DNA from: Flavobacteriales bacterium
GTDB lineage: Bacteria; Bacteroidota; Bacteroidia; Flavobacteriales; Flavobacteriaceae
Length of the DNA stretch: 44,952 bases
Assembly (NCBI GenBank): GCA_027065715.1
Contig: JAMONO010000045.1
Coordinates: 1 to 44,952, forward strand
Reading direction: 5' to 3'
This document shows, in pieces, positions 1 through 44,952 of this stretch. Under the pieces are notes generated by a model. That model had not been told where the DNA came from and ran no database searches. It was given only the letters and a program-made list of their open reading frames with translations. Both the position numbers and the translations under genes were made by a program. How positions within the stretch are numbered: position 1 is the first letter of the stretch; every line of letters begins with the position of its first letter.

Positions 1-2
1 AA

Positions 3-1808
3 AATGTAAATAGTGCAAAATTGGTAGAGTTATACCAAAAACAATATAAGGATATCAGCTTAAATAAATTATTACCTGTTTCGATAAGACAAGCGTCAAA
101 AACAAAACAATTGGCAGATAATTATTTGAAGCACAAAACCATAGATTATATCAACACTCGAATAAAGGATTTAATAAATTTTCTTGAAGAAAATCAACAA
201 AAAGCCAAACCTTGGAAATATGCTTCCAAAAGAAAAATAGATGTAATATTACATTATTTGCACTACAAATTGCTCTATGATGTGTATATCAACCGGATTG
301 ATTTGGAAGAATATAATATGCCCGAAGATTATATCCGCCATAAATTTTTTAATATGAATACGTATGGCATTGCTCGTCAATATTTCAGATACTTTGGCAG
401 GTATGAAAACAATACTATTGATGAAGTGGAACAAAAAGCAAAAGAATTTGTATCGAAAACAGCCGTGGAACAATTAAAAGAAGATTACAAGCATTTGTTT
501 GATTATATAGCCCAAGGCATAAAATACAGCAAGAGCTTGGAAGATATCTTTCAATGGGTGGCGGATAGACAAATACGTGATTTAAAGGAAAATATTCATT
601 CCTTTGATCAACATGATTTCTCTCATTGGATGAAAGTTTTTAAAATTAATGATATTTCTACACCGGAACATGTAGATAAACTTTTGGATAATTTTTATGT
701 CCGAAGTTTTGCTTTGCCGGCTGACATTATTTCGTTGAAAAAAATATTTAAAGAAGAATGGCAACAATATAAAACCAAAAAAGAAGCGGAATTACAAGAA
801 AGAAAAAAAACGGCTTCCAATTTGAAAGACAAGAGTTACACATTTAATTATACCGATTATGCTTTCATAAGAGATTACTTATCAAATATTGATCCACCTA
901 ATACGAATATAGATTACATTTTTAAGGTGATTTTAAACAACAAGAAGCAAAAACCCACCGTTTACCGGCACTTGCTCAAACTGAAAACAGAAGAATTGGT
1001 TATGTGGAACATTGCCAAAACCTATTGGAAAAAAGCTAATGGTAAAGACTATTTGGCTTCACAGCTAAAAGGGAATGAAAAAAGTAAATATTTTATGGAT
1101 TATTGCTCTTTTAATAAGGTGTATAACCATGATTTAACCTATAAAATTACTATCGACGAAAAATTTTGGCATCAAAAGAATATTCATAAGTTTAGAGACA
1201 GTTATAATTTATTACCTGAAAACGATAAAACCATAAGTTTTACCATAAAAGTTCCGGCTCGCAAGTATGATAATAAACTTTTATCGGTAGAAACCGAATT
1301 GATAAAAGAATACGTGTTATGGCATCATTTGAAGACTTTGCTTGATACAGACAAGTTGCCTGAAAAATACAGGCATAAAGAATTTAGAGGCAGATTTTTC
1401 AATTTGAATAATTATGAAGATTTGATGAAAATGGTTCACAAAGAGTTGATACAATCCGTTACGGATATATTCCAAGTTTTGCGGGCTGAAAAACGCATTG
1501 TTGACAGCGATATAAATTATTTTATGCAGTTGTTGGAAAATAAATATAAAGATGTAAGTCCTATAACCGATTTTTATCTGACTATAACCGATAAAAAAGA
1601 TAAGCCGTATGACAGTAAATTATTTGAAGAGATTTTGAAAAAAGCCAATGAAACAACCCGCGAAGCCATAAAAGATTATATGATTAACTATCGTAATTAT
1701 GCTTTGCATTATCAATTACAAGATCCGGTAAGGAAAAAATGGATTTTAGATTTCCTAAATTTGATAAACGAAGGTATACTTGATGGTGAATTTTATACCA
1801 ATACTTAA
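3..1808 (+). CDS. Cas13-like type VI CRISPR effector, C-terminal part (runs off left edge)
   Basis: The frame is open back to base 3, so the true start lies outside the window; the TTG at 21 is only the first possible start inside it. About 600 residues are visible. They are Lys/Tyr/Asn-rich and helical-looking, with no signal peptide or membrane segment. The one clear motif is RNYALH (Arg codon 1692-1694, His codon 1707-1709), an R-X4-H HEPN RNase motif 32-37 residues before the stop. Cas13 proteins are known to carry two HEPN domains, the second near the C terminus; the first would lie upstream here. No RuvC or HNH signature was seen. Two CRISPR arrays start 126 bases downstream on the same strand. 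I infer an RNA-guided RNA-cleaving effector. Subtype is unresolved: the RNY..H[FY] context recalls Cas13a, while the short tail and the second array recall Cas13b. Another HEPN protein is possible. Confidence 0.62.
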   Translation, partial: NVNSAKLVELYQKQYKDISLNKLLPVSIRQASKTKQLADNYLKHKTIDYINTRIKDLINFLEENQQKAKPWKYASKRKIDVILHYLHYKLLYDVYINRIDLEEYNMPEDYIRHKFFNMNTYGIARQYFRYFGRYENNTIDEVEQKAKEFVSKTAVEQLKEDYKHLFDYIAQGIKYSKSLEDIFQWVADRQIRDLKENIHSFDQHDFSHWMKVFKINDISTPEHVDKLLDNFYVRSFALPADIISLKKIFKEEWQQYKTKKEAELQERKKTASNLKDKSYTFNYTDYAFIRDYLSNIDPPNTNIDYIFKVILNNKKQKPTVYRHLLKLKTEELVMWNIAKTYWKKANGKDYLASQLKGNEKSKYFMDYCSFNKVYNHDLTYKITIDEKFWHQKNIHKFRDSYNLLPENDKTISFTIKVPARKYDNKLLSVETELIKEYVLWHHLKTLLDTDKLPEKYRHKEFRGRFFNLNNYEDLMKMVHKELIQSVTDIFQVLRAEKRIVDSDINYFMQLLENKYKDVSPITDFYLTITDKKDKPYDSKLFEEILKKANETTREAIKDYMINYRNYALHYQLQDPVRKKWILDFLNLINEGILDGEFYTNT

Positions 1809-1933
1809 ATGTTGGTGCAATTTAAATTGTTCATTGACATCACCGAAAAAATATCAAATGCACAATAAAGGCTTGAGACTTACAATATTTTTCATATAAC
1901 AAACTGATTTTTAATAAATTATAAATAGATAGG
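1809..1933 (+). promoter_or_regulatory. Putative leader of CRISPR array 1
   Basis: This 125-base AT-rich stretch lies between the effector stop and the first repeat. The damaged repeat of array 1 is its last one (at 2455), which by the usual rule puts the leader on this side. No exact TAnnTTTG element was found, so the array may be read through from the effector gene or use a weaker promoter. Confidence 0.4.
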
Positions 1934-2455
1934 GTTTAAGTAGCCTTATAATTGATAGGTCAGTAAAACTTTAACTGCATCAAGTACTTCATCTATTCTA
2001 GTTTAAGTAGCCTTATAATTGATAGGTCAGTAAAACTTCGAGTATTGTTTCCCCGGCTTTCGTTCCACTGTTTAAGTAGCCTTATAATTGATAGGTCAGT
2101 AAAACGTTAATTCTGCGTTAAAAATAAATTGTTTCATTTGTTTAAGTAGCCTTATAATTGATAGGTCAGTAAAACTGTCCAAGTAAGTTGTACACCTTAA
2201 CAGAACTAGTTTAAGTAGCCTTATAATTGATAGGTCAGTAAAACTGTTTTCTTCGCCAGAGTCAGAAGAATTACCTCCGGTTTAAGTAGCCTTATAATTG
2301 ATAGGTCAGTAAAACTGAGAATAATACCCCTGCAGTTGATCTCTTATAAGTTTAAGTAGCCTTATAATTGATAGGTCAGTAAAACCATATGTACCAGTGC
2401 GTATTCTGTTAAGTGCATTGTTTAAGTAGCCTTATAATTGATAGGTCAGTAAAAT
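1934..2455 (+). CRISPR. CRISPR array 1: eight 36-base repeats, seven spacers
   Basis: Repeats start at 1934, 2001, 2070, 2140, 2209, 2280, 2350 and 2420. Each begins GTTTAAGTAGCC and ends GGTCAGTAAAAC. The first seven are identical and the last ends in T instead of C. Spacers are 31, 33, 34, 33, 35, 34 and 34 bases and all differ. Inside the repeat, CCTTAT can pair with ATAGG around an AATTG loop with one bulged T, and the ends GTTT and AAAC can pair. The terminal change and the position downstream of the effector suggest transcription to the right. Array status is certain; the link to the upstream effector is inferred from proximity. Confidence 0.97.
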
Positions 2456-2557
2456 TGAAAAAATGAATAATTTTTTATAGAATACGGAGATATTATTGTA
2501 TTTTTGCGCGATTTTTTTGTTCTAATTATTTGATAACCAATTAAATATCTATGTTGC
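2456..2557 (+). promoter_or_regulatory. Inter-array gap with a promoter element (leader of array 2)
   Basis: The 102 bases between the arrays contain TATTTTTG at 2499-2506, matching the Bacteroidota -7 element TAnnTTTG, 51 bases before the first repeat of array 2. A run of T around 2471-2476 sits where the -33 element would be but is not an exact TTTG. Together with the degenerate final repeat of array 2, this suggests a leader that drives array 2 to the right. Confidence 0.5.
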
Positions 2558-3054
2558 GTTGTAGTAGCTCGATATTTGAAGGGTAAAAACAACTAATGAC
2601 CGGTTACGGCTTGCAGATTTCAGTTGTAGTAGCTCGATATTTGAAGGGTAAAAACAACTAAACTGGTAATGTTACCGCCAAAATCAAAGTTGTAGTAGCT
2701 CGATATTTGAAGGGTAAAAACAACTCTGACGATGTGCAAGCACAATCTTCCATAGTTGTAGTAGCTCGATATTTGAAGGGTAAAAACAACTCTGACGATG
2801 TGCAAGCACAATCTTCCATAGTTGTAGTAGCTCGATATTTGAAGGGTAAAAACAACTAATCCTTGTGCGTCTTTTGGTGCTGTATCGTTGTAGTAGCTCG
2901 ATATTTGAAGGGTAAAAACAACTTAGTTGAATAAGCATAGGTGAAATTTCCAGTTGTAGTAGCTCGATATTTGAAGGGTAAAAACAACACACGCAGCAAC
3001 TTCGCTAACACAGGAATTGTTGTAGTAGCTCGATATTTGAAGGGTAAAAACAAT
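2558..3054 (+). CRISPR. CRISPR array 2: eight 36-base type VI-B-like repeats, seven spacers
   Basis: Repeats start at 2558, 2623, 2689, 2755, 2821, 2887, 2953 and 3019. Each begins GTTGTAGTAGCTCG and ends GAAGGGTAAAAACAAC; the last ends in AAT. Spacers are 29 bases (first) and 30 bases (the rest). Spacers 3 (2725-2754) and 4 (2791-2820) are identical. The GTTG/CAAC ends, the TTTGAAGGGT core and the 30-base spacers fit published Cas13b (type VI-B) repeats, where the repeat sits 3' of the spacer in the crRNA. The subtype call rests on remembered repeats, not on a search. Confidence 0.97.
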
Positions 3055-3099
3055 TGATTATAATTCATCATTCTTTCTTCATTCATGGACAAAAACATT

Positions 3100-3131
3100 T
3101 TTGTCGGAACTATTGTTATTGTGTATCTTTG
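3100..3131 (+). promoter_or_regulatory. Bacteroidota promoter of the 2-hydroxyacid dehydrogenase
   Basis: TTTG at 3100-3103, a 20-base spacer and TATCTTTG at 3124-3131 match the Bacteroidota consensus TTTG-N19-21-TAnnTTTG. The start codon at 3149 follows at a sensible distance. Confidence 0.75.
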
Positions 3132-3148
3132 TATAAAAACTTTACAAT

Positions 3149-4093
3149 TTGAAAGTAATTCTATTAGATACCAATCACCCGTTACTTCTGCATGGACTTG
3201 TCGATTTGGGTTTTGAAGTGGACGAGGCTTATAAATTGTCAAAAACAGAAGTGAAAAAAATCATTCACGAGTATGACGGTATCATTATTCGTAGTCGGTT
3301 TCCGCTGGATAAAAATTTTTTGAAAAAAGCACTTAATTTGAAATTTATAGGCAGAGTAGGTGCCGGTTTGGAAAATATCGATGTGGATTTTGCTCGTGAG
3401 CAAGGTATTCGACTTTTCAATGCCCCCGAAGGCAATCGCAATGCCGTAGGCGAACACACTTTGGGATTGATATTGAATTTGTTCAACAAAATATGTAGTG
3501 CCGACAAAGAGGTACATAGCGGAATTTGGAGGCGTGAAGAAAACAGAGGCGTAGAATTGGACGGCAAAACCGTCGGTATCATCGGTTATGGCAATATGGG
3601 TAAAGCTTTTGCCAAAAAACTACGCGGTTTTGAGGTGGAAGTATTGGCGTATGACATTAAAGAAAATGTTGGTGATGAATTTGCACGGCAAGTTAGTTTG
3701 AACGAATTGTTTGAAAAAGCCGACATACTCAGTTTGCATGTACCGCAAACCGAACTGACCCGTAAAATGATAAATACGGATTTTATCGGGCGTTTTCATA
3801 AGAATTTTTGGCTTATCAACACCGCACGTGGCAGTGTGGTGGATACCGCCGCATTGGTGCAAGCTCTTAAAAGCGGGAAAATTATAGGTGCCGGTTTAGA
3901 TGTATTGGAATACGAAAAATCATCTTTTGAAAATATGTTTGAAAACAACAATCTTCCAATCGATTTTCAAGAACTGATGTTATTGCCCAACGTGATAGTA
4001 ACGCCGCATGTAGCCGGTTGGACGCAGGAGAGTAAAAAAAAATTGGCACAAGTTATTTTGGATAAAATTCGTATGTTTGTTACCGGAAAATGA
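3149..4093 (+). CDS. D-isomer-specific 2-hydroxyacid dehydrogenase
   Basis: A 314-residue NAD-dependent oxidoreductase of the D-2-hydroxyacid dehydrogenase family, which interconverts 2-hydroxy and 2-keto acids in the cytosol. The Rossmann motif GYGNMG is at residues 146-151. Arg227 (NTARGS) and His287 (TPHVAG) fit the catalytic Arg and His of the family. The start is TTG at 3149: it gives the normal N terminus MKVILLD and lies 17 bases after a strong -7 element. The PhnA-like gene follows on the same strand. The substrate cannot be read from the sequence; 3-phosphoglycerate or a similar acid is possible. Confidence 0.88.
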   Translation: MKVILLDTNHPLLLHGLVDLGFEVDEAYKLSKTEVKKIIHEYDGIIIRSRFPLDKNFLKKALNLKFIGRVGAGLENIDVDFAREQGIRLFNAPEGNRNAVGEHTLGLILNLFNKICSADKEVHSGIWRREENRGVELDGKTVGIIGYGNMGKAFAKKLRGFEVEVLAYDIKENVGDEFARQVSLNELFEKADILSLHVPQTELTRKMINTDFIGRFHKNFWLINTARGSVVDTAALVQALKSGKIIGAGLDVLEYEKSSFENMFENNNLPIDFQELMLLPNVIVTPHVAGWTQESKKKLAQVILDKIRMFVTGK

Positions 4094-4254
4094 AAGTGTC
4101 AGTCCTACGAATCCGCACGTGGGGAAGCGGTGTAATCTTATCAATTATAGCAGTAGATTTTTCGCCCGTTCCTGACTTTGAAATGACAAATTCATCAATT
4201 CAACGATTCATCTCGAAACATCGGGACATCGTTCATCAGATAATCAATAAATAT

Positions 4255-4827
4255 ATGAAACCCGACAAAAAATTATTAGAAAGGAGCCAACACCGATGCG
4301 AATTGTGTGGCAGTAACAAAGATTTACAAGTTTATGTAGTAGAACCGGCTAATCACCCCGACAACCAAATGGTGATTTGTGCCGCATGCAATGATCAAAT
4401 AGCAAATCCCGAAACCATGGAGGTCAATCATTGGCGGTGTTTAAACGAAAGTATGTGGAGTGAAGTGCCTGCGGTGCAAGTAATGGCTTGGCGTTTGCTG
4501 CATCGTTTAAAATACAAGGCGGATTGGGCACAAGATTTAATCGACATGATGTATCTCGACGAAGAAACCCAAGCCTGGGCGGAGGCTACCGGTGAAGGTA
4601 ATGAAGAAGAAAAAATTATTCATAAGGATAGTAACGGAGCCGTATTGCAAAATGGCGATAATGTGGTGTTAATCAAAGACTTGAAAGTTTCCGGTGGCGG
4701 ATTTACCGCCAAAAGAGGCACCGCAGTCAGACGGATATCATTGGTGCATGACAATCCCGAACAGATTGAAGGTAGAGTAGAAGGACAACAAATAGTTATT
4801 TTAACCAAGTATGTTAAAAAGATATGA
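4255..4827 (+). CDS. PhnA-like zinc-ribbon domain protein
   Basis: A 190-residue protein. An N-terminal zinc ribbon has CELC and CAAC cysteine pairs, a middle segment contains NHWRCLNESMWSEVPAVQV, and the C-terminal PhnA domain contains KDSNG, VLIKDLKV and GQQIVILTKYVKK. This is the layout of Bacteroidota PhnA-domain proteins (related to E. coli YjdM), whose role is not well defined; the old link to phosphonate use is not supported here. The ATG at 4255 (MKPDKKLLERS) gives the usual family N terminus. In-frame ATGs at 4183 and 4090 exist, and the one at 4090 overlaps the previous stop as ATGA, but the extra residues look unlike the family. Confidence 0.8.
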   Translation: MKPDKKLLERSQHRCELCGSNKDLQVYVVEPANHPDNQMVICAACNDQIANPETMEVNHWRCLNESMWSEVPAVQVMAWRLLHRLKYKADWAQDLIDMMYLDEETQAWAEATGEGNEEEKIIHKDSNGAVLQNGDNVVLIKDLKVSGGGFTAKRGTAVRRISLVHDNPEQIEGRVEGQQIVILTKYVKKI

Positions 4828-4913
4828 AATAGAGCCATATAACTTGATGCGTCATACCAAATTATTAATCGATTGGGTATAAAAAAACATGCCTATCGGA
4901 AAACAATAAAAAA

Positions 4914-4941
4914 GGCGGTTCGCATTGCGAACCGCCTTTTT
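4914..4941. terminator. Bidirectional intrinsic terminator
   Basis: A perfect 10-base-pair stem (4914-4923 with 4927-4936) has a 3-base loop, with T-runs on the right and A-runs on the left. It sits between the convergent PhnA-like and Hsp20 genes and can serve both. Confidence 0.9.
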
Positions 4942-4959
4942 ATAATCCGTTTATCACGA

Positions 4960-5391
4960 TTATGATACTTGGATTTTTTTCACTTTCTTTTGTTCTTCTT
5001 CCCGTTTCGGTATTTTGATACTCAATACACCGTTTTGATAAGTAGCTTTAATTTTTTCTACATCAAATATTTTTTCGGGAATGGTAAATGAACGTTGAAA
5101 ATTTTCGTATCCGAACTCTTTTTTGACAAAATTGGTTCCTTCTTCGAGTTTTTCGACTTCTTTGTGAGCCGAAATGGTCAAAGTATTATCTTCAACACTT
5201 ATTTCAAAATCTTTTTTGCTCAATCCGGGAGCAGCTACATCGATTACAACCTCTTCGTTATTTTCCTTAATGTTTACAGAAGGAACAACATCGGTGGTTT
5301 TGTTGTCGAATTTTGATAATTGATTGGTAAAAAATTCATCAAAGAATGACAAAATCGGATCGTTTATGGGTTTTCTTACTACTGGTTTCAT
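4960..5391 (-). CDS. Hsp20 / alpha-crystallin small heat-shock protein
   Basis: A 143-residue cytosolic small heat-shock chaperone that holds unfolding proteins. The alpha-crystallin domain covers about residues 38-130, with PSVNIKEN, VDVAAPGLSKKDFEI, and near the end NGVLSIKIPK, the family's G-V-L signature. Length is normal for a bacterial Hsp20. It is a single-gene unit read leftward from ATG 5391 into the shared terminator at 4914-4941. No CIRCE-like inverted repeat was noticed upstream. Confidence 0.93.
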   Translation of the reverse strand: MKPVVRKPINDPILSFFDEFFTNQLSKFDNKTTDVVPSVNIKENNEEVVIDVAAPGLSKKDFEISVEDNTLTISAHKEVEKLEEGTNFVKKEFGYENFQRSFTIPEKIFDVEKIKATYQNGVLSIKIPKREEEQKKVKKIQVS

Positions 5392-5536
5392 GGTATTTTA
5401 ATTTTTTATGGGTTAAACTCACTTTACCTTTATCAAATCAAATACCATAGTTTTTTTTCAATGTTTTTGGTTACAAATTGTCATTTTCGGGTGTCAATTT
5501 TTCATTTTTGACTGCAATTTTTACATAAATATGCAA

Positions 5537-7183
5537 TTATGTATATTTTCTTTTTCGATACATACTATAAGCCATACCGCTCAGGGCAATCAAAATCAAA
5601 GGGAATAATGTATTGATAAGTTGCCAAAAACGAAGTTCAGACATAAGCTTGTTTTGGTCGAGAAAACGCAGTTTTACTTCTTTGTTTTTCAGGCTGATAA
5701 CACCGGTTTTGTCCATTAAATAATCAATGGCATTTAACAAAAATTGTTTGTTGTCATACTTCATTTTGCTCCATTTGTCATAGCCCAGTTCCAGAGGTTG
5801 CCCTTTGTCGGTTTGGTTTTTGACAATATCACCGTCGGATATGACAATAAGGGCACTTTGTCCTTCGTCCAAGGCTTTATTAACAGGTATGGGTTTGATG
5901 CGGTGGTTATATGCCGATTTGATTTTTCCTTCGAGTAAGACTCCGAAAATTTGTTTACCGGCGGTGTATAAGTTTAAATCGGGTTTTTTGCCTATTTCGT
6001 CAAAATTTATTTCTGTCGGAACACCTACCAATCGGGTTTTGGGCGAACTGTTTAAGAGTATGGTTTTGTGCGTCGGGTTTTTTAGCGTATCTATCGGACT
6101 GACAAAATCAAGCATCACCATTTCCAGATTTTTGCCTATGGGGTGATTTTTTACAGGTTGTGCCAGCGGGCTGTAAAACCATGGAAATTGTTCTAACTGT
6201 GGGCGCTTGCCGACTTGTCCCACCTTTAAAACCACAGGTGCTGCAATAATATCTTTGACCAATTTCGGACTGATACGAACTCCATAAGCAAAAAGCATAT
6301 CGGTAAGATTTAGTTCGGCATTAAGCGCATAGGTTTTGCCTCTATACATTAAAGTATCTTTGTGGGCTTTGACGGCATCTATTAACAGCAACAAACGACC
6401 GCCGTTCATCAAAAACTGGTCTAATACAAATTTTTCTTTTTCGGTAAATTTTTCGGTGGGTTTGGCTACGATAGCCAAATCGTAAGCTTGCAAATCTTTT
6501 AATGTTTTGATAGGATTGGTGGCAACGCTGTCTAAGGTGTAAGGTGCCAATCGGTATTTTTTGCCGGCATTTATCAAAAAATCGGCTATGTGCATATCGT
6601 CAAGTTCGCCATTGCCTTTGATAACGGCAATTTTTTGATTTTTTCGGGCATTCATCAATTTGATACCGTTGGCAAGAGCATATTCAAGGTTTTCGATACT
6701 TTTTTCAATTTGTTCTTCCATGTTTTGACTGTATGAATCGGTCAGTAGCGAAACGGGTATTTCTTTGTTATTTTGTTTGATGATTGCCCACGGAAAAATC
6801 ATGACTTGTTCCATTTTTCCGTTTTTTTGAAGGTTGATTTGTGCCGGTTGTAAGCCTTTGTCTATTAATTTATTAATATATTCGTTTCCTTTATTTAAGG
6901 GATTGATAAATACAAAATCAATTTGTTTGTTTTGTTGTCTAAAGTCTTTTAACAAGCTTTCGGTTTCGTTGGCTAATCGTTTAAAATACGAAGGAAAATC
7001 GCCTTTTAAAAAGACGATAATTTGCATGGGCTTTTCAACTTTTTTAACGACTTGAATCGAAGCATCGGACAGGGTGAAACGTTTGTCTTCCGTCATATCT
7101 ATTTTGTAGTCGAACAAATTAGATACAATGTTTACGATTAAGATACTTGCGATAACGAATAATATTTTTTTGTGGGTTTTCAA
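5537..7183 (-). CDS. gldG: GldG, gliding-motility ABC transporter auxiliary component
   Basis: A 548-residue GldG-family membrane protein. A membrane segment lies near residues 6-24, a long extracytoplasmic region begins DYKIDMTEDKRFTL, and a second membrane segment lies near the C terminus (about 518-538) before an RKRKY tail. In Flavobacterium johnsoniae GldA, GldF and GldG form an ABC transporter linked to gliding; GldG is the membrane-anchored auxiliary protein. The start is TTG at 7183, since a stop lies five codons upstream and the peptide MKTHKKILFVIASI is right for the family. It begins 12 bases after the dehydrogenase stop and is last in the operon. The usual gldF neighbour is separated by that dehydrogenase. 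Confidence 0.9.
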   Translation of the reverse strand: MKTHKKILFVIASILIVNIVSNLFDYKIDMTEDKRFTLSDASIQVVKKVEKPMQIIVFLKGDFPSYFKRLANETESLLKDFRQQNKQIDFVFINPLNKGNEYINKLIDKGLQPAQINLQKNGKMEQVMIFPWAIIKQNNKEIPVSLLTDSYSQNMEEQIEKSIENLEYALANGIKLMNARKNQKIAVIKGNGELDDMHIADFLINAGKKYRLAPYTLDSVATNPIKTLKDLQAYDLAIVAKPTEKFTEKEKFVLDQFLMNGGRLLLLIDAVKAHKDTLMYRGKTYALNAELNLTDMLFAYGVRISPKLVKDIIAAPVVLKVGQVGKRPQLEQFPWFYSPLAQPVKNHPIGKNLEMVMLDFVSPIDTLKNPTHKTILLNSSPKTRLVGVPTEINFDEIGKKPDLNLYTAGKQIFGVLLEGKIKSAYNHRIKPIPVNKALDEGQSALIVISDGDIVKNQTDKGQPLELGYDKWSKMKYDNKQFLLNAIDYLMDKTGVISLKNKEVKLRFLDQNKLMSELRFWQLINTLFPLILIALSGMAYSMYRKRKYT

Positions 7184-7195
7184 TTTTCGTTTTTT

Positions 7196-8338
7196 TTATA
7201 AATATCTGATAATGGTTTCGTAATCGGTTTCGTCCATATCGATGTACATACCGTTGGGACGATTGTTTTTCCACAAGTCAAGCAGTTTTGATTTGTCGTT
7301 TTCATTTAATCCCAGTTCGGCAAATCGGGTTGGTGCTTCAATAGATTTAAAAAAGTTTTCCATTATATTGATGGTTTGGTCGGCTGTTGTTTTTTTGCCG
7401 GTTAATAGAGTTCCCAAATATTCCAATCGGGTATCGATTTTGTAATACATAGCTTTCATCCAAGCCGGAAAAACGACCGACAAGGTTTGACCGTGCGGCG
7501 TGTCCCACAGCAGCGAAATATGGTGTGCCAAAGCATGTGTGCCCCAGTCGCCCGAAACGCTGCGTCCGTGCATGGTGGTTCCGTTTTCGGCAACGGTGGC
7601 GTTCCACATCATACGGGCACGCAGGTTGTAGTCGGTCAAATTGTTGAGCAAATTCGGTGCATAGTCCATAGCTTCCAAGATGTTGGAGGCTACAAAACGG
7701 TCGGAAAGCGGTGTATTGCCATTGGCAAAGTATGCTTCCAAGCTGTGTGCCACCAAATCGACAATACCGTTAATGGTTTGATTCTTGGGAACGCTAAGAG
7801 TAAATTCGGGATTAAGAAATGAAGCACGAGGATACATAAGCGGTGAAAAATATCCTATTTTTTCATTGGTTTGGTGATTTTGCAATACGGCTGCACCGTT
7901 CATTTCCGAGCCGGTTGCCGCCAAGGTAAGCACTACCCATAAAGGGATATTTCGAACGGGTTCTACTTTGCGTTTCATCAGTTGCCAGACATCTTGTTTG
8001 TTGGCGTAAGCCAAAGCTACCATTTTGGCGGTATCGATTACACTGCCGCCACCCAGCGCCAGCACCCCATCGATTTTTTCTTGCAAGGCTAATTGAACGG
8101 CTTTTTCGGCATCATCAACAACCGGATTGGGTTTGATACCGCTGTATTCTATGATTTTTTTGTTTGATGTTTGTAATATTTGTACTACTTGGTTGTAGTA
8201 TCCGTGTTTTTTGGCACTTTCTTTACCGGTTATCAACAAAACTTTTTTGCCGGTTTGTGCGAGTTCGTCGGGTAGTTTTTCCAAAGCTTTGTTGCCAAAA
8301 TATAATCGGGTTGGGTTATAAACGGTAAAATTTTCCAT
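7196..8338 (-). CDS. Iron-type alcohol dehydrogenase, YqhD/BdhA-like
   Basis: A 380-residue group III metal-dependent alcohol dehydrogenase, expected to reduce aldehydes with NAD(P)H in the cytosol. The coenzyme motif GGGS is at 96-99. Asp194, His198, His268 and His282 match in spacing the metal ligands known for E. coli YqhD (Asp194, His198, His267, His281). The ATG at 8338 overlaps the gldF stop as TAATG, suggesting translational coupling. A longer in-frame extension reaches 8758 but only mirrors gldF in another frame. Its place between gldF and gldG is unusual, because those two genes are normally adjacent. Function in gliding is not implied by the sequence. Confidence 0.92.
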   Translation of the reverse strand: MENFTVYNPTRLYFGNKALEKLPDELAQTGKKVLLITGKESAKKHGYYNQVVQILQTSNKKIIEYSGIKPNPVVDDAEKAVQLALQEKIDGVLALGGGSVIDTAKMVALAYANKQDVWQLMKRKVEPVRNIPLWVVLTLAATGSEMNGAAVLQNHQTNEKIGYFSPLMYPRASFLNPEFTLSVPKNQTINGIVDLVAHSLEAYFANGNTPLSDRFVASNILEAMDYAPNLLNNLTDYNLRARMMWNATVAENGTTMHGRSVSGDWGTHALAHHISLLWDTPHGQTLSVVFPAWMKAMYYKIDTRLEYLGTLLTGKKTTADQTINIMENFFKSIEAPTRFAELGLNENDKSKLLDLWKNNRPNGMYIDMDETDYETIIRYL

Positions 8339-9066
8339 TACTTGATACGTTTTTGCAATGAGTAAAAAGTTAAACTTATAAACAAAACAATGATGCCGAG
8401 CATATAAACGACATCGGACAGTTTTATAAGTCCTTTTATAAAGTTTTGATAATGAAAGTCTAAGCTTAATTTTTGAAAAAACAAATCGAGATTGCCCAAG
8501 AGGTTGAAACTTCCGATACCTTCCAGTCCGTAATAAAACAAAAACATGAGAAACATACCGGTTAAAAAAGCAACTATTTGACTGTCGGTAAGCGATGAGC
8601 TGAAAATTCCGATTGCCGAAAAAGTTCCCATGAGCATAATCAAACCGAAGTAGGCGCTTAACAAGTTCAAAAAATCTATTTGTCCGTCCAAACTTAAACT
8701 TTGTAAGGAATATACATAGATAAAAGTGGGTATAAGCATCCACTTGGCTATGGTCCAAACGGCTAAAAATTTGCCTATGATGATAGCCTTAAAGTCGAGT
8801 GGTTTGGTCAAAAGGTTTTCAATGGTACCTGATTTGAATTCATCGGCAAAACTTTTCATACTGATGGCGGCAATGACAAAAATCAAAATCCAAGGCGCCA
8901 AGCTAAAAAACGGGGTCAGGTCGGCAAAACGATAAGTCGGCAGGTAGTAGTTGCCTTCTATAATCCATAAAAACAAAGAACTCAACAATAGAAATAATCC
9001 CATGGAAATATAAGCTATGGGAGATGAAAAAAATTGTTTGAGTTCTTTGCTATAAATACTTTTCAT
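8338..9066 (-). CDS. gldF: GldF, gliding-motility ABC transporter permease
   Basis: A 242-residue ABC-2 type permease with about six membrane segments (near residues 15-35, 55-75, 95-120, 135-160, 165-185 and 215-235). It is the membrane channel partner of GldG and GldA. The ATG at 9066 gives MKSIYSKELKQFFSSPIAYI, the normal GldF N terminus; a TTG at 9090 would overlap the peptidase gene. It starts 16 bases after the M49-like peptidase stop, so it is probably in the same transcript. The GldA ATPase is not in the window. Confidence 0.9.
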   Translation of the reverse strand: MKSIYSKELKQFFSSPIAYISMGLFLLLSSLFLWIIEGNYYLPTYRFADLTPFFSLAPWILIFVIAAISMKSFADEFKSGTIENLLTKPLDFKAIIIGKFLAVWTIAKWMLIPTFIYVYSLQSLSLDGQIDFLNLLSAYFGLIMLMGTFSAIGIFSSSLTDSQIVAFLTGMFLMFLFYYGLEGIGSFNLLGNLDLFFQKLSLDFHYQNFIKGLIKLSDVVYMLGIIVLFISLTFYSLQKRIK

Positions 9067-9082
9067 TGATGTTTTGAGATAT

Positions 9083-10762
9083 TTATTCAATACCTAACAC
9101 GTTTGTTCCTTGTTTAAAAATAATATCTACCGGAATTCGGGCTTCATTTAGTTTTTGTAGGTCTTGTTGCAATTGTTTCGGAACAATTCCTTTTTCTTTT
9201 ATCAAACGGCTAACCGCTTGGTAATCTCCGTCGCCTTGTAGTTTTAAAATTAGTGCAGAGAGTGTTTTCATGGCGTCATACATTTTGTCGTAATTGACTT
9301 TGTAGGTTCCGTCGGGATTTCGGGTGAAAGCACCTTTTTCATTAAAATAGTTAAAACGTATCATATTGGCAACGCCGTGTGCATCGGCGGCACCAAAACG
9401 AATACTGCGAAATATACTTGCCATAAAGGTGGTCATATAGTCTTTCATATCGCCTTTTAATTCGCCTTTTCGGTGTAATTGATCGACCATATACAGTCCT
9501 AAAATATCGGCTTTGCCTTCTTCAATGGCAGAGTAATGTTCTTTGAGTGCCGTACGGGCTTTGCCTTTGCCGTTTATGGTGTTTTTGATGCCTAATCCGT
9601 GAGCGACTTCGTGAAACATGGTATTGGCAAAAAAGGCGTCAAATTTGATATGTTTGCGTTGTTCGGGTGTAATAAGCATGTTGGCAATAGGTACCAATAT
9701 TTTGTCAAATTTGGCTTTCATAACGTTTTTGAGTTGCAAACGACGGGTTCCTTTTTTAAGTTGTACTTCTTCGTCGTTGGGTAAGTTTATGGCTATGGTT
9801 TTTCCGCCCGTGTTGGCTTCACCTGAGTAGTAAACGGCATCGTAAGCGTTGAGGTCGGAACGTGTGCCGGGTTTTTCTTGTTTGTATGCGGCTTCTACCG
9901 GCAGGTTTTTTTGCAATTCGGGTAGGTATTTGATAAATTTGGCCAGTTTTTTGCTCCATTCCATATCTTTAACCAATACGACTCCTTCGTAACCGGTTTT
10001 GTAGTTATAAAGTTGGTCTTCGTAGTTTTCAATAGGTCCTATAACTATATCGATATGATTGTTTTTCATATCCATCCAGTGCATATCGCTGGGTTGATAT
10101 TGGTCGGTTAAGAGCGCTTTTGCACGTAATTGCAAATATTTTTTAAACATGGGGTCTTGTGCATATCCGGCTGCTTTTTGTAATTCTTCGGCAGCCGGTT
10201 TTACATATTTTTCAAAAGCTGTATGGTAGGCAATGGTATAAAGTTTTCCTTCTTTGTTGCGACGTAATAGGGTGTATTGAGAAGTTTTGTCCGGTAAGTC
10301 TGCTTTTTCAAATTCGGTTTTGGTCATATCTGCCGGATAAAAGTTGGCACCGGCAGGTTTGTTGCCAAAACCTTCAACAAAGGTTTTGTTATCGTTCATT
10401 CTATCCCAAGGTCCGTAGTTGATTTCGGCATACTTGCGGATAAGCGGGTCTTTGATGCGATTCATCAGTTCTTGTTTGTCTCCGTAAGTTTGTTCCCAAA
10501 AAGCCGGATCCATGTATTGAACGGCTTTAATGAGATGCACTAACATTTTCTTTTCTTTTTCGTTGAGTTTTGAGGTGTCTGTAACTAACTTGACTTCGAT
10601 ATATTGATTGATTTTTTGTTGTATATCGTTTGTTTTTTCTTTTTGCATATTTTGCTTTGTTTCGGTGTGTTGCACTTTTGTGGCTTCTCTTTCTTTTTGG
10701 TTATTTTGACACGAAGCCAATATAAGGCTACTTACAAATATGTAATAGAAGATTTTTTTCAT
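9083..10762 (-). CDS. M49-like (dipeptidyl-peptidase III-related) zinc peptidase, lipoprotein
   Basis: A 559-residue lipoprotein: the signal peptide ends in ILASC with the lipidated Cys18. HEVAH at 384-388 and EEGKAD at 414-419 supply zinc ligands and the catalytic Glu, like the HECCH and EE[AL]KAD pairs of M49-related proteins. Classical DPP III has the longer HEXXGH, so this is the short-motif branch; such proteins are sometimes misannotated as dihydrofolate reductase. The ATG at 10762 is preferred because a -7 element (10789-10796) lies just upstream and the lipoprotein signal begins there. It heads the operon with gldF, the alcohol dehydrogenase and gldG. Probable role: peptide cleavage at the cell envelope. 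Confidence 0.83.
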   Translation of the reverse strand: MKKIFYYIFVSSLILASCQNNQKEREATKVQHTETKQNMQKEKTNDIQQKINQYIEVKLVTDTSKLNEKEKKMLVHLIKAVQYMDPAFWEQTYGDKQELMNRIKDPLIRKYAEINYGPWDRMNDNKTFVEGFGNKPAGANFYPADMTKTEFEKADLPDKTSQYTLLRRNKEGKLYTIAYHTAFEKYVKPAAEELQKAAGYAQDPMFKKYLQLRAKALLTDQYQPSDMHWMDMKNNHIDIVIGPIENYEDQLYNYKTGYEGVVLVKDMEWSKKLAKFIKYLPELQKNLPVEAAYKQEKPGTRSDLNAYDAVYYSGEANTGGKTIAINLPNDEEVQLKKGTRRLQLKNVMKAKFDKILVPIANMLITPEQRKHIKFDAFFANTMFHEVAHGLGIKNTINGKGKARTALKEHYSAIEEGKADILGLYMVDQLHRKGELKGDMKDYMTTFMASIFRSIRFGAADAHGVANMIRFNYFNEKGAFTRNPDGTYKVNYDKMYDAMKTLSALILKLQGDGDYQAVSRLIKEKGIVPKQLQQDLQKLNEARIPVDIIFKQGTNVLGIE

Positions 10763-10788
10763 GAGAAAACGTTTTTTGTGATGAATAA

Positions 10789-10796
10789 CAAATTTA
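10789..10796 (-). promoter_or_regulatory. -7 promoter element for the M49-gldF-adh-gldG operon
   Basis: Read leftward this is TAAATTTG, matching TAnnTTTG, 27 bases before the ATG at 10762. It supports that ATG over an upstream in-frame start at 10960. A clear -33 TTTG was not found. Confidence 0.5.
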
Positions 10797-10954
10797 TGAA
10801 AAATAAACCGAAGCTTTTTATAAATATTTCTTAAAAAAAATCGAAGCTGTTTCAAAAGTTTGAATTGTTTGGTATTAGATTTTTTGCCGTGTCGGATAGG
10901 TTTCGATACGCTGTATTTTTCGCACCCAGGATATCTTAGTAGGCATTGATTATC

Positions 10955-10970
10955 TTCCAAAATTTTGGAA
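10955..10970. repeat. Perfect 16-base palindrome in an intergenic gap
   Basis: TTCCAAAATTTTGGAA reads the same on both strands. It lies in the 276-base gap between the end of fabH and the start of the M49-like gene, about 160 bases upstream of that gene's -7 element. It could be an operator; AT-rich DNA makes chance possible. Confidence 0.4.
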
Positions 10971-11038
10971 AATTGATTTCGGTTTATTGGGACTTTTTTG
11001 TCAGTTTCGTTTTTTTTTGAAATGTATGTTAAATGAAT

Positions 11039-12043
11039 TTAGAATCTGATAATATTTGAGCCCCAGGTAAATCCACTGCCAAAAGCGGCGGTTACAACCA
11101 AATCGCCTCGTTTTATGCGTCCTGCTTCCCATGCTTCGGTCATGGCAATAGGTATGGAAGCTGCTGTTGTGTTACCGTATTTTTGAATATTGTTCATGAT
11201 TTGTTCGTCGCGCATATTGAGTTTGCGTTGCACAAATTGCGATATGCGTAAATTGGCTTGATGCGGTACCAATAGGTCAATATCTTGCGGGGTTAAATTA
11301 ACGGCGTTTAAACCTTCCATAATGGCTTCGGGAAAACGGGTAACTGCGTGTTTAAAAACAAAGTTGCCGTTCATATAAGGATAATAAGACAAATCTTCGG
11401 GATCCCAGTCTTCGACTAGTTTGTTAGGGGGATTTAATGCGCCCGGTGCCAATACGGATAGTTCTTTTGCCAGTTTACCTTCGGAGTGTAAATGATTGGA
11501 TAATATATCGCTGTCGTCGTTGCTGCGAGACAAAACCAAGGCGCCGGCTCCGTCGCCAAAGAGCACGGCTACACCTCGTCCGCGGGTCGATAGGTCTAGT
11601 CCGGTAGATTGTAGTTCGGAGCCTATAACCAAAATGTTTTTGTACATACCTGTTTTGATAAACTGATCGGCTGTTGCCAAAGCATATACAAAGCCCGAAC
11701 ATTGGTTGCGAATGTCTAAGGCGCCAATGGTATCGCAACCTAACATTTCTTGTACCAATACACCTGAGCCCGGAAAATAGTAATCGGGGCTGAGTGTGGC
11801 AAAAACGATAAAATCTATGTCTTTGGGAGAAAGTCGGGCTCTTTCGAGTGCTATTTTGGCGGCTTTTACTCCCATGGTTGCCGTTGTGTTTCCGTCGCCG
11901 GGAACCGCCCAACGTCTTTGTTCTATACCGGTTCGTTCGCGTATCCATTGATCATTGGTATCCATATATTTGGTCAAATCGTTGTTGGTAACGATGTTGT
12001 CGGGCACATATTTTCCCAGTCCTAAAATTTTTGATTTATACAT
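11039..12043 (-). CDS. fabH: Beta-ketoacyl-ACP synthase III (FabH-type)
   Basis: A 334-residue thiolase-fold enzyme that condenses an acyl-CoA with malonyl-ACP to start fatty-acid synthesis. The catalytic triad is in place: Cys115 (NQCSGF), His261 (VPHQANLR) and Asn291 (YGNTTAAS). The N terminus ILGLGKYVPDNIVTN and DTNDQWIRERTGI are standard. Length is normal. It is a lone leftward gene with its own -7 element. Bacteroidota often have more than one FabH; which copy this is cannot be told here, and a role with non-acetyl primers is possible. Confidence 0.93.
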   Translation of the reverse strand: MYKSKILGLGKYVPDNIVTNNDLTKYMDTNDQWIRERTGIEQRRWAVPGDGNTTATMGVKAAKIALERARLSPKDIDFIVFATLSPDYYFPGSGVLVQEMLGCDTIGALDIRNQCSGFVYALATADQFIKTGMYKNILVIGSELQSTGLDLSTRGRGVAVLFGDGAGALVLSRSNDDSDILSNHLHSEGKLAKELSVLAPGALNPPNKLVEDWDPEDLSYYPYMNGNFVFKHAVTRFPEAIMEGLNAVNLTPQDIDLLVPHQANLRISQFVQRKLNMRDEQIMNNIQKYGNTTAASIPIAMTEAWEAGRIKRGDLVVTAAFGSGFTWGSNIIRF

Positions 12044-12068
12044 AGAGCATAGTTTTGGTTAAGTTGAG

Positions 12069-12076
12069 CAAAAATA
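12069..12076 (-). promoter_or_regulatory. -7 promoter element for fabH
   Basis: TATTTTTG read leftward, matching TAnnTTTG, 26 bases before the fabH ATG at 12043. No clear -33 TTTG. Confidence 0.5.
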
Positions 12077-12173
12077 CATTTTTTTTGTCAGATAATGAAA
12101 TTCGTTTTGAGGGTATCGGTGAATATGGGGTATCGCAAAGTTGTGATAAACGGAAATGATTTCGGATAATAAA

Positions 12174-12197
12174 AAAAAGCCCCGAAAAGGGCTTTTT
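12174..12197 (-). terminator. Intrinsic terminator of the PilJ-domain gene
   Basis: A nine-base-pair stem (12174-12182 with 12189-12197) with GCCC/GGGC at its core, followed on the minus strand by a run of T. It lies 25 bases past the stop of the gene ending at 12222. Confidence 0.85.
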
Positions 12198-12221
12198 AAA
12201 CTATTTTTATGTAAAAAAATA

Positions 12222-13007
12222 CTAATTGAATTTTTCGTAAAGTATGTTGGTTAGCAAGTCAAAGTTGTCGGTCATTTGACTTACAATCATATTGGCGGTT
12301 TTGGGGTGTACTTTACTTTTTAGGGTGATGTTTTTTCTTACTTTGTCGTATCCGTCTCTAATCATTTCGACATACATTAATACACCTTCGTCACTTTTTA
12401 AATCGGGATCTTCTTCTGATTTTTTGGTCAATATTTTTATGACATCATATAGTTGTGCTTTGGTATCTTCAAAGCGTTGTGGGATTTCTTTGTTGCGGAT
12501 TTTGGCTTTTCCGGCAATATAATACAACAATAGTTTTTGCGAAAGCATACGTCCGTTAGAACTCAATCGTAGCAGTTTGACCGATTTTAATTTGGTGGTT
12601 TGGTTCACCATGTCGGCAATGGTTTCAATTTCTTTTTCCATTTTGTCGGCATAATTTACCACTTTGGCAGCTGCGGCTCCGTCGTATTTTTTTTGCAAAA
12701 TACGGTTCATCAACATCCAAGACAGATTGAGTTTTTGCAGTTCAATTTCGATTTCTTCGTTCAAAGCGTTTTCGGTCAAATTAATCAGGGTTTCTGAAAA
12801 AGCTTCTGCATCGTCGTCCATTTGTTTTTTTATCTTGGCATCATTGGGCATAATTCCACGCATGATATAGTTTTTGGCTATACGCTGTGTCAGCATTCTC
12901 AACTCTTCGGTTTTGATGATTACGTCATCTAAATTTTTGATTTGTCCGAATGAATTTTGTGCGATCAAAGCAATGATGGCAATTAAGAAGTATTTTTTTA
13001 ATTTCAT
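12222..13007 (-). CDS. Exported protein with PilJ-type sensor domain(s)
   Basis: A 261-residue protein with a signal peptide (MKLKKYFLIAIIALIAQNSFGQ would be cut near residue 21). Two related segments, LRMLTQRIAKNYIMRG near 38-53 and LRLSSNGRMLSQKLLLYYIAGK near 147-168, match the helical pattern of the PilJ / type IV pili methyl-accepting N-terminal domain. There is no membrane anchor after the signal and no methyl-accepting or kinase domain, so it is a stand-alone periplasmic helical protein. It follows the cytochrome c gene by 62 bases and has its own -7 element. Function unknown; ligand binding is a guess from the domain. Confidence 0.75.
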   Translation of the reverse strand: MKLKKYFLIAIIALIAQNSFGQIKNLDDVIIKTEELRMLTQRIAKNYIMRGIMPNDAKIKKQMDDDAEAFSETLINLTENALNEEIEIELQKLNLSWMLMNRILQKKYDGAAAAKVVNYADKMEKEIETIADMVNQTTKLKSVKLLRLSSNGRMLSQKLLLYYIAGKAKIRNKEIPQRFEDTKAQLYDVIKILTKKSEEDPDLKSDEGVLMYVEMIRDGYDKVRKNITLKSKVHPKTANMIVSQMTDNFDLLTNILYEKFN

Positions 13008-13026
13008 AATAATAGTTTTATGGTTG

Positions 13027-13034
13027 CAAATGTA
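13027..13034 (-). promoter_or_regulatory. -7 promoter element for the PilJ-domain gene
   Basis: TACATTTG read leftward matches TAnnTTTG, 20 bases before the ATG at 13007, so this gene may be transcribed separately from the two upstream of it. Confidence 0.45.
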
Positions 13035-13069
13035 TTAATTTATTTTTATTTGTTAAAATTTTGTTCAAA

Positions 13070-13783
13070 TTAGTAATTTATTATACTAAAAGGAATATCT
13101 TTTTTTTCGCCTTCCGGTTTTTTGGGTTTTTCAACCTTTTTACCTTGTATGGCTTTGATGTAAAGCACAACGGCTTTTAGTTCTTCGGGTTTTAAATAGT
13201 CTTTGTAGGCTATCATCATGGTTCCTTTTTTACCGTTTTTAATAATATTTTCGAGTTCTTGTTCCGAATTGACAAATTTCCAATACGGGTCGGTTAAATT
13301 GGGTGCAATCATACCTTTTCCGTTTTTTCCGTGGCACGAATAACAACGTATTTTGTATATTTTTTTGCCTTTTTGCAATAGTTCGTTTACTTTGCCGTTG
13401 ATAAGGGCAAAATGTTCAATGATATTGTTTTGGTCGTTGGTGCGACTTTTGATGATAAAAAACTTGTCATTATTGTTTACAATAAAATAGGTGTAATCGC
13501 CTTGTTTTACTACATTGAATAAGTCAATTTTGGCGATATCGACGATATTGAACAAGCTTTCTTTTACTTGCAAAAACGATTCCAAAATTTCGGCTTTTTT
13601 GTCAATGTCTATATTTTGTTCTATTAGATCAACTATTTTATCGGGGTTGTTTGATTTGGCGATGGCTACCAAATTTTCTCCCAGTTCGTAGAGTGACCTT
13701 TTGGTGTTGTTTTGAGCTTGAATATTACCATTAAATAATATCAGCAGTAATAGAAACCGGTATGTAAATTTTATATGTTTCAT
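13070..13783 (-). CDS. Exported cytochrome c-domain protein with novel N-terminal part
   Basis: A 237-residue exported protein. A signal peptide (cut near residue 24, after QAQ) is followed by about 110 residues I do not recognise (30-135), then a class I cytochrome c domain. The heme site is CYSCH (Cys147, Cys150, His151), and Met189 or Met190 (GTMMIAYKDYL) can be the axial ligand. The tail is Lys/Glu/Pro-rich. It lies 33 bases after the S46 peptidase gene on the same strand. It presumably carries electrons in the periplasm; no oxidase partner is adjacent. Confidence 0.82.
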   Translation of the reverse strand: MKHIKFTYRFLLLLILFNGNIQAQNNTKRSLYELGENLVAIAKSNNPDKIVDLIEQNIDIDKKAEILESFLQVKESLFNIVDIAKIDLFNVVKQGDYTYFIVNNNDKFFIIKSRTNDQNNIIEHFALINGKVNELLQKGKKIYKIRCYSCHGKNGKGMIAPNLTDPYWKFVNSEQELENIIKNGKKGTMMIAYKDYLKPEELKAVVLYIKAIQGKKVEKPKKPEGEKKDIPFSIINY

Positions 13784-13816
13784 AGTTTTGTTTGTTTGGG
13801 GTTTGTTTGTGTTTTT

Positions 13817-15952
13817 TTATTTGATGATGGTCATTTCCTCTATTAGTCTTTTGTTGTTTCCGTATTTGTCAATAATGAACAGGACATATTTGATATCTAC
13901 CATTATATTTCTGCTTATTTTTTGGTCGTAATAGAGGTCGCTCATGGTTCCCTCCCATACTCTATCAAAGTTTATGCCAATTAGCTCTCCTTCTTTATTT
14001 ATTGCAGGACTTCCAGAGTTGCCTCCGGTTGTATGAGCGGTTCCCAAGAAGTTTACGGGCATAAATCCGGTATTTGAGTAAGGAGCGTAATCTTTTTGTT
14101 CGTAGAGTTTAATCAGTTTATCGGGCACATCAAATTCGTAATCGTTCGGAATGTATTTTTCCATAACGCCTTGCAAGTGAGATATAGGATAATATAAGAC
14201 GGCGTCGCGAGGTTGGTAGCCTTTTATGATGCCATAGCTGATACGCAGGGTTCCATTGGCATCGGGATATGGAAGTTTGTCCATGGCTTGAATTATGCCT
14301 TTCATATATTTTCTTTGCACTTTGTTTATTTGGTTTCGGATGTATTTATAATCGGGGGCAATTTTGTTATAATAGTCGTTAATTAGGATTTTGGCAAATT
14401 GGTAACCGGGGTCTTCTTGCAAAATTTTATTGAATTTTTTTGGATTTTTGTGATATAGTTTTTCTAAATTTTCGCGATTGTTCAATACCGAATTGTCGTA
14501 AATTTCGTCGGCTAGTTTGTTTAAGTCGATGTTTAGTAATTGCTCATTGATATATTTACGGGGCATATTGTCAATATATAATTGCATTAGTTTTTTGAAC
14601 AGTTCTTTATCGACTTGTTCATTGTAGTTTTTAAAACTTTGTGCAACGTTGGGGGCAAGATCTTCGGCTTGTTTTTTAAAGGCTTCTTTGCCTTTGTGTT
14701 CATAGATGTCTTGCAAGTTGTATAGGTTAAAAGCTCTGCTTAGGAGGTCGTTGTTAAGGTAGGCAATTTCGATAAAATAATTGCGAGCCAGTTCAATATC
14801 TTTGTTTTTTTGGTACAAATCGTCAAAAGTATCAAAGATAGTGAGGTAGGACGGGTCGAGATTTTTTTCTTTTACTTGTGATAGAAAATATTGTTCAAAT
14901 TCTTTTTTCTTTTTTATGGCTTTGGTTTTGTTAATACCTTGGCTTTCGCCTTTCCATTTTTTCCAATAGTTGGCGATTCGGGCAAATTTGGCGGTATATT
15001 GCAGTTTGATTGTGTCGTTTTTGCTCATGAAGTTTTTCATGACATTAAGGGCGATTTCGCGGGTATGTATACGGGCGGGATTTATAATATTGACTTTTTG
15101 TTCAACGGCGACTGCCGGCAAATATTCTTGAGTGCGACCGGGAAAACCGTAAATCATGAAGAAACTGCCGGGGCGTGTAGGTTTTATGGAAATTTTAAAG
15201 TAAGCATCGGTTTGATACGGGACGTTGTCCGGACTGTATTCGGCAGGACGATTATTTTTATCGGCATATATTCTAAATATTGAAAAATCACCTGTATGAC
15301 GTGGCCACATCCAATTGTCGGTATCGGCGCCAAATTTGCCTATTGAAGCCGGAGGAGCGGCAACCAGTCGTATGTCTTTATAGTTTTCTTCGACAAAAGC
15401 ATAATATTTGTTGCCGTCATAAAAGGCTTTGACGCTGAGGTCTTGCCACTCTTTTTTGGGAAAAGTTTTTTTGAGTTGGTTGATGTTTTTTTGAATAATA
15501 GACTGTTTGATGTTTTCGTCCATGTCGTCGGTGATACCATTTAATATTTGTTTGGTAACCTCCGTTATTTTGCGAACAAAGGTTACATACATACCCGGAT
15601 TGGGAAGTTCTTGTTCAAAATTTTGTGCCCAAAAACCATCTTGAACATAATTGTGTTCAAAGGTTGAATGGGATTGAATGGCTCCGTAACCGCAGTGGTG
15701 GTTGGTCAATATCAAGCCTTTCGGTGAAACGATTTCGCCGGTGCAACCTCCGTTGAATTGTATAACGGCATCGTTTAAACTCGTTTGGTTTGGGTTGTAT
15801 ATATCGTCAGCCGTAAGTTGTGCTCCCATTTCTTGCATCTCATAAATAACGTTGCGTGAAATTTCGGACGGGATGAGCATGCGGCTGTTTTGTGCTGCAA
15901 TGGTTTGAATAATAAATAAAACTAAAATAATTAAAGGCTTTTTCATTATCAT
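13817..15952 (-). CDS. S46 family dipeptidyl-peptidase, DPP11-like
   Basis: A 711-residue exported serine peptidase that removes dipeptides from oligopeptides in the periplasm. The signal peptide ends near residue 20. Catalytic regions are LTNHHCGYG (His85/His86), the WMWPRHTGDF region with the Asp, and GGNSGSP with Ser646. Arg664 lies exactly 18 residues after the catalytic Ser; in Porphyromonas DPPs position 673, also 18 after Ser655, is Arg in Asp/Glu-specific DPP11 and Gly in DPP7. I therefore infer preference for acidic P1 residues. The start may be ATG 15952 or the second ATG at 15946 (MKKPLIIL). It heads the leftward cluster with the cytochrome c and PilJ-domain genes. Confidence 0.9.
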   Translation of the reverse strand: MIMKKPLIILVLFIIQTIAAQNSRMLIPSEISRNVIYEMQEMGAQLTADDIYNPNQTSLNDAVIQFNGGCTGEIVSPKGLILTNHHCGYGAIQSHSTFEHNYVQDGFWAQNFEQELPNPGMYVTFVRKITEVTKQILNGITDDMDENIKQSIIQKNINQLKKTFPKKEWQDLSVKAFYDGNKYYAFVEENYKDIRLVAAPPASIGKFGADTDNWMWPRHTGDFSIFRIYADKNNRPAEYSPDNVPYQTDAYFKISIKPTRPGSFFMIYGFPGRTQEYLPAVAVEQKVNIINPARIHTREIALNVMKNFMSKNDTIKLQYTAKFARIANYWKKWKGESQGINKTKAIKKKKEFEQYFLSQVKEKNLDPSYLTIFDTFDDLYQKNKDIELARNYFIEIAYLNNDLLSRAFNLYNLQDIYEHKGKEAFKKQAEDLAPNVAQSFKNYNEQVDKELFKKLMQLYIDNMPRKYINEQLLNIDLNKLADEIYDNSVLNNRENLEKLYHKNPKKFNKILQEDPGYQFAKILINDYYNKIAPDYKYIRNQINKVQRKYMKGIIQAMDKLPYPDANGTLRISYGIIKGYQPRDAVLYYPISHLQGVMEKYIPNDYEFDVPDKLIKLYEQKDYAPYSNTGFMPVNFLGTAHTTGGNSGSPAINKEGELIGINFDRVWEGTMSDLYYDQKISRNIMVDIKYVLFIIDKYGNNKRLIEEMTIIK

Positions 15953-16277
15953 AATAGATACTTTTTTATATAAAGTTTAAGTAAAAATAAAAAAAAATAT
16001 TGTAATTGCTACTGATTTATAACCGAACTTTTACAACTTGATTATCGGATAACGCCGTTTGATGTTTGAAAAAATATAAATTAACAATGTTTGTGCTTTG
16101 CAAGTGATTGATTAATAGTTGTTTAATTATAAAAGATTTTTTTCTTTAAACAGCATATTATCAAATAACCGGTATAAACTCTTTTAATCAAAGGTAAAAA
16201 CATTCGTTAAAGCAAACAAATATTTTAACAATAATTGTTTTAGTATATTTGCATTTAACAATAAATATACCAAATAT
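15953..16277. other. 325-base divergent intergenic region
   Basis: A very AT-rich gap between the leftward S46 peptidase and the rightward DUF819 gene. It holds a -7 element for the latter at 16244-16251. I see no gene, RNA or clear hairpin in it, and no exact TAnnTTTG facing the peptidase. Confidence 0.6.
16244..16251 (+). promoter_or_regulatory. -7 promoter element for the DUF819 gene
   Basis: TATATTTG, a match to TAnnTTTG, 26 bases before the ATG at 16278. A T-run near 16223 is the only candidate for the -33 element. Confidence 0.55.
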
Positions 16278-17612
16278 ATGAATAAACAAAAGGTTTTGAT
16301 TGATACGACACCGGTTTTTACCGATGATATTATGGTTTTCGGTTTGTTGATGGGGGTTTTGGCGTTGGTTTTTTATACGGCTTCTCTTAAAGGTGGTTTT
16401 TGGGAAAAATTTTATAAAATAGTACCGGCGTTGTTATTGGCTTATGTTTTGCCTGCAATTTTATCATCAACGGGTATTATTGCAACCGAATGGGTTAGTA
16501 TTGAAGACGGAAAAGCGGTTGAACACAGTTCAAAGTTGTATTTTATTGCCAGTCGGGTTTTGTTGCCGGCATCTCTTATTTTGATGACATTGAGTATTGA
16601 TTTAAAAGCGGTTTTTAGGTTGGGTCCCAAAGCTTTGATAATGTTTTTTACGGGCACTTTGGGTATTGTTATCGGGGGTCCTGTTGCTTTGTATTTGGTT
16701 GGCATCGTTTCGCCCGAAACCGTTGCGGGAACCGGTCATGATGCGTTGTGGCGCGGACTATCTACTTTGGCAGGCAGTTGGATTGGCGGTGGTGCCAATC
16801 AGGCAGCCATGTTGGAAATTTTTGAATACAATCCGAAAAAATACGGTGCTACCGTTTTAGTCGATATTTTTGTAGCTAATGTTTGGATGGCTTTGTTGCT
16901 TATTGGAATAGGACGTTCCAAAAAAATCGATCAATGGCTCAAAGCTGATACTTCGGCTATTGAAGAGCTCAAACACAAAGTAACGGCTTTTGCCAAAAAG
17001 GTGCAACGCATACCCACCCTTACCGATTATATGGTTTTATTGGGTATAACTTTTTTTGCCGTGGCTATGGCTTTTTGGGGCGGGGCTCATATATCGAATT
17101 TTTTAACCGAAAATATTTCTTTAATAGCCGATAAATCGTCTCCTTTTTCGTCTTTTGGTTCTCATTTCTTTTGGTTGATAAGTTTGGCTACCTTGTTCGG
17201 TATAGGTTTTTCTTTTACCAAAATCAAAAATTATGAAGGTATCGGAGCTTCCAAAATAGGTAGTGTTTTTATCTATATATTGGTGGCAACCATTGGTATG
17301 AAAATGGATTTGTCGGAAATATTAAAAAATCCGGGATTGATATTTATAGGAATTATTTGGATGTCGATTCATGCTTTACTGTTGATTGGTGTAGCCAAAT
17401 TGATAAGAGCGCCTTATTTCTTTTTGGCTGTAGGCAGTCAGGCAAATGTAGGTGGTGCGGCTTCGGCTCCTATTGTGGCTTCTGCGTTTCACCCTTCGTT
17501 GGCTTCGGTAGGAGTGATGTTAGCGGTTGTGGGTTATGTGGTAGGAACCGTTGCGGCATTGGGTAGTGCCATATTGATGGAAATAGTGTCTAAGTTGATG
17601 GGAATTGTTTAA
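16278..17612 (+). CDS. DUF819 family integral membrane protein
   Basis: A 444-residue polytopic membrane protein with about 10-11 segments and no signal peptide. It has family-type glycine-rich stretches: a SWIGGGANQAAM segment near residues 170-181 and NVGGAASAPIVASAF in the second half, giving the look of two inverted halves as in transporters. The DUF819 (YjcL-like) family is widespread but its substrate is not established. It stands alone: divergent from the S46 peptidase and 105 bases before lpxK, with no terminator visible between. Confidence 0.82.
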   Translation: MNKQKVLIDTTPVFTDDIMVFGLLMGVLALVFYTASLKGGFWEKFYKIVPALLLAYVLPAILSSTGIIATEWVSIEDGKAVEHSSKLYFIASRVLLPASLILMTLSIDLKAVFRLGPKALIMFFTGTLGIVIGGPVALYLVGIVSPETVAGTGHDALWRGLSTLAGSWIGGGANQAAMLEIFEYNPKKYGATVLVDIFVANVWMALLLIGIGRSKKIDQWLKADTSAIEELKHKVTAFAKKVQRIPTLTDYMVLLGITFFAVAMAFWGGAHISNFLTENISLIADKSSPFSSFGSHFFWLISLATLFGIGFSFTKIKNYEGIGASKIGSVFIYILVATIGMKMDLSEILKNPGLIFIGIIWMSIHALLLIGVAKLIRAPYFFLAVGSQANVGGAASAPIVASAFHPSLASVGVMLAVVGYVVGTVAALGSAILMEIVSKLMGIV

Positions 17613-17717
17613 CCAAAAATGAAGTAACTTAGTCTGATTGTACAGAGGTAAATTTAATTGGTTGAAAAGAAAAATTTATGAAAAAGATGTCGGTGGTGCA
17701 AAATCGGTTGTATAACT

Positions 17718-18755
17718 ATGATTAATAAATACAGATACATATTGTTTCCTTTTTCAATATTATATGCAATTATAACCGGTTTACGCAACGGATTATACGA
17801 TAAACATATTTTGAAACAGGAAAAATTTGATGTGCCTGTTATCAATGTAGGTAATTTGAGTATGGGAGGAACGGGCAAAACACCTATGATTGAATATTTG
17901 ATACGTTTGTTGAAAAACAATTACCGAATTGCAGTTGTCAGCCGCGGATATAAACGCAAAACCAATGGTTTTATCTTAGCCGATAAAAAGTCCACTCCCG
18001 AACAAATAGGTGATGAGCCTTATCAAATTTATAAAAAATTTCCACAGATTAATGTAGCCGTTGGCGAAAATAGAGTGGAAGCCGTACGTAAAGTTTTGGC
18101 TAAGATTAATCCTGATGTTATTTTGTTAGATGATGCTTTTCAACATCGTAGGCTTAAAGCCGGTTTAAATATTTTATTAACTTCTTATCAAAAGCCGTTT
18201 TTTAGGGATTTTATTTTGCCGGCAGGTAATTTGCGTGAAAGCAAGAAAGGTGCGGAAAGGGCTGATATCGTGGTAGTTACAAAATCACCTGAAAGGATTG
18301 AGGAAGCCGAAAAAGAATTAATTGTCAGAGCCGTAAAAAAATATACTGCAACACCGATTTTTTTTGCCGGTATCAAGTATGGTGCAAGTGTGGTAAATGA
18401 ACAAAAACAAATATTACTGTCAGATTTGTCCGATTACGCCGTATTACTCGTTACCGGAATAGCTAATCCGAAGCCTTTGTATTGGTTTTTGTCGGAAAAA
18501 AATATTAATTTTGAAAGTTTAAAATTTGGCGATCATCATCATTTTTCGCAAGCTGATGTACAACAAATTAACAAAGCTTTTGAACGGTTAAAAGCACAAC
18601 ACAAAATTATTTTGACCACCGAAAAAGATTTTGTGCGTTTGCACCGGCATTTTGACGATGAATTGTATTATTTGCCTATTGAAACACAAGTATTTGAAAA
18701 AGAGTTGTTTAATAATAAAATTTTAGCTTATGTCAGTAACAAAAGGAGAATTTGA
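17718..18755 (+). CDS. lpxK: Tetraacyldisaccharide 4'-kinase LpxK
   Basis: A 345-residue inner-membrane-associated kinase that phosphorylates the 4' position of the lipid A disaccharide. An N-terminal hydrophobic segment lies near residues 8-22, and the Walker A GNLSMGGTGKT is at 45-55. Further family signs are VVSRGYKRK, DEPYQIYKKFP, LLDDAFQHRRLK and TTEKDFVRL. Length is typical. The last 26 bases overlap the start of the purine nucleoside phosphorylase gene in another frame, suggesting coupled translation. The gene shows that the cell makes lipid A, hence has a Gram-negative envelope. Confidence 0.95.
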   Translation: MINKYRYILFPFSILYAIITGLRNGLYDKHILKQEKFDVPVINVGNLSMGGTGKTPMIEYLIRLLKNNYRIAVVSRGYKRKTNGFILADKKSTPEQIGDEPYQIYKKFPQINVAVGENRVEAVRKVLAKINPDVILLDDAFQHRRLKAGLNILLTSYQKPFFRDFILPAGNLRESKKGAERADIVVVTKSPERIEEAEKELIVRAVKKYTATPIFFAGIKYGASVVNEQKQILLSDLSDYAVLLVTGIANPKPLYWFLSEKNINFESLKFGDHHHFSQADVQQINKAFERLKAQHKIILTTEKDFVRLHRHFDDELYYLPIETQVFEKELFNNKILAYVSNKRRI

Positions 18756-19560
18756 AAAGTCGTTGGAGACAGCGGAATATCTAAAAAAACAAATTGATTA
18801 TACACCCGAATATGCTATTGTTTTGGGTAGTGGATTGGGGAGTTTGGTAGAAGATATTGAGGTGGAGAAGGAAATTCCTTACAAAGAAATACCTAATTTT
18901 CCGGTTTCAACAGTCAAAGGGCACAAAGGTTCATTGATTTTCGGAACATTAAACGGCAAAAAAGTGCTTGCCATGAATGGTCGTTTTCATTATTATGAAG
19001 GTTACGACATGAAGCAAGTTACTTTTCCGCAACGTGTTTTTTGGCAAATGGGTATTCGCAAATTGGTGGTATCCAATGCCTCGGGAGGTGTTAATCGCAA
19101 TTTTAAAGTAGGTGATGTTATGTTGATAAAAGATCATGTCAATTTTTTTCCCGAACATCCGCTTCGAGGTCCCAATGATGAACGTTTTGGTCCTCGTTTT
19201 GTCAATATGAGTGAACCATACAGTAAAAAAATGTTGCAAGTGGTACGGGAATATGCCGCTTCAAAAGGCATCGATATAAAAGAAGGGACTTATTTGGGTT
19301 TACAAGGTCCGACTTTTGAAACTCTTGCCGAATATACTATGGTTCGAAATATGGGTGGCGATGCCGTTGGCATGTCCACCGTTCCGGAAGTGATAGTTGC
19401 CAAACACATGGACATGGAAGTTTTCGGTATTTCGGTAATAACCGATATAGGTACCGAAGAATTTATTGAAACGGTTAATCATCAAGAAGTTTTAAAGGCT
19501 GCCAAAGCCGCCGAACCCGTTGTGCGTGAATTGGTGGGCAAATTGGTTGAGTTGTATTAA
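18730..19560 (+). CDS. Purine nucleoside phosphorylase
   Basis: A 276-residue trimeric-type PNP that splits purine nucleosides with phosphate in salvage. Visible sites are the phosphate loop GSGLG (32-37), His87 (NGRFHYYEG), Glu197 (GPTFET) and Met214 (GMSTVPE). Asp239 (VITDIG) stands where human PNP has Asn243, a residue that reads the 6-position of the base; I infer the purine preference may differ from the human enzyme. The ATG at 18730 overlaps the lpxK end by 26 bases. A terminator follows at 19591-19626. Confidence 0.93.
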   Translation: MSVTKGEFEKSLETAEYLKKQIDYTPEYAIVLGSGLGSLVEDIEVEKEIPYKEIPNFPVSTVKGHKGSLIFGTLNGKKVLAMNGRFHYYEGYDMKQVTFPQRVFWQMGIRKLVVSNASGGVNRNFKVGDVMLIKDHVNFFPEHPLRGPNDERFGPRFVNMSEPYSKKMLQVVREYAASKGIDIKEGTYLGLQGPTFETLAEYTMVRNMGGDAVGMSTVPEVIVAKHMDMEVFGISVITDIGTEEFIETVNHQEVLKAAKAAEPVVRELVGKLVELY

Positions 19561-19590
19561 TATTGAAACCATAAACACAATAGTTTTTTT

Positions 19591-19626
19591 CGAATCTCAA
19601 CTTGTTTGGGGTTCGATTTTTTTTTT
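19591..19626 (+). terminator. Intrinsic terminator of the lpxK-PNP operon
   Basis: A ten-base-pair stem with two G-U pairs (CGAATCTCAA, 19591-19600, with TTGGGGTTCG, 19606-19615), a 5-base loop, then a run of T from 19617. Confidence 0.8.
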
Positions 19627-19693
19627 GACAGATGTGAGGTCAAATATTAACCAAATAATTTTGATAAATCGACTTGGTGTAAAAGGACAGTTA

Positions 19694-20566
19694 TCATAGC
19701 GTATCAAAGGCAGCTTTTCTACCTATTTGAATGAGTTTTTCGGCTTTAAAAAAATCAAAAGTTCCTGCTATTTTTCTTGGTATTTCGATAAGCAAATCGG
19801 GGGGGTATTTTTTGATGATTTCGTTTGATATTTGACTGATCATTAAATGTAGGCTATGATCTAATATTTCGCTGTATCCGGGTGTATCGTTATGTTTGGG
19901 AGTATGAGCAAAAATTTTTTGTCTGATGTGCTTTCTGATTTGATTTATTTTTTGCAAGTGTTCGTTTTCGGTCTTTTTATTTTGTTTCATAATATGCCAT
20001 TGTTCGGAAGTTACGGGCAAATCGGCATTAACGCAAACAGCTACAATGGGAAAATTGTTAAGTTTTTGGGCTATGTTTACGGGGATATTGTTAACCAATC
20101 CTCCATCGACCCATATTTGACGGTCATGTATAACCGGTGTAAAGATGGTTGGTATGGCTATGCTTGCTCTAATGGCTTCGATTATATTACCTTTGTCGAA
20201 ATATACTGCTTGGTCGGTTTGTAAATCGGTAGCAACGGCAGTGAAGGGTATGGGCAGTTCTTCAATATTTTTGATGGGGAGCATACCGTCAATTTTTTTC
20301 ATTACTTTTTCTCCTTTGATAAGTCCGGGTAATTTGAGCGAAAAATCCAGCATTTTAACAATTTCTTTTATATCGATATTTATCAACCATTTTTTTAATT
20401 CGGGCAAATTGCCTGCGGCAAATATTCCTCCTACTAATCCGCCCATTGAAGTGCCCGAGACTGATTGAATTTGGTAGTTTTTTTCTTGCAAAACTTCAAT
20501 TATACCAATATGTGCAATACCTCGGGCACCGCCTCCCGATAGCACCAGATTAATTTTTTTGTTCAT
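19694..20566 (-). CDS. Patatin-like phospholipase (RssA-type)
   Basis: A 290-residue serine hydrolase of the bacterial patatin family. The oxyanion loop is GGGARGIAHIG (11-21). The nucleophile elbow GTSMG at 38-42 places catalytic Ser40, and the catalytic Asp154 is in DGG (154-156). No signal peptide, so it is cytosolic or loosely membrane-bound. It presumably cleaves acyl chains from lipids; the true substrate is unknown. It is a leftward gene, 196 bases downstream of the sirtuin gene. Confidence 0.9.
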   Translation of the reverse strand: MNKKINLVLSGGGARGIAHIGIIEVLQEKNYQIQSVSGTSMGGLVGGIFAAGNLPELKKWLINIDIKEIVKMLDFSLKLPGLIKGEKVMKKIDGMLPIKNIEELPIPFTAVATDLQTDQAVYFDKGNIIEAIRASIAIPTIFTPVIHDRQIWVDGGLVNNIPVNIAQKLNNFPIVAVCVNADLPVTSEQWHIMKQNKKTENEHLQKINQIRKHIRQKIFAHTPKHNDTPGYSEILDHSLHLMISQISNEIIKKYPPDLLIEIPRKIAGTFDFFKAEKLIQIGRKAAFDTL

Positions 20567-20762
20567 TTTATATTAAATTTCTGTTGTGGCAAGTTACGAT
20601 AAAACTTTAAAATGAAAGTAGAAATAATATGACTTGGCTTATTTTTGTTAGACCGTAAGGAGATTCGTATTTATATTTTTTTATTTCAATACATAGATAA
20701 GGGGCTCTTACGGTTTTTGTAAATTGAGACTTTTTGAGGTCGGTGCCATAAAATATAGCTTA

Positions 20763-21506
20763 TTAGTGTCCATTGAGTTTTTGGTTTAATTCGCTTAAAA
20801 CCTTTGAAGCTTTTCCTTGCAAAAAATACGGATTGATGCTATGGGTGTAATTAGAGGGACTTACATTAATTTCAATGATATGAGCACCGTTTTTTCGGGC
20901 TTCGTAGGGCAGGAGTGAAGCCGGCATAATGATGCCCGTAGTGCCGATTACTAAATATACATCGGATTGTAAGGTATGCGCAAAGGCATCTTGGTAAGCT
21001 TTGGGCGGTATGGGTTCGCCAAAAAACACAAAATCGGGTTTTAACAATCCGCCACAGTGTGGACAAATAACCGGATTTTGCGTCATATCGGCTTGTGCAA
21101 CGGGCGTTATTTTTTGACACTGCATACATATTAAGTTACGCGTGTTGCCATGAAATTCTATCACGTTTTGACTACCTGCTTTTTGATGCAAATTATCGAT
21201 ATTTTGAGTGATTACAGCTTTGAGTTTGCCTTGTTTTTCCCAATCGGACAAAACAAAATGGGCAGGATTGGGTTGTGCTTTGTCAATCACATTGTAAAAC
21301 ATATCTTTGATATGCGGCCAAGCTTTGTCGGGATTATTTTTAAAGTAATCAATTTCTAAGATAATGGGATCATATTTATCCCAAATACCGCCTTTGCCTC
21401 TAAAAGTAGGAATACCGCTTTCGGCAGAAATACCGGCTCCGGTAAAAGCAACTATGTAATTGGCTTGTTGAAGAATATTTATGACTTCTTTTAATTTGTT
21501 TTGCAT
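20763..21506 (-). CDS. NAD-dependent protein deacylase (sirtuin)
   Basis: A 247-residue Sir2 enzyme that removes acyl groups from lysines using NAD. The NAD site is FTGAGISAESGIPTFR (21-36), TQNIDNLH is at 100-107 and the catalytic base is His119. The zinc ribbon is Cys127, Cys130, Cys148 and Cys151. The start is ATG 21506, only about 12 bases after a -7 element, so the transcript leader would be very short. The neighbouring genes give no hint of targets. Confidence 0.93.
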   Translation of the reverse strand: MQNKLKEVINILQQANYIVAFTGAGISAESGIPTFRGKGGIWDKYDPIILEIDYFKNNPDKAWPHIKDMFYNVIDKAQPNPAHFVLSDWEKQGKLKAVITQNIDNLHQKAGSQNVIEFHGNTRNLICMQCQKITPVAQADMTQNPVICPHCGGLLKPDFVFFGEPIPPKAYQDAFAHTLQSDVYLVIGTTGIIMPASLLPYEARKNGAHIIEINVSPSNYTHSINPYFLQGKASKVLSELNQKLNGH

Positions 21507-21517
21507 GATTTTTGCTA

Positions 21518-21525
21518 CAAAAATA
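21518..21525 (-). promoter_or_regulatory. -7 promoter element for the sirtuin gene
   Basis: TATTTTTG read leftward, matching TAnnTTTG, ends 12 bases before the ATG. The leader would be only a few bases long. No -33 TTTG at the right distance. Confidence 0.4.
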
Positions 21526-21598
21526 ATAAAAAGCTATTGAAAAAGGCTTTTTTATATGATAATTAGAATAGACAATCTGAATTGAAAAATATATCAAT

Positions 21599-22705
21599 AT
21601 GAAATACACTTCTCTTTTATTGTTGTTTTTGGTTATGTTTTCTTGCAAAAAAGAAAAGGATACCAAAGTTGAAGAAACATCGTTTTTTACCGATGATACC
21701 CGTCATTTTCAAATGGGTTTTACCACTTGGCCTTATGCCCCTACCTTGCAAGCCGTTAATGATACTTACCGGTTTATCGGTGCCAATGCCGATGTGTATG
21801 AAGAAATGTTTTCGCAAAAAGTGCCTTGGCAAGCATGGATAAATAATACGACTTTGCCGCAAGCTTATACCGATGAAGTTTACAGGTATGTCAATAGACG
21901 AATTTCGGGTAAAAAATTGATGCTTTCGGTAAGTATTTTGAATATTTTTAGAGACGATTTGGCACCGGATTATGATGGTTCTACACCGGCTTATACTTCT
22001 TTTTCCGATGCTGCCATTGAAGAAGCTTACTACAAACATTTGTCATACTTGATACAAACTATACAGCCCGATTATTTGATATACGGTATGGAAATCAATG
22101 AGTTGTATGTGCATAATCGAAGTCAATGGGAGAGTTTGAAATTGTTGATGAATCGTATCAGACAACGTATCAAAACAGCTTATCCCGATTTACCTTTATC
22201 GGAGAGTTTTACCTTGCACGCTTTGTATCAATCGGGTTTATCCGATGCCGCCGATTACGAACAAGAAGTTTTTGAACATGTCAATCAAGATGATTTTGTG
22301 TCGGTAAGTTTTTATCCTTTCTTTAAAAAATGGACTACCCGACAAGAGTGGCAACAAGCGCTTGATTTTTTGCACGCACATGTGCAAAAACCGATTGTTT
22401 TTAGCGAAACGGGACATATTTCGGCTGACTTGCAAATTCAGGCGTACAATTTTTCGATCAATGGAAGTGAAACGGAACAAAATGAGTTTTTGCAAACTTT
22501 ATTGTTAAATGCCCAACAACATTCTTATGAGTTTGTTATTTGGTGGACACACAGAGATTATTATCAAACATGGCTGACTTTTCCACCCGAAACCCAAGAT
22601 TTGGGACGTTTTTGGCTTACTACCGGATTGTTAAAAGATGACGGAAGGTACCGTGAGGCTTATGATTCTTGGAAAGAAGTTTATCAAAAAAATTATTTGC
22701 CTTAG
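21599..22705 (+). CDS. Lipoprotein resembling a clan GH-A glycoside hydrolase
   Basis: A 368-residue lipoprotein: the signal MKYTSLLLLFLVMFSC ends in the lipidated Cys16. The rest alternates helix- and strand-like segments as in a (beta/alpha)8 barrel. Glu168 in GMEINEL at the end of a predicted strand, and Glu270 in VFSETGH, sit about 100 residues apart like the acid/base and nucleophile of clan GH-A enzymes (GH53-like). The exact family and sugar are not recognised. Its stop overlaps the recQ stop tail to tail. No sugar-uptake genes are adjacent, so a polysaccharide locus is not indicated. Confidence 0.6.
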   Translation: MKYTSLLLLFLVMFSCKKEKDTKVEETSFFTDDTRHFQMGFTTWPYAPTLQAVNDTYRFIGANADVYEEMFSQKVPWQAWINNTTLPQAYTDEVYRYVNRRISGKKLMLSVSILNIFRDDLAPDYDGSTPAYTSFSDAAIEEAYYKHLSYLIQTIQPDYLIYGMEINELYVHNRSQWESLKLLMNRIRQRIKTAYPDLPLSESFTLHALYQSGLSDAADYEQEVFEHVNQDDFVSVSFYPFFKKWTTRQEWQQALDFLHAHVQKPIVFSETGHISADLQIQAYNFSINGSETEQNEFLQTLLLNAQQHSYEFVIWWTHRDYYQTWLTFPPETQDLGRFWLTTGLLKDDGRYREAYDSWKEVYQKNYLP

Positions 22706-24579
22706 CCGGCCAAACAATATTTGAATTGAGCGGTAAAAATGATTTTTTTTTGTTCGAGTAAAAAATCGAGAGTTTTGTCGATTGGAGTAGAAAAGTGCTT
22801 GCTTAATTCATGTTTGTTTAAGCAATTGTTTTGAAGCAATTCCAATATTTTTCGGATGGTTTCGTTTTCGTCGGGTTTGTTTTTTTGTTGTAAACAAATG
22901 TCGCAAATACCACAATTTTCGGTTTTTTTTTCTTCAAAATAGGTTGCTAACAAACGACTTCGACACTGTTGTGTATTGTTGGCATATTGCCACACCCATC
23001 TTAATTGTTCTTTTTTTAAGTCAAGGCGTTTTTGTATGTTTTTTTGGTGTTGTTTAAATATGTATTCGTCTCTGGGTTTCAAAAAAAGGATTTGTTGATA
23101 GTCGCCCGATGCTTGGTAATTGATAATCTTACGATTGTGCAATTCTTTTAAGGTTTGCAAAATTCGGTTGTAAGGTATTTCTGTTTTTCGGGCTATTTTT
23201 TCGGGAAATATTTTGGTATTCAGATGTAAAATTTCGGTATGATTTCTAACCAAATGATCCAATAGGCGGTAACCGTATCGTCGGTTTTCGATATAATGTC
23301 TGATTTGTACGGGTGTCGGTAATATTTGTAAGCTGTGGTAATATTTTTTGGTTTCGATATATTTTATAATTCCCTCGCTGTCAAGTATTTGTATACTTTG
23401 TAAACTTTGTCGGCAATCGAGTTTGAAACGTTGGCAAAATCGGTAAAAGTCTAAGTTGTGCAAAGCGTCTTTGCCGCCGCCTTCGCCTATGTAAAAGTGG
23501 TTATATAGGGCTTTATAAACCTTGTGAATGGTTTTTACGGGCGGGAGTAGTCTGTCGATTTTTTGTTGAAAATATTTGATTTCGTCACTGCTTACCAACA
23601 AAATGGCTTCGGACATTTGTCCGTCGCGACCGGCACGTCCGCTTTCTTGTATATAGTTTTCGATTGAAAGCGGCAAATTGAAGTGATATACTTTGCGTAC
23701 ATCGGGTTTGTCAATACCCATGCCAAAGGCAGTGGTGGCTACCATGATGCGGGTTTTGTTTTGCAGCCAGTCATTGAGCATCTGTTGTTTTTGTTCTAAA
23801 TTTAAACCTCCGTGAAAATAACCGGTTGCAAAACCTAGTTGTGATAAATATTCGGCATATTTGTAGGTTTGTTTTCGGGTATTGACATAAATTACGGCTG
23901 TTTCGTTCTTGTTTAAATTTTGACCGATGTAGTGTAGTTTTTCATTTTCAATGATAACTTTGTAAGCGATATTTTTTCGAAAAACCGATTGTTTAAAGAC
24001 AACGGGTTTGTGTAGTTTTAAGTAGTTTATAATGTCGTCTATTACTCTGTTTTTGGCGGTTGCCGTTAAAGCAAGCACCGGAGTTTCGGGAAAAACTTCG
24101 CGAAGCAAATCGAGTTTGAGATATGCCGGACGAAAATCATGTCCCCATTCGGAAATACAGTGTGCTTCATCAATGGCAATTAATTGAACGGGCATATTTG
24201 CAAGTCGATTTAAGATGTATTGGTTTTGTAAACGTTCGGGTGAAAGGTAGATAAATTTACCACCGCCGTATTGGACATTGTCCAATAGTCGTTCTTGTTC
24301 TTTAAAACTGAGATTTCCGGTAAGTCCGACTGCTTTTATGCCTTTGTTTTGCAGGTTGTTTACTTGGTCTTCTATCAGAGCTATTAGTGGTGAAATAACC
24401 AAACTTATGCCTCCCAAAGTTAAGCCTGCAACTTGATAAATTATGGACTTTCCGCCGCCGGTTGGCAATACGGCTACGGTATCTTTTTGTTGCATAACCG
24501 TATTGATAATTTTTTTTTGAGGCGGTCGAAAATCGGTATAACCCCAATATTGTTGCAATATTTTTTCGGGTGTGGTCAA
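22702..24579 (-). CDS. recQ: ATP-dependent DNA helicase RecQ-type
   Basis: A 625-residue superfamily 2 helicase that unwinds DNA 3' to 5' in repair and recombination. Walker A TGGGKS is at 40-45 and DEAH at 137-140, followed by CISEWGHDFRP. ESGRAGRDG marks motif VI. The RQC zinc-binding part shows CRSRLLATYF and NCGICDIC. It ends soon after a short winged-helix-like tail, with no HRDC domain, a form found in many Bacteroidota. It starts three bases after the stop of the P-loop ATPase gene, so the two form an operon. Confidence 0.94.
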   Translation of the reverse strand: MTTPEKILQQYWGYTDFRPPQKKIINTVMQQKDTVAVLPTGGGKSIIYQVAGLTLGGISLVISPLIALIEDQVNNLQNKGIKAVGLTGNLSFKEQERLLDNVQYGGGKFIYLSPERLQNQYILNRLANMPVQLIAIDEAHCISEWGHDFRPAYLKLDLLREVFPETPVLALTATAKNRVIDDIINYLKLHKPVVFKQSVFRKNIAYKVIIENEKLHYIGQNLNKNETAVIYVNTRKQTYKYAEYLSQLGFATGYFHGGLNLEQKQQMLNDWLQNKTRIMVATTAFGMGIDKPDVRKVYHFNLPLSIENYIQESGRAGRDGQMSEAILLVSSDEIKYFQQKIDRLLPPVKTIHKVYKALYNHFYIGEGGGKDALHNLDFYRFCQRFKLDCRQSLQSIQILDSEGIIKYIETKKYYHSLQILPTPVQIRHYIENRRYGYRLLDHLVRNHTEILHLNTKIFPEKIARKTEIPYNRILQTLKELHNRKIINYQASGDYQQILFLKPRDEYIFKQHQKNIQKRLDLKKEQLRWVWQYANNTQQCRSRLLATYFEEKKTENCGICDICLQQKNKPDENETIRKILELLQNNCLNKHELSKHFSTPIDKTLDFLLEQKKIIFTAQFKYCLAG

Positions 24580-24582
24580 TTA

Positions 24583-25131
24583 TTAATGGTGTTTTTTTAT
24601 ACTGTCCAAAATATAATCCACTCTTTTTTCAACGGGACCGAAAGGAACAAAAATTAAGTAATAACCGAGTTCTTTGTAATAATTAACCAGTTTGTTGTGA
24701 ATAAGTTGTGCTTGATTAAAACTTTCGTATCTTTCGGCATCGGTTGTATAAATTTCGTCCCATGGAGGCATGATAAAAACCGGTTGGTCGTAGGAGTGTT
24801 CGCGGGTTATTTTTTCAAATTCGTCGGGAATGGGTTGTTTGATATATTTTAAATAAGCATTGACATCGGGCAGACCGCGATCAAAAAAGATAACGGATTG
24901 ATTTAATTTATCGGCTTCGCGGTATTGTTTTAATCTTCCTTCGAGTAGTTTTTGACTAAACAAATAAGGGTCTTCCAAAAAAAGTTGTTCAATACCTTGT
25001 TCTTGTGCTTCTTTGATAATATCGCGTGAAACTTCGTCAAAACAGGTATATTTTCTTTTTTTTAGTTCATTAATAACGGTTGATTTTCCGGTACTGGGTC
25101 CACCGGTGATGACAATTTTTCTTGATTTCAA
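24583..25131 (-). CDS. Small P-loop ATPase (AAA_28-like)
   Basis: A 182-residue cytosolic protein with a Walker A loop GGPSTGKST at 9-17 and a kinase-like pattern: FFDRGLPD near 101-109 resembles the nucleoside-kinase DRG/DRS region. Families of this type (AAA_28, NadR-like) are annotated only as predicted ATPases; a small-molecule kinase role is possible. It is first in a two-gene operon with recQ, with a good promoter upstream, which hints at but does not show a link to DNA repair. Confidence 0.78.
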   Translation of the reverse strand: MKSRKIVITGGPSTGKSTVINELKKRKYTCFDEVSRDIIKEAQEQGIEQLFLEDPYLFSQKLLEGRLKQYREADKLNQSVIFFDRGLPDVNAYLKYIKQPIPDEFEKITREHSYDQPVFIMPPWDEIYTTDAERYESFNQAQLIHNKLVNYYKELGYYLIFVPFGPVEKRVDYILDSIKKHH

Positions 25132-25160
25132 GGTATTTTGTGCTTTATGATTTAAGCAAA

Positions 25161-25190
25161 CAAATATACATTATTTTTTAATGAAACAAA
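25161..25190 (-). promoter_or_regulatory. Promoter of the ATPase-recQ operon
   Basis: Read leftward: TTTG (25187-25190), an 18-base spacer and TATATTTG (25161-25168), close to the Bacteroidota consensus. It lies 29 bases before the ATG at 25131. Confidence 0.65.
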
Positions 25191-25317
25191 AGAGAATTTT
25201 TTATGAATATATTTGAATATTCGGCTAATATGTTTAAGTTAATATTCTGACAATCAGGATATTATTATTTAATTGAGCATTTATGAAAAATATTTTTTAA
25301 AAAACAATTTGCTTTTC

Positions 25318-25349
25318 TTGACATAATTAAAGTTTTTGTTGTATATTTG
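25318..25349 (+). promoter_or_regulatory. Promoter of the initiator tRNA
   Basis: TTGACA (25318-25323), an 18-base spacer and TATATTTG (25342-25349), 13 bases before the tRNA. It mixes the classic -35 box with the Bacteroidota -7 box, which fits a strong stable-RNA promoter. Confidence 0.65.
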
Positions 25350-25362
25350 CAGCACTAAATAT

Positions 25363-25435
<73 letters not shown>

Positions 25436-25794
25436 CTTATAAAGGGATTGTCTCAAAAGGCAGTCTCTTTTTTTTATAAAAACGAAGCTGTCTCAAAAGA
25501 GTGTTTTGTCTGTCATAGCGAACGGTCTAAAAAGACAAATGACAGGTAACGGTCTTATTCTTTTCCCCCTTTATTTTTTGTTAAATATCATTTCAATTCA
25601 TGTTATTTTTTCTATTTTGCAAACATAGGATGACACACATTGATAGGTGTCGTTTGTCCGTTTCAATGGGTATATCATAAAACATCTCACGAAGTATCGG
25701 GATATGATAAATTATTTGGAAAAAACAGTAGAACCATAATTTTGTTTTATGCTTCATAGATTATGTCTATTAAAATGGAAACGAATATTTTAAG
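25436..25794. other. 359-base intergenic region after the initiator tRNA
   Basis: It holds the tRNA terminator and, at 25483-25498, GAAGCTGTCTCAAAAG, a single end of the dispersed element. No protein gene, RNA or second inverted end was found in the rest. Confidence 0.6.
25444..25475 (+). terminator. Intrinsic terminator after the initiator tRNA
   Basis: A nine-pair stem with three G-U pairs (GGGATTGTC, 25444-25452, with GGCAGTCTC, 25459-25467) followed by a run of eight T. The left arm contains the TGTCTCAAAA core of the dispersed elements described elsewhere in the window. Confidence 0.7.
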
Positions 25795-28089
25795 TTAATT
25801 TTCTATACCAATCCATTTTTGCATAAGTTGGCGTTTTGAATAGTCTAATTGGTTAATTTGTTGTTGTATTATGTTTTGATATTCGGGATTTTGTAACCAT
25901 TTTTGTAACAATTGTCGGGCAGGAAGGTGCAAACGCCAGTTAAAATGAAAAGTTGCGTCAATGATATTGTTTATGCTTTGAGGTGTAATAAGTTGTAAGG
26001 CGTCAATCATTTCAAAAGCGTTTAGGCGCACCGTCATATTGTATCGGTTGGAAGCATAAGAAGTAATTTCGTTTATATACGATAAGTTTTGTTCGTTATT
26101 ATAATCGGGTGTGATAAGAGCCAGCGATAGCCACATCAGTCTGTAATATTGATTGGCATCACTTTGTAGTTGTCGTGTTTCGTTCAAAATATTTTTTCGT
26201 TCGGAAGGAAAACTGTTCCAATAGTGCCATAGTGCCATTCTTCGGGTAAGGTATGAAGCATCGCGAAGCAAAGTTTTGTATAAGGGTTTTAGTTTAACGG
26301 GTACTTTTTCTATTTGCAAGGCTATTTGTTGTCTTGTCATTAAGTCTTTTTCAAAGAGTTGTTTGATAAAATCAATATGAATCGAATCGAGATCGTTCCG
26401 AATGTTTTTTAATATATTTTGATAAATAGGGTAATAAAGGTTTTGATGCAGTAACAGTTTGTAAATACTGTCTTTGGTTTTTTTGTTAAGTTCGGCAATT
26501 TGTTTCATTGCTTTGTATCGGTCTATAAAAGCGGGAGCATGCAAGACTTGTTCTACTGCAAACATAGGTTCTTTGTCAAATTGAATATCATACAATTTTT
26601 GATTTTCGGGGTTGGCAATGATGCTTTTAATTTGGTGATAATCGGATAGTTTAAAACTTTGTTTTCGGGTTATTTGATAGGTGCTGTCAGAGGTAATTAT
26701 TTGAAAATCAATTGGTAGATTGTGTGAATTTTTTACAAATATAAGGCTGTCTTTTTGTTGTTTCAAAACAAATTGCGGTATGTGATAATCTTCTAACCAC
26801 AATTTGAAAAATCGGGTTAAACTGTCTCCCGTAATTTGAAAAATTTCTTTTTTAAAATCGGAAATTGAGGCATTTCGGTAAGCATATCGGTTTAAGAAAT
26901 TTTTGATTAAAAGCTTAAAATTATCGTTACCTATTTGTTGTCGCAGCATGGTTACTACTTTGGCACCTTTTTGATAGTAAGTCAAACTGCTGGCGTTGGT
27001 GCGATGTATTGGTATGGTGTCGCTGTTTTGTGCGGCTATGATTTGTTGGTCGTATTGATATACATTGTAATCGTTGTAAGCTTTTCCGAAAATATATTGA
27101 TCGCTTAAACGGGCAAAATATGTGGCAAAACCTTCGTGAAGCCAATGGTCGGCAGGCGATTTGCCCGTAACCAAGTCGCCAAACCACTGGTGGGTGAGTT
27201 CGTGGGCGCTGACATTGACAAAATTGATGTCGTTAAAACCGATGCTGTCCACTACATAGCTGTTACCGTTGAAACTGGTAGCCGATACGTTTTCCATACC
27301 TCCGTATAAAAAATCTCGACAAGGTATTTGTTTATAGTTATGCCATGGGTAAGGCACACCGATGGATTGTTCTATAAAATTGAAAATTTCTTCGGATTTG
27401 TAATAAGTTTTGTCATGAGATATATCGGTATATTGATAATTGTAAATTGTAGTGCCGTTTTGGCTTTCAACTTTGTTTTCAATATATTTTCCGGCACCAA
27501 CAAAGATTAAATATGCCGGAGCGGGTAATTCTTGTTTGTATGAATAAATATCGATGCTGTCGTTTTTGGCAGTTTTTCCGGTAAAAATTCCGTTTGAAAT
27601 AATGCGGTATTTGTTGGGAAAAGCAATATGAAATGACCAGGTAAATTTGTCGTTCGGGTCGTCATTTACAGGTATCCAATGACTGTTGTTTTTGCCTTGC
27701 CCTTGTGTCCAAACTTGTTTACGTCCATTTGATTGCCAACCTGTAAAATACATGGCTTTGGAAGGATTAACCCGATATTTGACGGTGATTTGGTAGTTTT
27801 TGTTTTGTTTAAATTTTTTATTGATAATCAATGATTTATCGGTTTGTTTGAAGTCTATTTTTTCTTTTCCCGATTTAACTTTAAGTGTTTGTATACCGGG
27901 CGCATCAAATTCAATTGAATTGGTGTTTTCTCTCATTTGAAATCGGTATATAACATTGCCCGTTACTTTTTTTTGATAAGGATTTATTTCAATAAAAGCA
28001 TCTATGTGTATCAAATCGTATTTTTTGGGTGCTTGGGCATACAAATGCCAACCGAAAAAAAATATCAAAATTACGAAGTTCGGTCTCAT
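25795..28089 (-). CDS. M1 family metallo-aminopeptidase, exported
   Basis: A 764-residue gluzincin with a signal peptide (about residues 1-18). The exopeptidase motif GGMEN is at 263-267. The zinc site is HELTH at 296-300, with Glu319 as the third ligand (HEXXH-X18-E). The N-terminal domain is beta-rich and the last 270 residues are helical repeats, as in aminopeptidase N and leukotriene-A4-hydrolase types. It should trim N-terminal residues from peptides outside the cytoplasm. It is a lone leftward gene and fits the peptide-using theme with the S46 and M49-like peptidases and the POT transporter. Confidence 0.93.
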   Translation of the reverse strand: MRPNFVILIFFFGWHLYAQAPKKYDLIHIDAFIEINPYQKKVTGNVIYRFQMRENTNSIEFDAPGIQTLKVKSGKEKIDFKQTDKSLIINKKFKQNKNYQITVKYRVNPSKAMYFTGWQSNGRKQVWTQGQGKNNSHWIPVNDDPNDKFTWSFHIAFPNKYRIISNGIFTGKTAKNDSIDIYSYKQELPAPAYLIFVGAGKYIENKVESQNGTTIYNYQYTDISHDKTYYKSEEIFNFIEQSIGVPYPWHNYKQIPCRDFLYGGMENVSATSFNGNSYVVDSIGFNDINFVNVSAHELTHQWFGDLVTGKSPADHWLHEGFATYFARLSDQYIFGKAYNDYNVYQYDQQIIAAQNSDTIPIHRTNASSLTYYQKGAKVVTMLRQQIGNDNFKLLIKNFLNRYAYRNASISDFKKEIFQITGDSLTRFFKLWLEDYHIPQFVLKQQKDSLIFVKNSHNLPIDFQIITSDSTYQITRKQSFKLSDYHQIKSIIANPENQKLYDIQFDKEPMFAVEQVLHAPAFIDRYKAMKQIAELNKKTKDSIYKLLLHQNLYYPIYQNILKNIRNDLDSIHIDFIKQLFEKDLMTRQQIALQIEKVPVKLKPLYKTLLRDASYLTRRMALWHYWNSFPSERKNILNETRQLQSDANQYYRLMWLSLALITPDYNNEQNLSYINEITSYASNRYNMTVRLNAFEMIDALQLITPQSINNIIDATFHFNWRLHLPARQLLQKWLQNPEYQNIIQQQINQLDYSKRQLMQKWIGIEN

Positions 28090-28167
28090 AGAGGTTTGTT
28101 TTTGGTTCGAATTTACTAAAAAAAAACGGCAGTTTTGATATAACCTGCATGGTTTGTTTATTTAGCT

Positions 28168-28175
28168 TATCTTTG
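28168..28175 (+). promoter_or_regulatory. -7 promoter element for shikimate kinase
   Basis: TATCTTTG, matching TAnnTTTG, 21 bases before the ATG at 28197. It argues against an upstream in-frame ATG at 28149. Confidence 0.55.
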
Positions 28176-28196
28176 TCTGCAACAAATTTAATACCA

Positions 28197-28724
28197 ATGC
28201 GCATAGTATTATACGGTTTTATGGGTGCCGGCAAATCGGTTTTGGGCAAAGCTTTGGCAATAAAATTAGGTTATGATTTTGTCGATTTGGATATCGAAAT
28301 TGAAAAACATACCGGTAAAAGTATTTCTGCCATTTTTGAAGAAGATGGCGAAATAGTCTTTCGCAGAATTGAACATCAAATATTGAAAGAACTGATGAAA
28401 GGCAATGATGACAATGTGGTGTTGGCTCTTGGAGGTGGTGCCGTATTGCAACCCGGTAATCGAAAATTGTTGGAACTGAGAGATTTTTTTAAAATATATT
28501 TGGACGTAAAAGTTTCCGAATTGTCCAAACGTTTGTTTTTGGAAAAAGAAAAACGTCCGTTGTTAAAAAATATACCCGATAAAGACTTTGAAGGTTTTGT
28601 TAAGGCACTTCATGACAGTCGTAAAGCCGTTTACGAACAACATGCCGATTTGCACTTACATATCGGTGATGAAGATTTTAATACGGTGTTAAATAAATTA
28701 TACATGTTGTTAAATACAAATTGA
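28197..28724 (+). CDS. aroK: Shikimate kinase
   Basis: A 175-residue kinase that phosphorylates shikimate in the path to aromatic amino acids. Walker A GFMGAGKS is at 7-14. Shikimate-binding signs are DLDIEIEK (about 31-38), FRRIE with the binding Arg, and LALGGGAV. The lid is LEKEKRPLL. The start ATG 28197 gives MRIVLYGFMGAGKS, right for the family and just after a -7 element. The NlpC/P60 gene follows after 50 bases. Confidence 0.94.
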   Translation: MRIVLYGFMGAGKSVLGKALAIKLGYDFVDLDIEIEKHTGKSISAIFEEDGEIVFRRIEHQILKELMKGNDDNVVLALGGGAVLQPGNRKLLELRDFFKIYLDVKVSELSKRLFLEKEKRPLLKNIPDKDFEGFVKALHDSRKAVYEQHADLHLHIGDEDFNTVLNKLYMLLNTN

Positions 28725-28774
28725 TTGGCAAATTTGTTTATACAAAGTTTTATAATTATAATAAATTTATTTTT

Positions 28775-29224
28775 ATGAGAAAATATTTACTGTTTTTGAT
28801 AACTGTTTCAATATTGTTATCCGGTTGTAAGTCTCAACAAAAATCGATTGAGAAGAACGATATTCAACAGAATTTTGAACGGATTTATCAAAAATACAAA
28901 GGGGTAAAATATCGTTACGGTGGCACTACTTCAAAAGGATTTGATTGTTCGGGGTTTGTGCAACGGGCTTTTATGGACGCTTACCGAAAAAAATTGCCTC
29001 GTACGACCAAATCCATGATGAAATCAGGCAAAAAGGTTTCAAAAAATAAGCTTAAACCCGGCGATTTGGTGTTTTTTCACCCCACCCGAAAATATTATCA
29101 CGTGGGTATTTATTTAGGTAAGGGTGTTTTTATGCACGCATCTACTTCCAAAGGGGTGATGAAATCAAGTTTGAATTTGCCTTATTGGCGACGTTCGTAT
29201 ATAACTGCCCGAAGAGTGTTGTAA
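28775..29224 (+). CDS. NlpC/P60 family cell-wall peptidase, lipoprotein
   Basis: A 149-residue lipoprotein with lipobox LLSGC (Cys18). The NlpC/P60 cysteine-peptidase domain fills the rest, with catalytic Cys58 (FDCSGF), His109 (YYHVGIYLG) and His121 (HAS) as the likely third polar residue. It should cut peptidoglycan stem peptides in the periplasm, much like Spr/MepS-type enzymes. The ATG at 28775 is chosen because it begins the lipoprotein signal. It may share the aroK transcript. Confidence 0.9.
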   Translation: MRKYLLFLITVSILLSGCKSQQKSIEKNDIQQNFERIYQKYKGVKYRYGGTTSKGFDCSGFVQRAFMDAYRKKLPRTTKSMMKSGKKVSKNKLKPGDLVFFHPTRKYYHVGIYLGKGVFMHASTSKGVMKSSLNLPYWRRSYITARRVL

Positions 29225-29255
29225 TTAGGATTTTTTATTGGTATCTCATGTCGGT

Positions 29256-31196
29256 TTATTTCCAAAATTTGATTACCAACATCTCTAACAACAAAAACAA
29301 TAAGGTTAGTGTAATAAAAATTTTCCAGAGTTTTTTTTCTTGATAAAATGTCATTTCCGATTGTTTAAAACTTTCTAAATCATTTATAATACGAATATTC
29401 GGTAAATCGGAAAGTTTAAGAAAATACAATTTGTTTTCTTGTCGATTGTAGTTGAATGCCACTTGTCCCAAATTTTTATCATTATACATTATATTATATA
29501 TACCGGCTTTTTGGGGCAAATTTTGTGTTTCAATACTTATTTTTTCGGTTTTGTTTATTTGACGGGGTATAAATTCTTCTTTGTTGCTTATCAGTTTAAC
29601 TACACCGTCTTTGGGTATTTTTGCCAAAACATCAAAAGTATTTTTTTGTCCGTTTATATAGTATAATTTTTGTTTTTTGTTGCTGTTGCGAGCTATTTGA
29701 TAAAATAAAGGGACAATTAGTGAAGCGGCTTCGGTAAAGTTGCTGTTATCTATTGATAATGAGGAATTTATAAAGTATATTTTGCCTTTGCGTTGGTAAA
29801 CACCTGCAAAAACCGATTGGTCGCTGAGGCGATATAAATCGGTGCCCGGACGGGATAATTGATAATGATTTTTTACAAAAGGATAAGCAAAATTGGATAC
29901 TTTTTTTAGAAATACTCCGTCAAAAAGCGGGTGTTCATAGTTAATTCGGTTGAGCCAAACCCGTGTTGTGTCAAGGCTTATTCGGGTATTGATATGCCAC
30001 GATTGCAATAGTTGTTCAAGACTTTTTTCTTGATGAGCGGCAGGTATCAGCAAAATATTGCCGTATTGAGAAATATATCTATAAAAAAGTGATGACGAGA
30101 GATTGAAACTATTATCAAATTCGGACAGAATTATCAAGTCGTATTTTTGCAATTGATTGTAGTTCAACCTTTTAGGTAATTCAAAACTTAATTCAAATTC
30201 ATCTTTTGTATATATTTTTCGAATATATTCGGGTAACTTTTTTCCTATGACCAATACTTTTATCCGTTCGGGTTGCGACAAGGTAAAATATAATTTATTG
30301 TCAAATTGAAATCCTTTGTCATTGATAATTATTTTGCCGTTGATGTTTTTTGTCGGTAAGTTTATGTCAAATATTTTTTTTAAACTATCTTTAAATTTGA
30401 CGTTAGATTGCCACATTATTTCGTTATTTTGTTGTAGATAAACGGTAGTTTGCAGTCCGTTTTGATTGGCTGACAATTGGAGTTTCAAGTGATAATTGTC
30501 GGGTGTTTTGCGGTGTATCCACAAACTGTCGATGCTTATATTTGAAATTTGCCGATTGTTTGTTGTCAAAAAATAATATTGTATGTTTTTGTTAAACAGG
30601 CTGTCGTTAATTTTTTCGTCAAAAACATTTTGCAAATCGGAAGCATAAATAATATTTTGTCGTGTATGAGTTGGGTCGGGCAGCCATAGTTTTAATTGTT
30701 TTAAAATTTTATTGTGGCGGGTGCTTTTGTTTGAAAATTCGATTTGGTATAAAATATCAGCGAGATGTTTGCCTTGTATTTGTTTGTAAATTTGATCATT
30801 GGTTACTATTGTATAATTTTGTTTTTCGGGAAGTTGTTGAATTTGTTGAATAATATTTTGCCACAAATCGATTTTTCCTTCCAAACGCGACAAACTCAAC
30901 GAATTATCCAAAAAGATAATATTATGACTTTTTTGAATATTTTTTTGACTTGCCAATGAAGTTTTATAAGGTTGTGCAAAAGCCCAAATCAAAAAAGCAA
31001 ATGTCAGCAAACGCAATAGCAAGACCAAAAGTTCCTTAATTTTGCGGCTCTTACGAGATTTTATTTCGAGTTCTTGCAAAAAAGCCACGTTGGTAAAATA
31101 GGTTGTTTTGTATTTTTTCCAACGTACCAAATGAATGATAATCGGTATCAGCAACAAGAATAAGAGATATAATATTTCGGGTTGTTTAAAGTTCAT
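29256..31196 (-). CDS. BatA-domain membrane protein
   Basis: A 646-residue protein that starts with the BatA N-terminal domain: a membrane segment (about 8-24) followed by [23 protein letters not shown], then a second segment (about 55-75). A large extracytoplasmic part follows, and a final membrane segment lies near 622-642. The domain is shared by BatA/BatB of Bacteroides aerotolerance operons and by large Bacteroidota membrane proteins of unknown role. No MIDAS-type DxSxS was noted in the large domain beyond DNSLSLS near residue 96. The ATG at 31196 overlaps the lolD end by 11 bases, so the two are co-translated. Confidence 0.75.
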
Positions 31197-31866
31197 AAGC
31201 TTTTTCGGTATCATATATTAAACCGTCTTTCATATAGAGTTTTCGGTCGGACATATCGGCAAGTTCTTCATTGTGTGTAACGATGACAAAAGTTTGATTA
31301 AAACGGTCTCTCAGTTCAAAAAACAATTTATGCAGCTGTTTGGCATTTTCGCTGTCTAAATTACCACTGGGTTCGTCAGCCATGATAACCGCCGGCTCGT
31401 TGATAAGTGCACGCGCTACTGCTACACGTTGTTGTTCGCCACCCGACAGTTTACCGGGTTTATGTTGTATGCGTTCGGTCAGTCCCAGCAATTGTAACAG
31501 TTTTAGAGCTTTTTGATCGGCTTCGGTTTTGGACATACCGGCAATATAGGCGGGTATGGCTACATTTTCGAGGGCGGTAAATTCGGGTAATAGTTGGTGA
31601 AACTGGAAGATAAAACCTATTTGTCGGTTTCTAAAACGCGAAAGTTCCTTGTCGCTTAGGTTTTTTAAATTTGTTTGATTGATGTATAGTTCATAATTAT
31701 CGTTACAAGGTTTGTCTAAAGTGCCAATTAGTTGCAAAAGAGTAGTTTTGCCGGCACCCGACGGTCCTACTATTGAAACTACTTCACCTTTTTTGATATG
31801 AAGCGATACGCCTTTCAAAACTTCCAAATTTCCATATTTTTTATGCAAATTTCGGGCAATTATCAT
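31186..31866 (-). CDS. lolD: ABC transporter ATP-binding protein, LolD-like
   Basis: A 226-residue ATPase of the LolD/MacB group. Walker [10 protein letters not shown] is at 34-42, the signature [10 protein letters not shown] starts at 140, and Walker B VIMADEP is at 160-166. LolD powers release of lipoproteins from the inner membrane with LolC/LolE; those permeases are not adjacent here, so the exact partner is inferred. It overlaps the BatA-domain gene by 11 bases and has a -7 element upstream. Confidence 0.85.
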
Positions 31867-31891
31867 AGTTTTACATTAGATTAATAAACAA

Positions 31892-31899
31892 CAAAGATA
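31892..31899 (-). promoter_or_regulatory. -7 promoter element for lolD
   Basis: TATCTTTG read leftward, matching TAnnTTTG, 26 bases before the ATG at 31866. Confidence 0.5.
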
Positions 31900-31921
31900 T
31901 GATTTTTAAAATGTAAAACAT

Positions 31922-31952
31922 AAAAAAAGTCCGATTAATAAACCGGACTTTT
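31922..31952 (-). terminator. Intrinsic terminator after tRNA-Val
   Basis: A nine-base-pair stem (AAAAGTCCG, 31925-31933, with CGGACTTTT, 31944-31952) followed on the minus strand by a T-run. It begins right at the 3' end of the tRNA. Confidence 0.85.
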
Positions 31953-31954
31953 GG

Positions 31955-32029
31955 TGGGTTCAGCCGGGTTCGAACCGGCGACCCCCGCCCTGTCAAGGCG
32001 ATACTCTGAACCAGCTGAGCTATGAACCC
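31955..32029 (-). tRNA. tRNA-Val (GAC)
   Basis: A full cloverleaf read leftward: acceptor GGGTTCA/TGAACCC, anticodon loop TTGACAG with anticodon GAC, T arm GCCGG-TTCGAAC-CCGGC, discriminator A. The 3' CCA is encoded at 31952-31954. Confidence 0.95.
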
Positions 32030-32259
32030 GTGTTTTGATGATGCAAAAATATTATTTTTCTATAAAAAAACAATAAAATACCAAAATTTAATTTTTACTG
32101 TTTAATTTTTTACCTCATAACTTCATTAAGTTTTTGTTTTTTGATAGTAATTTTATATTAATATTTAAAAAATGTTTTAGTCTATATCTGTTTTATGTTA
32201 AAAATCATAAAAATATTTAAAATATTGAAAATTGTTTAAAAACCAATAGTAAAATGTTA

Positions 32260-32267
32260 TAATTTTG
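32260..32267 (+). promoter_or_regulatory. -7 promoter element for the first fibre-like gene
   Basis: TAATTTTG, matching TAnnTTTG, 19 bases before ATG 32287. It rules out the in-frame ATG at 32269 as the likely start. Confidence 0.5.
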
Positions 32268-32286
32268 TATGTTAAAACCTACTATT

Positions 32287-33924
32287 ATGAAAAAACTTTT
32301 ATTTTACTTAATTGTTATCGCTATTTTTTTTCAATCTCAAGCACAAGTTGCAATAAATAACGATGGAAGTGCGCCCGATGTGTCTGCTATGTTAGATGTT
32401 AAATCGACAACTTCGGGTTTGCTTATACCTCGTATGCAAGCAGTCGATAGAGACAATATTGCTTCGCCGGCAACCGGTTTGATTGTTTTTGTAACCGATG
32501 ACAATAGTTTTTATTATTATGACGGAACAAGCTGGTTGCAACTTGAAACATCAGGTAAATCTTGGTTGTTAAATGGAAATTCGGGAACTGACGGTTCTCA
32601 ATTTGTCGGAACTACCGATGCACAACCCTTGATTTTTAAAACCAATAATGTAGAGAGAATTCAAATAAAAGACAACGGAGCTATCGGTATAAACACATCT
32701 CCCGTAGATGATACAATGTTAAGAGTAGAAAGTGATAGCCATTCTTTTTTAGGTTATTTTTTAAGTAACCAAGCTAACTCAGATGACATAGCTGTTTTCG
32801 GAAGTGTTGCAACCAGTGATTATTTTGGTTACGGCGGGTATTTTATAGGAGGATACATGGGTAGTTTAAGTTATGTAGGTCCGACAGGTTCTAACAATTA
32901 TTACGGTAGTACTAATTTTGTATGGGGAGGTTCAGGAAGCAATTACGGGGTATCTTCTTTTGTATCCGGTTCTGGAACCAACTATGCCTTTTTTTCAAAT
33001 TCTACGATACCAAACGGAAACGGAAGTATAACTTATTTTTCCAATACGGATGATACAGGAACAGGTATAATTGTTATAGGTAGCAATGCCCCCACATATT
33101 TTACATTAGCCAATGGAACTGCCATATCGGCAACCGGTAAATTAAATACCATTACAGCTCATTCGGAAGAAGACGATAATGATGCTGTTATGATTCTGGG
33201 TCAATATGAAGGAACTACTTTAACAGATGCTACCGGTGTTGTAGGTTATAGTGTTCCTACCGATTCATGGGGATATGGCGTTAAGGGCTTTGGAGGCTGG
33301 ATCGGAGTTTACGGTTCTGCTCAAAACGGATTTTACGGAGTTGAGGGAGATGATGGTGGAGGCACCTCGTCTTATGGTGTTTTTTCAAGCGGTGATATGG
33401 GTGCATCCGGAACCAAATCTTTTGCCATTGACCATCCTTTGGATCCCGAAAATAAAATTTTAAAACATTTTAGTATTGAATCGAACGAGGTTTTAAATGT
33501 TTATAGAGGCAATGTGGTTTTGGACGCCAACGGGCATGCCACCGTTAAATTACCCGAATATTTTATGGCTATCAACAAAAATTTTAGCTATAACTTGACA
33601 CCCGTCGGAAGTGCGGCACCTAATATTTATATTGCCAAAGAAATTTCCAATGACGGCAGTTTTGAAATAGCCGGCGGTAATCCGGGACAAAAAATTTCGT
33701 GGTATGTATATGCCGAACGTAATGATCTGTATTTGCAAAAATACCCCGAAAAACGTAGAACAGAACTAGAAAAGCCTAAAAAAATGAAAGGAAAATACAT
33801 TATGCCTCGTTTATACAATCAAACCAAATCAAATATTAGAAAGTATCAAACCGTAAAAAAAGATAATGAAAAACCAAGTGATGTAAAATTACAGAAATTA
33901 ATTAATAAACTTAAAAAACAATAA
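32287..33924 (+). CDS. Secreted fibre-like surface protein, paralogue 1
   Basis: A 545-residue exported protein (signal peptide cut near residue 20, after SQAQ). The N-terminal 90 residues contain [19 protein letters not shown] and a YYYDGTSW element, shared with the next gene. The middle is rich in Gly, Ser and Tyr with beta-repeat character. Near 380-485 comes FAIDHPLDPENKILKH followed by YRGNVVLDANGHATVKLPEYF, a block I recall from other bacterial secreted proteins of unknown role. The tail is Lys-rich. No type IX sorting domain is visible. Probably a surface or fibre protein; function unknown. Confidence 0.7.
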   Translation: MKKLLFYLIVIAIFFQSQAQVAINNDGSAPDVSAMLDVKSTTSGLLIPRMQAVDRDNIASPATGLIVFVTDDNSFYYYDGTSWLQLETSGKSWLLNGNSGTDGSQFVGTTDAQPLIFKTNNVERIQIKDNGAIGINTSPVDDTMLRVESDSHSFLGYFLSNQANSDDIAVFGSVATSDYFGYGGYFIGGYMGSLSYVGPTGSNNYYGSTNFVWGGSGSNYGVSSFVSGSGTNYAFFSNSTIPNGNGSITYFSNTDDTGTGIIVIGSNAPTYFTLANGTAISATGKLNTITAHSEEDDNDAVMILGQYEGTTLTDATGVVGYSVPTDSWGYGVKGFGGWIGVYGSAQNGFYGVEGDDGGGTSSYGVFSSGDMGASGTKSFAIDHPLDPENKILKHFSIESNEVLNVYRGNVVLDANGHATVKLPEYFMAINKNFSYNLTPVGSAAPNIYIAKEISNDGSFEIAGGNPGQKISWYVYAERNDLYLQKYPEKRRTELEKPKKMKGKYIMPRLYNQTKSNIRKYQTVKKDNEKPSDVKLQKLINKLKKQ

Positions 33925-34018
33925 CTTTTTCTTAATTAAATCTTTTTTATTAACTTTTTGTTTTCCAGATTGTTATGTTTTTTATGTAATTAAGGTTACT
34001 TCTATTTGTGATAAAAAG

Positions 34019-34040
34019 CTCGTCTTAGACGAGTTTTTTT
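34019..34040 (+). terminator. Intrinsic terminator between the two fibre-like genes
   Basis: A perfect six-pair stem CTCGTC/GACGAG (34019-34024 with 34028-34033), a TTA loop, then seven T. It separates the two paralogues into different transcripts. Confidence 0.88.
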
Positions 34041-34075
34041 ATTTTTCAAGTTGTTTTTATTCCAAAAAAAGTTGA

Positions 34076-34083
34076 TATATTTG
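34076..34083 (+). promoter_or_regulatory. -7 promoter element for the second fibre-like gene
   Basis: TATATTTG, matching TAnnTTTG, 27 bases before ATG 34111. It lies inside an upstream in-frame extension and so supports the start at 34111. Confidence 0.6.
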
Positions 34084-34110
34084 CCGGATATTGTTAAAAA
34101 AACAAAAATA

Positions 34111-35673
34111 ATGAGAAAAACAACACAATTTATAGTATTATTTTTTGCGATAATATCTTTGCAAGCGCAGGTAGGTATTAATAATGACGGAAGCACACCC
34201 GATTTGTCGGCAATGTTGGATATCAAATCAACCACATCGGGTTTATTGATTCCTCGCATGCAAGAAACAGAGAGAGATAATATTGCAAATCCGGCACAAG
34301 GTTTAACCGTTTATTTGACCGACCAAAATGTTTTTTCATATTTTGACGGTAACAATTGGATTGTTTTGGGAGCAGGCGACGACAATGATTGGAAATTAGA
34401 CGGAAACAATATGTATAGTTTACCTTCGGGCAATGTTGGTATTGGTAACAATTCGCCCGAAACCAAATTGGATGTAAACGGCAATATTCGTCATGGTAAT
34501 ATGTTGTCAATTTATAGCAATGTTTCGGGAGGTAGTCGATCATGGGTTACATTCAATAGTCCCGATAACGGTTATGGCGACAATATTTTCTTGGGAGCCG
34601 GCGGAACAACTGTTTTGGGATCGGGTGAATCAGAAATTTATACCAAACAAAATATTGATAATACCAACGGACACGAAACCCTTTATTTGACTTCCGACAG
34701 CCATATTCATTTGATCAATACCATGCAAGGCGGTTGGGATAGCCGGATTGAAGCGCTATTGATGAATTCCGACCGTAATTGGTTTGCAGGATTTAAAAAT
34801 ATTTATTTGCACGATACATTAAATAATAATCACAGAGTTCGGTTTATTTCACGTTCCGATTATCATTACGGCTACGGTATAGCTATTAACGGCGGACAAG
34901 GTATGGTTATTGCCGGAGGCGAAGCCGGAACCCGCTTGTTTGATAATATCGATTTGAAAAATACCGAAATGTTGTATCTGGCTTCCGATATACGAAACGA
35001 TGTGCCGGCTATTCAATTCATAACAGGAACACAAGACGGTTGGGACGATAGGGTTACTTCCATAACCATTTTGGGTAACGGCAAAGTAGGTATAGGTCTG
35101 GATAACCCTTCGGGAACTTTGCAAGTGGAAGCAACCAACGATGCCGGTCCCAATGGAACCGATGATCCCGGAGCGGCTTTTGTTATAGGAAATGTTGATG
35201 CCGAGCATGTCGAATTTGACGATGACGAAATTCATGCCATGAACGGTAACGACGGCGCCGATTTATTTATCAATTATAATAGCGGTAATATCCTTTTGGG
35301 AAGTGCAGGCGATAATACTACCACCAAAGTAGGTATCAGAACTTCAAATCCGGTAGGAACCTTGCATATTGCCGCTACCAATGATGCCGGTTTAAACGAT
35401 TTGGGCAACCCCGGTTCCGATTTGGTAATAGGTGCCATTGACGGTATTCATATCGAATATGATGATAACGAAATTCAAGCTATGGATAATCAAGATGCAG
35501 CTACCTTGTATCTCAATGACGGCGGAGGTCGTGTGTCCATAGGTGAGGTATTGCGTCTTAAACCGACATCGCAACCTGCAAGTGCTGCCGACGGAGATAT
35601 GTATTTGGATACCGATACCAATAAGCTTCGGATTTATATCAACGGTGCTTGGCACGATGTCATGATAAATTAA
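34111..35673 (+). CDS. Secreted fibre-like surface protein, paralogue 2
   Basis: A 520-residue exported protein (signal peptide cut near residue 19, after SLQAQ). Its first 90 residues match the previous gene closely ([19 protein letters not shown]). The middle is beta-rich with [17 protein letters not shown], a pattern common in tail-fibre-like proteins. Two tandem repeats of about 81 residues begin near 335 and 416 ([12 protein letters not shown] and [12 protein letters not shown]). It ends with [25 protein letters not shown]. This looks like a secreted fibre or adhesin; no enzyme motif and no sorting domain were seen. It has its own promoter and terminator. Confidence 0.7.
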
Positions 35674-35699
35674 TTTTTCAGATTTTTTTATAAAAATAA

Positions 35700-35726
35700 G
35701 GCTTCCTAAAACAGGGAGCCTTTTTT
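35700..35726 (+). terminator. Intrinsic terminator of the second fibre-like gene
   Basis: A seven-pair stem with one G-U pair (GGCTTCC, 35700-35706, with GGGAGCC, 35714-35720) and six T after it. Confidence 0.85.
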
Positions 35727-35769
35727 GTATCCAAAAAAATTGTATTTTAGCTCGCAAACTAAGAATCTT

Positions 35770-37560
35770 ATGACAAAAATTTATACAAAAGGACAAGATC
35801 AAACCGAATTGATGGGGCACCCCATTGGTTTATTCGTGTTGTTTTTTACCGAAATGTGGGAGCGTTTCAGCTATTATGGCATGCGAGCCTTATTGGTAAT
35901 TTTTCTCACTTCCGAAATTATTAAAGGCGGTTGGGGTTGGACCAGAAAAGAAGCTTATGCTTTGTATGGTTGGTATGTTATGCTGGTATATTTTTTACCC
36001 ATGCTTGGCGGTTGGCTGGCAGACAACAAATGGGGACATGTAAAAACGGTTATCGTGGGGGCTTCCATTATTACTGCCGGACATGCTGCACTAGCCATTG
36101 CCGATATTCCGATTGAAGGTTTTGACCTTAAATTTGTTTTTTATATCGGTTTGCTTTTGTTGGTAGTCGGAACGGGTTTGTTTAAACCCAATATGTCGTC
36201 TATTGTGGGTAAAATGTATCCGCCACATAGCCCCAAAAAAGACGGAGCTTATACCATATTTTATATGGGCGTGAATGCCGGTGCCTTTATCGGGACCCTT
36301 TTGGTTGGTTGGATAGGAGAACATTACGGTTGGAAATTTGGTTTCGGATTGGCAGGTATTTTTATGCTCTTTGGTTTGTTGCAATTTTATTTTGCTCGAA
36401 ATATCTTCGGTGAAGCTGCCAATAAACCTCAACCCAAAAAGATTGATCTGCCCGAAGAAGAACTTAAAAAACGAGTATCGTGGACCAATTCGGATAAAAT
36501 GTTGGCTTTTGTCGGTGTATTTTTGGCTTTTACTTGGGTAAAACACGGTATTTTTGAAGTAATTTCTCGGGGCAAAAGTTTCCTGCCCAAAAATATTGCA
36601 AGTATCAACTTGGCAGGCAATGATATTCATTTGGATTTGGCTACCGTTTTCTTTTTAATATCCATAATCGTTTTTATAACTTTGGGACTGTCTCGTTTAA
36701 AACGTTACGAACCGGTCGAAAGAGATAGACTTACCGTAATATTTATCATAGCTTTTTTTGTAATTGCTTTTTGGGCGAGTTTTGAACAAGCCGGTACCAC
36801 CATGACCATTTTTGCCAAAGATTATACCAATAGGGTGCTAACCGAACATTGGGCAACCTTTTATAAAATTGTCGATACGATTATATCCATAGTTCCTATG
36901 CTTATATTGACTTATGTGATTTTTCAATTGGCTGTGAAAATTTTGGATAAATATCCTTTAACTGTGATTTTTACAACTATTAGTTTTATTATTATTTGGA
37001 TTTTGGTAATATTTAGAGTAAAAGACAAAGTATTGAATGTCAATCCATTGGTAGATACTACTTGGTTTCAAATATTAAACCCGGTATTTATTATTACATT
37101 GGCACCGTTGTATTCAAAAATTTGGAAAAAATACAAGCTTTCGGCAGCACAAAAATTCTTTATAGGATTTTTGCTTTTAGGTTCCGGGTTTGGTATGTTG
37201 GCTTTGGGGGCTTCGTCTATTCCTGCCGGTGCTCAAACGGCATCGGTTAGTATTATTTGGTTGGTTTTGGCTTATTATTTGCATACTATGGGTGAATTGG
37301 CCATATCGCCTGTGGGACTTTCGTATGTGAGCAAATTGGCGCCTCTGCGTATGACCGGATTTATGTTCGGTATATGGTATATCTTTACCGGATTGGCAAA
37401 TAAACTCTCCGGTTTAATGGCAGAAGCATCGGACGGTATAGCCGATAAGTTCGGTTTGTCAGGTTTCTTTTTGATTTTTACTATTGTACCTGTATTAGCC
37501 GGAATTATAATTTTGTCTTTGGATAAATTTTTAAAAAGTCGTATGCACGGAATAGATTAA
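35770..37560 (+). CDS. Proton-dependent oligopeptide transporter (POT family)
   Basis: A 596-residue major-facilitator membrane protein with about 14 membrane segments, which imports di- and tripeptides with protons. The POT signature ExxER is present as EMWERFSYYGMRALL (Glu28, Glu31, Arg32), and GTGLFKPNMSS and FYMGVNAGAFIG match the second family signature. The ATG at 35770 gives the usual N terminus ending in GHPIGLFVLFFTEMWERFS. It stands alone, but fits functionally with the exported peptidases that would supply its peptides. Confidence 0.94.
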   Translation: MTKIYTKGQDQTELMGHPIGLFVLFFTEMWERFSYYGMRALLVIFLTSEIIKGGWGWTRKEAYALYGWYVMLVYFLPMLGGWLADNKWGHVKTVIVGASIITAGHAALAIADIPIEGFDLKFVFYIGLLLLVVGTGLFKPNMSSIVGKMYPPHSPKKDGAYTIFYMGVNAGAFIGTLLVGWIGEHYGWKFGFGLAGIFMLFGLLQFYFARNIFGEAANKPQPKKIDLPEEELKKRVSWTNSDKMLAFVGVFLAFTWVKHGIFEVISRGKSFLPKNIASINLAGNDIHLDLATVFFLISIIVFITLGLSRLKRYEPVERDRLTVIFIIAFFVIAFWASFEQAGTTMTIFAKDYTNRVLTEHWATFYKIVDTIISIVPMLILTYVIFQLAVKILDKYPLTVIFTTISFIIIWILVIFRVKDKVLNVNPLVDTTWFQILNPVFIITLAPLYSKIWKKYKLSAAQKFFIGFLLLGSGFGMLALGASSIPAGAQTASVSIIWLVLAYYLHTMGELAISPVGLSYVSKLAPLRMTGFMFGIWYIFTGLANKLSGLMAEASDGIADKFGLSGFFLIFTIVPVLAGIIILSLDKFLKSRMHGID

Positions 37561-37602
37561 TAAATTGATATAAAATACGTATATTTTTTAATTATTTATA
37601 AA

Positions 37603-37744
37603 TAAAAACTGTCTCAAAATAGATTATCAGTTGACATGGCAGCTATGTCATTCTCCAACTGTGCGTGAAAAAGCAAACTATTTAAGTGCAAGATTGTTGC
37701 AATAAACAGGGGCTGTAAAGTTTAATATTTTGAGACAGTTTTTA
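37603..37744. mobile_element. MITE-like element with 19-base perfect inverted ends
   Basis: The arm TAAAAACTGTCTCAAAATA at 37603-37621 is the exact reverse complement of 37726-37744. The 142-base unit has no coding frame. AAAT flanks both sides if the element is counted from 37604 to 37743, a possible 4-base target duplication, though in AT-rich DNA. The TGTCTCAAAA core recurs elsewhere in the window. It abuts the ndk stop and could also act as a terminator. Confidence 0.6.
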
Positions 37745-37749
37745 AATTA

Positions 37750-38175
37750 TTATCGGTTAAACATTTCACGTCCCGAAAAATGAAAAGCAGCTTCAATAAG
37801 TGCGTTTTCATCACTATCCGAACCGTGAATGGCATTTTCGCCGATTGATTTGGCATACAAATTTCTAATAGTTCCCGGTGCTGCTTCTGCAGGATTGGTT
37901 GCTCCAATAAAAGAACGAAAATCTTCAACGGCATTTTCTTTTTCCAAAACAGCCGCAACAATGGGTCCTCGTGTCATGAATTCAACCAATTCGCCAAAAA
38001 ACGGACGTTCTTTGTGAATTTCGTAAAACAACTCCGCATCGCGTTTTGAGAGTTGTGTCATTTTCATGGCTATAATTTTAAAGCCGGCTTGGTTAATTTT
38101 TTCCAAAATGGCTCCAATATGACCGTTTTCAACCGCATCGGGTTTGATCATGGTAAAGGTAATGTTTCCTGACAT
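37750..38175 (-). CDS. ndk: Nucleoside diphosphate kinase
   Basis: A 141-residue kinase that balances nucleoside triphosphates by phosphate transfer through a histidine. The active-site His117 lies in NAIHGSDS; other signs are [11 protein letters not shown] (8-18) and [15 protein letters not shown]. Length is normal. It is a lone leftward gene with a -7 element upstream and the inverted-repeat element directly downstream. Confidence 0.97.
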
Positions 38176-38200
38176 TTGTTCTAGTTTTTTTAGTTTGAGG

Positions 38201-38208
38201 CAAATTTA
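38201..38208 (-). promoter_or_regulatory. -7 promoter element for ndk
   Basis: TAAATTTG read leftward, matching TAnnTTTG, 26 bases before the ATG at 38175. Confidence 0.5.
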
Positions 38209-38321
38209 CATAATTTTTTTGTTTATTTAATGTTTAAATGTATGCCAAAATTGAGTTGAATTTATATAAACTTGTAGTTGGGTGTAAACCATAAAAATAC
38301 ATTTGAATTGAAATTTAATAA

Positions 38322-38359
38322 AAAAACGCAAGTTCCTTAACCGGATAGCTTGCGTTTTT
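38322..38359 (-). terminator. Intrinsic terminator of the adhesin gene
   Basis: An eleven-pair stem (AAAAACGCAAG, 38322-38332, with CTTGCGTTTTT, 38349-38359) downstream of the leftward gene ending at 38386. Confidence 0.85.
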
Positions 38360-38385
38360 AGGTTTTATAAAGATTTATTTGTAAA

Positions 38386-40041
38386 CTATTTAACCAGTTT
38401 TTGAGTATAGCTGTTATTTTTTTGATCAATAATTGTAATGATATAATTGCCTTTTGGCAAGCTACTGATATTCAGATGGTTGGTGTTTTTTGCTTGTAGA
38501 ATTAATTGTCCTTTTATATCAAAAATCTTAATAGCCGAAGCTATACTGTTTTCGGGCATATTGACATATAAATCCTTTTGAACGGGATTGGGATAAACTT
38601 TAATATTTGAGCTGTTGCATGTAATATTTCCAAGCGCATCCAGTTCGTCTATTTTGATATCATCTATCGCAAAATCGTCTTTGTTTAAACTTCTGGCAGG
38701 TTCATTTACCACAAAACAAAATTGAGTAGTTGAAGGTAAGTTAAAACCGGATAAGTCTATGATTTTTTTCTCCCAACCATTTGTATTAGCGTTATTTGTA
38801 AAAATACTTATCCAATTGGTTCCGTCAAAAGCCAATATTTCAAAATTTACATTCATATCACCTTCATTGTTGCTTAAAATATATAATGAAATAGCCGGAG
38901 TGGTTAATCCGGAGATGTCAATTTTGGGGCTATACATTTTGGTGCCGTTGGGTGAAGGTTCTCCGGCGTCCAATACAAAGGCAAAATAACCGCCGCTTTC
39001 GGTTTGTGTTCCCGAAGCACTTCCTGCGTTACCAATATGTGCCGTAGCAGTTAAACTATTGACAAAGTGCCAAAATTTTTGGTCATTGTCCACCGATTGA
39101 TCCATACCGTCCGGAATATTGCCGTTGTTTTCAAAATCGATAGAATACGGAGCGGAAACCGTAGGATAGTCGCAAGTGGTAAATGTCCAAACAGGAGAAC
39201 TTTCGCCCGACATGTTTACAGCGGAAGCTTTCCAATAATAAGTGGTATTAAAATGAAATGTTTTGGGTCGTGCTTCAAAGTTATCAGGGTGTCCCAAAAT
39301 ATTCAAATGGTTTGCTTGTGTGCCGAACCACAAATCATATTGTGATACGTTACCGCCACTGGTCGGTGCTTCCCAACTTAAGTCGATGCGTGAAGTTTGG
39401 GTATTGGTTATTTGAATATTTTGTGCACCGTCCGCAGGAGTTGGATTTTGAGTAGGACCCGGTACTTCAACAGGTTCCATGGTTACATCGTCGATATACC
39501 ATTCGTCACCGTCTCCGTCATCATCATAATTGATAAAGGCAATATAAATGGGTTGTCCTATGTATGCCGATAAATCAACGGTATGTTCTTCAAAATTTAA
39601 AGGAGCTGTTGCTTCATCAATGGTTTCCAAAGTAGTAAAATCACTGATAACGTCTTGTGAAGTTGTTGAAACCCTGATTTGAAAATTACCGTCATATTCG
39701 TCATCATAAGCTTGTTTAAAGAAAAAATGAAGCACATGATGTTCGTTTGTCGGAGTGAATTGTGGTGTAACCAACCAAGCTTCATAGGTATCAGAGAAAC
39801 CAAAACTTGATATGGCAGAAAAGTCGCCGGTATGTGCCCAACCGTATGTTTGATATGCTTGTTCAAAATCATCTTGTTGCATCCATTCAATATCAAAGGC
39901 ATCATCGGGGTCAGCACAGTTTTCCATGGTTATCCAACCGGCAGGCGGAAAAGTGCCACTTTCAAAAGTTTCCGTTAAAATTTGTGCTTTTATATTTATT
40001 GAATAAAATAGTAAAAGCGTAATAATTGTTACATTTTTCAT
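38386..40041 (-). CDS. Secreted adhesin-like protein with type IX sorting domain
   Basis: A 551-residue exported protein. Signal peptide about 1-19. A choice-of-anchor J / cleaved-adhesin type domain follows (FESGTFPPAGW near 24 to about 190), then a fibronectin-III-like domain (about 205-290, DLSWEAPTSGG and YYWKASAVN), and a second jelly-roll domain (about 295-470). The last 70 residues, from VYPNPVQKDLYVNMP to YTQKLVK, are a type A type IX secretion sorting domain, which implies export across the outer membrane by the T9SS and surface attachment. No protease motif was seen. Single gene with its own promoter and terminator. Confidence 0.9.
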   Translation of the reverse strand: MKNVTIITLLLFYSINIKAQILTETFESGTFPPAGWITMENCADPDDAFDIEWMQQDDFEQAYQTYGWAHTGDFSAISSFGFSDTYEAWLVTPQFTPTNEHHVLHFFFKQAYDDEYDGNFQIRVSTTSQDVISDFTTLETIDEATAPLNFEEHTVDLSAYIGQPIYIAFINYDDDGDGDEWYIDDVTMEPVEVPGPTQNPTPADGAQNIQITNTQTSRIDLSWEAPTSGGNVSQYDLWFGTQANHLNILGHPDNFEARPKTFHFNTTYYWKASAVNMSGESSPVWTFTTCDYPTVSAPYSIDFENNGNIPDGMDQSVDNDQKFWHFVNSLTATAHIGNAGSASGTQTESGGYFAFVLDAGEPSPNGTKMYSPKIDISGLTTPAISLYILSNNEGDMNVNFEILAFDGTNWISIFTNNANTNGWEKKIIDLSGFNLPSTTQFCFVVNEPARSLNKDDFAIDDIKIDELDALGNITCNSSNIKVYPNPVQKDLYVNMPENSIASAIKIFDIKGQLILQAKNTNHLNISSLPKGNYIITIIDQKNNSYTQKLVK

Positions 40042-40075
40042 AATAATTTGTGATTTTTATTGATTAATTTGAATT

Positions 40076-40083
40076 CAAATATA
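40076..40083 (-). promoter_or_regulatory. -7 promoter element for the adhesin gene
   Basis: TATATTTG read leftward, matching TAnnTTTG, 35 bases before the ATG at 40041. Confidence 0.5.
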
Positions 40084-40169
40084 TAGTAATTTTTATTAGA
40101 ATAAAAAAAATTGAAAAAAAATATTTAAAAAAAGTGTCAAAAATCTTATTTTTAACCGGTCGAATTGAT

Positions 40170-40177
40170 TAAATTTG
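40170..40177 (+). promoter_or_regulatory. -7 promoter element for mdh
   Basis: TAAATTTG, matching TAnnTTTG, 28 bases before the ATG at 40206. Confidence 0.5.
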
Positions 40178-40205
40178 GTTGCTTTAATAATAAAAAATTA
40201 TAATT

Positions 40206-41147
40206 ATGAATAAAAAAGTAACCATAATCGGTGCCGGAAATGTTGGTGCCACCGTAGCAGATGTAGTTGCCAAAAAAAATATTGTCAATGAAGTGGTATT
40301 AATCGATATCAAACCCAATTTTGCAGAAGGAAAAGCTTTGGATATTTGGGAATCATCACACATCAATTATTTTGACACCAAAGTTAAAGGTTATACCGAC
40401 GATTATTCAAAAACAGCCGACTCTGATGTAGTGGTAATAACTTCGGGTGTTCCGCGTAAGCCGGGTATGAGCCGCGACGATTTGATAGGTATCAATGCCA
40501 AAATCATGAAAGAAGTATCGCAAAAGGCTTTTGAATATTCGCCCAATGCCAAGTTTATCATCGTTGCCAATCCGTTAGACGTTATGACCTATACCGCCTA
40601 CTTGGCAACCGGATTGCCTCGCACACAAGTGTTTGGTATGGCAGGAGTTTTGGATACCGCACGTTTTGAAGCTTTTATTGCCGAAGCTTTAAATGTATCG
40701 CCCAAAGATGTAAAAGCCATGCTTTTGGGAGGACACGGCGATACCATGGTGCCACTTCCGCGATTAACCAGTGTCAGTGGTATTCCGTTGCCCGAATTAA
40801 TGGACCCCGAAACCATTCAACAATTGGTAGAAAGAACCAAAAAAGGAGGTGGTGAAATTGTAAAACTTTTAGGCACTTCTGCTTGGTATGCCCCCGGTGC
40901 CGCCGCTGCCGAAATGGTTGAAGCCGTAGTGTTAAATTCTCATAGAGTATTGCCCGTATGTGTTATGCTTGACGGCGAATACGGACAACACAATGTAGCA
41001 CTCGGTGTACCTGTTAAGTTGGGATATAACGGAATTGAAGAAATTATAGACCTTAAATTATTACCCGACGAAATGGCTCTGATGGAAACCTCAGCCAATC
41101 ATGTAAAATCCGTTATGAAAGTTTTGGACGATTTAAAACTTTTTTAA
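40206..41147 (+). CDS. mdh: Malate dehydrogenase (LDH-like type)
   Basis: A 313-residue NAD-dependent enzyme of the citric acid cycle that interconverts malate and oxaloacetate. NAD loop GAGNVGAT is at 9-16. Substrate arginines Arg84 and Arg90 lie in GVPRKPGMSRDD, whose Arg at 84 marks malate rather than lactate use, and Arg153 is in DTARF. The proton-relay His177 is in GGHGDTMVPL. It is a single gene closed by a terminator at 41207. Confidence 0.96.
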   Translation: MNKKVTIIGAGNVGATVADVVAKKNIVNEVVLIDIKPNFAEGKALDIWESSHINYFDTKVKGYTDDYSKTADSDVVVITSGVPRKPGMSRDDLIGINAKIMKEVSQKAFEYSPNAKFIIVANPLDVMTYTAYLATGLPRTQVFGMAGVLDTARFEAFIAEALNVSPKDVKAMLLGGHGDTMVPLPRLTSVSGIPLPELMDPETIQQLVERTKKGGGEIVKLLGTSAWYAPGAAAAEMVEAVVLNSHRVLPVCVMLDGEYGQHNVALGVPVKLGYNGIEEIIDLKLLPDEMALMETSANHVKSVMKVLDDLKLF

Positions 41148-41206
41148 GTCCCGTCAGGTATTTATTGCCAAAAGATTACATTTGGGAATTTATGGTTCAA
41201 ATTCTT

Positions 41207-41234
41207 AAAAGCCGGAAAATTATCCGGCTTTTTT
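41207..41234 (+). terminator. Intrinsic terminator of mdh
   Basis: A ten-pair stem (AAAAGCCGGA, 41207-41216, with TCCGGCTTTT, 41223-41232) and a T-run. Confidence 0.9.
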
Positions 41235-41304
41235 AGTATTTGTCATATTATTTTATGGATTTTTTCCTATATTTATTGTCAAAATAATTTTAAAATCTAC
41301 AGCT

Positions 41305-43425
41305 ATGAAAATTTATGATGACAAACACATTAAAAATGTTGCTTTTGTTGGAGCCCACGGCAGCGGCAAGACTACGCTTGCCGAAACCATGTTATTTGAA
41401 GCAGGATTGCTTAACAGACGGGGAACCGTAGAAAATAAAAATACCGTCTCGGACTTTACCGATATTGAAAAAGAAAGACAAACTTCCATTTTTGCCACAC
41501 CACTTCATACCGAATGGCGTAACTATAAAATCAATATTATTGATACCCCCGGATTAGACGATTTTATCGGCGAAGTTATATCAGCCATGCGTGTATCAGA
41601 TACAGCCCTTATGGTTATTAACGGACAACACGGAGTAGAGGTGGGAACCGAAATTATTTGGAACTATATTGACCGATTTAATCGCCCTACCGTTTTTGTT
41701 ATCAACCAAATAGACCATCCCGATGTAAAATATGACGAAGCCTATAACAGTATTGTCGAATTGGTAGGAAAAAATGCCGTAAAAATTCAATTTCCTTACA
41801 AAACACCCGATGGACGTCAAGCCATTATTGACGTATTAAAAATGAAAATGTATGTTTTTGGACCCGACGGCGGCAAACCCGAAAAACACGATATACCCGA
41901 AGAACACAAAGAAATGGCAGAGATGCTACACAATGAATTGGTCGAAAAAGCCGCCGAAAACGATGAAGAACTCATGGAACTCTTCTTTGAAAAAGGCACT
42001 TTAAATGAAGATGAAATGAAATTGGGAATAAAAAAAGGAATGCTCAATTTGGAATTATTTCCGGTATTCGTAATGTCGGCTCTTAACGATATGGGTAGCG
42101 GACGTTTAATGGGTTTTATAGACAACGTAGCCCCTTCGGCACAAGATATGCCTGCCGAACCAAGTTTGGAAGGTGAAATAATTGAACCCAAAGTCGATGC
42201 ACCGACATCGGTATTTGTTTTTAAAACCAAATATGAACCCAATGTGGGAAAAATTTCTTATTTTAAAGTTAAATCCGGCGAAGTAAAATCAAGTGATAAG
42301 TTGATGAACAGCCGCACCGGTGAGTTGGAAAATATGGGACAACTTTACATTATTAACGGTAAACAACGCGAAGCGGTTGAAAAACTGGTAGCCGGAGACA
42401 TAGGTGCTGTCATCAAACTTAAATCTACCGAAACCAGCGATACTTTGCGTCATCCCGAACATAAAATTACTTTTAAACCCATTCAATTCCCCGCTCCGAG
42501 AATCAGAAAAAGAGTAAAAGCCACCAATAAAAACGAAGAAGAAAAACTACAAGAAGCTTTGAAAAAAAATCACAGTCAAGACCCGACGGTTGTTGTTACT
42601 TATGATAAAGAAATGAAACAACAAATTTTGGCTTGTCAAGGTGAATTGCACTTGGCTATTATCGATTGGATGTTGCAAAAAGAATACGGTATTAAAGCGG
42701 AATTTGAACAGCCTCGAATTTCGTATCGTGAAACCATACAACGCTCTGCACAATCGAGTTATCGCCATAAAAAACAATCGGGAGGTGCCGGTCAGTTTGG
42801 CGAGGTGCATCTAAAAATTGAACCTTACTACGATGGTATGCCCGATCCCGATAGTTTTCCGGTTCGCGGAAAAGAAGAAGATGAACTGCCATGGGGCGGT
42901 AAATTGGTATTTATCAATTCGATAGTCGGCGGGGTTATTGATGCACGATATTTACCTTCAATCAAAAAAGGTATTTTGGAAGTAATGGAAGCCGGTCCAT
43001 TAACCGAATCGCCGGTTCGCGATGTGCGTGTGATTGTTTACGACGGTAAGATGCACCCCGTAGATTCCAACGATATATCATTCAAAATAGCCGGTGCCAA
43101 TGCTTTTAAACAGGCTTTCTTAGATGCCAATCCGAAACTTTTGGAACCTATTCAAGAGGTTACGGTTAAGATGCCCGAAGAAATGATGGGAAATGTAATG
43201 ACCGACTTGCAAAGTCGTCGAGCTATTATTATGGGTATGGAAACAGCCGGAAAATATCAAAAAATAAAAGCACGTGTGCCATTGGCGGAAATGTATCGAT
43301 ATTCAACCACTTTACGTTCCTTAACCCAAGGACGCGGTACATTTACTTCCGAATTTGTAGGATATGAACTCGTGCCGCAAAATGTGCAAGATGAATTGAT
43401 CAAAGCCAATAAAAAAGAAGATTAA
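41305..43425 (+). CDS. EF-G-like translational GTPase (second, divergent type)
   Basis: A 706-residue protein with the five-domain layout of elongation factor G. P-loop GAHGSGKTT is at 16-24. Two core motifs differ from true EF-G: the G3 motif is DTPGL (80-84), with Leu84 where EF-G has the catalytic His, and G4 is NQID (134-137) instead of NKxD. EF-G-like paralogues with altered DTPGx motifs are known in several phyla, so this is probably not the main fusA. Its role (ribosome recycling, stress or other) is not shown by the sequence. It stands alone between mdh and the inverted-repeat element. Confidence 0.88.
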   Translation: MKIYDDKHIKNVAFVGAHGSGKTTLAETMLFEAGLLNRRGTVENKNTVSDFTDIEKERQTSIFATPLHTEWRNYKINIIDTPGLDDFIGEVISAMRVSDTALMVINGQHGVEVGTEIIWNYIDRFNRPTVFVINQIDHPDVKYDEAYNSIVELVGKNAVKIQFPYKTPDGRQAIIDVLKMKMYVFGPDGGKPEKHDIPEEHKEMAEMLHNELVEKAAENDEELMELFFEKGTLNEDEMKLGIKKGMLNLELFPVFVMSALNDMGSGRLMGFIDNVAPSAQDMPAEPSLEGEIIEPKVDAPTSVFVFKTKYEPNVGKISYFKVKSGEVKSSDKLMNSRTGELENMGQLYIINGKQREAVEKLVAGDIGAVIKLKSTETSDTLRHPEHKITFKPIQFPAPRIRKRVKATNKNEEEKLQEALKKNHSQDPTVVVTYDKEMKQQILACQGELHLAIIDWMLQKEYGIKAEFEQPRISYRETIQRSAQSSYRHKKQSGGAGQFGEVHLKIEPYYDGMPDPDSFPVRGKEEDELPWGGKLVFINSIVGGVIDARYLPSIKKGILEVMEAGPLTESPVRDVRVIVYDGKMHPVDSNDISFKIAGANAFKQAFLDANPKLLEPIQEVTVKMPEEMMGNVMTDLQSRRAIIMGMETAGKYQKIKARVPLAEMYRYSTTLRSLTQGRGTFTSEFVGYELVPQNVQDELIKANKKED

Positions 43426-43441
43426 TAATTTTGTTCATAAT

Positions 43442-43562
43442 TGAGGTTGTCTCAAAAGACTGATATTTTTGTCATACGCCATTTGCGGAAGTGATAATTC
43501 TGTTTGTTGATAATTTGCAAACCGACTTTTATTAACTTGCAGATGCTTTTGAGGCAACCTCA
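43442..43562. mobile_element. MITE-like element with 17-base inverted ends
   Basis: Left arm TGAGGTTGTCTCAAAAG (43442-43458) and right arm CTTTTGAGGCAACCTCA (43546-43562) are inverted copies with one mismatch. The 121-base unit has no gene. It shares the GTCTCAAAA core with the element at 37603-37744. It lies between the EF-G-like gene and the Crp/Fnr gene. Confidence 0.55.
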
Positions 43563-43605
43563 TCAAATATATTTGGACAATTTTTTGTTCCTCTAATTTA
43601 TGTAT

Positions 43606-43619
43606 TTGCTTACAAGCAA
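43606..43619. repeat. Short palindrome upstream of the Crp/Fnr gene
   Basis: TTGCTT and AAGCAA flank an AC centre. It lies 22 bases upstream of the larger palindrome at 43641-43663. It could be a second regulator site or chance. Confidence 0.3.
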
Positions 43620-43637
43620 CCTTTCTTAATATTTTAA

Positions 43638-43666
43638 TTGACATACAACAGTGTGTTGTATGTAAT
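43638..43666 (+). promoter_or_regulatory. Palindromic operator and likely promoter of the Crp/Fnr gene
   Basis: ACATACAACA (43641-43650), a GTG centre and TGTTGTATGT (43654-43663) form a perfect 10+3+10 palindrome ending 19 bases before the ATG at 43683. A TTGACA box (43638-43643) overlaps its left edge and TGTAAT (43661-43666) its right edge, so a bound protein would block the promoter. Autoregulation by the Crp/Fnr product is the natural guess. Confidence 0.6.
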
Positions 43667-43682
43667 TATCGAAAAATAAAAA

Positions 43683-44264
43683 ATGGACGAATTAATCAAT
43701 AATTTTTCAAAATATATATCAGTAAATAATTCCGACATTGAAGTTATTAAACAAATATTTAAAAAAAAGACCTACGATAAAGGCGAATTATTAATTGAAC
43801 AAGGGAAACGAGCAGATAAATTATTTTATATTGAGAATGGATTAGTAAGAATGTATTTTATTGATGAAAAAGGTAATGAAATACATACCTATTTTGCAAC
43901 GGATAATAGTTTTATAACATCATTTAGCGGATTTATTAATCAACATTTATCAGCCGAAAATATAAAAGCAGTTCACAAAACCAAAGTTTTTTACTTGAAT
44001 TATACGGATTTCGAAAAAAAAAATAATTTTATAAATAAATTTAGGATACTTTTTGCCGAACAAAATCTCGTATGTATAAAGAAAAGACTTGATTTGTTAC
44101 AAAATTCAAAAGCTATTGAAAAATACAACTACTTTTTAAAAAACACCGATAAAAAGATAATTAACGGAATACCATTATATCAAATAGCAAGTTATTTAGG
44201 AATAACCGCTGAAAGTTTAAGTCGGATTAGAAAAAATCAATTTCTTACCAAAAGTCAAGAATAA
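43683..44264 (+). CDS. Crp/Fnr family transcriptional regulator
   Basis: A 193-residue regulator. An N-terminal cyclic-nucleotide-binding-type beta barrel covers about 10-120 (GELLIEQGKRADKLFYIENGLVRMYF). The C terminus has a helix-turn-helix with IPLYQIASYLGITAESLSRIRK (about 162-183). No cysteine cluster of the Fnr iron-sulfur type is visible. The gene is more AT-rich than the housekeeping genes to its left, with many AAA, ATA and TTA codons, which may mean later acquisition. A palindromic operator lies just upstream. The membrane-protein gene follows after 47 bases and is the likely partner or target. Confidence 0.9.
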   Translation: MDELINNFSKYISVNNSDIEVIKQIFKKKTYDKGELLIEQGKRADKLFYIENGLVRMYFIDEKGNEIHTYFATDNSFITSFSGFINQHLSAENIKAVHKTKVFYLNYTDFEKKNNFINKFRILFAEQNLVCIKKRLDLLQNSKAIEKYNYFLKNTDKKIINGIPLYQIASYLGITAESLSRIRKNQFLTKSQE

Positions 44265-44311
44265 TTAATAAGCCGAAAAGTAATTTTGCCAAAACTTTAA
44301 GATTTTGAATT

Positions 44312-44836
44312 ATGGTAAATTTACAACAAAACAAGAAAGTATTAATTATTTTTGGCTTACTTACAAGCATAATGTTTATTATCGTTATGTTTATTGTCAA
44401 TCCGTTAATTGACGGAAAAACAGGTTTAGAAGTAATAAAATTGCAATTGGCATTTAAAACAAATTTAGGAAAGTCAATAATTGAAAAATGGAACGAAACG
44501 GGACAAAATAACTTTTTGAAATATATTTATACCGATTTTATTTATGCATTTTCATATTCTATATTTTTATCAAGCATATACTTGCATAAATTATTAAAAA
44601 ATAATATTCAAATTTCAACCAAACATATTATGATTTTATCAATTCCCATTATTGCCGGTATCTTTGATATGATAGAAAATACTATTGAGATAATATTTAT
44701 AAAAAGTCCAAATAATTTTTCGGAATTGCTCTTCTTCCTCCATTCAATACTATCATTACTAAAATGGCTTACTTTTCCTATAATATTGTATTTTCTATTG
44801 AAAAGAAACTATGCACAACAAAATATTAATTCATAG
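44312..44836 (+). CDS. Small integral membrane protein of unknown function
   Basis: A 174-residue protein with about four or five membrane segments (near 9-30, 70-90, 103-122, 135-160) and charged ends; residues 30-70 look extracytoplasmic. I do not recognise the family. It starts 47 bases after the Crp/Fnr regulator on the same strand with the same AT-rich codon use, so the two are probably one transcript. A signalling or stress role is only a guess from the neighbour. Confidence 0.7.
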   Translation: MVNLQQNKKVLIIFGLLTSIMFIIVMFIVNPLIDGKTGLEVIKLQLAFKTNLGKSIIEKWNETGQNNFLKYIYTDFIYAFSYSIFLSSIYLHKLLKNNIQISTKHIMILSIPIIAGIFDMIENTIEIIFIKSPNNFSELLFFLHSILSLLKWLTFPIILYFLLKRNYAQQNINS

Positions 44837-44897
44837 TCGTTAATTGCTTAACTAACAGGTTGTTATATGTTTTTCTGCAAAATTCTTCAAATTTTGC

Positions 44898-44905
44898 TAC
44901 CTTTG
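44898..44905 (+). promoter_or_regulatory. -7 promoter element facing the right edge
   Basis: TACCTTTG, matching TAnnTTTG, 47 bases before the window end. It suggests that a rightward gene begins just beyond the edge. No exact TTTG at -33. Confidence 0.4.
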
Positions 44906-44952
44906 TGCAGTTGGAAAAGCTTAGTGCGTAATAATCTCTTACGAGTCATAAA

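Follow-up and report, generated by a model that had tools for sequence, protein, structure and literature searches.

A CRISPR array with a type VI-B-like repeat downstream of a probable Cas13h-branch effector gene in a Flavobacteriales genome

Introduction

The branch of type VI effectors named Cas13h (Hu et al. 2022, PMC9554183) was later counted within a broad Cas13b family characterized by a 3' repeat (PMC12165695). Eight Cas13h members have been described, and a review treats the in vivo processing of their crRNAs as an open question (PMC13288109). VI-B and VI-H are counted among the guide-repeat type VI systems, in which base pairing between leader and first repeat prevents a useless crRNA from being made (PMC13187072, 2026). 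The VI-B system of Flavobacterium columnare acquires 30-nt spacers by use of the II-C Cas1 in trans (PMC8092290).

We analyzed a 44,952-nt stretch of a Flavobacteriales MAG (GenBank assembly GCA_027065715.1, contig JAMONO010000045.1, positions 1 to 44,952; hereafter the window), in which the end of a large gene is followed by two CRISPR arrays, array 1 and array 2. When completed from a close relative (L015, described below), the encoded effector matches Cas13h1 (PDB 8wce; PMC9554183) over nearly its whole length, falls in the same clade, and has both HEPN RX4H motifs. The two are also similar in size and alike in that no cas1/cas2 is seen, but they are only ~30% identical, and the present locus may differ in having Csx27 upstream (in L015) and two arrays with different repeats; the sequence comparison covered the effectors. 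Type VI-B1 loci (csx27-cas13b-array, for example the control locus L025) share the gene order, the orientation, Csx27, the repeat family, the 36+30 geometry, and the downstream position of the array, whereas the effector examined here is unmatched by the NF038190 or PADLOC models, and its gene is separated from array 2 by a further, divergent array. F. columnare (PMC8092290) likewise combines, in one genome, a II-C system with cas1/cas2 and a Cas13 array lacking adaptation genes, and shares with array 2 the 30-nt spacers and the repeat size; it differs in having a classical Cas13b without csx27 and a single VI-B locus, and in the window's genome adaptation in trans is our interpretation. We assign a probability of roughly 0.72 to the reading that array 2 supplies the crRNAs of a type VI system of the guide-then-repeat kind, with the upstream, truncated Cas13 of the Cas13h branch as effector and Csx27 as its accessory protein. 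The locus is best read as csx27-cas13h-array-array, horizontally acquired and without cas1/cas2 of its own.

Results and discussion

The effector gene

The contig starts within the effector gene, which is truncated at base 1, and positions 3..1808 (+ strand) encode its C-terminal 601 residues. These matched Cas13h1 with a phmmer E value of 6.6e-18. A motif scan located the C-terminal HEPN catalytic motif RNYALH at 1692..1709 (+ strand), opposite RINVLH in the Cas13h1 sequence. The original prediction had noted that this end of the effector lacks the RNAF.H motif; RNAF.H is indeed absent, but RNYALH is present and is an ordinary RX4H HEPN motif. Among the matches listed in a scan of GTDB contigs was L015 (JAADEE010000122.1, 3,151 bp), a relative from another MAG that overlaps the visible effector over 355 residues (334 identical, 94%) and carries the N-terminal 589 effector residues, including RNYYSH. 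This N-terminal part matched Cas13h1 with an E value of 2.5e-46. The end of a csx27 gene lies 18 nt upstream of the L015 effector, and the csx27 fragment gave 78.8 bits with NF040557 (cut-off 65) and 1.8e-23 with PADLOC. The csx27 neighbor expected of a type VI-B1 locus is thus seen in the 94%-identical L015, and the corresponding region is missing from the window's assembly; we infer Csx27 in the window's own genome from L015, a different MAG. The missing upstream part was not found in the window's own assembly, the overlap with L015 comprising the first 217 bases only.

The window gene was joined to the L015 N-terminus at the overlap to give a composite of ~1190 amino acids, which contains the two HEPN RX4H motifs of a type VI effector, RNYYSH at residue 146 (from L015) and RNYALH at residue 1153 of 1190. 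In phmmer comparisons the composite matched Cas13h1 (E 1.9e-52) and no other Cas13 of the set. It grouped with Cas13h1 apart from Cas13b with a support of 100/100 in a tree with long branches, in which its deeper placement is unsure. The NCBIfam Cas13b model NF038190 gave no match to the composite at E values up to 10 and 789 bits for the control L025; the PADLOC Cas13b models likewise missed the composite and matched L025 strongly. Identity as a classical Cas13b is ruled out on the basis of these models. On sequence grounds, the visible gene encodes the C-terminal half of a Cas13h-branch protein, a divergent Cas13, and it is most likely the effector that array 2 seemed to lack. The view that the cognate effector of array 2 is not evident did not hold up, as the upstream gene matches Cas13h1 almost end to end and has csx27 upstream in L015. 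Of the options then offered, an unusual Cas13b comes closest: it agrees with membership in the broad, 3'-repeat Cas13b family, but the gene belongs to the Cas13h branch rather than to classical Cas13b. We also reject array 2 as an orphan with no effector in sight, since its neighbor is a Cas13.

The repeat of array 2

Array 2 (2558-3054, + strand) is a real CRISPR array of eight 36-nt repeats, GTTGTAGTAGCTCGATATTTGAAGGGTAAAAACAAC, the final copy of which ends in ...CAAT, and seven spacers of 29, 30, 30, 30, 30, 30, and 30 nt, giving a unit of 65-66 nt. Its extent, the GTTG/CAAC ends, the TTTGAAGGGT core, and the 30-nt spacers are all as originally described. The repeats are perfect apart from the final base of the last copy; because this degenerate copy is at the far right, the leader is assigned to the left, with transcription running rightwards. 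Spacers 3 (2725-2754) and 4 (2791-2820) have the same sequence, which suggests duplication of one repeat-spacer unit. The repeat was absent elsewhere in the 2.2-Mb, 175-contig MAG when searched at up to 3 mismatches, and an Rfam search gave no match. In both arrays the final repeat carries the same terminal C to T change and is followed by TGA (2455-2459 and 3054-3058).

A profile was built from nine repeats of Cas13 loci in other Bacteroidota genomes. The array 2 repeat scored 35.9, within the 18.7-40.4 of the members scored leave-one-out, and non-VI repeats, drawn from type I-B, III-B, and other non-VI loci of Bacteroidota and Rhodothermota, from the II-C array of this genome, and from one apparent type III array, scored between -23 and 0 at the register and strand that suited each best. 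Array 2 might instead target DNA, as an array of type II-C or another kind that resembles VI-B by chance; in favor of this, the II-C array of the genome has the same GTTGT start and 36+30 geometry. Against the type VI profile, however, the II-C repeat scored -9.3 in register and no better than -2.0 in any register, and the internal profile score of the array 2 repeat was reached by 0 of 20,000 shuffles. This explanation, which we consider extremely improbable, is already contradicted by the profile scores and by the Cas13 gene alongside.

Eleven aligned repeats, those of arrays 1 and 2 among them, share a two-stem fold in which 97% of cells are paired. Five pairs have changed on both sides, a level of covariation that none of 500 shuffles reached. 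The fold was destroyed by sliding the partner, a test that favors the unslid version because the structure was derived from the same 11 repeats. Pairwise, the Cas13 repeats have 17-30 identical positions, and those of arrays 1 and 2 agree at 24 of 36. The array 2 repeat thus combines the 36-nt length, the family profile, and the two-stem hairpin of a VI-B-type repeat. Its designation as type VI-B-like is supported by the profile, the fold, the spacer length, and the leader-repeat hairpin described below.

Array 1

Array 1 (1934..2455, + strand; eight repeats GTTTAAGTAGCCTTATAATTGATAGGTCAGTAAAAC, spacers of 31-35 nt) adjoins the effector gene and stands between it and array 2. With 16.6 on the type VI profile, its repeat outscored all the non-VI repeats compared (-23 to 0) and fell just short of the leave-one-out range; this value is near those of two repeats of Cas13b loci outside the profile (L060, 18.3; L061, 11.0). 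In both these loci, too, the array units are longer and variable in length, and the L060 array has a cas2 gene nearby. The tacit view of array 1 as something other than a Cas13 array fails on this profile (16.6 against ≤0).

A module on another contig of the genome (C174), type III-B with Cmr6, Cas6, RT, and Cas1, ends at the contig edge with its array not found, and array 1 might belong to it, leaving only array 2 to the Cas13. The array 1 spacers vary in length (31-35 nt) like those of type III arrays, and one apparent type III array has 34-37-nt spacers. The profile speaks against this assignment, with 16.6 for array 1 compared with -23 to 0 for Bacteroidota I-B/III-B repeats, including that of an RT-Cas1 III-B locus of Haliscomenobacter. 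In addition, the array 1 repeat can be fitted to the two-stem fold, its change at U4-A33 being compensatory, and the Cas13b locus L061 itself has GTTT...AAAC repeats in 67-69-nt units. We regard ownership by the III-B module as unlikely and think it likelier that array 1 is a second array of the Cas13 type than that it is type III. The candidate reading of array 1 as plainly type III for its variable spacers is likewise weakened by the repeat profile. In L060 (1768-3330) and L061 (1934-3250), both from Bacteroidales, homologous CorA-like membrane proteins of 520 and 438 residues are encoded beside cas13b; the repeats in the arrays of these two loci measure 35 nt, and the spacers are longer and vary in length. 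Partners of the CorA kind are more familiar from type III systems.

The leader of array 2

The leader of array 2 is assigned to 2456..2557 (+ strand), on the left side, as the degenerate last repeat is at the far right. A motif scan found one TAnnTTTG site resembling the Bacteroidetes -7 element (2499-2506) and no matching upstream element. A predicted leader-repeat hairpin at 2536..2584 (+ strand) would open the internal hairpin of the first repeat. The leader plus first repeat gave a predicted fold of -16.2 kcal/mol (z -3.3), reached by 1 of 200 shuffles; pairing within the first repeat was abolished by the leader in this prediction, and 0 of 500 shuffled leaders did as well. The prediction resembles the leader-repeat hairpin of type VI systems (PMC13187072), where the internal hairpin of the first repeat is likewise opened by the leader. 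In the same tests, the hairpin of array 1 was weaker and not significant. The hairpin was also not significant in five of six VI-B or VI-B-like controls (L025, L058, L061, L065, and L069), L040 being the sole positive in the short-leader test, nor was it significant for the leaders of L068, L070, and L071. In this short-leader test the absence of a hairpin means little, and its predicted presence in array 2 is supporting, not decisive.

Assignment of the arrays and proposed mechanism

Array 2 likely serves this effector, to judge from the repeat family, the gene order, and the orientation, and array 1 is probably served by the same Cas13h effector. In the control locus L025, csx27, cas13b, and an array with a unit of 66 nt follow one another in the same order. 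Our searches turned up no further Cas13h locus that has an array, so we pair the effector with the array 2 repeat by position and family resemblance; in L068, which represents the branch closest after Cas13h, the repeats are GCTG...CAGC. Against the pairing, it is array 1, also Cas13-type, and not array 2 that adjoins the effector gene, so that array 2 could belong to another Cas13, lost or unseen. Array 1 would then be the effector's own array, and array 2 an orphan from, or shared with, a second Cas13b-type effector that was lost or lies on a missing contig. Array 1 directly behind the gene occupies the usual place of the array in other Cas13 loci, its repeat is Cas13-type, and array 2 is nearer the classical Cas13b consensus than array 1. 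The tblastn search for the Cas13b family covered 42% of the genome; it revealed no second Cas13 in that portion, however, and the whole genome held no second gene matching this effector. Moreover, the intact-looking leader hairpin and the perfect repeats indicate that array 2 has not decayed. We judge such a separate owner of array 2, whether lost or on a missing contig, to be improbable.

Under the preferred reading, in which the Cas13h-branch effector uses array 2, the array would be transcribed rightwards from its leader, and the leader would pair with the first repeat such that no useless crRNA arises from it. The remaining repeats would each adopt the two-stem hairpin, be bound by Cas13, and yield a crRNA with the spacer 5' and the repeat 3'. 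The loaded Cas13 would find complementary phage transcripts and cut RNA by means of its two HEPN motifs, RNYYSH and RNYALH, while Csx27 at the membrane may tune the outcome. What is unusual about the locus is that behind a single Cas13 stand two arrays whose Cas13-type repeats differ. An apparent orphan array is thereby replaced by a rare Cas13h-branch locus with a probable Csx27 and two Cas13-type arrays, and two differing repeats beside one effector would allow testing of how much repeat variation a Cas13 tolerates.

Source of the spacers

No cas1/cas2 was seen near the locus. Contig C93 carries II-C-type cas1/cas2 with an array of 66-nt unit (36+30 geometry); the locus there (L014, 1-1850) comprises a II-C-like Cas1, a small cas2-like ORF, and, at the contig end, the array of 36-nt repeats and 30-nt spacers. 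By analogy with F. columnare, array 2 is probably fed in trans by the II-C adaptation genes, and new spacers would most simply be inserted by the Cas1-Cas2 of C93. The spacer length of array 1 may point to an adaptation source other than II-C. No type III array was found in the 42% of the genome searched. A quite doubtful proposal is that one Cas13h effector with Csx27 uses two arrays, array 2 fed by the II-C Cas1-Cas2 and array 1 by the RT-linked III-B Cas1; if true, one RNA-targeting enzyme would draw on both DNA- and RNA-derived memories. The locus would let one ask what adaptation machinery feeds an array that has no cas1/cas2. Protospacer searches gave no significant match in phages or plasmids and none convincing in the contigs of this genome that were examined, and six 20-mers from the spacers had no match in IMG/VR. 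On C174 (L013, 1-4880), a 485-residue protein with hydrophobic stretches is encoded between Cmr6 and Cas6 (903-2360); it had no Pfam, PADLOC, or NCBIfam match.

Relatives of the locus

The effector part of the window has a G+C content of 30%, compared with 36% for the rest, and that of the MAG containing L015 (G774) is 29-30%. Where other contigs of that MAG, in other respects a distant relative of the window's genome, could be aligned with the contigs examined here they were ~72-75% identical, whereas the effector is 94% identical, and the effector gene was absent from all 12 congeners. These sequence comparisons fit a recent horizontal transfer of the effector locus; alternatively, the short contig L015 may be misbinned in its MAG. 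Sister loci were found neither in 395 genomes of the order, nor in a search of 395 relatives with the 12 congeners among them, nor in IMG/VR, and GTDB contigs contained at least one (L015). Three further Cas13 loci, L070, L071, and L072, fall below the Cas13b cut-off and have GCTG...CAGC/CAGT repeats; their effectors carry the motifs RNAAFH, RNIHAH, and RNCAMH and form a separate, well-supported branch.
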